Shown here in pieces: positions 1 through 43,333 of a stretch of 43,333 nucleotides of DNA. The DNA is from Dehalococcoidia bacterium. Its GTDB lineage: Bacteria; Chloroflexota; Dehalococcoidia; Tepidiformales; Tepidiformaceae. The notes below the pieces were generated by a model, which worked only from the letters and a program-made list of their open reading frames with translations, searched no databases and was not told the DNA's origin. The stretch covers positions 1 to 43,333 of the forward strand of contig JAJDUR010000116.1 of assembly GCA_022826585.1 (NCBI GenBank). The letters are read 5' to 3'. Every line of letters begins with the position of its first letter. The first letter of the stretch is position 1. The translations under genes were made by a program, and so were the position numbers.

Positions 1-115
1 GGAGGAGGGGCGCATCGGCGAAGCGGCCCGTGACCTTGCCGCCGTTGGCGCGGAACTGCTCGATGAGGTGGTTGTTGTAGGAGATCATCTGGGCGATCGG
101 GTCTTCGGATGTCAT
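1..115 (-). CDS. F420-type (DDN family) nitroreductase, N-terminal fragment
   Basis: Only the first 38 codons are present; the gene runs off the left edge. It starts at an ATG (codon 115-113) preceded by a GGAGG site. The visible residues include IEQFRANGGKVTGRFADAPLL, which closely parallels IEEFRANDGKVSGMFANEPLLL of the next gene on the same strand (371-850). The two are therefore tandem paralogues. Family knowledge: DDN-type proteins bind deazaflavin F420 and reduce nitro or enone compounds. The fragment shows the N-terminal helix but not the cofactor-binding core, so the family call rests on similarity to its neighbour. Confidence 0.75.
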   Translation of the reverse strand, partial: MTSEDPIAQMISYNNHLIEQFRANGGKVTGRFADAPLL

Positions 116-142
116 GGGCGCCTCCGGGATGTGCGTCCGCAG

Positions 143-148
143 AGTCTA
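143..148 (-). promoter_or_regulatory. -10 hexamer TAGACT upstream of the partial nitroreductase gene
   Basis: TAGACT on the minus strand lies 27 nt before the start codon, and a GGAGG ribosome site sits in between. The same CCGCTAGACT-like context recurs before the downstream paralogue (881-886). The promoter may therefore have been duplicated with the gene. I see no clear -35 element. Confidence 0.4.
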
Positions 149-207
149 GCGGTCGACGTTTGCTAACGCTGGGCCGGAAGACTGTACCGAAGGCGGGGGA
201 GGAATGC

Positions 208-387
208 GTGAACACGGTGATGGAACGAGAGACGGCATCGGCTCCTGATGGGCGGGGGGACCCAAAGGCGGTCGTCGAGCGCTGCGAGCACGGGCGCGAG
301 TGGGTGGTGGAGCTGGCGACGGGGCGTATCCACAAGAAGCCCTGCCCCCAGTGCGCTCGTTTCGCGCCGCCTACGGGCGGGGGATGA
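208..387 (+). CDS. small hypothetical protein with Cys/His zinc-knuckle pattern
   Basis: This 59-codon reading frame starts at a GTG preceded by GGGGGAGGAATGC, a strong ribosome site. An in-frame ATG lies at 220. The product contains CEHGREW, then HKKPCPQC about 15 residues later. This C-x-H ... H-x3-C-x2-C spacing could bind one zinc ion. It sits between two tandem nitroreductase genes of opposite strand, and its 3' end overlaps the end of the second by 17 bp. I do not recognise a family. The good start context favours a real gene, but the frame is short and the region is G+C rich, where chance frames are common. Confidence 0.4.
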   Translation: MNTVMERETASAPDGRGDPKAVVERCEHGREWVVELATGRIHKKPCPQCARFAPPTGGG

Positions 388-850
388 CGACGACGGGAAT
401 CTCGCGGGTGGTCATCGCCTGGTACTCGGCGAAGCGCGGTATCTTGGCGGCGTGCTGGTCGTAGATGCGCTTGCGCTCCTCACCCCCGGGGATGAGGGCG
501 GTCGCGGTGAACGTCTCGCCGGGGAGCTCGATCGTGACCTCGGGGTTGGCGCGGATGTTGAGGAACCAGGCGGGATGCTTCGGGGCGCCGCCGAAGGAGG
601 CGATGATGACGACGCGGTCGCCGTCGAGGGTGTGCACGAGGGGGTTGGTGCGCCTCTCGCCGCTCTTCGCGCCGGTGGTGGTGAGGAGGAGGAGGGGCTC
701 GTTGGCGAACATGCCCGACACCTTCCCGTCGTTGGCGCGGAACTCCTCGATGACGTTGCGGTTGAGCGCCAGCATGTCCTCGAGGGACACCGGGGCAGCG
801 GCGTTCCTGGCGCGCATCTCGTCGAGGGTCGGCTCTGAGTCTGACGACAC
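371..850 (-). CDS. F420-type nitroreductase family deazaflavin-dependent oxidoreductase
   Basis: This 159-residue protein has the length of the DDN (deazaflavin-dependent nitroreductase) family. Diagnostic stretches are TTTGAKSGERRTNPL (about 57-71) and ASFGGAPKHPAWFLNI (about 84-99). These form the split-barrel flavin/F420 phosphate-binding site, followed by NPEV...IELPGE. Members use reduced F420 to reduce nitroaromatics, quinones or enones, so the host probably makes F420. The start is a GTG (codon 850-848) with AAGGAG just upstream. A paralogue lies immediately downstream on the same strand at the window edge. The physiological substrate cannot be told from sequence; fatty-acid or quinone reduction and detoxification are all plausible. 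Confidence 0.88.
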   Translation of the reverse strand: MSSDSEPTLDEMRARNAAAPVSLEDMLALNRNVIEEFRANDGKVSGMFANEPLLLLTTTGAKSGERRTNPLVHTLDGDRVVIIASFGGAPKHPAWFLNIRANPEVTIELPGETFTATALIPGGEERKRIYDQHAAKIPRFAEYQAMTTREIPVVVIPRP

Positions 851-880
851 GGGTGGCTCCTTCTGCGGGCAGGTCCCGCG

Positions 881-886
881 AGTCTA
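881..886 (-). promoter_or_regulatory. -10 hexamer TAGACT for the nitroreductase gene
   Basis: TAGACT on the minus strand lies 30 nt upstream of the GTG start at 850, with an AAGGAG ribosome site between. It matches the hexamer in front of the tandem paralogue at 143-148. No convincing -35 was found. Confidence 0.4.
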
Positions 887-901
887 GCGGAGGGCGCCGA
901 C

Positions 902-1900
902 TCAGCCGATGCGGAGGACCGCGGCGCCACCGACCCGACCGGCGGAGAGGTCGGCGAGGGCCTGGTTGGCGGCTTCCAGGGGGTAGCTATCGGTCTCGGT
1001 GCGGATGGGGATCCCGGCGGCGAGGGCGAGGAACTCGCGCGCGTCCCGGCGGGTGAAGTTGGCGACGCTGCGGAGGCTGCGTTCCCACCAGAGGTGCTCG
1101 TAGGGGAACTCGGGGATGCGGTCGAGATGGATGGCGTTGACGGCGACCGTGCCCCCGCGGTCGACGGCCTTGAGGGCGGCGACGACGACCTCGCCGGCGG
1201 GGGCGAACGTGACGGCGGCGTCGAGGGGCGCGGGCGGAGGGTCGTGCGTCCCGCCGGCCCAGGCGGCGCCGAGGTCTCGGGCGCGCTGCCGGTCACGCTC
1301 GGAGCGGGTGGCGACGAAGACCTCGCAGCCCCAGTGCGTCGCGACCTGGAGGGCGAGGCGGGCGGAGGCGCCGAAGCCGTAGAGGCCGAGGCGCCCGCCG
1401 GACTGGATGCCGGAGAGGCGCAGGGCGCGGTAGCCGATGATGCCGCCGCAGAGGAGGGGCGCCGCCTCGACGGGGTCGAGGCCCTCAGGGAGGGGGTGGG
1501 CGAAGGCGGCGCGGACGGTGACGCGCTCGGCGTAGCCGCCGTCGCGGTCCCAGCCCGTGAATTGCGCCGACTCGCAGAGGTTCTCGCGGCCGGCGTCGCA
1601 ACGGGGACAGGCTTCGCAGGCCCCCGCGAGCCAGGCGACCCCCGCGCGGTCGCCGGGGTTCCAGCCCTCGACGCCGTCGCCCAGTGCTTCGACGGTCCCG
1701 ACGGCCTGGTGGCCGGGGACGACGGGGAGGCGGCGGGCCTCGATATCGCCCTCGCAGATCTGGAGATCGGTGCGGCAGACGGCGCAGGCCTCGACGCGCA
1801 GCAGCAGCTCACCGGGCGCGGGAACGGGGTCGGGGCGCGCGGTGAGGGCGAGGGGACCGTCGCCGGCGGGGGCGGGGCGTTCGAGCAGGGCGGCGCGCAT
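902..1900 (-). CDS. zinc-dependent alcohol dehydrogenase (MDR superfamily)
   Basis: This 332-residue medium-chain dehydrogenase has both zinc sites. Catalytic ligands are C42 and H64 (in GHQ rather than the usual GHE), with C151 in LLCGGIIGY as the probable third ligand. The structural zinc cysteines are C95, C98, C101 and C109. The nucleotide-binding turn is GLYGFGASA (about 172-180). The overall pattern resembles the AdhA-like group that oxidises primary alcohols or reduces aldehydes with NAD(P)H. It lies 9 nt downstream of the Mug glycosylase stop. It probably has its own start signal, a TAGGAT hexamer that begins with that stop codon, 6 nt before the ATG. The substrate is not predictable. 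Confidence 0.9.
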   Translation of the reverse strand: MRAALLERPAPAGDGPLALTARPDPVPAPGELLLRVEACAVCRTDLQICEGDIEARRLPVVPGHQAVGTVEALGDGVEGWNPGDRAGVAWLAGACEACPRCDAGRENLCESAQFTGWDRDGGYAERVTVRAAFAHPLPEGLDPVEAAPLLCGGIIGYRALRLSGIQSGGRLGLYGFGASARLALQVATHWGCEVFVATRSERDRQRARDLGAAWAGGTHDPPPAPLDAAVTFAPAGEVVVAALKAVDRGGTVAVNAIHLDRIPEFPYEHLWWERSLRSVANFTRRDAREFLALAAGIPIRTETDSYPLEAANQALADLSAGRVGGAAVLRIG

Positions 1901-1906
1901 GGCGCG

Positions 1907-1912
1907 ATCCTA
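1907..1912 (-). promoter_or_regulatory. leaderless-type -10 (TAGGAT) for the alcohol dehydrogenase
   Basis: TAGGAT on the minus strand ends 6 nt before the ATG at 1900, and no Shine-Dalgarno sequence fits between. Its TAG is the stop codon of the upstream mug gene, so some chance resemblance is possible. Confidence 0.4.
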
Positions 1913-2476
1913 CGAGCGCGGCGACGGGGGCGGGGGACCGAGAAGCGCCGCCAGCTCCCGCAGGAGGGCGAGCCGCTCGCCGTGCCAGCGGCTGGCGAGA
2001 CCGCTGGAGGATGGGACGACGTAGGGGATCGTCCGGCCGATGCGTTCGGGCTGGACGCCGTCGGGGCGGCGGGTGAAGGCGGCGCGGGGGAGGCCGAGGG
2101 CGTGGCGGGCGAAGTGGACGTAGATGCCGCGCCCGCTGAAGACGGCGTAGGCGGGCTGGTTCGCCTCGAGCTGGCCGAGGAGGCGTTTCGCGCCCTCGGC
2201 GATTTCCTCCGGTGTGAGCTCGTCGGCGCGGACGGTGGGGCGGGGGCAGAGGTCGACGAAGCCGATGCCGGCTTCGTCCATGAGGGAGGCGTCGTCCTCG
2301 GGGCCGGCGCGGCGGCCGAGGAGGCCGCTCTCGTTGAGCTGCTTCCAGAAGACGTTGGCGCGGCGGGCGTAGTAATGGCCGGCCTCGGCGGAGTAGACGG
2401 CGGGGTTGTAGCCGATGAAGACGATGCGGAGGCCGGGGCGGAGGTAGTGGGGGAGCGTGGCGGGCGGGGTCGTCAA
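1910..2476 (-). CDS. mug: Mug/TDG-family mismatch-specific uracil-DNA glycosylase
   Basis: This 188-residue protein excises uracil or ethenocytosine opposite guanine in base-excision repair. Motif 1 is GYNPAVYSA (about 22-30), matching the G-x-NP-x3-S active-site loop of Mug. Motif 2 is VVPSSSGLASRW (about 153-164), the loop that inserts into the helix. Between them, YYARRANVFWKQL matches the conserved helix after motif 1. I place the start at a TTG whose last two bases begin the stop of the preceding gene (TTGA overlap). The frame stays open upstream, but that part only shadows the membrane-protein gene and has no family similarity. The overlap implies translational coupling to that gene. 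Confidence 0.85.
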   Translation of the reverse strand: MTTPPATLPHYLRPGLRIVFIGYNPAVYSAEAGHYYARRANVFWKQLNESGLLGRRAGPEDDASLMDEAGIGFVDLCPRPTVRADELTPEEIAEGAKRLLGQLEANQPAYAVFSGRGIYVHFARHALGLPRAAFTRRPDGVQPERIGRTIPYVVPSSSGLASRWHGERLALLRELAALLGPPPPSPRS

Positions 2477-2976
2477 TGGTCCTCTTCCGCGAGGGCGAAG
2501 CGCACCTTCGGGTCGGTCAGGCGGAGGGCGAGGGGCTCGGCGCCGGCCTCGGCTTCCGCAAGGTGAAAGTTGAGCGTGATCCTCGCTTCGAACCCTGCCT
2601 CGATCACACTCGACTCGCGCGGCCAGGGAAGGTTGATGGGATCGCCCTCCGACATCTCCAGCTCGACGGCGTCCGGAGCGAGGGTGGAGGTCTCGGTGGC
2701 TCGCAAGGCGAGCGTGACGGCCACGAGCCGGGGAGGGCCCTCGTCGACCTCCCAGGATTCCACCCAGATGATCAGCCCGTCCTCGCTCCACGACCCGTCG
2801 ACGGGAACGGTGGGCTCGTCGAAGAAGAGGTTGAGGAGGGCGGGGAGGCCAAAGACGCCGAGGGGGATGCCGACGATGACGCCGAGGATGGCGGCGTACC
2901 GGAAGAAGCTGCGACGCTCCTCGCGGACGCTCTGCTCGGCGGCGATGGGGACGCGGCGGCGGGGCGGTTCGGTCAC
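2473..2976 (-). CDS. hypothetical single-pass membrane protein
   Basis: This 167-residue protein begins with a short basic N-terminus (PPRRR, REERR). One transmembrane segment follows at about residues 27-50 (YAAILGVIVGIPLGVFGLPALLNLFF). The rest is an acidic, beta-rich exterior domain of about 115 residues. The charge pattern suggests N-in, C-out. I do not recognise the domain; its alternating strands recall small immunoglobulin-like or DUF4352-type exported domains. It starts at GTG 2976, 6 nt after the upstream methyltransferase-like gene, and its stop overlaps the start of mug. The three genes are therefore probably one transcript. Confidence 0.65.
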   Translation of the reverse strand: MTEPPRRRVPIAAEQSVREERRSFFRYAAILGVIVGIPLGVFGLPALLNLFFDEPTVPVDGSWSEDGLIIWVESWEVDEGPPRLVAVTLALRATETSTLAPDAVELEMSEGDPINLPWPRESSVIEAGFEARITLNFHLAEAEAGAEPLALRLTDPKVRFALAEEDH

Positions 2977-2982
2977 GCGGGG

Positions 2983-3642
2983 CTAGCGGACGCGGGCGGC
3001 GAGGACGACGCCGAAGTCGAGCCCCGTGCTGAGCAGGTAGCGCTCGTCGGTGGCGAGGAAGGAGAGGAAGCGGCGGAGGGCGTCCGCCTCGCGGTCGTCG
3101 GTGGCGCCGGCGAGCGAGCCGGCATTGACGACCGTGAGGGCGCCGCCGATGCGCAGGAGGCGGGTCAGGTCCTCCTCCATGCGCTCGTACTCGCGCCAGC
3201 GGCCGCCGAGGACGATGAGGTCGTAGGGGCCGTTGAGGGCGTGCACGACGGTGGGCGGCTTGCCGGCGTGGACGCGCACGTGCTCGGCGAGGGCGTGGCG
3301 CTCGGCCGCCTGGCGGATGCCGTCGGCGACCCTGGGGCTGCGCTCGACGACCTCGATCTGGCCGGTATGGCCGAAGGCGCCGACCACGTGGAGGGCGCGG
3401 TACGACGCGAGCCCCGCGGCGAGCCGCTGGGCAGCCGCGGCATGCAGGCCATCACCGGCGGGCGGGGGCTCGCCCTCGACGAGGAGGACGTAGCTGGCGC
3501 GGGTGGCGCGGACGAGGGTCGCGATCTGGCGCGCCGTGACGGACGCGTCGAGGGCCATGGCCTCGGGGACGCCATCGAGGACGGAGGCGAAGCGGTCGGC
3601 CTGGGCCTCCAGCAGCTCGCGGGCGAAGTCCTCGGCGGTCAT
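2983..3642 (-). CDS. degenerate class I methyltransferase-like protein
   Basis: This 219-residue protein has the order of strands and helices of YrrM-like O-methyltransferases. ALHVVGAFGHTGQIEVVERSP occupies the motif I/II region (about 90-110), GPYDLIVLGGRW the motif IV region, and LLRIGGALTVVN the motif V/VI region. Motif I lacks the usual glycine-rich E-x-G-x-G-x-G, so SAM binding is doubtful. It may be a catalytically dead homologue or bind another ligand. It heads a three-gene minus-strand set with the membrane protein and mug. The start at ATG 3642 is supported by TACAAT 7 nt upstream. The fold assignment is moderately sure; the function is unknown. Confidence 0.6.
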   Translation of the reverse strand: MTAEDFARELLEAQADRFASVLDGVPEAMALDASVTARQIATLVRATRASYVLLVEGEPPPAGDGLHAAAAQRLAAGLASYRALHVVGAFGHTGQIEVVERSPRVADGIRQAAERHALAEHVRVHAGKPPTVVHALNGPYDLIVLGGRWREYERMEEDLTRLLRIGGALTVVNAGSLAGATDDREADALRRFLSFLATDERYLLSTGLDFGVVLAARVR

Positions 3643-3649
3643 GGGGTCA

Positions 3650-3655
3650 ATTGTA
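3650..3655 (-). promoter_or_regulatory. leaderless-type -10 (TACAAT) for the methyltransferase-like gene
   Basis: TACAAT on the minus strand is followed by 7 nt and then the ATG at 3642. No Shine-Dalgarno sequence fits between. It likely drives the 3642-1910 gene set as a leaderless transcript. Confidence 0.55.
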
Positions 3656-3677
3656 GGAGGTGGGGCGGCCGGCGGGG

Positions 3678-4277
3678 TCAGGCGAGGGCGCGCTCGATGA
3701 GGGCGCGGTCTTCGGGCGCGAGGTCGGAGGCGAGCGCGAGGTCGCGGGCGGCGGGGCTGATCTTGCTCCAGGTCTTCTGGATGACGCCCGCCATGGTCTC
3801 GGGGTCGGTGCGGAGGGCGAGGTCGTGGAGCTGGGTTTCGAGGAAGACGAGGGTGAGGCCGTCCTCGAAGGCCTGGCCCTCGGGATCCTTCTTCGGGGTC
3901 TCCTTGCGGATGAGGCGCTCGGCGCGGGCGATGGTGTCCTCGTCGTAGCCGGCCTCCTCGAGGATGGCGCGGGCGTGGGCGGCGTGGCGGATCTGGAGGT
4001 CGCGGCGCCAGCGGAGGTAGCCGCGGCGGCCGGCGGGGAAGGTGTCGCGGGGGGATTCCCAGCGGCGGATGTGGTGAGCGCGGGCGGCGAGCAGGAGCGC
4101 CTCGCCCGGTTCGTCCAGGAGGCGCTCCATCCAGGCCGTGAGCATGCGCGCGTGCGTGAGCTCCTTGGGCAGGGCGCGACCGTCGACCTCGATGGTCACG
4201 GGGTCGGGGGCGTTGGCCTCATCGATGAGGGCGATGGCGCGCTCGAAGCGGGGTCCGAAGCGATGGGTATCGGGCAC
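3678..4277 (-). CDS. DUF4202 domain-containing protein
   Basis: This 199-residue protein matches DUF4202 along its whole length. It contains FERAIALIDEANAPDP near the N-terminus, AARAHHIRRWESPRDTFP, GYLRWRRDLQIRHAAHA, ILEEAGYDEDTI, DGLTLVFLETQLHDL, and a C-terminal KTWSKISPAARDLAL. The conserved HH and DE-type residues in the helical core suggest a metal-dependent hydrolase of the HD type, but the family has no settled function. I start it at the GTG at 4277, which fits the family N-terminus. An in-frame GTG at 4298 would add seven residues. It is divergent from folC with 39 bp between starts. The stop is 35 bp upstream of the methyltransferase-like gene. Confidence 0.85.
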   Translation of the reverse strand: MPDTHRFGPRFERAIALIDEANAPDPVTIEVDGRALPKELTHARMLTAWMERLLDEPGEALLLAARAHHIRRWESPRDTFPAGRRGYLRWRRDLQIRHAAHARAILEEAGYDEDTIARAERLIRKETPKKDPEGQAFEDGLTLVFLETQLHDLALRTDPETMAGVIQKTWSKISPAARDLALASDLAPEDRALIERALA

Positions 4278-4304
4278 GGCGGCCCCAGCATGGCACACCG
4301 AACC

Positions 4305-4310
4305 TACAAT
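4305..4310 (+). promoter_or_regulatory. leaderless-type -10 (TACAAT) for folC
   Basis: TACAAT is followed by six bases and the folC ATG at 4317, so transcription would begin at or next to the start codon. No ribosome-binding site is present. No -35 match was found 17 bp upstream. Confidence 0.55.
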
Positions 4311-4316
4311 GGCCGC

Positions 4317-5657
4317 ATGAACGTGCGGGAAGCGATCCGGTTCCTCGAGTCGTTCGTGGACATGGAGCGGGATCCGGGCGCCTCGAAGAGTCCGCCCATG
4401 AACCTCGCCTCGATGCGCTCGCTGCTGCGGCGGCTGGGCGATCCGCAGGAGGGGCGGGAGACGGTCCACGTGACCGGCACGAACGGCAAGGGGAGCGTCT
4501 CGGCGATGATCGAGGGCATCCTGCGCGCCGGCGGAGAGCGGACGGCGCTCTTCACGAGCCCGCACCTGCACTCCTACGGGGAGCGCATCCGCATCGACGG
4601 CGAGCCGGTCTCGATGGCGGAGCTGGCGGAAGGCCTGAGCGCGATCAGGCCGGCGGTGGAGGCGGAGCAGGAGTCGGCGGGCGGCCAGGTGAGCACGTTC
4701 GGGGTGCTGGTGGCGCTCTTCCATTGGCTGGCGCGGGAGCGACTGGGCGATGGGGGCTGGCAGGTGGTGGAGGTGGGGCTGGGCGGCTCCTTCGACGCGA
4801 CGAACGTGTACGGCGGCGCGGAGATCGCGGTGATCACGCCGATTGCGCTCGACCACACCGCCATCCTGGGCGACACGACGGTCGCCATCGCGACGGACAA
4901 GGCGGGGATCATCGGGCCGGGTTCGACGTGCGTGCTCGCGCCCCAGCCCGACCCGGCGGTGACGCAGGTGGTGCGGGACCGCTGCCGCGAGGCAGGGGCG
5001 GAGCTGCGGCTGGTGGACGAGGAGTGGAGCACCGACGTGCTGGAGCGGTACGTGTTCGGGCAGTCGTTCCTGCTGCACGGGCGGGACGGCTCGCGGGAGC
5101 TGCGGACGCCGCTGCTGGGGGGCCACCAGGTGGGGAACGCGGCGACGGCGGTGGCGGTGGCGGTGGAGCTGCGCGCGCGGGGAGCGGCCATCGACGAGGA
5201 GGCGATTTCAGGGGGCATCGCGCGGACGCGGGTGCCGGGGCGGCTGGAGGTGATGGGCCAGCGTCCGCTGGTGGTGGCGGACGGGGCGCACAACCCGGCG
5301 GCGGCGGCGGCGCTGGCGGAGGCCCTGCGGGAGTACCTGGAGTGGCGGCGCTGCTTCTTCGTGCTGGGGACGATGGAAGGGAAGGATCTGCGCGGCATCG
5401 CCTACAAGCTGGCGGGGCTGGCGAGCGGCGTCTGGTGCTGCGGGCTCGACTCGCGGCGCGCGCGCGACCCGGCGGAGATGGCCGCGGAGCTGGCGCCGCT
5501 CACGCCGCAGGTGGAGGTGGCGAGGAGCGTGGCGGAGGGGATCGCGCAGGCGAAGCAGCGGGCTGAGGACGCGGACCTGGTCTGCGTGACGGGCTCGCTG
5601 TACGCGGTGGCGGCGGCGCGCTCGGCGTTGCTGGGCGAGAGCGTGACGGGGCGGTAG
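4317..5657 (+). CDS. folC: bifunctional folylpolyglutamate synthase/dihydrofolate synthase
   Basis: This 446-residue Mur-ligase-family enzyme joins glutamate to dihydropteroate or to folates in the cytoplasm, using ATP. The P-loop is GTNGKGS (54-60), followed by LFTSPHLHSYGERIRI, the usual folate-loop segment. EVGLGGSFDATN and ITPIALDHTAILGDT (the Mg and phosphate-binding histidine region) mark the central domain. ADGAHNPAAA is the C-terminal domain signature. Length is normal for FolC. The frame is open far upstream, but family similarity starts at MNVREAIRFLE. A TACAAT box 6 nt before that ATG supports the start. A MetF-like gene follows 50 bp downstream, so the pair covers two steps of folate metabolism. 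Confidence 0.95.
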   Translation: MNVREAIRFLESFVDMERDPGASKSPPMNLASMRSLLRRLGDPQEGRETVHVTGTNGKGSVSAMIEGILRAGGERTALFTSPHLHSYGERIRIDGEPVSMAELAEGLSAIRPAVEAEQESAGGQVSTFGVLVALFHWLARERLGDGGWQVVEVGLGGSFDATNVYGGAEIAVITPIALDHTAILGDTTVAIATDKAGIIGPGSTCVLAPQPDPAVTQVVRDRCREAGAELRLVDEEWSTDVLERYVFGQSFLLHGRDGSRELRTPLLGGHQVGNAATAVAVAVELRARGAAIDEEAISGGIARTRVPGRLEVMGQRPLVVADGAHNPAAAAALAEALREYLEWRRCFFVLGTMEGKDLRGIAYKLAGLASGVWCCGLDSRRARDPAEMAAELAPLTPQVEVARSVAEGIAQAKQRAEDADLVCVTGSLYAVAAARSALLGESVTGR

Positions 5658-5707
5658 GGCGCGGGCGGCGGCTGGACTCGTACGGGGCTTCGGGACAGGC
5701 TTGAGCG

Positions 5708-6547
5708 ATGTCCTTCAAGGAAGCGATGGCCGGGGGCGAGTTCCCCGTCTCGCTCGAGATCACGCCCCCGCGCGCGGCGAAAGCGGCGGTGCTGCTGCGC
5801 CGCGCACGCCTGCTCGAGGCCTGCACGGTGACGGTGAACGTGATCCATCGTCCCGAGCGCCAGTCGAGCCTGGAGGCCGCGCTGGAGCTTCAGCGCGAGG
5901 GGCTTGAGCCGATCTGGCACCTCGCGACGGGGGGGCGGACGATCGAGGACGTCACGGCGGACGTGGCGCGGGCGCACCAGGCGGGCCTCGGGCACGTGCT
6001 CTGCCTTCGCGGCGACCACGTCGCCGATACGCCCGGGACGCGGGTGACGGACGCCATCGCGGTCGTGCGGGAGCGGGCGCCGGGGATGGCCATCGGGGCG
6101 GCGCTGGACCAGTACCGCACGGACGAGCGCAGCGACCGCTTCCTCGCCGGCAAGCTGCGGGCGGGCGCCCGCAGCATCTGGACGCAGCCGGTGTTCGAGC
6201 TCGCGCCGCTGCTGCGGGCGGCGGGCTTCGTGAAGGCGGTCGAGGCGGACGCGCACGTGGTGGCGATGGCGATGCCGCTGCTGACGCCGGAATCGCTGGA
6301 CGCGATCAGCGAGCGGCTCGGCATTCCCGCGCCGGAGGAGCTGCGGCGGCGGATCGAGGCGGGCGAGGAGGAAGCGTGGGGCGCCTTCGAGGAAACGCTG
6401 GCGACGCTGGCGCGAGTCGACCTGGTGGACGCGGTCGCGATCATGACCTACCGCGCGGACCCACCCCCGGGCACGGCCGAGCGCATCGTGGCGGCGCTTC
6501 AGCGGGCGGGCATCACGGAGTCGGCGGGCGCGGCAGCCGATCGGTAG
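5708..6547 (+). CDS. methylenetetrahydrofolate reductase family protein (MetF-like)
   Basis: This 279-residue TIM-barrel protein has the length of bacterial MetF. Recognisable features are VSLEITPPR near the N-terminus (the catalytic-glutamate strand), TVNVIHRPERQSS, LATGGRTIEDV, and HVLCLRGDH (the FAD and folate-binding turn, usually LRGD). AGARSIWTQPVF follows, where the family has a conserved Q. MetF reduces 5,10-methylene-THF to 5-methyl-THF for methionine synthesis or, in some bacteria, the methyl branch of the Wood-Ljungdahl pathway. It follows folC on the same strand. The sequence is divergent from enterobacterial MetF, so I give no symbol. A related role with another pterin remains possible. 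Confidence 0.8.
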   Translation: MSFKEAMAGGEFPVSLEITPPRAAKAAVLLRRARLLEACTVTVNVIHRPERQSSLEAALELQREGLEPIWHLATGGRTIEDVTADVARAHQAGLGHVLCLRGDHVADTPGTRVTDAIAVVRERAPGMAIGAALDQYRTDERSDRFLAGKLRAGARSIWTQPVFELAPLLRAAGFVKAVEADAHVVAMAMPLLTPESLDAISERLGIPAPEELRRRIEAGEEEAWGAFEETLATLARVDLVDAVAIMTYRADPPPGTAERIVAALQRAGITESAGAAADR

Positions 6548-6550
6548 ACT
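6545..6550 (+). promoter_or_regulatory. leaderless-type -10 (TAGACT) for the aldo/keto reductase
   Basis: TAGACT is followed by seven bases and the ATG at 6558. The TAG is the stop codon of the MetF-like gene. No ribosome site fits in the gap. Confidence 0.4.
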
Positions 6551-6557
6551 CGCGCGC

Positions 6558-7508
6558 ATGGAAACACGGACGTTCGGGAAGCTCGGGCCGGTCAGCGCAC
6601 TCACCCTTGGGGGCGGCGGCACCGGCGGGGTCTGGGGCGCGACGACGCGCGAGGAAGCGGTCGAGACGGTTCGCGCGGCGGTCGATGGCGGCATCACCTT
6701 TCTCGATGTCGCGCCCGGCTACGGCAACGGCGAGGCGGAGCGCGTGGTGGGCGAGGCCTACGACGGGCGGCTGCCGGAGGGGGTGCGCATCTCGACGAAG
6801 CACCACCTCGGCAACGTCGCGCCGGGGGAGGTGGCGGGGGCGCTGCGGCAGGCGCTGGCGGCGAGCCTCGACCGGCTGCGGCTGGAGCGCGTGGACCTGT
6901 TCTTCCTGCACGGGATGATCGTCCCGGACGGGTTCGAGGGGCGGGGGACGCCCCGCAGCCTGTTCGTGGAGGCGGCGCGGCCCGCGTTCGAGGCGATGGT
7001 GGCGGACGGCACGATCGGGGCGTGGGGGGTGAGCGGGGTGGGGGCGCCGGGCGCGCTGCTCGAGACGCTCGCGGAGGATCCCGCGCCGGCGGCGATCCAG
7101 TGCGTGGCCAACCTGCTCGATTCGCCCGGCGGGATGCGCGCCTACGACGAGGAGCCGCGGCCGCGCGAGCTGATCGCGGCGGCGAACGCGCGGGGCGTGG
7201 GGGTGATGGGCATCCGCGCGGTCCAGGCAGGTGCGCTCACGGACGCGATCGACCGCGACCTGCCGGCGGAACACCCCGAGGTGGTCGACTTTGAGCGGGC
7301 GGCGCCGTTCCGGGCGCTGGCGGCGGAGGCAGGCGAGTCGCCCGCCTCGCTCGCGCACCGCTACTCGCTCTCGATGGAGGGCATCGCGACGGTGATCCTG
7401 GGCGTGAAGAACCGGGCGGAGCTGACGGAATGCCTGGAGGCGGAGGCGAAGGGGCCGCTCGACGCGGAGCTGATGGCGCGCATCGACGCGTCCGTGGCGG
7501 GGGGCTAG
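6558..7508 (+). CDS. aldo/keto reductase
   Basis: This 316-residue (beta/alpha)8 NAD(P)H-dependent carbonyl reductase has the catalytic tetrad in order. D50 and Y55 lie in FLDVAPGYGNGEAE, the lysine in ISTKHH (about 81), and the histidine in LFFLHG (about 117). The C-terminal ATVILGVKNRAEL is the usual nucleotide phosphate-binding segment (I-x-G-x-K-N). It resembles L-galactose dehydrogenase or Tas/YhdN-like members. The gene starts 10 nt after the MetF-like stop, and a GMC oxidoreductase gene follows 4 nt after its own stop. These genes read as one cluster. The substrate is unknown. Confidence 0.9.
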   Translation: METRTFGKLGPVSALTLGGGGTGGVWGATTREEAVETVRAAVDGGITFLDVAPGYGNGEAERVVGEAYDGRLPEGVRISTKHHLGNVAPGEVAGALRQALAASLDRLRLERVDLFFLHGMIVPDGFEGRGTPRSLFVEAARPAFEAMVADGTIGAWGVSGVGAPGALLETLAEDPAPAAIQCVANLLDSPGGMRAYDEEPRPRELIAAANARGVGVMGIRAVQAGALTDAIDRDLPAEHPEVVDFERAAPFRALAAEAGESPASLAHRYSLSMEGIATVILGVKNRAELTECLEAEAKGPLDAELMARIDASVAGG

Positions 7509-7512
7509 CGGG

Positions 7513-9084
7513 ATGGAGTACGACGTCATCGTCGTAGGGGGTGGCTCGTCGGGGGCGGTGATGGCGGCGCGCCTGAGCGAGGACCGCTCGCGCTCGGTGC
7601 TGCTGCTCGACGCGGGGCCGGACTACCAGACGCTGGATCAGCTGCCGGACGACATCAACAGCATCCACGAGCCCTCGACGGTGCACCACGACTGGGGCTT
7701 CAGCGCGACGTTCGTGCCGAGGCGGGTGGCACCGCTGCCGCGGGGCAGGCTCGTGGGCGGGTCATCGGCGGTGAACAGCGGCGTCGCCATCCGGGGCGGG
7801 GCGGCGGACTACGACACGTGGGCGGAGATGACCGGCGACGAGCGCTGGAACTGGGAGCACTGCCTGCCCTACTTCCGCGCGCTCGAGGACGACAAGGACG
7901 AGGGGGGCGACTTCCACGGGCAGGGCGGGCCGATTCCCGTGCGGCGCTGGAGCCGGGAGGAGCTGGAGCCGGTGCACGCCGGGTTCTACGACGCCTGCGT
8001 GGCCCACGGCTTCGAGGAGACGACCGACCAGAACGACCCGGAGACGACCGGCGTCACCCGCATCGCGATGAACCGCGACGGTCCGAACCTGATGACGCGC
8101 TGGTCGGCCAACCTGGGGTTCCTGGCGCAGGCGCGGAACAGGCTCAATCTCACCGTTCGGGGCCACTGCCTGGTCGACCGGGTGCTGGTGGAGGACGGGC
8201 GCGCGGTGGGGCTGCGCGTCGCCTGCGACGGAGAGCTGCAGGAGGTGCGGGGGAAGCAGATCGTGCTCTCGGCGGGCGCGATCATGAGTCCCGCCATCCT
8301 CCTGCGGAGCGGCATCGGGCCGGCGGAGGAGCTGGCGGCGCTCGGCATCGAGTCGGTGGCCGACCTGCCCGGGGTGGGGAAGCACCTGATGGACCACCCA
8401 ATGACGCCGATGCTGCTGCGCCCGACGGCGGGCACGGTGAAGCCGGAGAAGCCGCTGCTGCAGACGCTGCTGCGCTACACCTCGGCGACGGGCGAGTTCA
8501 ACGACATGCAGGTGTACCTGCTCGGGCACGTCCTGCTGGTGCCCGGCGGGCGCTTCGGGGCATGGCGACCGGACGACGGCGACAGCGACCGGGAGCCCGA
8601 GTGGGTGTTCGGGATCGCGCCGGGGGTGCAACTCCCGAACTCGTTCGGGTCGGTCACGCTGGCGAGCACCGACTACACCGAGCGCCCGGTCATCGACCTG
8701 AAGTTCGACGAGGACGAGGCGGACCGCGAGCGGCTGCGCGAGGGCGCACGGCTCGCGTGGCGGCTGGCGCACTCGGAGGAGATGGCGCCGTTCCACACGG
8801 GGCCGGTCGATATCGACCGGGAGACGATCGACGACGACGCGAAGCTGGACGAGTGGATCCACGCGACGGCGACGAGCATGGCCCATCCGACCTGCACCTG
8901 CCCGATGGGTCCGGACCCGGCGGAGGGGGCGGTGGTCGACAGCGAGGCGCGGGTCCATGGGGTGGAGGGGCTGCGGGTGGTGGACGGCTCGATCATGCCG
9001 ACGATCATCCGGGCGAACACGAACTTCACCTGCATGATGATGGGCGAGCGCATCGCCGAGTGGATGGCGGCGGAGCTGGCCTAG
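7513..9084 (+). CDS. GMC family FAD-dependent oxidoreductase
   Basis: This 523-residue flavoprotein is of choline/glucose-dehydrogenase type. The FAD-binding motif is VVGGGSSGAVMAARLSED (about 6-23). GMC signature 1 is RGRLVGGSSAVNSG (about 77-90) and signature 2 is LSAGAIMSPAILLRSG (about 253-268). The C-terminal active-site region has HPTCTCPMG (catalytic histidine) and RANTNFTCMMMGERIA, with asparagine where the family has N or H. Such enzymes oxidise alcohols, often passing electrons to a quinone or other dye-linked acceptor. No signal peptide is seen, so it is probably cytoplasmic. It is the last gene of the plus-strand cluster. Its stop overlaps the stop of the convergent Rieske gene through a shared CTAG. 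Confidence 0.93.
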   Translation: MEYDVIVVGGGSSGAVMAARLSEDRSRSVLLLDAGPDYQTLDQLPDDINSIHEPSTVHHDWGFSATFVPRRVAPLPRGRLVGGSSAVNSGVAIRGGAADYDTWAEMTGDERWNWEHCLPYFRALEDDKDEGGDFHGQGGPIPVRRWSREELEPVHAGFYDACVAHGFEETTDQNDPETTGVTRIAMNRDGPNLMTRWSANLGFLAQARNRLNLTVRGHCLVDRVLVEDGRAVGLRVACDGELQEVRGKQIVLSAGAIMSPAILLRSGIGPAEELAALGIESVADLPGVGKHLMDHPMTPMLLRPTAGTVKPEKPLLQTLLRYTSATGEFNDMQVYLLGHVLLVPGGRFGAWRPDDGDSDREPEWVFGIAPGVQLPNSFGSVTLASTDYTERPVIDLKFDEDEADRERLREGARLAWRLAHSEEMAPFHTGPVDIDRETIDDDAKLDEWIHATATSMAHPTCTCPMGPDPAEGAVVDSEARVHGVEGLRVVDGSIMPTIIRANTNFTCMMMGERIAEWMAAELA

Positions 9085-10307
9085 GTCGCGAGCGGGCTGC
9101 GGACCTCGCCGGGGGCGGCGCCCGTGAGGGTGTCGGGGGGCACGACCGCGCGCAGGTGGCTGTCGAGGTTCTCGTTCCAGAGGCGGACGGCCTCGCAGTC
9201 GTCCTGCAGGGAGAGTCCCTGGCGGGCGGGCTCCTTCATCTCGTCCTGGGCGCCCTCGAGGTCGGCGGCGACGGCGTCGAGCCGGGCCTGCGCCCACTCG
9301 ATGCGCTCGCGCCAGGCGGGGTGCTCGACGGGGGCGTCCTCCTCGCCCCAGTCGGGGGCGAGCCAGGTCGCTTCGAGCAGGGTCGTCTCCTCGTCGCCGG
9401 GCCAGACGGTGAAGTTGAAGATGCCGCTGGGCGTGTAGGTGACGAACAGGTTGGGGAAGAACACCCAGGTGGTGGCGGTGGAGCTGAGCATGGGGCCGAG
9501 GCCCGCGATGGTGGGGAGGTCGGCGTCGCTGAGGTTGGCCCAGTCGAGCGGACCGGAGAGGCCGAGCGCGGAGGCGCCGGCCGCGTCGAAGGGCGCGACG
9601 ATGCGGAGGTGGCCGCCATCGACGAGCTCGGCGTCGGCATCGGTGATGGCGGGGGCGCCCAGCCCGGGGCGGGGCGGGGCGGGGGGCGAGGCGAGCAGGT
9701 TCCCGATGACGCGCTTCCAGTTGACGGGAAGGGTGACCGAGCGCTGGTCGAGCGTGCGCAGCCCCTCGCTCTCCACGGTGAGCTCCTCGCCGGCGCCGCC
9801 GAACCAGCTGCCGAGGCCGCCCTCGGGGGCTTCGTTAACGAAGATGGCGCTGTTGGCGATGTCGCAGGCGACGGGCACGAGGCTGCGTTCCTCGCGGCGG
9901 AGGTCGACGAAGTCGCGCTCGTCGGGGACGGAGACGAGCTTGCCCGAGGTGTCGTAGGTCCAGCTGTGGTACTGGCAGCGGAGGGCGCGGTTGCGTCCCC
10001 GCGGGACGCGCACGACGGGCGCGCCGCGGTGGCGGCAGCTGTTGTAGAAGCAGCGGATGACGTCGTCGACGGCGTGGACGACAAGGAGGGGGACGCGGGT
10101 CTTCTCCCACGTCATGTAGAGGCCGGGCCGGGCGATCTCGTCGAGGCGGCCGGCGAGGAGCCAGGCCCTGCCGAAGACCTCGGCGCGCTCCGCTTCATAG
10201 AAGGCGCGGTCGACGAAGCGGCGGGCGGGGAGGCGCACGGGCTCGGCATCGCCGGAGCCGCCGGAGCGCGCCTGCAGCCGGGCGCGGACGTCATCTGCAG
10301 GGGACAC
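9081..10307 (-). CDS. Rieske [2Fe-2S] ring-hydroxylating oxygenase-like protein lacking the His-x4-His iron site
   Basis: This 408-residue protein has the fold order of ring-hydroxylating dioxygenase alpha subunits. The Rieske cluster is intact: CRHRG (C91, H93) and CQYHSW (C111, H114). A C-terminal SRPBCC-type domain follows. The family normally reads NWK-x3-EN-x5-H-x4-H at the mononuclear iron site. Here it is NWKRVIGNLL followed by ASPPAPPRPGLGAP (196-219), with neither histidine. A QDDCE segment near the C-terminus keeps the aspartate region. Electron transfer is likely possible, but classic oxygen activation is doubtful. The GTG start at 10307 has GAGGAGG upstream. Demethylase-like Rieske enzymes are the nearest alternative, but they also keep the iron ligands. 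Confidence 0.85.
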   Translation of the reverse strand: MSPADDVRARLQARSGGSGDAEPVRLPARRFVDRAFYEAERAEVFGRAWLLAGRLDEIARPGLYMTWEKTRVPLLVVHAVDDVIRCFYNSCRHRGAPVVRVPRGRNRALRCQYHSWTYDTSGKLVSVPDERDFVDLRREERSLVPVACDIANSAIFVNEAPEGGLGSWFGGAGEELTVESEGLRTLDQRSVTLPVNWKRVIGNLLASPPAPPRPGLGAPAITDADAELVDGGHLRIVAPFDAAGASALGLSGPLDWANLSDADLPTIAGLGPMLSSTATTWVFFPNLFVTYTPSGIFNFTVWPGDEETTLLEATWLAPDWGEEDAPVEHPAWRERIEWAQARLDAVAADLEGAQDEMKEPARQGLSLQDDCEAVRLWNENLDSHLRAVVPPDTLTGAAPGEVRSPLAT

Positions 10308-10392
10308 ACCCGCCTCCTCGCGAACTTGATCGGCGTGACTTTACGCGACGGCGGGCGCGGGAGCACCGGGGGCGCACAGCGACGGCGTTCGC

Positions 10393-10398
10393 TAAGCT
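10393..10398 (+). promoter_or_regulatory. leaderless-type -10 (TAAGCT) for the acyltransferase gene
   Basis: TAAGCT is followed by seven bases and the GTG start at 10406. No Shine-Dalgarno sequence is present. It lies in the 98-bp divergent gap shared with the Rieske gene. Confidence 0.45.
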
Positions 10399-10405
10399 CC
10401 ACGCG

Positions 10406-11476
10406 GTGAGCAGCGCGACACCTGCCCCGCCACGGCCTCCGTCGCTCATCGATCGTCTCACGCGCGAGCGGGACATCGGGCGAGAGCGGCTCTCGCTGCG
10501 CTACGCGCGGCGAACGGTGACGGTCACGATCTACCTGGCGTCCTTCCTCATCAACACGGCGGCGGCGCCGATCTTCCTGATGGTGGCGCTGGCGGGGGAT
10601 CTGGCGCGGGGACGGGGCACGATCTTCGCGCGCTGCATCCTGGCGTTGTGGGCCTACCTGGCGGTGGAGACGTTCGGAGTGCTGCTGTTCCTGCCGCTCT
10701 GGCTGCTGGGGCAGGGGAGCGAGCACCGGCGCCTGGCCGTGAACCACTGGTTCGCGCGGGTGTGGGCGCGCTGGGTGTTCTGGAGCATCGTGCGGCTGTT
10801 CGAGATGCGCGTCGAGGTCGAGGGGGACGAAGAGGCGGCGGAAGGGCCGGTGATCGTGTTCTGCCGGCACGTCTCGCCGGTCGACAACCTGCTGCCGCTC
10901 GTGTTCCTGGAGGGGCGGCACGGGCTCTGGCTGCGCTGGGTGATGAACTCCTGGCTCGTGCGCGACCCCTGCATCGACATCGTGGGGCACCGGCTGCGGA
11001 GCACGTTCCTGACGGTGGGCTCGCGCGAGGGTTCGCGGCAGATCGCAAAGGTCTCGGCGCTGGGCGACAACCTCGAGGCGCGAGAGGGGGTGCTCGTCTT
11101 TCCCGAGGGGGCGCTCTTCACGCCGATGCGGCTGGCGCGGGCGGTGAGACGCATGCGGCGCAGCGGAGACGAGGAGGAGGCGCGGCTGGCGGAAGGGCTC
11201 AAGCACGTGCTGCCGCCGCAGCTGGGGGGTCCGCTGGCGCTGCTCGAACGGGCGCCGGAGGCGGACGTGGTGTTCTGCGCGCACACGGGCCTCGAGAGCG
11301 GCAGCTATCGGTCGCTGCTGGCCGGGGGCATCTTCCAGCAGGAGGTGCGCATCGCCTTCTGGCGCGTCCCCCGCGAGGAGGTGCCGGAGGACATCGAGGG
11401 GCGCACCTCGTGGCTGCACGCGCAGTGGCGGCGGGTCGACGGCTGGATCGAGGAGAACGCGGTCGACCTGGGTTGA
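10406..11476 (+). CDS. PlsC-like lysophospholipid acyltransferase family protein
   Basis: This 356-residue membrane acyltransferase has two hydrophobic segments, at about 37-62 and 75-101. The PlsC/LPLAT catalytic motif follows as CRHVSPVDN, with H155 and D160 spaced H-x4-D. The phosphate/acyl-acceptor motif VFPEGALFTP appears at about 230. The family transfers acyl groups from acyl-CoA or acyl-ACP to lysophosphatidic acid or other acceptors in the inner membrane leaflet. It is longer than classic PlsC (about 240 residues) because of its N-terminal membrane region, so the true acceptor may differ. The GTG start is supported by a TANNNT box 7 nt upstream. It converges on the zinc dehydrogenase at 11490. 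Confidence 0.8.
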   Translation: MSSATPAPPRPPSLIDRLTRERDIGRERLSLRYARRTVTVTIYLASFLINTAAAPIFLMVALAGDLARGRGTIFARCILALWAYLAVETFGVLLFLPLWLLGQGSEHRRLAVNHWFARVWARWVFWSIVRLFEMRVEVEGDEEAAEGPVIVFCRHVSPVDNLLPLVFLEGRHGLWLRWVMNSWLVRDPCIDIVGHRLRSTFLTVGSREGSRQIAKVSALGDNLEAREGVLVFPEGALFTPMRLARAVRRMRRSGDEEEARLAEGLKHVLPPQLGGPLALLERAPEADVVFCAHTGLESGSYRSLLAGGIFQQEVRIAFWRVPREEVPEDIEGRTSWLHAQWRRVDGWIEENAVDLG

Positions 11477-11489
11477 GCCGGGCTCGCCC

Positions 11490-12575
11490 CTAGAAGACGA
11501 CGACGCCGCGCGCGTTCTTGCCGGCCTCCATGTCGGCGTAGGCCTGGGCCACGTCCTCGATGGGGTAGGTGGTGGTCACGAGCGAGTCGAGGTCGAGCTT
11601 GCCCTGGCGGTACCACTCGACCATGCGGGGAAAGTCGCGCACGCTGGCGCCCTTGCCGCAGAAGGAACCCTTGAGGGTCTTCTCCATGATGGCGACGAGG
11701 CCGGCGGAGAGGGCGAAGGTGTCGTCGAAGCGGCCGACGCCGACGATGGTGGCGGTGCCGCCGCGGCGGGCGGCCATATAGGCCTCCTCCATGCAGGAGC
11801 CGACGCCGATGGCCTCGAAGGTGTAGTCCGCGCCGCGGCCGCCGGTGATCGCCATCACCTGCTCGACGGCGTTCTCCTGCGAAGCGTCGATGACGTGGGT
11901 GGCGCCGAGCTTCTTCGCGTACTCGAGCTTGGCCGGGTTGGCGTCGATGGAGATCATCGTGGAGGCGCCGGCGATGCGGCAGCCCTGGAGGACGCTGAGG
12001 CCGACGCCGCCGCAGCCCCAGATGGCGCAGCTGGTGCCGGGACGCACCTCGGCGGTGTTGATGGCGGCGCCGACGCCGGTGATGACCCCGCAGCCGAGCA
12101 GGGAGGCGCTGATGAGGGGAATGTCCTTGTCGATCTTGATGGCCGTGTTCTCGGCGACGACGGTGTACTCGCAGAGGCCGCCGATGGAGGCGAAGGGCAT
12201 GAGGTCGAGGCCGTCGACGTGATAGGGGAAGTTGCCGCCCATGTTGAGGGGCATGCGCTCGCACTGGGCGTACATGCCCTCGACGCAGAGGGGGCAGCGC
12301 CCGCAGAAGGCGGTCGTCGTCATGACGACGTGGTCGCCGGGCTCGAGGGAGGTGACGCCCTCGCCGACCGACTCGACGACGCCGGCGCCCTCGTGGCCCA
12401 GGACCATGGCGTTGGACTGGGGCAGCACCGACTGCATGACGGAGAGGTCGGTGTGGCAGAGGCCGCAGGCGGCGAGCTTGACCCGGACCTGGCCGGGGCC
12501 GGGGTCGTCGACGGTAACGGTCTGGACTTCGAGGGGAGTGCCCGAGCCACGCAGCACGGCTGCCTTCGCTTGCAT
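11490..12575 (-). CDS. zinc-dependent alcohol dehydrogenase, class III-like
   Basis: This 361-residue medium-chain dehydrogenase has CGLCHTD (catalytic cysteine, about 37-43) and GHEGAGVVESVGEGV (catalytic histidine and glutamate). The structural zinc cluster is FCGRCPLCVEGMYAQC, with the standard C-x2-C-x2-C-x7-C spacing. The Rossmann motif is IWGCGGVGLSVLQG. The layout, including LLGCGVITGVGAAINTA, is that of the class III / mycothiol- or glutathione-dependent formaldehyde dehydrogenase branch. It could also be a general aryl/alkyl alcohol dehydrogenase. A GGAGG site precedes the ATG, and TACAAT at 12627-12622 gives a leadered promoter. It is divergent from holA. Confidence 0.93.
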   Translation of the reverse strand: MQAKAAVLRGSGTPLEVQTVTVDDPGPGQVRVKLAACGLCHTDLSVMQSVLPQSNAMVLGHEGAGVVESVGEGVTSLEPGDHVVMTTTAFCGRCPLCVEGMYAQCERMPLNMGGNFPYHVDGLDLMPFASIGGLCEYTVVAENTAIKIDKDIPLISASLLGCGVITGVGAAINTAEVRPGTSCAIWGCGGVGLSVLQGCRIAGASTMISIDANPAKLEYAKKLGATHVIDASQENAVEQVMAITGGRGADYTFEAIGVGSCMEEAYMAARRGGTATIVGVGRFDDTFALSAGLVAIMEKTLKGSFCGKGASVRDFPRMVEWYRQGKLDLDSLVTTTYPIEDVAQAYADMEAGKNARGVVVF

Positions 12576-12685
12576 TCGATACCTCCGGGCGCTCTCACCG
12601 GTGGGGGGCGCGCCGCGGCGGATTGTACGGGGAAGGCGGTCAAGAGGCGGGCGGGGCGAGGTATCATCGCGCCCCGGGGAGCACC
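12576..12685. promoter_or_regulatory. divergent promoter region between the zinc dehydrogenase and holA
   Basis: Two outward -10-like hexamers lie here. TACAAT on the minus strand (12622-12627) leaves a 46-nt leader with GGAGG for the dehydrogenase. TATCAT on the plus strand (12662-12667) leaves an 18-nt leader with GGGGAG for holA. No obvious -35 or operator was seen. Confidence 0.4.
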
Positions 12686-13765
12686 GTGAACATCGTCCTG
12701 CACGGCCAAGACGAACTGCGCCTCAGGCGGCGGCTGGCGGCGCTTCGGGCCGAGGGCGGCGAGGAGGGGGCGGGGGACCCCGACGTCGTGCTCCTTGACG
12801 GGCGCGACGTGAAGCCGGAGGAGATCCTGGGGCCGGCGCTGACGGCGCCGTTCCTCTCGCCGCGGCGGGTGGTAGTGGTCGAGGGGCTGCTGGGGCGGTT
12901 CGAGGGGGGCGGCGGCGGACGGGGCGGGACGCGGGGCCCGCGAGCTGACGCCTTCAACCCGCTGGTGGAGGCGCTGGCGGCGGGCATCCCGGAGACGACG
13001 ACGCTCGTGTTCGTGGAGAGCGAGCTGAACGCGGGGCGCAATCCCCTCCTGCGGCGCATGGACGAGACGGGGGCGGTGGAGGTGGAGCACTTCCCCGAGC
13101 TGAAGCGGGGCGAGCTGGTGCAGTTCGTGCGGGAGGAGGCGGAGGAGCAGGGGGTCGACTTCCGGCGGGGGCGCTCGGTGCGCGCGCTGCCCGAGGAGGA
13201 GGAGTGGCGGCGGCCGCGCGAGGACGACCCGGCGCAGCTGCTGGCGGCGCTCCACCCGAACACGCTGGAGCTGGCGCGCGAGCTGGAAAAGCTGGCCCTC
13301 TACACGATGGGCCGCCAGGCGACGGTGGACGACATCGACCTGCTCTGCGGGGGCGAGCGGGAGACGACGATCTGGGAGCTGGTGGACGGGGTGCTGGACG
13401 GCGAGACCTCGAAGGCGCTGCAGGCGCTGCGCTTCCTGCTCTCGCGGGGGGAGAGTGTGAGCAGCCTGCTGGCGCAGCTGGCGGCCGCCTACCGGCCGCT
13501 CTCGACGGTGCTGGACCTGATCGAGGACGGCAAGAGCCCGGAAGAGATCGGGAAGGCGATCCGGCGCCCGTGGCCGCGGCTGCGGGACGCGGCCATCCAA
13601 CGGGCGCGGCGGTTGGGCCGCGAGGGCGTGCAGAGCGCCTACGAGATCCTGGTGGCGGCGGATCGGGGCACGAAGCTGGGCGAGTTGCGGGACGAGCTGG
13701 CGCTGGAGGTAGCGGTCACGCGGCTGGTCGCGCTGGCGCCACGGGCGGGGCGGCGCGCGTCCTGA
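12686..13765 (+). CDS. holA: DNA polymerase III subunit delta
   Basis: This 359-residue protein is of HolA type, the clamp-loader subunit that opens the beta clamp. Evidence is the N-terminal LHGQDELRLRRRLAAL, then LLDGRDVKPEEIL and ALTAPFLSPRRVVVVEGL, the core strand order of bacterial delta. TTLVFVESEL is the degenerate Walker B region. The C-terminal collar domain includes NTLELARELEKLALY and TIWELVDGVLDG, followed by ALQALRFLLSRGES. There is no P-loop, as expected. I start it at GTG 12686, with GGGGAG 5 nt upstream; earlier codons do not match the family. A glycine- and arginine-rich linker (about 72-84) is unusual but in frame. It ends 1 bp before the stop of the convergent ABC ATPase gene. 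Confidence 0.9.
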   Translation: MNIVLHGQDELRLRRRLAALRAEGGEEGAGDPDVVLLDGRDVKPEEILGPALTAPFLSPRRVVVVEGLLGRFEGGGGGRGGTRGPRADAFNPLVEALAAGIPETTTLVFVESELNAGRNPLLRRMDETGAVEVEHFPELKRGELVQFVREEAEEQGVDFRRGRSVRALPEEEEWRRPREDDPAQLLAALHPNTLELARELEKLALYTMGRQATVDDIDLLCGGERETTIWELVDGVLDGETSKALQALRFLLSRGESVSSLLAQLAAAYRPLSTVLDLIEDGKSPEEIGKAIRRPWPRLRDAAIQRARRLGREGVQSAYEILVAADRGTKLGELRDELALEVAVTRLVALAPRAGRRAS

Positions 13766-13766
13766 G

Positions 13767-14750
13767 CTACTCCTGCCAGACGGGGTTGTAGCAGGCCACG
13801 GACCGGCCGGACTGGCCGGGAATGGAGGTGAGCTGGGGCGGGCCGACATCGCGGCACTGCTGCATGGCCTTGCGGCAGCGGGGGATGAAGGCGCAGTGGC
13901 GGGACGGCTCGTTCATGTCGGGCGGGTTGCCGGGCAGGGCGTAGAGGTCCTGGCGGGCGGCGTCGAGGCGGGGGAGGGCGGCGAGGAGGCCGTGGGTGTA
14001 GGGGTGCACGGGCGAGGCGAGGACCTCCCTGACGGAGCCGGTCTCGACGAGGTGCCCGGCGTACATGACGCCGACCTCGTCGGCGATCTGGGAGACGACC
14101 CCGAAGTCGTGCGTGATGAGGAGGATGGCGGTGCCCTGCTCGCGCCGAAGGGTATCGAGCTGGTGGAGGATCTGGGCCTGGACGGTGACGTCGAGGGAGG
14201 CGGTGGGCTCGTCGGCGATGATGAGCTCGGGCCGGAGGGCGGTGGCGATGCCGATCATGACGCGCTGACACATGCCGCCGGAGAGCTGGAACGGGTAGGA
14301 CTTGGCCACGCGTTGCGGGTCGGGCAGGCCGACCTGGGTGAGGATCTCGATGGCGGCGATCTTGCCGGCGCGCTTGTCCATGTCGAGGTGGGTGGTGAGC
14401 ACCTCGGCGACCTGGTCGCCGATCTCGATGACGGGGTTCAGGCCGGCCACGGGGTCCTGGAAGATCATGGTGGCGCGGCGTCCCCGGATCTCGCGGAGCT
14501 CGTTGTCGTTCAGGGTGAGGACGTCCTTGTCGCCGAACCAGACCTCGCCGCCGAGGATGTCGGCCTCGTCGGGGAGGAGGTTCATGAGGGACATGCCGAC
14601 GGTGGTCTTGCCGGAGCCGGACTCGCCGACGAGGGCGTAGACGCTGCCGCGCTGGATATCGAGCGAGACCTGGTCGACCGCGTAGGAGACGTCGTCGCGC
14701 GTGCGGTAGCGGACGGAGAGATTGCGGATGCTGGCGAGGAGCTGGGACAT
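13767..14750 (-). CDS. oligopeptide/dipeptide ABC transporter ATP-binding protein (OppD/DppD type)
   Basis: This 327-residue ATPase has Walker A GESGSGKTT (42-50), Q-loop FQDP, signature LSGGMCQRV (156-164) and Walker B LIIADEP (176-182). H-loop LLITHDFG follows. After the ATPase core come the oligo_HPY extension landmarks PVHPYTHGLLAALP and NPPDMNEPSRHCAFIPRC. The extension has three cysteines of the FeS-binding-like C-terminus. It energises import of peptides, or sometimes nickel or sugars. No permease, OppF partner or solute-binding gene is nearby, so it is an orphan here. Its partners may be elsewhere or it may serve several permeases. It lies 34 bp downstream of lexA on the same strand and may be co-transcribed. 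Confidence 0.92.
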   Translation of the reverse strand: MSQLLASIRNLSVRYRTRDDVSYAVDQVSLDIQRGSVYALVGESGSGKTTVGMSLMNLLPDEADILGGEVWFGDKDVLTLNDNELREIRGRRATMIFQDPVAGLNPVIEIGDQVAEVLTTHLDMDKRAGKIAAIEILTQVGLPDPQRVAKSYPFQLSGGMCQRVMIGIATALRPELIIADEPTASLDVTVQAQILHQLDTLRREQGTAILLITHDFGVVSQIADEVGVMYAGHLVETGSVREVLASPVHPYTHGLLAALPRLDAARQDLYALPGNPPDMNEPSRHCAFIPRCRKAMQQCRDVGPPQLTSIPGQSGRSVACYNPVWQE

Positions 14751-14784
14751 GGCGACGGTCTGGCCGGCGACCGCGCCCCGGGGG

Positions 14785-15420
14785 CTAGCCGCTGGGCCGG
14801 ATGGAAGAGATGAACCGGCCCTGAATCCTAACGTCCTCGGGGTCGACGTAGATAGGGGGCAGGGTGGAGTTGGCGGGCTGGAGGCGGATGCGGTCGTTCT
14901 CGCGGTAGAGGCGCTTGAGCGTGACCTCGCCGCGATCCTCGAGCCAGACGGCGACCTTCTCGCCGTCGTCGGCGGTGGTGGTAGGCTCGAGGAAGACGAT
15001 GTCGCCGTCGTCGATAAGGTCCTCGATCATCGAGGTTCCCTTGACGCGCAGGGCGAAGACGTCCTGGTGGCCGCGCACCATCTCCTCGGTGACGGTGACG
15101 GTGTCCTCGACGTCGCTGGCCCAGCGGTCGCTGGTGGGGACGGGGATGGGCTGGCCGGCGGCGATGGCGCCGAGCACGGGCACGTCGACGGTGCCGCGGC
15201 GGCGGCGGCCCTCGAGCAGCTCGATGCCGCGGGAGACCTCGCGGTCGCGCCGCAGGAGTCCCTTCTCCTCGAGACGCCGCAGGTTGTAATCGACGACGGA
15301 GGTGCTGCTGATGCCGCATCCGAACTGGATATCGCGGATGGAGGGTGGGTAGTCCTTCTCCTCGATGAAGTCGCGGATGAACTCCATGATGTGGGACTGC
15401 TTGGTCGACAGCTCGCTCAT
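14785..15420 (-). CDS. lexA: LexA repressor
   Basis: This 211-residue SOS repressor and self-cleaving peptidase is complete. The N-terminal winged helix-turn-helix includes YPPSIRDIQFGCGISSTSVVDYNLRRLEEKG (split here across about 24-54). The self-cleavage bond is A88-G89 in GAIAAGQPIP. The catalytic dyad is S130 in KGTSMIE and K169 in VTLKRLYRE. Length and layout are standard. A perfect GAAC-N4-GTTC box lies 14 bp upstream of the ATG, so the gene is very probably autoregulated and induced by RecA filaments. The OppD-type gene follows and could be read through after DNA damage. Confidence 0.95.
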   Translation of the reverse strand: MSELSTKQSHIMEFIRDFIEEKDYPPSIRDIQFGCGISSTSVVDYNLRRLEEKGLLRRDREVSRGIELLEGRRRRGTVDVPVLGAIAAGQPIPVPTSDRWASDVEDTVTVTEEMVRGHQDVFALRVKGTSMIEDLIDDGDIVFLEPTTTADDGEKVAVWLEDRGEVTLKRLYRENDRIRLQPANSTLPPIYVDPEDVRIQGRFISSIRPSG

Positions 15421-15433
15421 GCCTGGCCTCGCG

Positions 15434-15447
15434 CGAACGGATGTTCG
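15434..15447. promoter_or_regulatory. LexA binding site (SOS box)
   Basis: CGAACGGATGTTCG is a palindrome of Bacillus/Gram-positive LexA type (CGAAC-N4-GTTCG). It lies 14-27 bp upstream of the lexA start codon, where a bound repressor would block transcription. I found no second perfect copy in the window, so lexA is the only clear SOS target here. Confidence 0.85.
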
Positions 15448-15537
15448 TTCGTATTGAACAACGGGGGAGGTTTATCGTCAAGGGCGTTCGGAACACCGGG
15501 GGTTGTGGCGGGCGGGCGGCTGCGCTTTGCTTGGGGC

Positions 15538-16686
15538 ATGGATGCGCGGGGCCGGATCGAGGAGCTTACGGGGGAGGCCGGATTCGACCTCGTGCGGTTC
15601 GCCGACGCGGGGACGCTGGAGGGGGCGCGGGAGGCGGCGCTGGCGGCGCGGGAGGCGGGGCGGCTGGCGGACCTGCACTGGATGACGGACGAGTGGATCG
15701 AGCGGGCGACGGAGCCGGCGGCCTTCCTGGCGGGAGCGAAGACGGTGGTGCTGCTCGCCATCACCGGGCACGCGCCGGACCCGGAGCGGCCCGCGGGCCG
15801 CGCGCGGGGGCGGGTGGCGCGGTACGCGCGCGGCCGCGACTACCACCGGCTGTTCGAATCGAAGCTGCGGCGGCTGGCGCGGGCCATCCGCGAGGAGCTG
15901 GGCGGGGAGGCGCGGGCGACGGTCGATTACGGGCCGCTGCTGGAGCGGCCGCTGGCGGCGCGGGCCGGGCTGGGGTGGCTGGGGAAGTCGACGATGCTGC
16001 TGGCGCCTGGCTTCGGGCCGTGGGTGCTGCTGGGGGCGATCGCGACAACGCTGGAGCTGGCCCCGGACGTTCCCCTGCGGAAGACCTGCGGGAGCTGCAC
16101 GCGCTGCATCGTCGCCTGTCCCACGGACGCGATCGCGCCGGACGGGGGCGTGCTCGATTCGCGCCTCTGCATCAGCTACCACACGATCGAGAGCCGCGAA
16201 GCAATCCCACGCGAGCTGCGGGCGAAGTTCGGGGACTGGATCTTCGGCTGCGACGATTGCCTCGACTCCTGCCCGGTGGGATCGGCAAACGAGGCCAGCC
16301 ACCCGGACCTCGCGCCCCCAGGTCCCGACGACGCGTTCCCGCCGCTGGCGGAGCTGCTGGCGCTGGACGAAGCGGCGTTCCGCGAGCGGTTCCGGGGGCG
16401 GGCGGTGCAGCGGGCCACGCGCGACGGCTTCCTGCGCAACGTCTGCGTCGCGCTGGGGAACGTGGGCACGGCGGAGGACGTGCCGGCGCTCACGGAGGCG
16501 CTGGGGGACGGGGCGGCGCTGGTGCGGGGGCACGCGGCCTGGGCGCTGGGCGAGATCGCGCGGCGGCACGGCGGGGAGGGGGCGGCGGCGGGGGCGCTGG
16601 CGGCGCGGCTGGGGGTGGAGGAGGAGGCGTGGGTGCGGGAGGAGATCGAGGCGGCGCTGGCGACCATAGAGGCGGGTCCGGGGTAG
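15538..16686 (+). CDS. queG: epoxyqueuosine reductase
   Basis: This 382-residue cobalamin and iron-sulfur enzyme performs the last step of queuosine tRNA modification, reducing epoxyqueuosine at the wobble base. The catalytic aspartate is D130 in TVDYGPLLERPLAARAGLGW. Ferredoxin-like cysteines are C184, C187, C190 and C194 (CGSCTRCIVACP), then C211, C238, C241 and C245 (CDDCLDSCPVG). The order is typical of two [4Fe-4S] clusters. The C-terminus has HEAT-like repeats (ALGNVGTAEDVPALTEAL, VRGHAAWALGEIA). The ATG at 15538 matches the family start, although the frame stays open upstream through the lexA region. It is divergent from lexA, 117 bp apart. Confidence 0.94.
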   Translation: MDARGRIEELTGEAGFDLVRFADAGTLEGAREAALAAREAGRLADLHWMTDEWIERATEPAAFLAGAKTVVLLAITGHAPDPERPAGRARGRVARYARGRDYHRLFESKLRRLARAIREELGGEARATVDYGPLLERPLAARAGLGWLGKSTMLLAPGFGPWVLLGAIATTLELAPDVPLRKTCGSCTRCIVACPTDAIAPDGGVLDSRLCISYHTIESREAIPRELRAKFGDWIFGCDDCLDSCPVGSANEASHPDLAPPGPDDAFPPLAELLALDEAAFRERFRGRAVQRATRDGFLRNVCVALGNVGTAEDVPALTEALGDGAALVRGHAAWALGEIARRHGGEGAAAGALAARLGVEEEAWVREEIEAALATIEAGPG

Positions 16687-16689
16687 GCT
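16684..16689 (+). promoter_or_regulatory. leaderless-type -10 (TAGGCT) for the GNAT gene
   Basis: TAGGCT begins with the queG stop codon and ends six bases before the ATG at 16696. No ribosome site fits between. Confidence 0.4.
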
Positions 16690-16695
16690 CGCCGG

Positions 16696-17172
16696 ATGTC
16701 GCCCGTCACGTCCGAGTCCGCCGTCACGCTGCGGGAGATCACGCCGGAGACCGCCGAGGCCATCCTCGCGCTGTCGGTGGCCGACTCGCAGAAGCACCTC
16801 GTGGCCTCGAACGAGCGCTCGATCGCGCAGGCGCACTTCGAGGAGTCGGCCTGGTTCCGGGCGGTTTACGCGGACGAGGAGCCGGTGGGGTTCGTGATGC
16901 TGCACGACGAAACCCTGCGCGCCGAGCCGCGGGAGGAGGGCTACCTCGTCCTGTGGCGGATGATGATCGACCAGCGTTTCCAGGGGATGGGGTTCGGCCG
17001 GGAGGTGATGCGGCTGGTGATCGACCACGCCCGCACGCGGCCGGGGGTGGCGCGCCTGCAGACGAGCTGGCGCCAGGAGGAGGGGAACGCGGGGGACTTC
17101 TACCGGAAGCTCGGGTTCACGCCGACGGAGGCGGACGAGGACGGGGAGATGTGGGCCTACCTGGAGCTGTGA
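16696..17172 (+). CDS. GNAT family N-acetyltransferase
   Basis: This 158-residue acetyl-CoA-dependent acetyltransferase has the pyrophosphate-binding loop QRFQGMGFGREVM (Q-x3-G-x-G, about 96-108). It is preceded by the beta4 strand YLVLWRMMID. The C-terminal FYRKLGFTPT is the usual beta5-alpha4 segment. The arrangement FEESAWFRAVY...EPVGFVMLHDE resembles spermidine/spermine acetyltransferases of BltD/PaiA type, but the substrate is uncertain. It begins 9 nt after queG and is convergent with a small minus-strand gene whose stop is 10 bp away. Confidence 0.87.
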   Translation: MSPVTSESAVTLREITPETAEAILALSVADSQKHLVASNERSIAQAHFEESAWFRAVYADEEPVGFVMLHDETLRAEPREEGYLVLWRMMIDQRFQGMGFGREVMRLVIDHARTRPGVARLQTSWRQEEGNAGDFYRKLGFTPTEADEDGEMWAYLEL

Positions 17173-17181
17173 GGCGAGACC

Positions 17182-17391
17182 CTAGACCCGCAGGCCGAGC
17201 AGCTCGCGCGTGACGGTGCCGTCGGTGGCGACGTTCACGACGACCCAGGTGACGCGCAGCTTGAAGCGCCCCTGGGCGGTATCCAGCCAGACCTCGTCGC
17301 CCTTCTCCCAGCGGTAGTCGGAATCGATGGTGGCGTAGTGCTGGCCCTTGCTGCCGGTGAACTCGTCGGCCTCGTAGAAATCGGTGCGCAT
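17182..17391 (-). CDS. small conserved-looking hypothetical protein, coupled to plsX
   Basis: This 69-residue protein is acidic at the N-terminus and beta-strand rich (HYATIDSDYRWEKGDEVWLD, RFKLRVTWVVVNV). It resembles a single small beta-barrel such as an SH3-like fold. There is no signal peptide or membrane segment. Its ATG overlaps the plsX stop as TGATG, so translation is probably coupled to plsX. This overlap is the main evidence that it is a real gene. I do not recognise a named family. Confidence 0.6.
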   Translation of the reverse strand: MRTDFYEADEFTGSKGQHYATIDSDYRWEKGDEVWLDTAQGRFKLRVTWVVVNVATDGTVTRELLGLRV

Positions 17392-18434
17392 CAGCCGGAG
17401 TCCTCCCCGTTGCCGTTGGCGGCGCTGGCGTCGGCGAGCCCGCGGGCGGGGAAGCGCTCGGCGATCTCGTGCATGTGGGCAAGGACGCCGTTCTCGACGG
17501 CCTCGCCGGCGGCGCGGATTCCGCCCATGATGGCGCGCGCGTCGGAGCGCCCGTGGGAGATGAAGACGACGCCATCGACACCGAGCAGTTGGGCGCCGCC
17601 GTACTCGGCGTAGTCGAGTCGGCGCTGGGCCTTGCGCAGCTCCGGCCGCAGGAGCATCCCCGCGACGAGGTTCCAGGGGGTAAGCTTCACGGCCCGCCGG
17701 AGCTCGTCGAAGAAGAGCTCGGCGACGCCCTCAACGGTCTTGATGAAGATGTTGCCGGTGAAGCCGTCCATGACGGCGACATCGGCGACGTGGTGGGGGA
17801 TCTGACCGGCCTCGATGTTGCCGACGAAGTTGAGGCCGCTGGCGCGGAGGGCGGTGTTCACCTCGATGATGAGCTGGTTGCCCTTCGAGTCCTCCTCCCC
17901 GATCGAGACGAGGCCGATGCGGGGCGAGGAGATGCCGTGGCTGAACTCCATGACGGCGGCGCCCATGTGGGCGTACTGGATGAGGTGGGCGGGGCGGGAG
18001 TCGGCATTGGCGCCGACGTCGAGGATCATCGTAGGGCCCCTGTCGCTGGTGGCGACGACCATGCCGAGGGCGGGGCGGGCGATGCCGGGGATGCGGCCGA
18101 GCCGGAGGAGGGCGGCGGCGAGGGTTGCGCCCGTGTTGCCGGCGGTCACGAAGGCGTCGGCCTCGCCCTGCTTGACGAGATTCATGCCGACGTTGATGGA
18201 GGCCTCGGGCTTGGCCTTGACCGCGTCGATCTTGTCGGCCATGTCGATCACGTCGCGGGCATCGACGAGGGTCACGTTGGCGGGCATGTCGTCGACTTCG
18301 GTGCGCACCTCCTCGGTGCGGCCGATAAGGAGCACCTCTCCTTCGAGGCGGCGGGCGGCGAGCAGCGCCCCCTTCACGACCTCGGCGGGGCCGTGGTCTC
18401 CACCCATGGCGTCGACAGCGACTCTTGGGGCCAT
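17391..18434 (-). CDS. plsX: phosphate acyltransferase PlsX
   Basis: This 347-residue enzyme converts acyl-ACP to acyl-phosphate, the acyl donor for PlsY in phospholipid synthesis. The N-terminus VAVDAMGGDHGPAEVVKGAL is diagnostic. DAFVTAGNTGATLAAALLRLGRIPGIARPALG, GPTMILDVGANADSRPAHL and VAVMDGFTGNIFIKTVEG (each read in part) are the conserved core segments. I start it at ATG 18434, with GGAGGAGC upstream, matching the family N-terminus. The usual neighbours (rpmF, fabH, fabD, acpP) are absent; instead a small protein gene overlaps its stop. It probably acts at the membrane face. Confidence 0.96.
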   Translation of the reverse strand: MAPRVAVDAMGGDHGPAEVVKGALLAARRLEGEVLLIGRTEEVRTEVDDMPANVTLVDARDVIDMADKIDAVKAKPEASINVGMNLVKQGEADAFVTAGNTGATLAAALLRLGRIPGIARPALGMVVATSDRGPTMILDVGANADSRPAHLIQYAHMGAAVMEFSHGISSPRIGLVSIGEEDSKGNQLIIEVNTALRASGLNFVGNIEAGQIPHHVADVAVMDGFTGNIFIKTVEGVAELFFDELRRAVKLTPWNLVAGMLLRPELRKAQRRLDYAEYGGAQLLGVDGVVFISHGRSDARAIMGGIRAAGEAVENGVLAHMHEIAERFPARGLADASAANGNGEDSG

Positions 18435-18498
18435 GCTCCTCCGCTCCGCCGTGCGTTCGATTCGCTCCAACTGCGCTCGCTCCCCTGCCCTGCCCAGC

Positions 18499-19287
18499 TT
18501 ACGAACGCCCGGGTCGGCTGCTCCTTTCCACGAGTTCGGCGGTAACAATCAGCCGCTCGCTGGCATTCGTCAATGCTGCGAGGGTGTAGTCGCCCCAGAC
18601 ATCGAGAACGCGCAGTCCGGCGGATTCGAGCATGGGCAGAAGCTCGCTTCGTGTTACGTAACGCAAAACGTGCTCGCTCTCCGAGCGCCGCACCCGCCCG
18701 TCCGCGGCCGTGCGCTCGTAGCGGACGCGGAGGCGGCGGGTCTGCGCGGCGAGGTCGTCGTGGCGGACGTGCCAGACGGTGAGCGACTCGCCGCCGGCCT
18801 CCCCGGCGAAGGCGAGGATGGGCTCGCCGTCGCCGTCGGGATCGAGCCAGTGGCCGGGGCCCGCGACATCGAGGGCCAGGCGGCCGCCGGGGGCGAGCGC
18901 GGCGGCGGCGTCCCGCAGGGCTGCGGCCTGCTCGTTCCCGGTGGCGCAGGCGAGCAGGACGTCGTTGGGCAGGATGATGGTGGCGAAGGCGGCAGGCGGG
19001 AGCGGAGCGCCGGGGAGGCGGCCATCGAGGAAGGTGACGGCGAGGGCCTCGGCGGCGGCGCGCTGCCGCGCGACGTCGAGCATCGCGGGTGAGGGGTCGA
19101 GGACGGTGACGGGGTGGCCGGCGCGGGCGAGGGGGAGAGCGATGCGCCCCGTGCCCGCGCCCACCTCGAGGACGGGGCCGCCCTGCTCGGCGGCGAAGGG
19201 CAGCCAGAAGACCAGGTCGTCGCCGCCCTCGCCGTGGATGGCGTCGTACCAGGCGGCGTCGACGGCGTAGGGGTCGGTCCCGGCCAT
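18499..19287 (-). CDS. class I SAM-dependent methyltransferase
   Basis: This 262-residue methyltransferase has motif I VLEVGAGTGRIALPLARAG (about 39-57) and motif II VTVLDPSPAMLDVAR. An acidic motif III region follows as VTFLDGRLPG, then LAPGGRLALDVAG as motif VI. The N-terminal AWYDAIHG resembles the small-molecule methyltransferases of the Methyltransf_25/11 group. No substrate-specific motif is recognised. The start at ATG 19287 has a TACGCT box 6 nt upstream. It lies 64 bp upstream of plsX on the same strand and may share its transcript. Confidence 0.87.
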   Translation of the reverse strand: MAGTDPYAVDAAWYDAIHGEGGDDLVFWLPFAAEQGGPVLEVGAGTGRIALPLARAGHPVTVLDPSPAMLDVARQRAAAEALAVTFLDGRLPGAPLPPAAFATIILPNDVLLACATGNEQAAALRDAAAALAPGGRLALDVAGPGHWLDPDGDGEPILAFAGEAGGESLTVWHVRHDDLAAQTRRLRVRYERTAADGRVRRSESEHVLRYVTRSELLPMLESAGLRVLDVWGDYTLAALTNASERLIVTAELVERSSRPGRS

Positions 19288-19293
19288 CGCGGG

Positions 19294-19299
19294 AGCGTA
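19294..19299 (-). promoter_or_regulatory. leaderless-type -10 (TACGCT) for the methyltransferase
   Basis: TACGCT on the minus strand is followed by six bases and the ATG at 19287. No Shine-Dalgarno sequence fits between. Confidence 0.5.
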
Positions 19300-19356
19300 C
19301 TACGCGGGGCCGGCGGGGTTGTGGGGCGCGGGGGCAGGGGTCAGAATCGCGGCGCC

Positions 19357-19875
19357 ATGAGCAGCGAAGACGCGATCCAGAACGCCGCCGACGAGCGCGC
19401 GATCACGCACATCCTGACCCGCTACGCGCGGGCCATCGACCGCTTCGACATGGAGATGCTGCGAACGGTCTACCACCCCGATGCGTACGACGACCACGGC
19501 AGCTACAAGGGCGATATCGACGGGTTCATCGAGTTCCTGAACGAGGTGCTGCCCCGCTTCGAGACGACGCAGCACTTTCTCGGGAACATGCACGTGGAGC
19601 TGGACGGGGACGTGGCGCACACGGAGACGTACTGCCAGGCGTGGCACCGCATCGCGGGAACGGACGGATCTCCCGACCACGACAGCGTGACGGGGCTGCG
19701 CTACGTGGACCGCTTCGAGCGGCGCGACGGGGAGTGGCGCATCGCCCGGCGGCAGATCGTGATCGACTGGAGCCGGGACGACCCGGTCGCGGGCGAGCAC
19801 GGGGGCCGCTCGCCGGACACGCAGTACGGCCGGCGCGACCACGACGACCCCGTGTACCACTTCGGGCGGGACTAG
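19357..19875 (+). CDS. SnoaL-like / NTF2-fold nuclear transport factor 2 family protein
   Basis: This 172-residue protein begins with ITHILTRYARAIDRFDMEMLRTVYHPDAYDDHGSY (read in part). That is the typical N-terminal helix pair of SnoaL_4 domain proteins (bile-acid dehydratase or naphthalene-dioxygenase beta-subunit fold). TQHFLGNMHVELDGDVAHTETYC and LRYVDRFERRDGEWRIARRQIVIDW complete the cone-shaped barrel. The conserved histidines and aspartates in the pocket suit a dehydratase, isomerase or binding role on steroid- or aromatic-like compounds. The start is ATG 19357. It is a single gene, divergent from the methyltransferase. Its stop lies inside the inverted-repeat element at 19872-19957. 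Confidence 0.85.
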   Translation: MSSEDAIQNAADERAITHILTRYARAIDRFDMEMLRTVYHPDAYDDHGSYKGDIDGFIEFLNEVLPRFETTQHFLGNMHVELDGDVAHTETYCQAWHRIAGTDGSPDHDSVTGLRYVDRFERRDGEWRIARRQIVIDWSRDDPVAGEHGGRSPDTQYGRRDHDDPVYHFGRD

Positions 19876-19957
19876 TGGCTCGTGGCTCGTGAATAGTGAC
19901 TGGTCCCACCCTCGCCCGGGCCACCGGGCCCGCTCCCGGTTCTTCATCAGTCACTAG
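19872..19957. repeat. 86-bp nested inverted-repeat element
   Basis: The element is bounded by CTAGTG and CACTAG. Inside are the 9-bp arms TAGTGACTG (19894-19902) and CAGTCACTA (19948-19956). At the centre is a G+C-rich hairpin with arms 19917-19922 and 19927-19932. The left part also holds short near-repeats of (A/T)GTGGCTCG. It begins at the stop codon of the SnoaL-like gene. It could be a REP/MITE-like intergenic repeat or a terminator serving both converging genes. Confidence 0.5.
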
Positions 19958-19970
19958 CTTGATCTGGCGA

Positions 19971-20306
19971 TCAGTCGAGCACCAGGGTATCGATTGTCGT
20001 GCCGAGCGACTCGGCGATGCGAGTCAACGCGGCTACGGAGCCCGACTTTCGGCCGTGCTCGATCTCAGAAAGGAAGCTGACTGCGACGCCGGAACGCTCC
20101 GACAGGCTGCGGAGGGTAAGTCCCCGGTAGTCGCGGAAGGCACGGAGGGGGCTGGCGCCGTCCATGATGGCGAGCGCCACCTGGTGCGGGATCCTCGCAT
20201 CAGTTGCCGCCTCGGCAGCGGCAAGCCGGTCCTCGAGTTCGGCCGTCCGTTCGACCAGCGCGTCGTACTCCTCGCGTGACAAGGTGACGGTCTCACTGGC
20301 GCTCAT
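19971..20306 (-). CDS. XRE-family helix-turn-helix antitoxin
   Basis: This 111-residue protein has an N-terminal coiled coil (about 12-36, YDALVERTAELEDRLAAAEA). A Cro/CI-type HTH follows (about 52-105, LTLRSLSERSGVAVSFLSEIEHG then VAALTRIAESLGTTIDTLV, read in part). It sits directly after the RelE-like toxin gene, overlapping it by 14 bp. It has a GGAGG site before its ATG at 20306. The order toxin then antitoxin is that of HigBA-type modules. It should neutralise the toxin and repress the pair, probably through the palindrome at 20579-20593. Confidence 0.88.
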   Translation of the reverse strand: MSASETVTLSREEYDALVERTAELEDRLAAAEAATDARIPHQVALAIMDGASPLRAFRDYRGLTLRSLSERSGVAVSFLSEIEHGRKSGSVAALTRIAESLGTTIDTLVLD

Positions 20307-20556
20307 ACGCTTCCCTCCGATGCCGAACTCTCAGGATGACCATGGCTGGGGGCTCTCCCTGCTCCATGCCGAAGATGACCCGGTAGCTGCCGACCCTCAG
20401 CCGGTAGTGGTCGCTGCCGGTCAAGGGCGTTACCTGCCTGGCAAGCGACCCCGGATCCTGAGCGTACTGCTCGATCTTGCCCACGATCCGTTCGCGATCC
20501 CGACCGGAGAGACGGCGCATGTCCCGGATCGCCCGGGTTGCCCACTCGATGTCCAT
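20293..20556 (-). CDS. RelE/ParE-family toxin
   Basis: This 87-residue protein has the compact RelE fold order. It contains WATRAIRDMRRLSGRDRERIVGKIEQ (two helices), PLTGSDHYRLRVGSYRVIF (core strands with the basic R-x-R and YRV) and VRHRREAY (C-terminal catalytic-type R...R..Y). RelE toxins cut mRNA on the ribosome; ParE relatives poison gyrase. The YRV and terminal HR-x3-Y pattern favours RelE. I use the ATG at 20556. A TTG at 20577 would add seven residues with no better ribosome site. It is followed by the XRE antitoxin, so the module looks intact. The region is lower in G+C than its surroundings. Confidence 0.87.
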   Translation of the reverse strand: MDIEWATRAIRDMRRLSGRDRERIVGKIEQYAQDPGSLARQVTPLTGSDHYRLRVGSYRVIFGMEQGEPPAMVILRVRHRREAYERQ

Positions 20557-20578
20557 CCACGTTTCGCCCCGATTCAAT

Positions 20579-20593
20579 TTCGCTTATAGCGAA
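20579..20593. promoter_or_regulatory. palindromic operator candidate of the toxin-antitoxin pair
   Basis: TTCGCT-TAT-AGCGAA is a 6-bp inverted repeat with a 3-nt centre, 23 bp upstream of the toxin ATG. It contains TATAAG on the minus strand, a possible -10. XRE antitoxins usually bind such sites to repress their own operon. Confidence 0.6.
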
Positions 20594-20635
20594 CAGCGCG
20601 TCAAGGGGCGCGATGACCTGTGTACTACTTGGGCG

Positions 20636-21187
20636 CTAGCGCTGTGGGGGATCCAGCGCGTCGCCGGCCATGAACTCGAGCTGGCGGTCGGTCATGCGCT
20701 CCACGCCGAAGAGGCGGAAGACGATGCGGGCGATCGCCATGATCACGCGCGGTCCCTTGAACGACTCTTCGCTCGTGAGGAGCGCGCCGCCGTTCGAGCG
20801 CTCGACCTCCCAGGCATGGACGGCGTCGACCCAGAGGTAGCGCGCGCTCCAGGCGACGCGGCGGCCCTCGTCGACCTCGACGACGGTGAGGTTGAAGACG
20901 GGCAGGAAGGGTCCGCGGCGGACCTGCTCGCGGTAGCGCCTGCCCACGACCCACCAGCGGCCATCGGCGGGCGGGGGCTCGCCGATGGGGCGGACCCAGC
21001 GGATGTAGCGGTCGCGCTCGGGCCAGCGAGGCAGGTCGATGAGCGCCTTCCAGACGGCCTCTGCGGGGGCGTCGACCTGGAGGCTGCGCCGGATCACGAG
21101 GCGCGGCTCGAAGAGCCGGGCGACGGCTTCGCGCAGCGGCGGGAGGCGGAAGGAGCCTCTCCGGAAGGCCTGCGGGCTGGCTATCAT
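20636..21187 (-). CDS. SRPBCC family protein (polyketide cyclase/lipid-binding-like)
   Basis: This 183-residue protein has the SRPBCC (START/Bet v1-like) pattern. RRSLQVDAPAEAVWKALIDLPRWPERDRYI (read in part) is the first strand and the two pocket-closing helices. WVVGRRYREQV and LTVVEVDEGRRVAWSARYL are curved-sheet strands, and a long C-terminal helix follows. Members bind hydrophobic ligands; some are cyclases or aromatases. I choose the ATG at 21187 because a TACGAT box sits 7 nt upstream. The alternative ATG at 21196 lies inside that box. It is divergent from the SDR pair at 21223. Confidence 0.8.
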   Translation of the reverse strand: MIASPQAFRRGSFRLPPLREAVARLFEPRLVIRRSLQVDAPAEAVWKALIDLPRWPERDRYIRWVRPIGEPPPADGRWWVVGRRYREQVRRGPFLPVFNLTVVEVDEGRRVAWSARYLWVDAVHAWEVERSNGGALLTSEESFKGPRVIMAIARIVFRLFGVERMTDRQLEFMAGDALDPPQR

Positions 21188-21194
21188 GGCGCGC

Positions 21195-21200
21195 ATCGTA
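21195..21200 (-). promoter_or_regulatory. leaderless-type -10 (TACGAT) for the SRPBCC gene
   Basis: TACGAT on the minus strand is followed by seven bases and the ATG at 21187. If real, it rules out the more upstream ATG at 21196, which overlaps the hexamer. Confidence 0.45.
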
Positions 21201-21222
21201 CAGCCGTGCGGAGGGAGGGATC

Positions 21223-22089
21223 ATGCCGGGACGTCTACCGGGGCAATCGGCGATCGTGACCGGAGCGGCGCTCGGGCTGGGCAACGCCTTCGCCCGGGCG
21301 CTCGCAAGCGAAGGCGCCAGCGTGACGGCCTGTGACGTGCGCGAGGAGGTGCACGACCTCGTGCCGGCGCTGGAGGCGGCGGGCGTCGAGGCGCAGGCAT
21401 TCGTGGCCGACGTGGGCGTGGCGGAGGACGTGCGCCGGGTGGTCGACGGGCACGTGCAGCGCTTCGGCGGCGTGGACGTGCTCGTGAGCAACGCGGGCGT
21501 CTGGCGAGCCAGCACGGCCACGGACGACCTCGACAAGACGCTCGACGACTACGACTTCGTCGTGAACACGAACCTGAAGGGGGTGTACCTGTTCGGGCGG
21601 GCGGTCATCCCGCACATGATCGCGGGCGGCGGCGGGAACATCGTGCACATCGCCAGCGACCACATCGCGACCTGCGGCACGCCCTACCGTCGCGGCTGCG
21701 ACGAGGCGCCCGACTGCGTCTGGAGGGACCAGGGGCCGCGCCCGACGGGCGGCGGTCCCGACATGGACCTGTACGACGCCTCGAAGTGGGGCATCAACGG
21801 CTTCACGATCCCGTGGTCGAAGGCGCTGCGGGAGCAGAACATCCGCGTGAACGGGCTCTGCATGGGGGCGACCGACTCGCACATGGTGCGCACCTTCCAC
21901 GAGCAGAACCCGGACTCGGGCATCCTCGTCGGCGCGATGCGGGCGGAGGACGTGGCGGAGCTGATGATCGAGCTGATCGACGAAGGTCCGGAGGGGCGCA
22001 CGGGGAACAACGTCAACATCGCCGTGGGGCACCCGATCGAGCTGCCGCCGCCCGGCTCGCTCTACATCTACTCGGAGGCGACGGCATGA
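21223..22089 (+). CDS. short-chain dehydrogenase/reductase with a cysteine-containing insertion
   Basis: This 288-residue SDR has the cofactor motif TGAALGLG (13-20), the structural motif SNAG (89-92), the catalytic serine S145 and Y184-x3-K188. The D at 38 suggests NAD(H) preference. Between the serine and the tyrosine there is an extra segment of about 30 residues (150-180) with three cysteines (C151, C159, C165). It is absent from the otherwise similar gene that follows. Insertion at this place usually shapes the substrate lid. A GAGGGAGGG site precedes the ATG. The next SDR starts at an ATGA overlap, so the two are co-translated and may form a heteromeric or sequential pair. Confidence 0.9.
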   Translation: MPGRLPGQSAIVTGAALGLGNAFARALASEGASVTACDVREEVHDLVPALEAAGVEAQAFVADVGVAEDVRRVVDGHVQRFGGVDVLVSNAGVWRASTATDDLDKTLDDYDFVVNTNLKGVYLFGRAVIPHMIAGGGGNIVHIASDHIATCGTPYRRGCDEAPDCVWRDQGPRPTGGGPDMDLYDASKWGINGFTIPWSKALREQNIRVNGLCMGATDSHMVRTFHEQNPDSGILVGAMRAEDVAELMIELIDEGPEGRTGNNVNIAVGHPIELPPPGSLYIYSEATA

Positions 22090-22898
22090 GTGGGCTGCTG
22101 GACGGGCAATCGGCGATCGTGACGGGGTCGGCCGGGGGCATCGGCGCGGGCTTCGCGGAGGTGCTGGCCGAGGAGGGCGCCCACGTCACCCTCTGCGACG
22201 TACAGGAGACCGTGCTGGAGGTCGCGGCCGCCATCCGCGAGTCCGGCGGGAACGCCCAGGCGCTCGTGGCCGACGTCTCGAAGCGCGAGGACGTCGAGCG
22301 CGTGGTCGCGTCGGCGGTGGAGGCAGGGGGCGGGCTCGACCTGCTCGTGAACAACGCCGGCCGCTGGACGTCGAGCCCTGTCACGGACGAGTGGGAGAAG
22401 GCCGTCTCGGACTGGGACCTGATCATGGACACGAACTTCAAGGGCGTCGTGATGTTCGGGCGCGCCTGCGTGCCCCACCTGATTGCTCGCGGGGGCGGGA
22501 ACATCATCAACATCAGCACGTACTACGTGCTGCCCGCCCGCAGCAACGGCACGAACCCGCCGGGCACCGACCTTTACGCCTCCTCGAAGTGGGCGATGAA
22601 CGGGCTCACGCAGGCGTGGTCGCAGAAGCTGGCGGAGCACGGCATCCGCGTGAACGCGCTCTGCATGGGGGCGACGGACGCGCCCATGCTGCGCAACCTC
22701 TCCCGGGGCGACCCGGACCCGGCCTTCGTGGCGACGTGGATGACGCCGCGCCAGATCGCGGGCCTCGCGCTCGACATCATCCGCGAGGGTCCGGAAGGGC
22801 GCACGGGCGAGAACGTGGGCGCCTGGGTGGGCGTGCCGGTCGAGCTGGGGCCGCGCAAGCCCCCGCACGAAGCGATCGCCGGGACGCCGGTGCGGTAG
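22086..22898 (+). CDS. short-chain dehydrogenase/reductase
   Basis: This 270-residue SDR has TGSAGGIG (13-20), NNAG (89-92), S144 and Y164-x3-K168. It is clearly paralogous to the preceding gene, sharing for example GQSAIVTG, VRxDIGRACVP-like helices and HGIRVNALCMGATDAPM. It lacks the cysteine insertion. The C-terminal GRTGENVGAWVGVPVELG parallels GRTGNNVNIAVGHPIELP upstream, which is unlike the usual SDR C-terminus. The pair therefore belongs to one subfamily. The ATG overlaps the previous stop (ATGA). Substrate unknown; a secondary alcohol or hydroxy-acyl compound is likely from the cluster context. Confidence 0.9.
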   Translation: MSGLLDGQSAIVTGSAGGIGAGFAEVLAEEGAHVTLCDVQETVLEVAAAIRESGGNAQALVADVSKREDVERVVASAVEAGGGLDLLVNNAGRWTSSPVTDEWEKAVSDWDLIMDTNFKGVVMFGRACVPHLIARGGGNIINISTYYVLPARSNGTNPPGTDLYASSKWAMNGLTQAWSQKLAEHGIRVNALCMGATDAPMLRNLSRGDPDPAFVATWMTPRQIAGLALDIIREGPEGRTGENVGAWVGVPVELGPRKPPHEAIAGTPVR

Positions 22899-22968
22899 GG
22901 AAGCGCTTGGAGACAGGCGAGAGCGGGTTGCTCGCGGCCAGGCCGGCCGGACCAGGGTTCGGGGCGCC

Positions 22969-24258
22969 GTGGCGACGGTAACCAGAGCGGACGCCGCGCC
23001 CCCGCGCTCGGAGCGGCGGCTCTCGCTGCAGACGTTCTCGGCGTTCCAGTCGCGCAACTTCGCGCTGCTGTGGGCGAACAACCTGACGTTCGCGCTCTCG
23101 CAGTCGTTCCGCCAGTTCGCCTTCACGTGGCTGGCGCTGGAGTTGTTCGACACGGGCCAGGCGCTGGGACTGATCATCTTCGCCCTGGGACTGCCGATCC
23201 TCGTCTTCGGGCTGCCGGCGGGGGCGCTGGCGGACCGCATCGACCGGCGCCTGCTGCTGTTCGCGAGCCAGGTGGGCGGGATCGCCATCACGCTGCTGAC
23301 CGCGGCCTTGATCTGGGCCGACGCCATGACGACGCCGATCACGATGGGGCTTGCGATGGCCCTCGGCGCGACGGTCGCGTTCGGACAGCCCGTGCGGGTC
23401 GCGATCGTGCCCTCGCTGGTGGAGCCCTCGAAGCTGCTGAACGCCGTGACCCTGATGAGCCTGAGCCAGAACGTCTCGATGATCGCGGGGCCGGCGCTGG
23501 GCGGGGCGATGGTCGCGCTGGGCGGGGTGGGGACGGCGTTCGCCGGCCAGGCGGTGCTGCTGGGCATCGGGCTGCTGGCGTTGATCCCGCTGCGCGTGCC
23601 GGCGGTGGACCGGTCCGGCCCGCCACGCCACCTGCTGGTGGAGGTGCGCGAGGGGCTTGCCTTCGTGGCCCGCCACCCGGGCATCCGCACGCTGATGCTC
23701 GTCCTGATGACGACGGCGCTCGTGATGGCGGGCACGTTCATGACGCTGCTGCCCAAGATTTCCCTCGAGGACCTTGAAGTCGGCCCCTTCAAGACCTCCA
23801 TGTTCTTCACGGCGATGGGCGTGGGCATGCTGATGAGCTCGCTGCTGCTGGCGTCCTTCTCGCGGCTCGACCGGGCGGGGCTCTGGTTCATCGTGACGCT
23901 GATCTGCGGGGGAACGCTCAACGCCGCGTTCGGCCTGTCGCTCTGGTACGTCCTGTCGCTCGCGATCATGTTCACGACGGGCTGGAACGCAGGCTTCTTC
24001 ACCAACCTGAACCTGACCCTGATCCAGGCGAACACCCCCCACGCCGTGATGGGGCGGGTGATGAGCATCTACACGCTCAGCATGGCGGGGGGCATGCCCC
24101 TGGGCGGGCTGCTGGCGGGCCTGATGTCGGACGTCTGGGGGTCGCGGGAGTGGTTCGTGGCCTGCGGGTTCGCGCTCGTGGCCATCGGCGTCATCGTGCT
24201 GCTGACGCAGCCGTCGCTGCGGCGCATGCGCTCCAGCGGCGGCGAGGCGCCGGGGTAG
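22969..24258 (+). CDS. MFS transporter (MFS_3 / enterobactin-exporter-like)
   Basis: This 429-residue major facilitator has about 12 hydrophobic segments. It starts after FQSRNFALLWANNLTFALSQSFRQFAFTWLALELF (read in part), the typical N-terminus of the EntS/MFS_3 group. The loop 2-3 motif is GALADRIDRRLLL, a version of the G-x3-D-R-x-G-R-R signature. A second-half counterpart is MGRVMSIYTLSMAGGMPLGGLLAG. These proteins usually export siderophores, drugs or metabolites by proton antiport. The start is a GTG with no clear ribosome site. It lies 70 bp after the SDR pair and is convergent with another SDR, with stops 2 bp apart. Confidence 0.9.
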   Translation: MATVTRADAAPPRSERRLSLQTFSAFQSRNFALLWANNLTFALSQSFRQFAFTWLALELFDTGQALGLIIFALGLPILVFGLPAGALADRIDRRLLLFASQVGGIAITLLTAALIWADAMTTPITMGLAMALGATVAFGQPVRVAIVPSLVEPSKLLNAVTLMSLSQNVSMIAGPALGGAMVALGGVGTAFAGQAVLLGIGLLALIPLRVPAVDRSGPPRHLLVEVREGLAFVARHPGIRTLMLVLMTTALVMAGTFMTLLPKISLEDLEVGPFKTSMFFTAMGVGMLMSSLLLASFSRLDRAGLWFIVTLICGGTLNAAFGLSLWYVLSLAIMFTTGWNAGFFTNLNLTLIQANTPHAVMGRVMSIYTLSMAGGMPLGGLLAGLMSDVWGSREWFVACGFALVAIGVIVLLTQPSLRRMRSSGGEAPG

Positions 24259-24260
24259 GG

Positions 24261-25076
24261 CTACTGGCCGGCGACGTTGTCGCTGACGTGCTCGGCGCCG
24301 TCGACGTGGAGGGCGACGCCGGAGATGAAGCGGGCCTCGTCGGAGTGGAGGAAGAGGGCGGCGTAGCCGACGTCCCAGCCGGTGCCCATCTTGCCGCCGA
24401 GGGGGATGCGGCTGTCGCGCTTCGCCACGAGCTCCTCGCGGTCGGCGCCGGCGGCGACTCGGGGCTCGATGGCCATGGGCGTATTCATGGCGCCGGGCAG
24501 GATGGCGTTGACGCGGATGTTGTCGCGGGCGTGCTGGGCGGCGAGCTGCTCGGTGAGGGCGAGGAGGGCGGTCTTCGTGGCCTTGTAGCCGAGGAAGGGG
24601 TAGGCGTGGCGGGCGGCCATCGAGGAGATGTTGACGATGGAGCCGCCCCCGCGTTCGCGCATGGCGGGGATGGCCCGGCGGGAGGCGAGCCAGTGGCTCT
24701 TGAAGTTGAGGGCGACGATCCGGTCGAAGCCGTCCTCGGTCATCTCCAGGGGTGCGGCGTCGCCCGCGCCCACGCTGGCGCCGACGTTGTTGTGAAGGAT
24801 GTCGACGCCCCCGTACCTGGCGACGGCCTCGGCGACCATGGCGGCGAGGCTCTCCTCGCTGGTGGCGTCGACCTCGCAGGCGGAGGCGGTTCCGCCTTCC
24901 TCCGCGATCATGGCGACCGTTTCTTCGGCGGAGGCCAGGTCGCGGTCGGCGACGACGACGGAGGCGCCCTCGCGGGCGAGGAGGATGGCGGTGGCGCGGC
25001 CGTTGCCGATGGTGGCGCCGGGCGTCTGGCCCGCCCCCACGACGATCGCGACCTTGCCCTCGACTCTGCCCGGCAT
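24261..25076 (-). CDS. short-chain dehydrogenase/reductase
   Basis: This 271-residue SDR has an expanded cofactor loop VGAGQTPGATIGNGRA (13-28) in place of TG-x3-G-x-G. It keeps NNVGA (about 96-100), catalytic S151/S152 and Y164-x3-K168. D44 suggests NAD(H). The long glycine loop is seen in some SDR subfamilies annotated as 3-oxoacyl-ACP reductase-like or glucose dehydrogenase-like. GNGRATA still follows the loop, so nucleotide binding is probably kept. The C-terminus ISGVALHVDGAEHVSDN is standard. A single minus-strand gene, divergent from the SDR at 25173. Confidence 0.88.
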   Translation of the reverse strand: MPGRVEGKVAIVVGAGQTPGATIGNGRATAILLAREGASVVVADRDLASAEETVAMIAEEGGTASACEVDATSEESLAAMVAEAVARYGGVDILHNNVGASVGAGDAAPLEMTEDGFDRIVALNFKSHWLASRRAIPAMRERGGGSIVNISSMAARHAYPFLGYKATKTALLALTEQLAAQHARDNIRVNAILPGAMNTPMAIEPRVAAGADREELVAKRDSRIPLGGKMGTGWDVGYAALFLHSDEARFISGVALHVDGAEHVSDNVAGQ

Positions 25077-25172
25077 GCGCTGCCCCCTTCGGAATCGTGT
25101 CGGCGCTGGACGGGGGCGCGCGTTGGCGTCACCCTTCCCTGCTGAACTCTTCTTCAGGATAAGGAGCCCGGC

Positions 25173-26075
25173 TTGCCAGTATCACTGCTCGAACGCGTCG
25201 CCCTCGTCACGGGCGCGGGCCGCGGAGTCGGCCGAAGCATCGCCATGGACCTCGCCCGCCACGGGGCGAAGGTGATCGTCAACGACCTGGGGGGCACCCT
25301 CGACGGCGAGGACGAGGACATTTCCGTGGCCGAGTCGGTCGTGCGCGAGATCGAGGCGGCGGGCGGCACCACCGCCGCCAACACGGGCGACGTCACCAGC
25401 TACGAAGACGCCTACAACATGATCAAGCAGGCGATCGACACGTGGGGCCGGCTCGACATCCTCGTGTCGAACGCGGGCATCCTGCGCGACCGCGCCCTGC
25501 ACAACCTGCCCGAGGCGGACTGGCTGAAGGTGCTCGCCGTCCACCTGAACGGCGGCTACAACCTGCTGCACCACGCCTGGCCGGTGTTCCGGCAGCAGCA
25601 CTACGGGCGCGTCATCCTGACGACCTCGAACTCGGGGTTCCTCGGCAACTTCGGGCAGTCGAACTACGCCGCCGCGAAGGCGGGGCTGATCGGCCTGATG
25701 AACGTGGCCAAGCTCGAGGGCGACAAGTACAACGTGATGGTGAACTGCCTGAACCCGGGCGCCGCGACGCGGATGACGACCTCCGTGCGGGAGGTCTCCG
25801 CCGAGCAGCAGGCGGCCATGAGCCCCGACCTGGTGGCGCCGGCGGTGACCTATATGGCCAGCGACTCGTGCACGACGAGTGGGATGATCATTACCTCGGC
25901 CAGTGGATCCTTCGGGCGGGCCGCGATCGTGCAGAATGAGCGCGTCGCCATCCCGGAGGCGACGGCCGACGACGTCGAGGCGCAATGGGACGAGATCACG
26001 AGTCTCGACAACGCCGAGGTCTGGTGGTCGGTACGCGAGACGCGGGCCGCCTATGAGGCCGCGAAGCAGGAGTAG
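25173..26075 (+). CDS. SDR family protein, (3R)-hydroxyacyl-CoA dehydrogenase-like
   Basis: This 300-residue SDR has TGAGRGVG (13-20), NDLGGTLDG (about 37-45), SNAG (99-102) and Y165-x3-K169. The serine is in ILTTSNSGFLGNFGQSNYAAAK. The NDLGG segment and the phrase NSGFLGNFGQSNYAAAK are characteristic of the dehydrogenase domain of peroxisomal multifunctional enzyme 2 and its bacterial relatives. Those act on (3R)-hydroxyacyl-CoA in beta-oxidation. It starts at TTG 25173 with AAGGAG 6 nt upstream, a strong site that justifies the rare start. A small membrane-protein gene follows 4 nt after its stop. Confidence 0.9.
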   Translation: MPVSLLERVALVTGAGRGVGRSIAMDLARHGAKVIVNDLGGTLDGEDEDISVAESVVREIEAAGGTTAANTGDVTSYEDAYNMIKQAIDTWGRLDILVSNAGILRDRALHNLPEADWLKVLAVHLNGGYNLLHHAWPVFRQQHYGRVILTTSNSGFLGNFGQSNYAAAKAGLIGLMNVAKLEGDKYNVMVNCLNPGAATRMTTSVREVSAEQQAAMSPDLVAPAVTYMASDSCTTSGMIITSASGSFGRAAIVQNERVAIPEATADDVEAQWDEITSLDNAEVWWSVRETRAAYEAAKQE

Positions 26076-26079
26076 CGAG

Positions 26080-26187
26080 ATGGAGCTGTGCGGATTCGCC
26101 TGTGCGGGCTGGGCGCTGATGGGACTCGGGGTCGTGCTTGGAGCGTCGGCGTTCTGGCCGGAGAACTGGCGGCTGAGCCGCGGCTAG
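26080..26187 (+). CDS. small single-pass membrane protein
   Basis: This 35-residue product is one hydrophobic helix (about 3-25, including CGFACAGWALMGLGVVLGAS). A short WPENWRLSRG tail follows, basic enough to stay inside. Two cysteines five residues apart lie at the N-terminal end. It starts 4 nt after the SDR stop with AGGAG 9 nt upstream, so it would be translated with it. No family is recognised. The size is close to what chance can give in this G+C, but the transmembrane character and start context favour a real gene. Confidence 0.5.
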   Translation: MELCGFACAGWALMGLGVVLGASAFWPENWRLSRG

Positions 26188-26265
26188 CCGCCTGAGCCGC
26201 CCTCGCTCGGGGGCGGAATCTCGCTAGAATCACGCGCGTCGTTTCCGGACGACGGAGGTGTTCCG

Positions 26266-27027
26266 ATGAGACCGTTCATCCTGGTCCATGGACCGCTGAT
26301 CGGGCCGTTTACGTGGGTTCCGGTCGCCGCCGAGCTGCGCAAGCTGGGAGCGTCGGCGGTGCTCCCGGCGCTGAACTCGCCGGCCGCACGCCAGGGGACC
26401 TACTGGGAGCACCACTGCAAGGAGTTCGCGCTGGAGCTCGGGGACGTGTCGATGGACACCGGCGAGGCAGTGCTGGTGGGTCACAGCGGGGCCGGTCCGC
26501 TGCTGCCGCAGCTTGGCCTGCAACTGGCGAGCGGTCCGGCGGCCTACGTGCTGGTGGACTCGGACCTGCCCCGGGACGGGGCAAGCCGCTTCGACCTGTT
26601 CGAGAACCCCGCGCACGTGGAGGACTTCCGCCGCATCGCCGGGGAGCCCTACTCGCCACGCGGCCGTCTCTCGCCACAGCCCGGCCTCAAGCCCAGCGAC
26701 GAGACCGTGCGCGAGTGGCCGGGCGACCTGTTGAGCGAGGCGCTCACGCAGAACCCGGACAACACCCTGGACGTGCAGTCGACGGTGTTCGCGGGGAAGC
26801 GCCCGACCCCCATCGCGGTGCTGGACGAGCCGCTGCCCGTGCCGGCGAGCTGGCCGGAGGCACCCGTCGGCTACCTGCACCTCTCGCCCACCTACGACGG
26901 AGCGGCGGCGGCGGGTTCGCAGGGTTGGCCGGTGCGCGCGCTGAGCACGAGCCACGTGCAGATGCTGCTGGAGCCGGAGGCGTTCGCGCGGGAGCTGGCG
27001 GAGTTCGCGGAGGAAGTGGCGGGGTAG
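26266..27027 (+). CDS. alpha/beta hydrolase
   Basis: This 253-residue protein is of alpha/beta-hydrolase fold. It has the oxyanion-hole segment ILVHGPLIGPFTW (5-17) and the nucleophile elbow GHSGAG (72-77, S74). VDSDLPRDG follows, and the catalytic histidine is in STSHVQMLLEPEAFA (about H230). A TAGAAT hexamer lies 37 nt upstream, and a GGAGG site precedes the ATG. Esterase, thioesterase or epoxide-hydrolase-like activity cannot be told apart. A decayed copy of its last 80 or so bases lies at 30370-30447, on the other side of a lower-G+C island that begins right after this gene. Confidence 0.85.
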   Translation: MRPFILVHGPLIGPFTWVPVAAELRKLGASAVLPALNSPAARQGTYWEHHCKEFALELGDVSMDTGEAVLVGHSGAGPLLPQLGLQLASGPAAYVLVDSDLPRDGASRFDLFENPAHVEDFRRIAGEPYSPRGRLSPQPGLKPSDETVREWPGDLLSEALTQNPDNTLDVQSTVFAGKRPTPIAVLDEPLPVPASWPEAPVGYLHLSPTYDGAAAAGSQGWPVRALSTSHVQMLLEPEAFARELAEFAEEVAG

Positions 27028-27081
27028 GGCGGTCGCGACCCTGCTACAGTGGTTGCCGGAAGGAAGAACGGCACTGCTCGC

Positions 27082-27447
27082 ATGGTCACCCAGGATGTCG
27101 ACACGCATGGTCGGACACTCGGCAGGCTGCATAGGATCGCGGCCGAGTCGCGGCGGGGCGATGTGGGAGTAACGCACGAGGTCGAGGATCGAGCAGAAGC
27201 GGTGCTCGAGCGGCTGTGGAAGGCTTCGGTGGCGGAGGACAAGGCATTTCGAGACTCGACGTTCGTGACCATTACGGGCGACGGCGCGGTGCAATTCGAG
27301 TGGGAGTCGGGGGCGGTTGCCATAGAAGCGATCGTCGAGCCGGAAGGCGGCTTCACGGTATACATCCACCGGGAAGGGGAGGAGGCGGAGGAGTGCAGGC
27401 CGGCAGAGCTGGCGTATGCGCTCCCGGGTAGAATGGCCCTGGACTAG
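27082..27447 (+). CDS. hypothetical protein at the left end of the island
   Basis: This 121-residue protein has a basic, histidine-containing N-terminus. A helical part follows (VTHEVEDRAEAVLERLWKASV), then a beta-rich part (TFVTITGDGAVQFEWESGAVAIEAIV, EGGFTVYIHREG). The phrase ...QFEW-x-SG...IEA-x-V-x-P-x-G resembles small accessory proteins I associate with phage and defence islands, but I cannot name a family. A frame-compatible GTG exists at 27049. The gene ends 2 nt before the methyltransferase ATG, suggesting one transcript. Its G+C is intermediate between the core and the rest of the island. Confidence 0.6.
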   Translation: MVTQDVDTHGRTLGRLHRIAAESRRGDVGVTHEVEDRAEAVLERLWKASVAEDKAFRDSTFVTITGDGAVQFEWESGAVAIEAIVEPEGGFTVYIHREGEEAEECRPAELAYALPGRMALD

Positions 27448-27449
27448 CA

Positions 27450-28730
27450 ATGCGCCGGGACGTCTTCACGCCCTACGCGGTAGCCCTTGACGCTGTCTCG
27501 AAGCTCCCTATCGAGCGTGGCAGCCGAATTCTCGACCTTGGTTGTGGAGAGGGTGTGTTCCTTGAGGCTGCAGCTGCAGTCCTTGAGACCAAGGGCAGTG
27601 CCAGTCCGGCAGAAATAGCATCTTCAGTCACTGGCATTGAGCAAGACCCTCGGCGCGTGGCGGCATCGAAGGGGCGCTTAGCCCTGCGGTTTGGGGGAAG
27701 CCCCGCAGACTGGGACGTTCGCTGCGTCGACGCCCTCTCCGTCAGCGAGGCCGAACCCTACGACTTCATCGTCGGGAACCCGCCATGGGTTCGAGCGCAT
27801 CACCTGACGGCAGAGTCGAGACGTGACTACCGAAAGCGCTTCGACAGCGCGACAGGCAACTTCGATCTGAGTTTCCTGTTCGTGGAGAAATCACTGCGCA
27901 TGCTGAAGCCGGAAGGGCGGCTAGCCGTCATCGTTTCGAGCGGACTTGGTGTCCAGCCAGCAGCCACTCAACTTCGCGGCCTACTCACGGAGCGGGGAGA
28001 GTGGCACCTGCACTCCCTTCCTCGGGAGGGTTTCAAGCCACTGGCCTCGATAAAGCCTGCCCTCCTACAGTGTGGACCAAGTCGACTCCTGACTGCTGTT
28101 GAACAAGACACTGCCAAGCTCGACCCCACACCGCCCGCAGAGTCGCTCGGCGAGATTGCCACCATCAGGGCGGGAGTTGCGACAGGAGCAGACAGCGTCT
28201 TCCTCCTCACTGAGGCCAATGCGAAGGCACTGGAGATTGAGGAGAGCCGATTGCGGCGCGTTGTACGCGGCCGCACGCTCCAAGGCAGAACAGAGGACAA
28301 CGTTCTGGTCTGGCCCTACGAAGCCGACGGGGAGCGTTGGAAACTGGTAGATCTATCGGCCTTTCCAGCTACAGAGGCATATCTAGGCCAGCACCGCGAC
28401 CGCCTTGCCAACCGCCCCCGCCTGTGGGACTCCATCCAGAAAAAGCCGGACACCTGGTACCGCTTCATTAGCCTCCCTCGACCAGCCACATCTCAGCGAT
28501 TCGCCATCGCCGACGTTTTCCGCGGTCCTGCCTGGACAGTCATCGACGACCCAACAACGGTAGTGTTGAACACTGCCTTTGAGGTGACGCCCCACGCTGG
28601 CGAGGAAGCCGCCGTTGAGCAAGCGCTACGGTCAGAAGGGTTTTGGTCAACACTCACAGACAAGTCCCGTCGCCTCCAGGGAACCTACCGCAGAACCTCA
28701 GCGACCGAACTCGCAGCATTGCCCTTGTGA
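27450..28730 (+). CDS. N6-adenine DNA methyltransferase (Eco57I/TaqI-like)
   Basis: This 426-residue protein has SAM motif I ILDLGCGEGVFLEAA (27-41), motif II GIEQDP, and the amino-methyltransferase motif IV NPPW (110-113) after YDFIVG. FDLSFLFVEKSLRMLKPEGRLAVIVS (read in part) is the standard continuation. From about residue 235 comes a target-recognition-like region (EIATIRAGVATGADSVFLLTE, then RRVVRGRTL), as in type IIG and TaqI-class enzymes. No nuclease domain or restriction gene is nearby, so it may be solitary. Lower G+C and codons such as ATA and TTA separate it from flanking genes. It likely methylates adenine in an unknown short site. Confidence 0.88.
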   Translation: MRRDVFTPYAVALDAVSKLPIERGSRILDLGCGEGVFLEAAAAVLETKGSASPAEIASSVTGIEQDPRRVAASKGRLALRFGGSPADWDVRCVDALSVSEAEPYDFIVGNPPWVRAHHLTAESRRDYRKRFDSATGNFDLSFLFVEKSLRMLKPEGRLAVIVSSGLGVQPAATQLRGLLTERGEWHLHSLPREGFKPLASIKPALLQCGPSRLLTAVEQDTAKLDPTPPAESLGEIATIRAGVATGADSVFLLTEANAKALEIEESRLRRVVRGRTLQGRTEDNVLVWPYEADGERWKLVDLSAFPATEAYLGQHRDRLANRPRLWDSIQKKPDTWYRFISLPRPATSQRFAIADVFRGPAWTVIDDPTTVVLNTAFEVTPHAGEEAAVEQALRSEGFWSTLTDKSRRLQGTYRRTSATELAALPL

Positions 28731-28753
28731 TTCCATCGCCGATGGAATATATT
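28725..28753 (+). promoter_or_regulatory. promoter with an operator palindrome filling the -35/-10 spacer
   Basis: TTGTGA (28725-28730) and TATATT (28748-28753) are 17 bp apart. The perfect palindrome ATTCCATCG-C-CGATGGAAT (28730-28748) occupies that spacer. It overlaps the methyltransferase stop and points toward the winged-helix and ParB-like genes. A protein bound here would block RNA polymerase directly. The two regulators it precedes are the natural candidates. Confidence 0.7.
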
Positions 28754-28786
28754 GGCCCATGCCGAAGTTAGGCAATGAGGTGAAAT

Positions 28787-29281
28787 ATGAGCAGGGCTGC
28801 AAGGCTCTTCATGTTCTGGACGACGGTGCCCCCCGGCGTTGGGGTGAGCATGGACGAAATGATGGAGGCCGTAGGGGTGTCAGATCCCCAGCCAATCAGG
28901 TCAGCCCTGACGTCCCTGCGCAAGGGCACTGTTCGCGATCCCGACGATCCGTCCGCATTCCTTCCCAGACTGCCCGTGCGCCACAACCCCAATGACCATC
29001 TCTACTACGACCTCTCGCGTGTCGATGGTGGCGCCATTGCGGAGATGGTCCCGGGAAACACTCTGGACTCGGAGTTCGGCTATCTGTGGACTCGTATCAC
29101 CAATGTAAGCAGCGCCATGGGACAGGAGGGGTTTCTCACAGCTGCCGAGCTTCTTGCCAACCCAGAAACGAGGGAGCTTGTTGCACAAATTCCGATAGAA
29201 CGGATTTACCATGTGGGGGACACAGTGCGGGAGATTGAGCGTGCCCGGATTATGCTCTTGGACATGACCGGGGACCCTTAG
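28787..29281 (+). CDS. winged-helix-like hypothetical protein
   Basis: This 164-residue protein has an N-terminal segment that looks like a winged helix-turn-helix. VSMDEMMEAVGVSDPQPIRSALTSLRKG (about 20-47, read in part) gives two helices and a recognition helix, followed by a wing (RLPVRHNPNDHLYYDLSRV). The rest is helical (about 80-160). The ATG at 28787 has GAGGTG 5 nt upstream. It is the first gene after the palindromic promoter at 28725-28753 and may bind it. The ParB-like gene follows 51 bp later. No named family is recognised. Confidence 0.65.
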   Translation: MSRAARLFMFWTTVPPGVGVSMDEMMEAVGVSDPQPIRSALTSLRKGTVRDPDDPSAFLPRLPVRHNPNDHLYYDLSRVDGGAIAEMVPGNTLDSEFGYLWTRITNVSSAMGQEGFLTAAELLANPETRELVAQIPIERIYHVGDTVREIERARIMLLDMTGDP

Positions 29282-29332
29282 CTGTCGACGCGGCCAACCT
29301 GATTCTGCGAACAAGGACGGAGGAGCAAGGGA

Positions 29333-30307
29333 GTGCGAGCTAGGGAAATCCCTCTAGAGGACCTCATTCCCTCACGGAACATCCGGGAGGGCTTGGACAT
29401 CACTGAGCTTGCTGAGAGCGTACGCGAGCACGGTGTCCTTCAGCCAATCCGCGTGCGCCCCGTTGTCACCGGGCGTTATCAGATCATTGCGGGGCACCGG
29501 CGGGTCGCCGCAAGTCGCGCGGCGGGCCGTTCCAGTGTCCCAGCGATCATCGCCGAAGAGACCGACGAGACCGCTGCTGTTCAGACGATAGTGGAGAACT
29601 TGCAGCGCGAGGATCTATCACCGCTCGAACTGAGCCGTGGCATCCGGGAATTGCAGTCAACTCACCAACTGCCCATCGACGAGATCGGTCGGGCAATCTC
29701 GAAGTCACCAAACCAAGTGCGGGCGTACATCAAGCTAGCCCACCTTCCCGACGACGTGCTAGACCGGTTGGAGTCGGGGGAAGGCCGGACACAGGACGTC
29801 AAGGGCCTCGCCCGACGACACGTCCGAGTGTTTACTAGCGACGTACCACTTCGACCCGACTCCCCCGAAATGAGTACCCGCGTACAAGAAGCCGCCGAGC
29901 ACATTCGTGAGTTGGACTATGAACTCCAGCAGAGGGGCGCACGAATTAACGCCCACCAAGCGGACGAGGTTGGGCGAGAAGTCAAAAGCGGCCGCCTCAG
30001 CATGAGCGAGGCCGTGGATCGCGTGCTCGAGAATGCAGATCTGTACCGGTACCGAGCCCCTAGCTCCAGCGCCGAACTTGAGGGCGAAACGGCAGAGGCC
30101 TATCACGCCCTACAGCGGGAACTAGCCACAACAATCTCCAAGCTCCGCCCTGAGATTGCATCGGCCTTCAGTCCAACCCAGAAACAAAGGCTCTTTGACC
30201 TGCTCACGCCCTCTGTCATGAGGCTGCTGCGATACCAGATGGCGCTGAGCGGGGAGCCCTTCGAGCAAGCACCACAGCAGCAACTTGTTCTTCGCGAACC
30301 CGAGTAG
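29333..30307 (+). CDS. ParB/RepB/Spo0J family DNA-binding protein
   Basis: This 324-residue protein has the ParB N-terminal CTP-binding domain. Its motifs are IPLEDLIPSRNIRE (about 6-19), GVLQPIRVRP, IIAGHRRVAASRAAG (51-65, including GHRR) and VENLQREDLSPLE (87-99). A helix-turn-helix follows (about 113-137, LPIDEIGRAISKSPNQVRAYIKL, read in part). The C-terminal 180 residues are not the usual ParB dimer tail. They include a coiled-coil-like part and a helical end. No ParA is nearby and no parS-like sequence was found, so a role as a regulator (KorB/Noc-like) or a relic of a mobile element is as likely as segregation. The GTG start at 29333 has GGAGCAAGGGA upstream. Confidence 0.9.
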   Translation: MRAREIPLEDLIPSRNIREGLDITELAESVREHGVLQPIRVRPVVTGRYQIIAGHRRVAASRAAGRSSVPAIIAEETDETAAVQTIVENLQREDLSPLELSRGIRELQSTHQLPIDEIGRAISKSPNQVRAYIKLAHLPDDVLDRLESGEGRTQDVKGLARRHVRVFTSDVPLRPDSPEMSTRVQEAAEHIRELDYELQQRGARINAHQADEVGREVKSGRLSMSEAVDRVLENADLYRYRAPSSSAELEGETAEAYHALQRELATTISKLRPEIASAFSPTQKQRLFDLLTPSVMRLLRYQMALSGEPFEQAPQQQLVLREPE

Positions 30308-30369
30308 CCGCAGGTTGTGAAGTCCCAAGGCATGGCCATGCGGAGGCGTCGCCCGGCCACTAGCTGCCC

Positions 30370-30447
30370 TTGAGCCGCGTGAAGATGCTGCTGGAGCCAG
30401 AGTCGTTCCCCCAAGAGCTGGGGTTGCCGAGGAAGTCGCGGGACAGG
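30370..30447 (+). pseudogene. decayed duplicate of the alpha/beta hydrolase 3' end
   Basis: Reading from the TTG at 30370 gives LSRVKMLLEPESFPQELG, which aligns with LSTSHVQMLLEPEAFARELAE at the end of the hydrolase gene 26266-27027. At DNA level the match continues to GAGGAAGTCGCGGG, parallel to GAGGAAGTGGCGGG. Two codons are missing near the start and about four bases in the middle, which shifts the frame. The catalytic-histidine position is lost. It lies just outside the right end of the lower-G+C island. It is either the scar of a duplication at insertion or the remains of a related hydrolase. Confidence 0.65.
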
Positions 30448-30453
30448 TCTTCC

Positions 30454-30849
30454 TCACCGCAGCAGCCCCGTCCGCTCCGCCTCGCCGCGTGCCAGGAACT
30501 TGATGGTCACCGGCCGGAGGGGGGCGATGCCGGCCGGAACCTCCTGGGTGAGCGCGTAGGCGACGGCCGCCATCTCGGCGGCGTCGGTGTCGGCTTCGGG
30601 CCAGTGCCAGGCCCGCACCTGCTCCTCGAACGGGAGGGAGCGCCAGTTGTCGGGAGGCGGAGGGGGGTCCTCCACGGTGAGCTCGATGACGACGTGGGGC
30701 GGCTCGAGCTGCAGGCCGGGAGGCGGTTCCCAGAGGAAGTGCCGGTAGGCAACCGGCACGACCGAGCCGAAGCGCTGCCTGAGGAGCCACTCGCCGACGC
30801 TCGTGGCGAACTCGTCGATCGCGGGGTCGTCTCGGAGGTGCGAGACCAT
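30454..30849 (-). CDS. hypothetical protein
   Basis: This 131-residue protein opens with a helical part (DEFATSVGEWLLRQRF). A proline-rich strand region follows (AYRHFLWEPPPGLQLEPPHVVIELTVEDPPPPP), then ADTDAAEMAAVAYALTQEVPAG and a short C-terminal tail. I do not recognise a family. It has the high G+C and codon use of the core genome, so it lies outside the island. The ACAD gene upstream on the same strand begins 28 bp from its start, suggesting one transcript. Start ATG 30849. Confidence 0.55.
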   Translation of the reverse strand: MVSHLRDDPAIDEFATSVGEWLLRQRFGSVVPVAYRHFLWEPPPGLQLEPPHVVIELTVEDPPPPPDNWRSLPFEEQVRAWHWPEADTDAAEMAAVAYALTQEVPAGIAPLRPVTIKFLARGEAERTGLLR

Positions 30850-30876
30850 GTCGTCCCCCGGGGCAGATTCGCGGGC

Positions 30877-32106
30877 CTAGACGCCGAAGTCCCAGGACAT
30901 GCCGTCGCGGTAGCGGCGGAGGATGTTCTTGGCGATGACGATGCGGTGCACCTCGTCGGGACCGTCGAGGATGCGCAGGGTGCGAGCGCCACGGTACATC
31001 CCCTCCAGGGGCGTGTCCGTGGAGACGCCCTTCGCGCCGTAGACCTGGATGGCGCGGTCGACGACGCGCTCGAAGGCGGCGGGGACGGCGATCTTGATGG
31101 CGGAGATGTCGGTGCGGGCGTTCACGCCGGCGTCGATGCGCTCGGCGCAGTGGATGGTCATGAGGCGGGCGGACTGGATGTCGATGTAGGAATCGGCGAT
31201 GAAGCCCTGGATGAACTGCTTGTCCTGCATGGGGCCGCCGTGGACGTTGCGGGTCATGACGCGCTGCATCATGACGTCGAAGGCGCGCCACATCTGGCCG
31301 ACGGAGTTCATGCAGTGAAAGACGCGGCCGGCGCCGAGGCGGTCCTGGGCGGCCTGGTGGCCGGAGCCCGTGCGCCCGAGCTGGTTGGTGACGGGCACGC
31401 GCACGTTGTCGTACTCGATCTCGCAGTGGTCGCCGTCGTGACCCCAGACGGGGACGCTGCGGATGATGTTGAAGCCGGGGGCGTCGGTGGGAACGATGAT
31501 CTGGGTCATCTTGTCGCGCACGCCGCCCTCGCCGTCCTCCTCCTCGGTGCGGCACATGACGATGGCAAAGGCCGCGCGGTGGGCGCCGGAGGTGAACCAC
31601 TTGCGCCCGCTGATGACCCACTCGTCGCCGTCGCGGGTGGCGCGGGTCTGGATGGAGTAGGGGTCGGAGCCGGGCTGGTCGGGCTCGGTCATGGAGTAGC
31701 AGGAGCGGATCTCGCCACGGATGGAGGGCTCCAGCCACTGCTTCTTCTGCTCCTCGGTGCCGTACTTGATGAGGATGGTCTGGTTGCCCGAGTCGGGAGC
31801 GACGACGCCGAAGAGGGAGTTGGAGAAGGGGCTCCAGGCGAGCACCTCGTTCATGTAGGCGTGGCCGAGGAAGCCGACGCCCATGCCGCCGTACTCGACG
31901 GGCAGGTGCGGCGCCCAGAGACCCTCGGCCTTCACGCGCTCCTGGATGCGCCCGCGCAGCTCGCCCGCCTCGGGGGCGTCGCGCCGGAGGATGTCCTCGT
32001 TGGGGATGATGTCCTCGGTGACGACGGCGGCGGTGCGCTGCCGGATCTCGTTGACCTCGGCGCTCAGGGTGGGGTTGTCGGCGACGGCCAGCGTGGTGGC
32101 TTCCAT
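30877..32106 (-). CDS. acyl-CoA dehydrogenase (ACAD10/11-like)
   Basis: This 409-residue FAD enzyme is of acyl-CoA dehydrogenase fold. Landmarks are YSMTEPDQPGSDP (FAD/substrate-binding loop, usually MTEP), WVISGRKWFTSGAHRA, and GRVFHCMNSVGQMWRAFDVM. The C-terminal YGAKGVSTDTPLEGMYRGARTLRILDGPDEVH (read in part) is characteristic of the ACAD10/11 group, whose members oxidise unusual acyl-CoAs such as 4-hydroxy-acyl or branched chains. The DGPDEVH region carries the acid residue of this subgroup. It has a 51-nt upstream leader region with TACACT and a GAGGAA site. It fits the beta-oxidation-like dehydrogenases in the window. Confidence 0.92.
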   Translation of the reverse strand: MEATTLAVADNPTLSAEVNEIRQRTAAVVTEDIIPNEDILRRDAPEAGELRGRIQERVKAEGLWAPHLPVEYGGMGVGFLGHAYMNEVLAWSPFSNSLFGVVAPDSGNQTILIKYGTEEQKKQWLEPSIRGEIRSCYSMTEPDQPGSDPYSIQTRATRDGDEWVISGRKWFTSGAHRAAFAIVMCRTEEEDGEGGVRDKMTQIIVPTDAPGFNIIRSVPVWGHDGDHCEIEYDNVRVPVTNQLGRTGSGHQAAQDRLGAGRVFHCMNSVGQMWRAFDVMMQRVMTRNVHGGPMQDKQFIQGFIADSYIDIQSARLMTIHCAERIDAGVNARTDISAIKIAVPAAFERVVDRAIQVYGAKGVSTDTPLEGMYRGARTLRILDGPDEVHRIVIAKNILRRYRDGMSWDFGV

Positions 32107-32178
32107 GGCAGGTTCCTCGGGCCCGGAAGGGCGGATGGGCAGTGTAGCGCGACGCTCGTTGGCCGCGAGCGGCGGGGC

Positions 32179-32808
32179 TCAGGCGTGGTGCTCGACCCAG
32201 CGGCCGCGGAACAGCAGCAGGTCGCCCGAGCGCACGGAGACGCGGGCGGGGGAGGTCGCGATCTCGTTGTGGACGCCGTGGGCGCTGAACTCGAGGGTCG
32301 CGTCCTCCAGCTCCCAGCGGAGGCCGCTGGTGGCGACGCCCTCGCAACGGCCGATCGCGACGAGCGAGACGACCGTGCCCTCCGGACCGTCGACCTCGGC
32401 CTCGCCATCGACAAGCTCGATGGCGAAGCGCTCGTCGACCATGCGCACGCGGGCGCGGCGACCGAAGCGCGCGAGCACGCTGAGGTTGGCGAGTGCGTGG
32501 TCGGCGCGACCGCCGCCGCCGCCGATGATGTCGACGGCATCGCAGCCCTCGTCGAGGCAGAGGGCGACGGCCTTCTCCAGGTCGGTGGCGTTGGGGTCGG
32601 CGTTGAGGCGGATGCGGTCGGCGGGGATGGCGTCGCGGGCGTCGCCGATGGAGTCGAGATCGCCCGTAACGACGTCGGGCATGAGGCCAAGGGCGATGGC
32701 GCTGCGGGCGCCGCCGTCGGCAGCGACGACGAGCGCTGCGCCCTCGCGCAGCTCGGCGAGGAGGGCGGCGGAGGGCGGTTCGCCGTTGGCGACGACGAGG
32801 GCGCGCAT
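32179..32808 (-). CDS. thiN: thiamine pyrophosphokinase
   Basis: This 209-residue kinase transfers pyrophosphate from ATP to thiamine. The family signatures are VVAADGGARSA (about 27-37), TGDLDSIGDAR, DPNATDLEKAVA and IIGGGGGRADHALANLSVL, in the usual order. The C-terminal beta-sandwich has the thiamine-site SGLRWELED segment (usually G-L-x-Y/W-x-L). I use the ATG at 32808; a GTG at 32814 would add two residues. On the minus strand, TTGACA (32835-32840) lies upstream with only a weak -10 17 bp away. It is divergent from rimI, with 55 bp between starts. Confidence 0.93.
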   Translation of the reverse strand: MRALVVANGEPPSAALLAELREGAALVVAADGGARSAIALGLMPDVVTGDLDSIGDARDAIPADRIRLNADPNATDLEKAVALCLDEGCDAVDIIGGGGGRADHALANLSVLARFGRRARVRMVDERFAIELVDGEAEVDGPEGTVVSLVAIGRCEGVATSGLRWELEDATLEFSAHGVHNEIATSPARVSVRSGDLLLFRGRWVEHHA

Positions 32809-32851
32809 GGTCACAGGGAACCCGTCGCGGGGAGTGTTGTCAAAGCGGCGC

Positions 32852-32857
32852 TACGAT
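32852..32857 (+). promoter_or_regulatory. leaderless-type -10 (TACGAT) for rimI
   Basis: TACGAT is followed by six bases and the GTG start at 32864. It lies in the 55-bp divergent gap with thiN. No ribosome site is present. Confidence 0.5.
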
Positions 32858-32863
32858 CGGGGC

Positions 32864-33343
32864 GTGAGCGAACCGTTCGTCCTGCGCCCGATGATGGAGG
32901 CCGACCTCGACACGGTGGAGGCGATCGAGGAGGCATCGGACCTGCCCCGGCGCTCGCCGGAAGCGCGACGCGAGGAGCTGGGTGACGAGCGCACGCGGGG
33001 GGTGGTGCTGGAGGCGGGGGGCGCGGTCGTGGGGGTGGGGAGCCTCTGGCTGGCGCCGGATGCGGCGCACATCACATCGCTGGCGGTGGCGGGGGAGGCG
33101 CGGCGGCGGGGTCACGGGCGGCGGCTGGTAACGGCACTGGTGGCGCTGGCGGGGTCGCTGGGGCTGGAGGCGGTCACGCTGGAGGTGCGCGCCTCGAACG
33201 GGGCGGCGCGGGCGCTCTACGCGGGGTGCGGGTTCGAGGAGGTGGGGGAGCGGCGCCGCTACTACGCCGACGGCGAGGACGCGGTCATCATGACGCTCGC
33301 GCTCGATGATGACGGGCGGGCGGGTAGCGCGGCTCGTGGGTAG
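32864..33343 (+). CDS. rimI: ribosomal-protein-alanine N-acetyltransferase (RimI-like)
   Basis: This 159-residue GNAT enzyme has the RimI features. ITSLAVAGEARRRGHGRRLV (V-x-P/A-x-x-R-x-x-G-x-G loop, about 63-82) comes first. VTLEVRASNGAARALYAGCGFEEVG follows, then the RimI-type end RRRYYADGEDAVIMTL. RimI acetylates the N-terminal alanine of ribosomal protein S18. Usual neighbours TsaB, TsaE and TsaD are not here, so another N-terminal or small-molecule substrate is possible. The GTG start is supported by TACGAT 6 nt upstream. A small hypothetical gene follows 10 nt after its TAG stop. Confidence 0.8.
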   Translation: MSEPFVLRPMMEADLDTVEAIEEASDLPRRSPEARREELGDERTRGVVLEAGGAVVGVGSLWLAPDAAHITSLAVAGEARRRGHGRRLVTALVALAGSLGLEAVTLEVRASNGAARALYAGCGFEEVGERRRYYADGEDAVIMTLALDDDGRAGSAARG

Positions 33344-33346
33344 AAT
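33341..33346 (+). promoter_or_regulatory. leaderless-type -10 (TAGAAT) for the small hypothetical gene
   Basis: TAGAAT begins with the rimI stop codon and ends seven bases before the ATG at 33354. No ribosome site fits between. Confidence 0.45.
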
Positions 33347-33353
33347 CCCGCGC

Positions 33354-33665
33354 ATGCCCGCGACCGACGCCGACCGGACCCGCATCGAGGCGCAGATCGC
33401 GCTGATCCCGCGCCTGCGCGGGACGGGCCCGAACCCGTTCGAGTACGACCAGTGGGATGCGCGCACGGTCGAGGTGCTGACGGCGGCATTCGGGGCGGAG
33501 TCGGACGAGGTGGCGCGCTACCAGCGCGACGTGGGGGAAGCGGGCCGGGTGGCGGGCGTGCGCGGCAACGCCGGCAACATGACGCTCAACATCCACGGCA
33601 AGTGGGGCATCCTGGAGCGGTTGGAGCGGGCGGAGTCGCTGCTGCGGGAGCTGGCGGCGGGGTAG
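33354..33665 (+). CDS. hypothetical protein
   Basis: This 103-residue protein is soluble and mostly helical. DADRTRIEAQIALIPRLRG comes first. A variable middle holds FGAESDEVARYQRDVGEAGRVAG, and the end is WGILERLERAESLLRELAAG. I do not recognise a family. The ATG at 33354 is preferred because family-like sequence begins there and a TAGAAT box lies 7 nt upstream. The frame also runs open through the end of rimI. It converges on the repeat-protein regulator, with stops 4 bp apart. Confidence 0.6.
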   Translation: MPATDADRTRIEAQIALIPRLRGTGPNPFEYDQWDARTVEVLTAAFGAESDEVARYQRDVGEAGRVAGVRGNAGNMTLNIHGKWGILERLERAESLLRELAAG

Positions 33666-33669
33666 GGGC

Positions 33670-36456
33670 TCAGCGGAGCACCGCGGGCACATCCGGACCG
33701 CCCCAACAGGCGATCTCGCCCGACTCGCGGATCGCGCAGGTGTGCCAGATGCCCGCACGCACCGTGACGTACTCCCCCGCGGGTGCATCGGCCTGCCCCC
33801 ACTCGTTGTTCCCCCAGCAGGTGATCTCGCCCGACTCGCGGATCGCGCATGCATGGCCGATTCCCAGATGCAACGCTCGGAACTTGCCGAGCGGCGGTTC
33901 CGTCAGGTCGCTTTCCTGCCTGAGTCCTCCGAACCAAAGGCTGGTTCCGCTCCCCCAGCAGTCGATCTCCCCCGATTCGCGTATCGCGCACGTGTAGTGG
34001 GCACCAGCGTCCAGCAGCCTGTACCTGCCCTGAGGGGCGTCGGTTTCGCCGTAGCGGTTGCCCCCCCAGCAAGCGATCTGACCCGACTCGCGTATCGCGC
34101 AGGTGTGGAAGGCGCCGACGCTGACCGAGCGGTACTGGCCGGGTGGCGCCTCAATCTGGCCATGGTCGATGTCGCCTTCGTTGTAGACGTACTGGGAACA
34201 GTCAATGTCGTTGCAGTAGTACGCGTTCAGGTCTCCCCAGCAATCGATCTCCCCGGACTCCCGCACCGCACAGGCGTGGTAGCTTTCGGCGCTCAGCGAC
34301 TGGTACCTCCCACTGGGGGGATCCGGCAGGTCGGACGAGTCGTTCCAGCAGACGATCTCCTCCGACTCGTCGATGGCGCAGGAGCCACTGAGCGACCGGT
34401 ACCGCCCCGGAGGAGGCTCCGACCCGCGGTAGAGTGAGCCCCCCCAGCAAGCGACCTCGCCGGAATCTCGTATCGCACAGACTCCGGCGCTGCCCAGCGA
34501 GCGGTAGGTGCCCGATGGCGGGCTCACCCAAGCAGTCCCCCAGTCTGCGGTGTACCCCCAACAGGTCACGCCTCCAGACTCCTCGAGAATTGCGCACGTA
34601 TGCCACTTCGTCGCAACCACCGAGCTGTAGGTGCCCGCAGGCGCATCTGTCTGGCCCTGGCTGTTCCCCCCCCAGCACTCGAGCTGTCCCGTGTCCCGCA
34701 ATGCACATTTGTGCTCGTACCCAAGGCTCACGGAGCGGAACGTGCCTGGCGGTACGTCCTGGTCCTGATCCTGGTCGTAGCTGTCACGCCAGCACACCAG
34801 CTCGCCAGACTCCCGCACAGCGCAAGTGGAGCCCCAGCCCACGCCTACCGAGCGGAACTTGCCCTGAGGCACGTTGAACTGCCCGTAGTCGCCCACCCAG
34901 CAGTTGATCTCACCCGACTCGCGCAGAGCGCAAGCGTGACGGTCGCCCACGCTCAGCGAGCGGTACGGCCCGGAGGGAGCATCCCCCGCGAACTGATCGC
35001 CCCAACACACGACTTCACCGGAGTCCTGGATGGCGCAGGCGTGGTGTGCACCAGCGCTGACATCAAGGTACGTACCCGGTGGCGCCCCGGCCGGCCCCCT
35101 GTAGTCATACCCCCAGCAATGGACCTCGCCCGACTCGCGCAGGGCGCAGGTATCCCTATTGCCCGTGCTCAGGGACCGGAATTTTCCCGGAGGAGCCTCC
35201 GTCTCGCCCCAGCCGCTGTCGCGGCCCCAGCAGTCGATTTCCCCCGACTCCCGCAGCGCGCACGCGAGCGTATCGCCCGTGCTCACAGCGCGGTACTTCC
35301 CGGAAGGCGGGTCCGTCATGCCGAATTCGTTGTCTCCCCAGCAGTCGATTTCGCCCGACTCCCGCACCCCACACGCGTAGCTGAAGCCCACGCCTACGGA
35401 GCGGAAAGGGCCCGGGGGCGGAGCTTCCCGGCTTGCGCCCCAGCAGTCGATCTCCCCCGACTCGCGTGTCGCGCACGCGTAGACACTCGCAACGCTTACC
35501 GACCGGTACACGCCCTCCGGGGGTTCGGTCCGGCCGTGGGAGTCGTTCCCCCAGCACACAAGCTCACCGGACTCGCGGATCGCACAGGCGAGTTCCCCGC
35601 TCACACTCAGCGCGTGATAGGTTCCCGCCGGGACCTCCGCCAGTCCCCACTGGTTCTTGCCCCAGCAGTCGATCTCCCCCGACTCCCGTATCCCGCAGGT
35701 GAAGTCGTCGCCCGCCTGAAGCGAGCGGAAGGGGCCCGGCGGCACCTCGGTGCGTTGGTAGCCATGTCCCCAGCACGTGAGTTCCCCCGACTCTCGTAGA
35801 GCGCACGCGAAGTCGCTCCCCACGCCAATCGCGCGGTACGTTCCCGGAGGCGCATCCAGCTCACCGTAGTACTGATCTCCGCCTCCGCAGACGATCTCAC
35901 CCGACTCCCGTATCCCGCAGACAAAGGACCACTGGCCGTCGGCGGTGCGATAGCGCCCCGGGGGCAGGGGTGACTCGTTCACCGCGACGCTCCAGCAGAT
36001 CAGCGCGCCAGACGCCCGCACGGCGCACATTCCCTCCCCGGCCCGGAACAACTGCACGGCGGGGTCGCGCTCGTCGGCGAGCGGGGCGGGCAAGGTGGGC
36101 TCAGGCTCCTCGTCGCCGCCGCCGAGGAGGAGGACCAGGACCACGACCAGGACGACCGCCGCCAGCAGCGCGGAGACGCCCGCTGCGAGACGTCCCAGGG
36201 AGAACAGCGAAGCGGGAATGGACAGACGGAACAGACGGCGTCGCCCCGGCTGCCAGGCGGCGAGGGCGTGGCGATCGGGGAGGTCGAGTTTCCCGAGCAT
36301 GTTCGAGACGTGGTACTTGACGGCGTCGGGACTGACGCCGAGGCGAACGGCGATCTCGGCGTTGGTGCCGCCCTCCCGCAGCTCGTCGAGGACGCGCTGC
36401 TCGGCTGGGGTGAGGAGGTCGGGGTGGGGCGGGCGGCCACGCCCACGTCGCGTCAT
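33670..36456 (-). CDS. membrane-anchored LuxR-type HTH regulator with 21 RCC1-like repeats
   Basis: This 928-residue protein has three parts. Residues 14-72 form a LuxR/GerE helix-turn-helix: LLTPAEQRVLDELREGGTNAEIAVRLGVSPDAVKYHVSNML (read in part). Residues about 88-112 are one strong transmembrane helix, with arginines before it and an acidic DEEPEP stretch after it. This gives a cytoplasmic HTH and an exported C-terminus. From residue 144 there are 21 repeats of about 37 residues, each with C-A-[IVL]-R-E-S-G-E-[IVL]-x-C-W-G. They resemble RCC1_2 beta-propeller blades, with a possible disulfide per blade. There is no sensor kinase, so it may act as a one-component membrane regulator. Its ATG has TAGGCT 6 nt upstream. 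A lipoprotein with the same repeats is encoded just upstream. Confidence 0.85.
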   Translation of the reverse strand: MTRRGRGRPPHPDLLTPAEQRVLDELREGGTNAEIAVRLGVSPDAVKYHVSNMLGKLDLPDRHALAAWQPGRRRLFRLSIPASLFSLGRLAAGVSALLAAVVLVVVLVLLLGGGDEEPEPTLPAPLADERDPAVQLFRAGEGMCAVRASGALICWSVAVNESPLPPGRYRTADGQWSFVCGIRESGEIVCGGGDQYYGELDAPPGTYRAIGVGSDFACALRESGELTCWGHGYQRTEVPPGPFRSLQAGDDFTCGIRESGEIDCWGKNQWGLAEVPAGTYHALSVSGELACAIRESGELVCWGNDSHGRTEPPEGVYRSVSVASVYACATRESGEIDCWGASREAPPPGPFRSVGVGFSYACGVRESGEIDCWGDNEFGMTDPPSGKYRAVSTGDTLACALRESGEIDCWGRDSGWGETEAPPGKFRSLSTGNRDTCALRESGEVHCWGYDYRGPAGAPPGTYLDVSAGAHHACAIQDSGEVVCWGDQFAGDAPSGPYRSLSVGDRHACALRESGEINCWVGDYGQFNVPQGKFRSVGVGWGSTCAVRESGELVCWRDSYDQDQDQDVPPGTFRSVSLGYEHKCALRDTGQLECWGGNSQGQTDAPAGTYSSVVATKWHTCAILEESGGVTCWGYTADWGTAWVSPPSGTYRSLGSAGVCAIRDSGEVACWGGSLYRGSEPPPGRYRSLSGSCAIDESEEIVCWNDSSDLPDPPSGRYQSLSAESYHACAVRESGEIDCWGDLNAYYCNDIDCSQYVYNEGDIDHGQIEAPPGQYRSVSVGAFHTCAIRESGQIACWGGNRYGETDAPQGRYRLLDAGAHYTCAIRESGEIDCWGSGTSLWFGGLRQESDLTEPPLGKFRALHLGIGHACAIRESGEITCWGNNEWGQADAPAGEYVTVRAGIWHTCAIRESGEIACWGGPDVPAVLR
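33690..36027 (-). repeat. 21 tandem RCC1-like coding repeats (about 111 bp period)
   Basis: The repeats code for the exported part of the HTH regulator. The conserved unit is C-x9-C-W-G, then about 24 variable residues ending in PPG-x-[YF]-R-[SA]-[VL]-[SG]-x-G. Unit 17 is enlarged by about 20 residues with two extra cysteines (34165-34235). Units 6, 15 and 16 are short. Divergence between units is high, so the array is old and not a recent slippage product. Confidence 0.85.
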
Positions 36457-36462
36457 GGGGCC

Positions 36463-36468
36463 AGCCTA
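36463..36468 (-). promoter_or_regulatory. leaderless-type -10 (TAGGCT) for the HTH-repeat regulator
   Basis: TAGGCT on the minus strand is followed by six bases and the ATG at 36456. This suggests the regulator can be made independently of the lipoprotein gene, whose stop lies 99 bp upstream. Confidence 0.45.
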
Positions 36469-36555
36469 GAGGGGTACGCCGCGATTTTCCCTACCCGAGG
36501 TCAGGACGGGGGACCGGTTGCTACGAGAGCCGACGGCGCAGGGGGCGGGGCTCAC

Positions 36556-38493
36556 CTACTCCTTGACAACGAGGTCGTGGGGCCTGGTCCGGAAGCTTGA
36601 GGGGTAGGTGTTTGCCCAGCAGGCGAGACCGCCGGCCTCGGGCAGGACGCACATCGTTCGGAAACCCAGGCTGACCGCGCGGTACCTCCCGGGCGGCTCC
36701 GACCGCAGCCAGTCCGGCATGGCTCCCCAGCAGTCGAGCTCGCCGGACTCCCGCGCGGCGCAACTGAAGCTGTTCCACCCCGCGCTGACCGAGCGGTACC
36801 TGCCCGGTGGCGGGTCCGACTGGCCGTCCGCGTTGTCGCCCCAGCAAGCGATCTCGCCCGCGTCGTCCAGTGCACAGGTGTGGGTGGCGCCCGCACTCAA
36901 GGAGCGGTAGCTCCCATCGGGCGCATCGATCCGGCCGTTGTCGCCCCCGCCCCAGCAGTCGATCTCCCCGGACTCCCGCAGGGCGCAGGTGTGCGTGCCG
37001 CCCGCACTGACGGAGCGGTACCGCCTCGCCGGGGCATCGGCCTGACCGTGCTCGTTATTCCCCCAGCAATCGACTTCGCCTGACTCGCGCACGGCGCAGC
37101 CGTGGTCGAATCCCAACCCCAGCGCCTGGTAGGGGCCGTTTTCCGCTCCGGTATGGAAGTCCAGCAGGTCGCTCGATCCCCAGCAGTCGATCTCCCCGGA
37201 TGTCAGCACGCCGCAAGCGACGCCCACGCCGAAGGCCGTGCTCCGGATCTTGGCGACACTCACCGCCCGGTACTGGTGCGCTTCGCCACGTCCGGCGACG
37301 GATCCCCAGCAGCCCGCCTCGTTCGACTCGAGGAGGCCACACCCGCCTTGCTGCCCCGAGTGGACGGAGCGAAAGGCGAGGGGTTCGACGGCGCCCCAAT
37401 CGTTCCTTCCCCAGCACTCCAGCTCGCCCGACTCCCGTACGCCACAGGTGTAGTACGTCCCGACACGCACGGCCCGGAAGCGGCCCTCGGGAGCGTCGGA
37501 CTGGCCGGCTTCGTTGTTGCCCCAGCAGGCCACGTCGCCCGACTCCCGCACGCCGCACGTGTGAATCTGGCCCGCACTCACCGACGTGAAACTGCCCGGC
37601 GGAGCATCGGCCTGACCAAACTCGTTGTCTCCCCAGCACGCGACCTCCCCGGACTCCCGAATGGCGCACGCGTGGAGGTTCCGTGCCACAGCCTTGAATC
37701 CGGCATCCACCGAAGTGAACCGGCCTTCCGGAGCCTCGACCAGGTGTTCGAAGTGAGGAGACCCTGCTCCCCAGCACACGAGTTCCCCGGACTCACCGAT
37801 GGCGCAGGCGTGAACGGCGCCTGCGCTCAGGGCACGATACCGCCTGTCGGGAACCTCGAGCTGGTCGTAACCGTTCGAGCCCCAGCAGGCAACCTCGCCT
37901 GAGTCGTGCAGCGCGCAGCTGTGAACGTGACCGACACTGATGGAGCGGTAGGCCCCGGCGGGGGCGTCCGCTTCACCGTCCTCGTTGGGCCCGCCCCAGC
38001 ACACCACCTCCCCCGAGTCCCGGAGCGCACAGGCGTGCTCGTACCCGACACTGACGGATCGGAAGGTCCCCTCCGGGGGGTCCACCAGACCGGCAACGTT
38101 CATGCCCCAGCAGGCGAGCTCGCCCGAAGCGTCGATCGCGCAGGCGCCAAAGGGACCGAGTTGCAGCACAACTTCTTCGAAGGGCACCGGCGGCCGGTCC
38201 TCCGTGGCGCTCGTCGCCGAGGGCGTGGGCGTTGCGGAGACCGGCGTTGCCTCCGCGGTAGAGGTGACTGTCGCGGGAGGGGCAGGGGGCGTGGGCGTCG
38301 GGGTGGCCCCAGGGGTCACCTCACGCCCCGCCTCGCCCTGGGGAGACGTGCCGGTGGGAACGGCGGTCCCAGCGGTGGGCTGGGGAGCCTCGGGGGGCGG
38401 CGCAGTCGTCTCTCCGCCTCCGCAGGCGGCCAATGCCAGGAGGGCCAGGGAAAAGGCCGCGAGCAAGGCGAGCTGGGTCGGGGTCCGCGACAC
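36556..38493 (-). CDS. exported lipoprotein with 14 RCC1-like repeats
   Basis: This 645-residue protein begins with a signal peptide and the lipobox LALAAC (C24), so it should be lipid-anchored outside the membrane. A flexible Pro/Thr/Ser-rich linker of about 80 residues follows (for example PGATPTPTPPAPP). From residue 118 there are 14 repeats of C-A-[IVL]-x-x-S-G-E-[IVL]-x-C-W-G at about 37 residues. They are of the same type as in the HTH regulator encoded downstream. RCC1-like propellers bind proteins, lipids or other ligands; no ligand is known for this version. The GTG start has TAGGGT 6 nt upstream. Shared repeats and adjacency suggest a sensor pair, which is inference. Confidence 0.85.
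   Translation of the reverse strand: MSRTPTQLALLAAFSLALLALAACGGGETTAPPPEAPQPTAGTAVPTGTSPQGEAGREVTPGATPTPTPPAPPATVTSTAEATPVSATPTPSATSATEDRPPVPFEEVVLQLGPFGACAIDASGELACWGMNVAGLVDPPEGTFRSVSVGYEHACALRDSGEVVCWGGPNEDGEADAPAGAYRSISVGHVHSCALHDSGEVACWGSNGYDQLEVPDRRYRALSAGAVHACAIGESGELVCWGAGSPHFEHLVEAPEGRFTSVDAGFKAVARNLHACAIRESGEVACWGDNEFGQADAPPGSFTSVSAGQIHTCGVRESGDVACWGNNEAGQSDAPEGRFRAVRVGTYYTCGVRESGELECWGRNDWGAVEPLAFRSVHSGQQGGCGLLESNEAGCWGSVAGRGEAHQYRAVSVAKIRSTAFGVGVACGVLTSGEIDCWGSSDLLDFHTGAENGPYQALGLGFDHGCAVRESGEVDCWGNNEHGQADAPARRYRSVSAGGTHTCALRESGEIDCWGGGDNGRIDAPDGSYRSLSAGATHTCALDDAGEIACWGDNADGQSDPPPGRYRSVSAGWNSFSCAARESGELDCWGAMPDWLRSEPPGRYRAVSLGFRTMCVLPEAGGLACWANTYPSSFRTRPHDLVVKE
36565..38142 (-). 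repeat. 14 tandem RCC1-like coding repeats (about 111 bp period)
   Basis: These code for the repeat domain of the lipoprotein. The unit is the same as in the neighbouring gene: C-x9-C-W-G-x2-N-x2-G-Q-x-D-A-P-x-G-x-[YF]-R-[SA]-[VL]-S-x-G. Units 4, 8 and 9 carry short insertions, and unit 14 is degenerate (CVLPEAGGLACWA). Confidence 0.85.
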
Positions 38494-38499
38494 GGGGGC

Positions 38500-38505
38500 A
38501 CCCTA
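38500..38505 (-). promoter_or_regulatory. leaderless-type -10 (TAGGGT) for the repeat lipoprotein
   Basis: TAGGGT on the minus strand is followed by six bases and the GTG at 38493. No ribosome site fits between. It lies in the 143-bp divergent gap shared with gyrA. Confidence 0.4.
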
Positions 38506-38584
38506 CCATCGGGGCGGGGCGAATTACGCCATCCCCCCCGGTAAGGATCGGCCCCAAGTCCCCGCCCCGTAGCCCCGGAATTGG

Positions 38585-38590
38585 TACAAT
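38585..38590 (+). promoter_or_regulatory. extended -10 promoter (TGGTACAAT) of gyrA
   Basis: TACAAT is preceded by TGG, giving an extended -10 (TGn). The 46-nt leader to the ATG at 38637 carries CGGAG at a proper distance. There is no good -35, as expected for extended -10 promoters. Confidence 0.5.
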
Positions 38591-38636
38591 GGGTTAGCGG
38601 TTTCCCCCACCGCGTTCCCGACCGGAGTTGCCGCGG

Positions 38637-41186
<2,550 letters not shown>

Positions 41187-41191
41187 GGCGG

Positions 41192-41213
41192 GGGCTCGTC
41201 GCTAGTCGAGCCC
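41192..41213. terminator. hairpin between the convergent gyrA and dapB stops
   Basis: GGGCTCG (41192-41198) and CGAGCCC (41207-41213) form a 7-bp stem with an 8-nt loop that contains the dapB stop. No T-run follows on either strand. It could still be a bidirectional terminator for the two converging genes. Confidence 0.4.
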
Positions 41214-41981
41214 GAAGAGCGCGTCGAGTCCGACGACGAGGCCCTCGGTTTCCATCACGGCCTTCACCGCCGCGAGCACGCCGGGCATGAAGGAGTCGCG
41301 GCCGGTGCTGTCGTGCCGCAGGGAGAGGGTCTGGCCGAGGCCGCCGAGGAGCACCTCCTGGTGGGCGACGAGCCCGGGCAGACGCACGGAGTGGAGGGTG
41401 ACGCCGCCGACCTCGCCGCCACGGGTGTCCGGGACGGTCTGGACCTCGGCTTCGACGCGCTGGAACGGCTCGCCACGGGCCTCGACCATCTGCTCGGCCG
41501 TCGCTTTCGCGGTGCCGCTGGGGGCATCGACCTTGCCGGCGTGGTGCAGCTCGATGATCTCGGCGTGGTCGAAGAAGCGCGCGGCCTGGCGCGAGAAGTA
41601 CATCAGCAGCACGGCCCCGATGGCGAAGTTGGGGGCGACGACGACGCCGACCTTGCGGGCGGCCGCCTCCTCGCGGAGCTCGTCGAAGAACCCGGCGGGG
41701 AGGCCGGTCGTGCCGATGACGAGGCGCACGCCGCGCTGGAGCGCGGCCTTCGCGAGGACGGGCGTCCAGGCGGCGTTGGAGAAGTCGACGACGACACCGG
41801 GGTTGTGGGCGTCGAGGGCGGGGGCTGCGTCGCGGTAGAGGGGGAGACCCTCACGGGAATCGCCCTCGGCGAGGGCGTCGATGAAGGCGAGGGGCTCGGT
41901 GGCGGGGTCGGCGGCGGCGGCGAGGGCCACCTGGCGACCCATGTTGCCGCTTCCGGAGATGACGATGGGGATGGTGTCCAT
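41202..41981 (-). CDS. dapB: 4-hydroxy-tetrahydrodipicolinate reductase
   Basis: This 259-residue enzyme of the lysine/diaminopimelate pathway reduces the dipicolinate precursor with NAD(P)H. The cofactor motif is GSGNMGRQ (10-17). VVDFSNAA and LVIGTTGLPAG are core strands. The catalytic segment is ELHHAGKVDAPSGTA (E-[IL]-H-H-x2-K-x-D-A-P-S-G-T-A). GGVTLHSVRLPGLVAHQEVL is the tetramerisation and loop region. The frame runs open upstream, but homology begins at MDTIPIVISG, and TACAAT lies 8 nt before that ATG. It converges with gyrA and diverges from the TPR protein gene. Confidence 0.96.
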   Translation of the reverse strand: MDTIPIVISGSGNMGRQVALAAAADPATEPLAFIDALAEGDSREGLPLYRDAAPALDAHNPGVVVDFSNAAWTPVLAKAALQRGVRLVIGTTGLPAGFFDELREEAAARKVGVVVAPNFAIGAVLLMYFSRQAARFFDHAEIIELHHAGKVDAPSGTAKATAEQMVEARGEPFQRVEAEVQTVPDTRGGEVGGVTLHSVRLPGLVAHQEVLLGGLGQTLSLRHDSTGRDSFMPGVLAAVKAVMETEGLVVGLDALFGLD

Positions 41982-41989
41982 GACGGGCG

Positions 41990-41995
41990 ATTGTA
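41990..41995 (-). promoter_or_regulatory. leaderless-type -10 (TACAAT) for dapB
   Basis: TACAAT on the minus strand is followed by eight bases and the ATG at 41981. No ribosome site fits between. This supports the chosen start over upstream codons. Confidence 0.5.
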
Positions 41996-42065
41996 CGCCC
42001 GCGACGGCGCCCCGGGCCCGCGAGACGAGTGCGCCGGGGGCGTTGCCGCCCAAGGGGGACGGCCC

Positions 42066-42071
42066 TATTCT
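42066..42071 (+). promoter_or_regulatory. leaderless-type -10 (TATTCT) for the TPR protein
   Basis: TATTCT is followed by seven bases and the ATG at 42079. No Shine-Dalgarno sequence is present in the gap. Confidence 0.45.
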
Positions 42072-42078
42072 GCCGCCG

Positions 42079-42939
42079 ATGAGCGAGCTATCGGCCCGGT
42101 TGCCCGACAAGCCGGGGGCGCGGCGGGCGGCCAACGAGCAGGCGGTGCAGCTGGCGGTGGCGGGGCGCTGGCGCGAGGCGGCGGCGCTCAACCGCGAGCT
42201 GATCGCGCGCTTCGGCGACGATGTCGAGGTCTACAACCGGCTGGGCAAGGCGTTCACGGAGCTGGGCCGGATCGCGGACGCCCGCCTCGTGTACGAGAAG
42301 GCGCTGGAAACGGACCCCACGAACGCCATCGCGCGGCGGAACCTGGACCGGCTCGCGCAGGCGAAGGATGACGAGGGCGGGGCCGAGCCCGCCGCCCAGA
42401 TGAGCCGCGGCCTCTTCATCGAGGAGGTGGGAAAGGCGGCAGTGGTGCGGCTGGAGGCGGGGCGTCCCGAGGCGCTGGGAGCGCTCGACGCGGGCGACGC
42501 GGTGGAGCTGGAGGTAAAGGGGAACGCCGTCAACGCGGTCGCGCCGGGAGGGACCTACCTGGGGATGGTGGAGCCGCGGGTGGGGCTGCGGCTGGCGCGC
42601 CTGCTGGGCGGGGGGAACCGTTACTCGGCGGCGCTCGTGAGCACCGGCGACGAGCCGCGCATCATCGTGCGGGAGGAGTACCAGGACCCGTCGCAGGCGG
42701 GGAAGGTGAGCTTCCCCAAGTCCAGCATCAACGAGGTGCGCGCCTACACGCGGCGGGACTTCCTGCGGGAGGACGTCGACGACCTGGCCGGCGAGGAAGA
42801 CGGCCCGGCGGAGGAGAACGCCCCCGCCGACGAGATGCCCGAGGAGGGCTGGCAGGAAACACGTATCGAGTACGAGACCGAGGGCGAGGCGACGGCCAAC
42901 GACGACGAGGAGGATGACGACGATGACGAGCTCGACTGA
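42079..42939 (+). CDS. TPR-repeat protein with acidic C-terminal tail
   Basis: This 286-residue protein has about two tetratricopeptide repeats at residues 18-85 (EQAVQLAVAGRWREAAALNRELIARF, then VYNRLGKAFTELGRIADARLVYEKALETDP, read in part). A beta-rich middle follows, with GLFIEEVGKAAVVRLEAG and RYSAALVSTGDEPRIIVREEYQDPSQ. A very acidic tail rich in E and D ends in DDEEDDDDDELD. There is no signal peptide. The TPR part likely binds a partner, and the tail could contact basic proteins, ribosomes or RNA-binding proteins. The middle domain is not recognised. The O-methyltransferase-like gene starts inside its last 17 bases, in another frame, so the two are coupled. Confidence 0.75.
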   Translation: MSELSARLPDKPGARRAANEQAVQLAVAGRWREAAALNRELIARFGDDVEVYNRLGKAFTELGRIADARLVYEKALETDPTNAIARRNLDRLAQAKDDEGGAEPAAQMSRGLFIEEVGKAAVVRLEAGRPEALGALDAGDAVELEVKGNAVNAVAPGGTYLGMVEPRVGLRLARLLGGGNRYSAALVSTGDEPRIIVREEYQDPSQAGKVSFPKSSINEVRAYTRRDFLREDVDDLAGEEDGPAEENAPADEMPEEGWQETRIEYETEGEATANDDEEDDDDDELD

Positions 42940-43333
42940 GCCCCACAGCGTGGTGCCGGACGCGAAGGTGCGGGCGGTGCTCGACCGGCTGCACGCGGCC
43001 GCCGAGGCGGAGATGGAAGCGTTCACGCAAGAGCCCCCGCCCGACCCGCCACCGGAGCCCGGGCCGTTCAACGCCGAGGGCGCGGTCGAGTTCTTCGCGG
43101 ACAAGTACATCTCGCTGGAGCGGGAGCAGGGGAACCTGCTCTACCTGCTGGCGCGCTCGCTGGGGGCGCGCCGGGCGGCGGAGTTCGGCACGTCGTTCGG
43201 GGTCTCGACGATCTACCTGGCGGCGGCGATCCGCGAGAACGGCGGCGGGGTCGTCATCGGCAGCGAGATCGAGCCGTCGAAGGCGGCGGCAGCGCGGGCG
43301 AACCTGGAGGAGGCGGGGCTGGCGGAGTTCGCC
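42923..43333 (+). CDS. O-methyltransferase-like protein, N-terminal part
   Basis: The first 137 codons are present; the gene runs off the right edge. After a proline-rich linker (QEPPPDPPPEPGPF), the core begins FADKYISLEREQGNLLYLLARSLGARRAAEFGTSFGVSTIYLA (read in part). The E-F-G-T-S-F-G-V-S-T motif is SAM motif I of YrrM/caffeoyl-CoA-type O-methyltransferases. VIGSEIEPSKAAAARANLEEAGL is motif II. The substrate is not known. The ATG lies 17 nt inside the end of the TPR gene, with GAGGAGG upstream, which indicates translational coupling. Confidence 0.8.
   Translation, partial: MTSSTEPHSVVPDAKVRAVLDRLHAAAEAEMEAFTQEPPPDPPPEPGPFNAEGAVEFFADKYISLEREQGNLLYLLARSLGARRAAEFGTSFGVSTIYLAAAIRENGGGVVIGSEIEPSKAAAARANLEEAGLAEFA

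Follow-up and report, generated by a model that had tools for sequence, protein, structure and literature searches.

The window, a stretch of 43,333 nucleotides from a Dehalococcoidia bacterium, contains a gene (P0001) that joins a LuxR-type helix-turn-helix (HTH), one membrane helix and a long array of RCC1 repeats in a single protein. Upstream of it lies a second RCC1 gene, P0002; the features of both are collected in Table 1. The P0001 frame opens with ATG and is uninterrupted, encoding one protein of 928 residues. A sequence-only reading of the same stretch had placed an N-terminal LuxR/GerE-type HTH at residues 14-72, a single transmembrane helix at about 88-112 and some 785 residues of repeats behind it, and had called for a profile search, a survey of genomes for the same domain order and a topology prediction. 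The profile search recovered both expected Pfam families in P0001, GerE at residues 14-67 (E = 2.1e-11) and RCC1_2 (E = 3.2e-94). The GerE score of 43.7 bits exceeds the Pfam cut-off of 23.5, which places the HTH in the LuxR/NarL superfamily. The top 19-residue hydrophobic window begins at residue 94, and the full-length AlphaFold model, confident in the HTH, places a helix at 94-111; that model was poor as a whole (pLDDT 66.5) and was drawn on just for the HTH, the helix and the fold class. A repeat HMM found 21 RCC1 repeats, with starts spanning residues 135-898, and all three parts of the proposed layout were thereby confirmed. In Pfam searches of P0001, no receiver or autoinducer domain and no Trans_reg_C winged helix was found at E <= 0.1, and there was no kinase match.

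Table 1. Features of the P0001-P0002 locus (positions in the window)
Feature	Position	Strand	Basis or remark
P0001, receptor gene	33670..36456	-	928 aa; GerE HTH, one helix, 21 RCC1 repeats
GerE (LuxR-type) HTH	36256..36417	-	residues 14-67; Pfam and model helices 17-27, 32-39, 43-57, 62-67
Recognition helix	36286..36330	-	residues 43-57; model; aligned to NarL; residue-base co-variation
Residue 48 (Tyr) in recognition helix	36313-36315	-	co-varies with operator base 6
Membrane helix	36121..36177	-	residues 94-112; hydrophobic window and AlphaFold model
Repeats 1-7, first propeller (predicted)	35287..36075	-	residues 128-390; AlphaFold
Repeats 8-14, second propeller (putative)	34504..35289	-	boundaries from repeat count; low confidence in whole model
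Repeats 15-21, third propeller (putative)	33700..34503	-	boundaries from repeat count; low confidence in whole model
-10 element TAGGCT of P0001	36463..36468	-	6 nt upstream of ATG
Candidate operator TCGGGTAGGGAAAAT of P0001	36484..36498	-	shared promoter layout
P0002, RCC1 lipoprotein-type gene upstream of P0001	36556..38493	-	645 aa; lipobox LAAC, Cys 24
-10 element TAGGGT of P0002	38500..38505	-	6 nt upstream of GTG
Operator-like GGATGGCGTAA ahead of P0002	38524..38534	-	layout match

P0001 has 44 cysteines, none of them in residues 1-113, and each of the 21 repeats carries a cysteine pair 10-11 residues apart. Modelled alone, repeats 1-7 gave seven three-stranded blades (AlphaFold, pLDDT 89.2, pTM 0.88) and are predicted to close a seven-bladed RCC1 propeller. 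The closest solved folds were the ectodomains of the plant receptors CR4/ACR4 (query TM 0.78 for the top match), followed by BLIP-II, and the sequence profile agreed with the fold (7a0j, E = 2.3e-22; BLIP-II, E = 3.8e-21). The repeat count suggests that two further propellers follow. When the same HMM was applied to the 12 fused proteins of the family described below, P0001 had 21 repeats, L063, L068, L080, L084 and L093 had 14 each, L062 and L073 had 7 each, and L053 and L061 had 15 each; in L057 12 were detected, with one gap that fits two more, and in L066 there were eight, followed by an unreadable stretch. Exact multiples of seven occur in eight of the 12. Whole-propeller duplication was considered and rejected, as six proteins gave no consistent similarity peak at a distance of 7 or 14, L063 alone being highest at 7.

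An orthologue of P0001 lies beside the same gyrA in the named genome SB0662_bin_5 (L061), where the P0002-type lipoprotein gene is absent and the receptor has 15 repeats rather than 21. The presence of P0002 and the number of repeats therefore vary among close relatives, and the fusion is constant. A 119-residue gene with no Pfam match (33306-33665) neighbours the receptor in L061 too, with 109 residues there. RCC1 frames also adjoin RCC1 receptors, as P0002 does, at L073:7362-10709 (21 repeat cores) and L084:8261-9184 (7). Elsewhere in the genome of the window, at G000:C69:27.2-28.9 kb (L059), a stop codon divides an RCC1 gene, signal-like at its start, so that it reads as two frames.

A family with one HTH-helix unit and many outer parts

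The genome of the window (G000, 2.7 Mb) gave ten GerE matches, and eight of the ten proteins consist of an N-terminal HTH, a helix and a large outer part; the remaining two read as PAS-type and receiver-type. The outer part is of RCC1 type in the window protein, C101 and C111 (in C111 together with LRR); C84 and C85 have a peptidase-like unit containing HExxH. Both C118 proteins carry units related to the latter by BLAST cluster, and C12 gave a weak SH3 match, under its cut-off.

Searching named genomes with a profile built on the first 130 residues of seven paralogues (A1) gave 72 loci. Of these loci, 44 were examined and 36 kept, which together with the eight own-genome proteins gave a set of 44 (A2). 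The eight that were excluded (L086, L090, L099-L103 and L130) were incomplete or lacked a helix, so that the possession of a helix in this set is partly a matter of selection. Pfam GerE matched all 44 proteins and RCC1_2 matched 12. Other outer domains, among the 25 of 39 families listed, were LRR (3), carboxypeptidase-regulatory (3), PD40 (3), fn3 (2), Kelch (1) and NHL/teneurin (1); among ten proteins scanned singly, L054 and L069 had no match besides HTH-type models. On a tree of the HTH-helix unit, 17 outer-part labels, assigned by hand and partly from BLAST clusters, require 19 changes, and the outer parts have therefore been exchanged; RCC1 accounts for five changes, at least two of them forced by supported branches. 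At E <= 1e-20 the family profile had matches in 39 of the 393 class genomes and in four of 301 drawn from the phylum, three of these four (own genome included) belonging to the class. The HTH-helix family was thus found almost wholly in one class.

The survey for the same domain order found HTH, helix and RCC1 repeats in L061 and ten other proteins, and because the syntenic orthologue and these ten share the order, an assembly artefact is excluded as the source of the fusion. Two observations that the sequence-only reading had named as fatal to it were ruled out within the set examined: homologues in which HTH and repeats are never fused, given that 12 of 44 carry the combination, and a frameshift between the two parts, given the uninterrupted frame and the existence of fused relatives.

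The topology prediction was made from sequence signs, namely charge bias and cysteine distribution. In 40 of the 44 family proteins the 25 residues before the helix contain more Lys and Arg than the 25 residues after it, and in 43 of 44 the part before the helix is without cysteine. Because of this positive-inside bias, the lack of cysteine before the helix and the cysteine pairs in the 21 repeats of P0001, the repeats are predicted to lie outside. A cytoplasmic HTH with external repeats is supported in this way, and the membrane layout is supported by the model also.

A shared promoter and a candidate operator

Most family genes have a common layout upstream, in which an operator near TCGGGTRRKGWAA is followed after 17-18 nt by a -10 element resembling TANNNT and, soon after, by the start codon. 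The distance from the -10 to the start codon is 6-7 nt in those A2 members with an operator found and mostly 6-11 nt in distant rows, and the P0001 transcript would be leaderless. At P0002 the order is GGATGGCGTAA, 18 nt, TAGGGT, 6 nt and GTG, and by sequence this neighbouring promoter is related to those of the receptors.

The exact pattern TCGGGKRRNGWAAHY occurs at seven sites in the 2.7 Mb genome, against one for a control pattern; five of the seven lie 27-28 nt ahead of receptor start codons and the other two are without the layout. One exact match without the gene layout (L164, G000:C75:29723) lies in surroundings that we take to resemble 16S rRNA, and it is therefore probably a chance match. 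With one mismatch allowed there were 31 sites (control, 17), of which 30 were looked at. Three more of them had the layout: the gene behind the site encodes a lipoprotein of substrate-binding type on C30, an exported protein of peptidase-like kind on C103 and a membrane protein with a zinc ribbon on C125. The sites on C25 and C52 had a -10-like sequence and no long frame. The C103 gene (L233, minus strand) is an exported-looking frame of >1200 residues, peptidase-like with HExxH, with the shared promoter layout, and its product is kin to the outer part of the C84 receptor. A relative of the C125 gene in L076 has the same promoter layout.

A combined operator and -10 score of at least 14 was found for 37 of 40 receptor frames, versus 12 of 538 other frames. 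Five of these 12 read as receptors or as other frames that overlap one (L061, L077, L089, L095 and L055b) and six as exported or membrane genes (P0002, L076, L079, L093, L096 and L097); the remaining one is L070. Across the 393 genomes of the class, the narrower pattern TCGGGTRRGGWAAHY occurred at 49 sites (control, 35). The 39 genomes with the family held 22 of them (control, 3), spread over 12 genomes, and the 354 without it held 27 (control, 32), in 26 genomes, all by hand tally. Fourteen of the 22 sites stand ahead of receptor genes, as judged by coordinates or reading, one of them 53 nt off (G169); the remaining eight comprise one in front of a receptor-like gene that lacks the HTH (L224) and seven elsewhere. 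L224 (G097:C6, from 276) starts with MERNRGGR, continues directly with a helix and outer part, and has kept the operator and -10. The operator was absent from the own promoters of the divergent receptors L055a, L096 and L097. Exported-looking neighbours at L096 (near 7423) and L097 (near 3478) carry GGTTAGTGTAA in the usual layout.

A perfect dyad was rejected for the operator, its symmetry being partial, at about 41% complementarity at the best centre (a figure without a shuffle control). A resemblance to the CsgD box was considered and set aside as evidence, a literature search for the string having found nothing.

Co-variation between recognition helix and operator

The relation between HTH and operator was examined in 69 rows, made up of A2, 40 further regions chosen from the class-wide profile matches and four other loci, once near-duplicates, identical at 66 or more of 70 positions, had been removed. 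Site picking masked operator columns 5-7 and allowed 14-20 nt to the -10; the 62 rows with an operator score of at least 5.5 and Tyr, Phe, Thr or Ser at residue 48 were counted. Thr or Ser was accompanied by A at operator base 6 in 17 of 18 rows, and Tyr or Phe by a base other than A in 43 of 44 (Fisher p = 4e-13, which ignores relatedness). Residue 48 predicts base 6 in 60 of the 62, the exceptions being L257 and L268. In the counted rows added after this rule had been set down (L240-L279), it holds for four of five with Thr or Ser and 21 of 22 with Tyr or Phe. The rows do not include the other C118 receptor (L055b), whose operator GGAGGGCGAAA, with Tyr, agrees with the rule. Within the own genome, C56, C84 and C85 combine Tyr with AG or GG, and C101 and C111 combine Thr with GA. 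P0001 belongs to the Tyr class, and GG at columns 5-6 of the P0002 site fits with that.

A mutual-information test (63 rows, 60 shuffles per pair, relatedness ignored) ranked residue 48 with base 6 as the strongest of 368 variable residue-base pairs (z = 25.8), followed in order by 45 with 5, 46 with 8, 44 with 3, 44 with 5 and 52 with 6. All six top pairs involve residues 44-52, within the recognition helix (43-57 in the model), and the seventh involves residue 21, outside it. The recognition helix of P0001 was aligned with NarL, and its residue 48 falls at what is probably the position of NarL Val189, presumably a base contact. On a tree built without the recognition helix each trait changes seven times; independent switches are few, with five pairs on supported branches, of which four are concordant, none discordant and one unchanged (sign test p = 0.125). 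Read most simply, each receptor would bind its own promoter.

Candidate mechanism and its alternatives

We propose, at a probability of roughly 0.7, that P0001 is a single-pass membrane one-component regulator, with the HTH inside and three propellers outside, which would bind its own promoter and alter transcription in response to an outside signal. From the architecture, the family, the operator and the co-variation evident in the sequences we infer direct binding, activation, ligand sensing and signal transfer. In its own promoter the HTH would bind positions 36484-36498, where the -35 element would stand; further probable targets are the P0002 promoter and those of a few genes whose products are exported or lie in the membrane. 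An external ligand would bind the propellers and change the pairing, position or cleavage of P0001, and the altered protein would change transcription of the receptor and its companion genes, the signal crossing the membrane by helix pairing or cleavage. Because the operator replaces the -35 element, activation would be likelier than repression. As regards the sequence-only reading, its layout stands, the inward HTH and outward repeats agree with the sequence signs, and the DNA-binding end of such receptors seems to be in use, judging by the operator co-variation.

The location of the candidate operator, at the -35 position and 17-18 nt ahead of the -10, and its occurrence ahead of a few non-receptor genes for exported or membrane proteins would also suit a surface-protein regulon under an alternative sigma factor or a soluble regulator, in which the receptors would be members only and their HTHs would act elsewhere. 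However, the operator letters follow the recognition helix of the downstream gene, both within the genome and across the set, and as such tracking would not be expected from one external factor, this explanation is improbable. The outer part could instead be an adhesin, binding protein or enzyme whose abundance is set by feedback through its own HTH, with no ligand-induced signalling. HTH-less RCC1 proteins adjoin P0001 and occur elsewhere in the genome, and peptidase-like and substrate-binding-like genes have the same promoter layout, as might then be expected; yet the HTH-helix unit has been retained with many outer parts, which suits interchangeable sensors better and, though not decisive, makes this rather unlikely.

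Regulated proteolysis, in which an outside signal triggers cutting and the HTH is released, would agree with the single helix and the long Pro/Thr-rich linkers of many members; ToxR/CadC-type regulators, however, work uncut, and release by cutting is doubtful. Cytoplasmic repeats, like those of eukaryotic RCC1, would have repeat kinship alone in their favour, and are scarcely credible given the positive-inside bias (40 of 44), the absence of cysteine before the helix (43 of 44), the cysteine pair in each of 21 repeats and the occurrence of the same repeats after the lipoprotein-type signal LAAC in P0002.

The proposed regulator, with its HTH inside and propellers outside, can be compared with several known systems. 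ToxR and CadC have an N-terminal DNA-binding domain of the OmpR-type winged-helix kind, one helix and an outer domain. By sequence and model only, P0001 is like them in its inner DNA-binding end, single helix and outer domain, but differs in its GerE/LuxR-type HTH, its repeat propellers and its family of many exchanged outer parts; because the HTH differs, it lies outside the ToxR/CadC family, though it would work like them. LuxR-type HTHs normally stand at the C-terminus, behind a receiver or ligand domain. The HTH of P0001 aligns with NarL and others, and the NCBIfam EpsA and CsgD models match all 44 members at E <= 1e-3, in P0001 (the one member for which positions were seen) over the HTH only and far under the model cut-offs. 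In contrast to NarL, LuxR and CsgD, the P0001 HTH is N-terminal, is followed by a membrane helix and has no receiver or autoinducer domain that was found.

CRINKLY4 receptor kinases have an extracellular propeller, one helix, a kinase and a Cys-rich domain. ACR4 and PpCR4 are the closest solved proteins to the P0001 propeller in both sequence and fold (7a0j, 7a0k), and RCC1 propellers have a precedent as receptor ectodomains in these plant kinases; P0001 differs in its HTH and its three propellers, two of them putative. BLIP-II is a bacterial RCC1-type propeller (1jtd, 3qhy), but is a free secreted inhibitor with no helix and no HTH, whereas P0001 has both. A literature search found no description of the P0001 layout, which is weak evidence because even broad wording gave no returns.

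What is new by sequence is a common promoter with a candidate operator whose letters co-vary with the recognition helix of the HTH. If the proposal is right, P0001 and its relatives would offer a one-protein route from the cell outside to DNA, with a freely swapped sensor, and a bacterial repertoire of surface receptors coupled directly to gene control, including a bacterial counterpart of the CRINKLY4-type ectodomain. Specificity, regulon and topology would be testable together, given a protein-DNA code that can be read and an operator already located. More tentatively, interchangeable receptors of the Dehalococcoidia may funnel many signals into a few shared regulons. Some of the signals might come from a sponge host, since genomes with SB and IRC names are presumably of sponge origin. 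The receptors would have one HTH-helix unit in common, with a code that assigns operator classes (residue 48 with base 6, 45 with 5, 44 with 3) and outer domains that resemble eukaryotic ectodomains, among them CRINKLY4-like propellers, LRR, Kelch, NHL/teneurin and fibronectin III.
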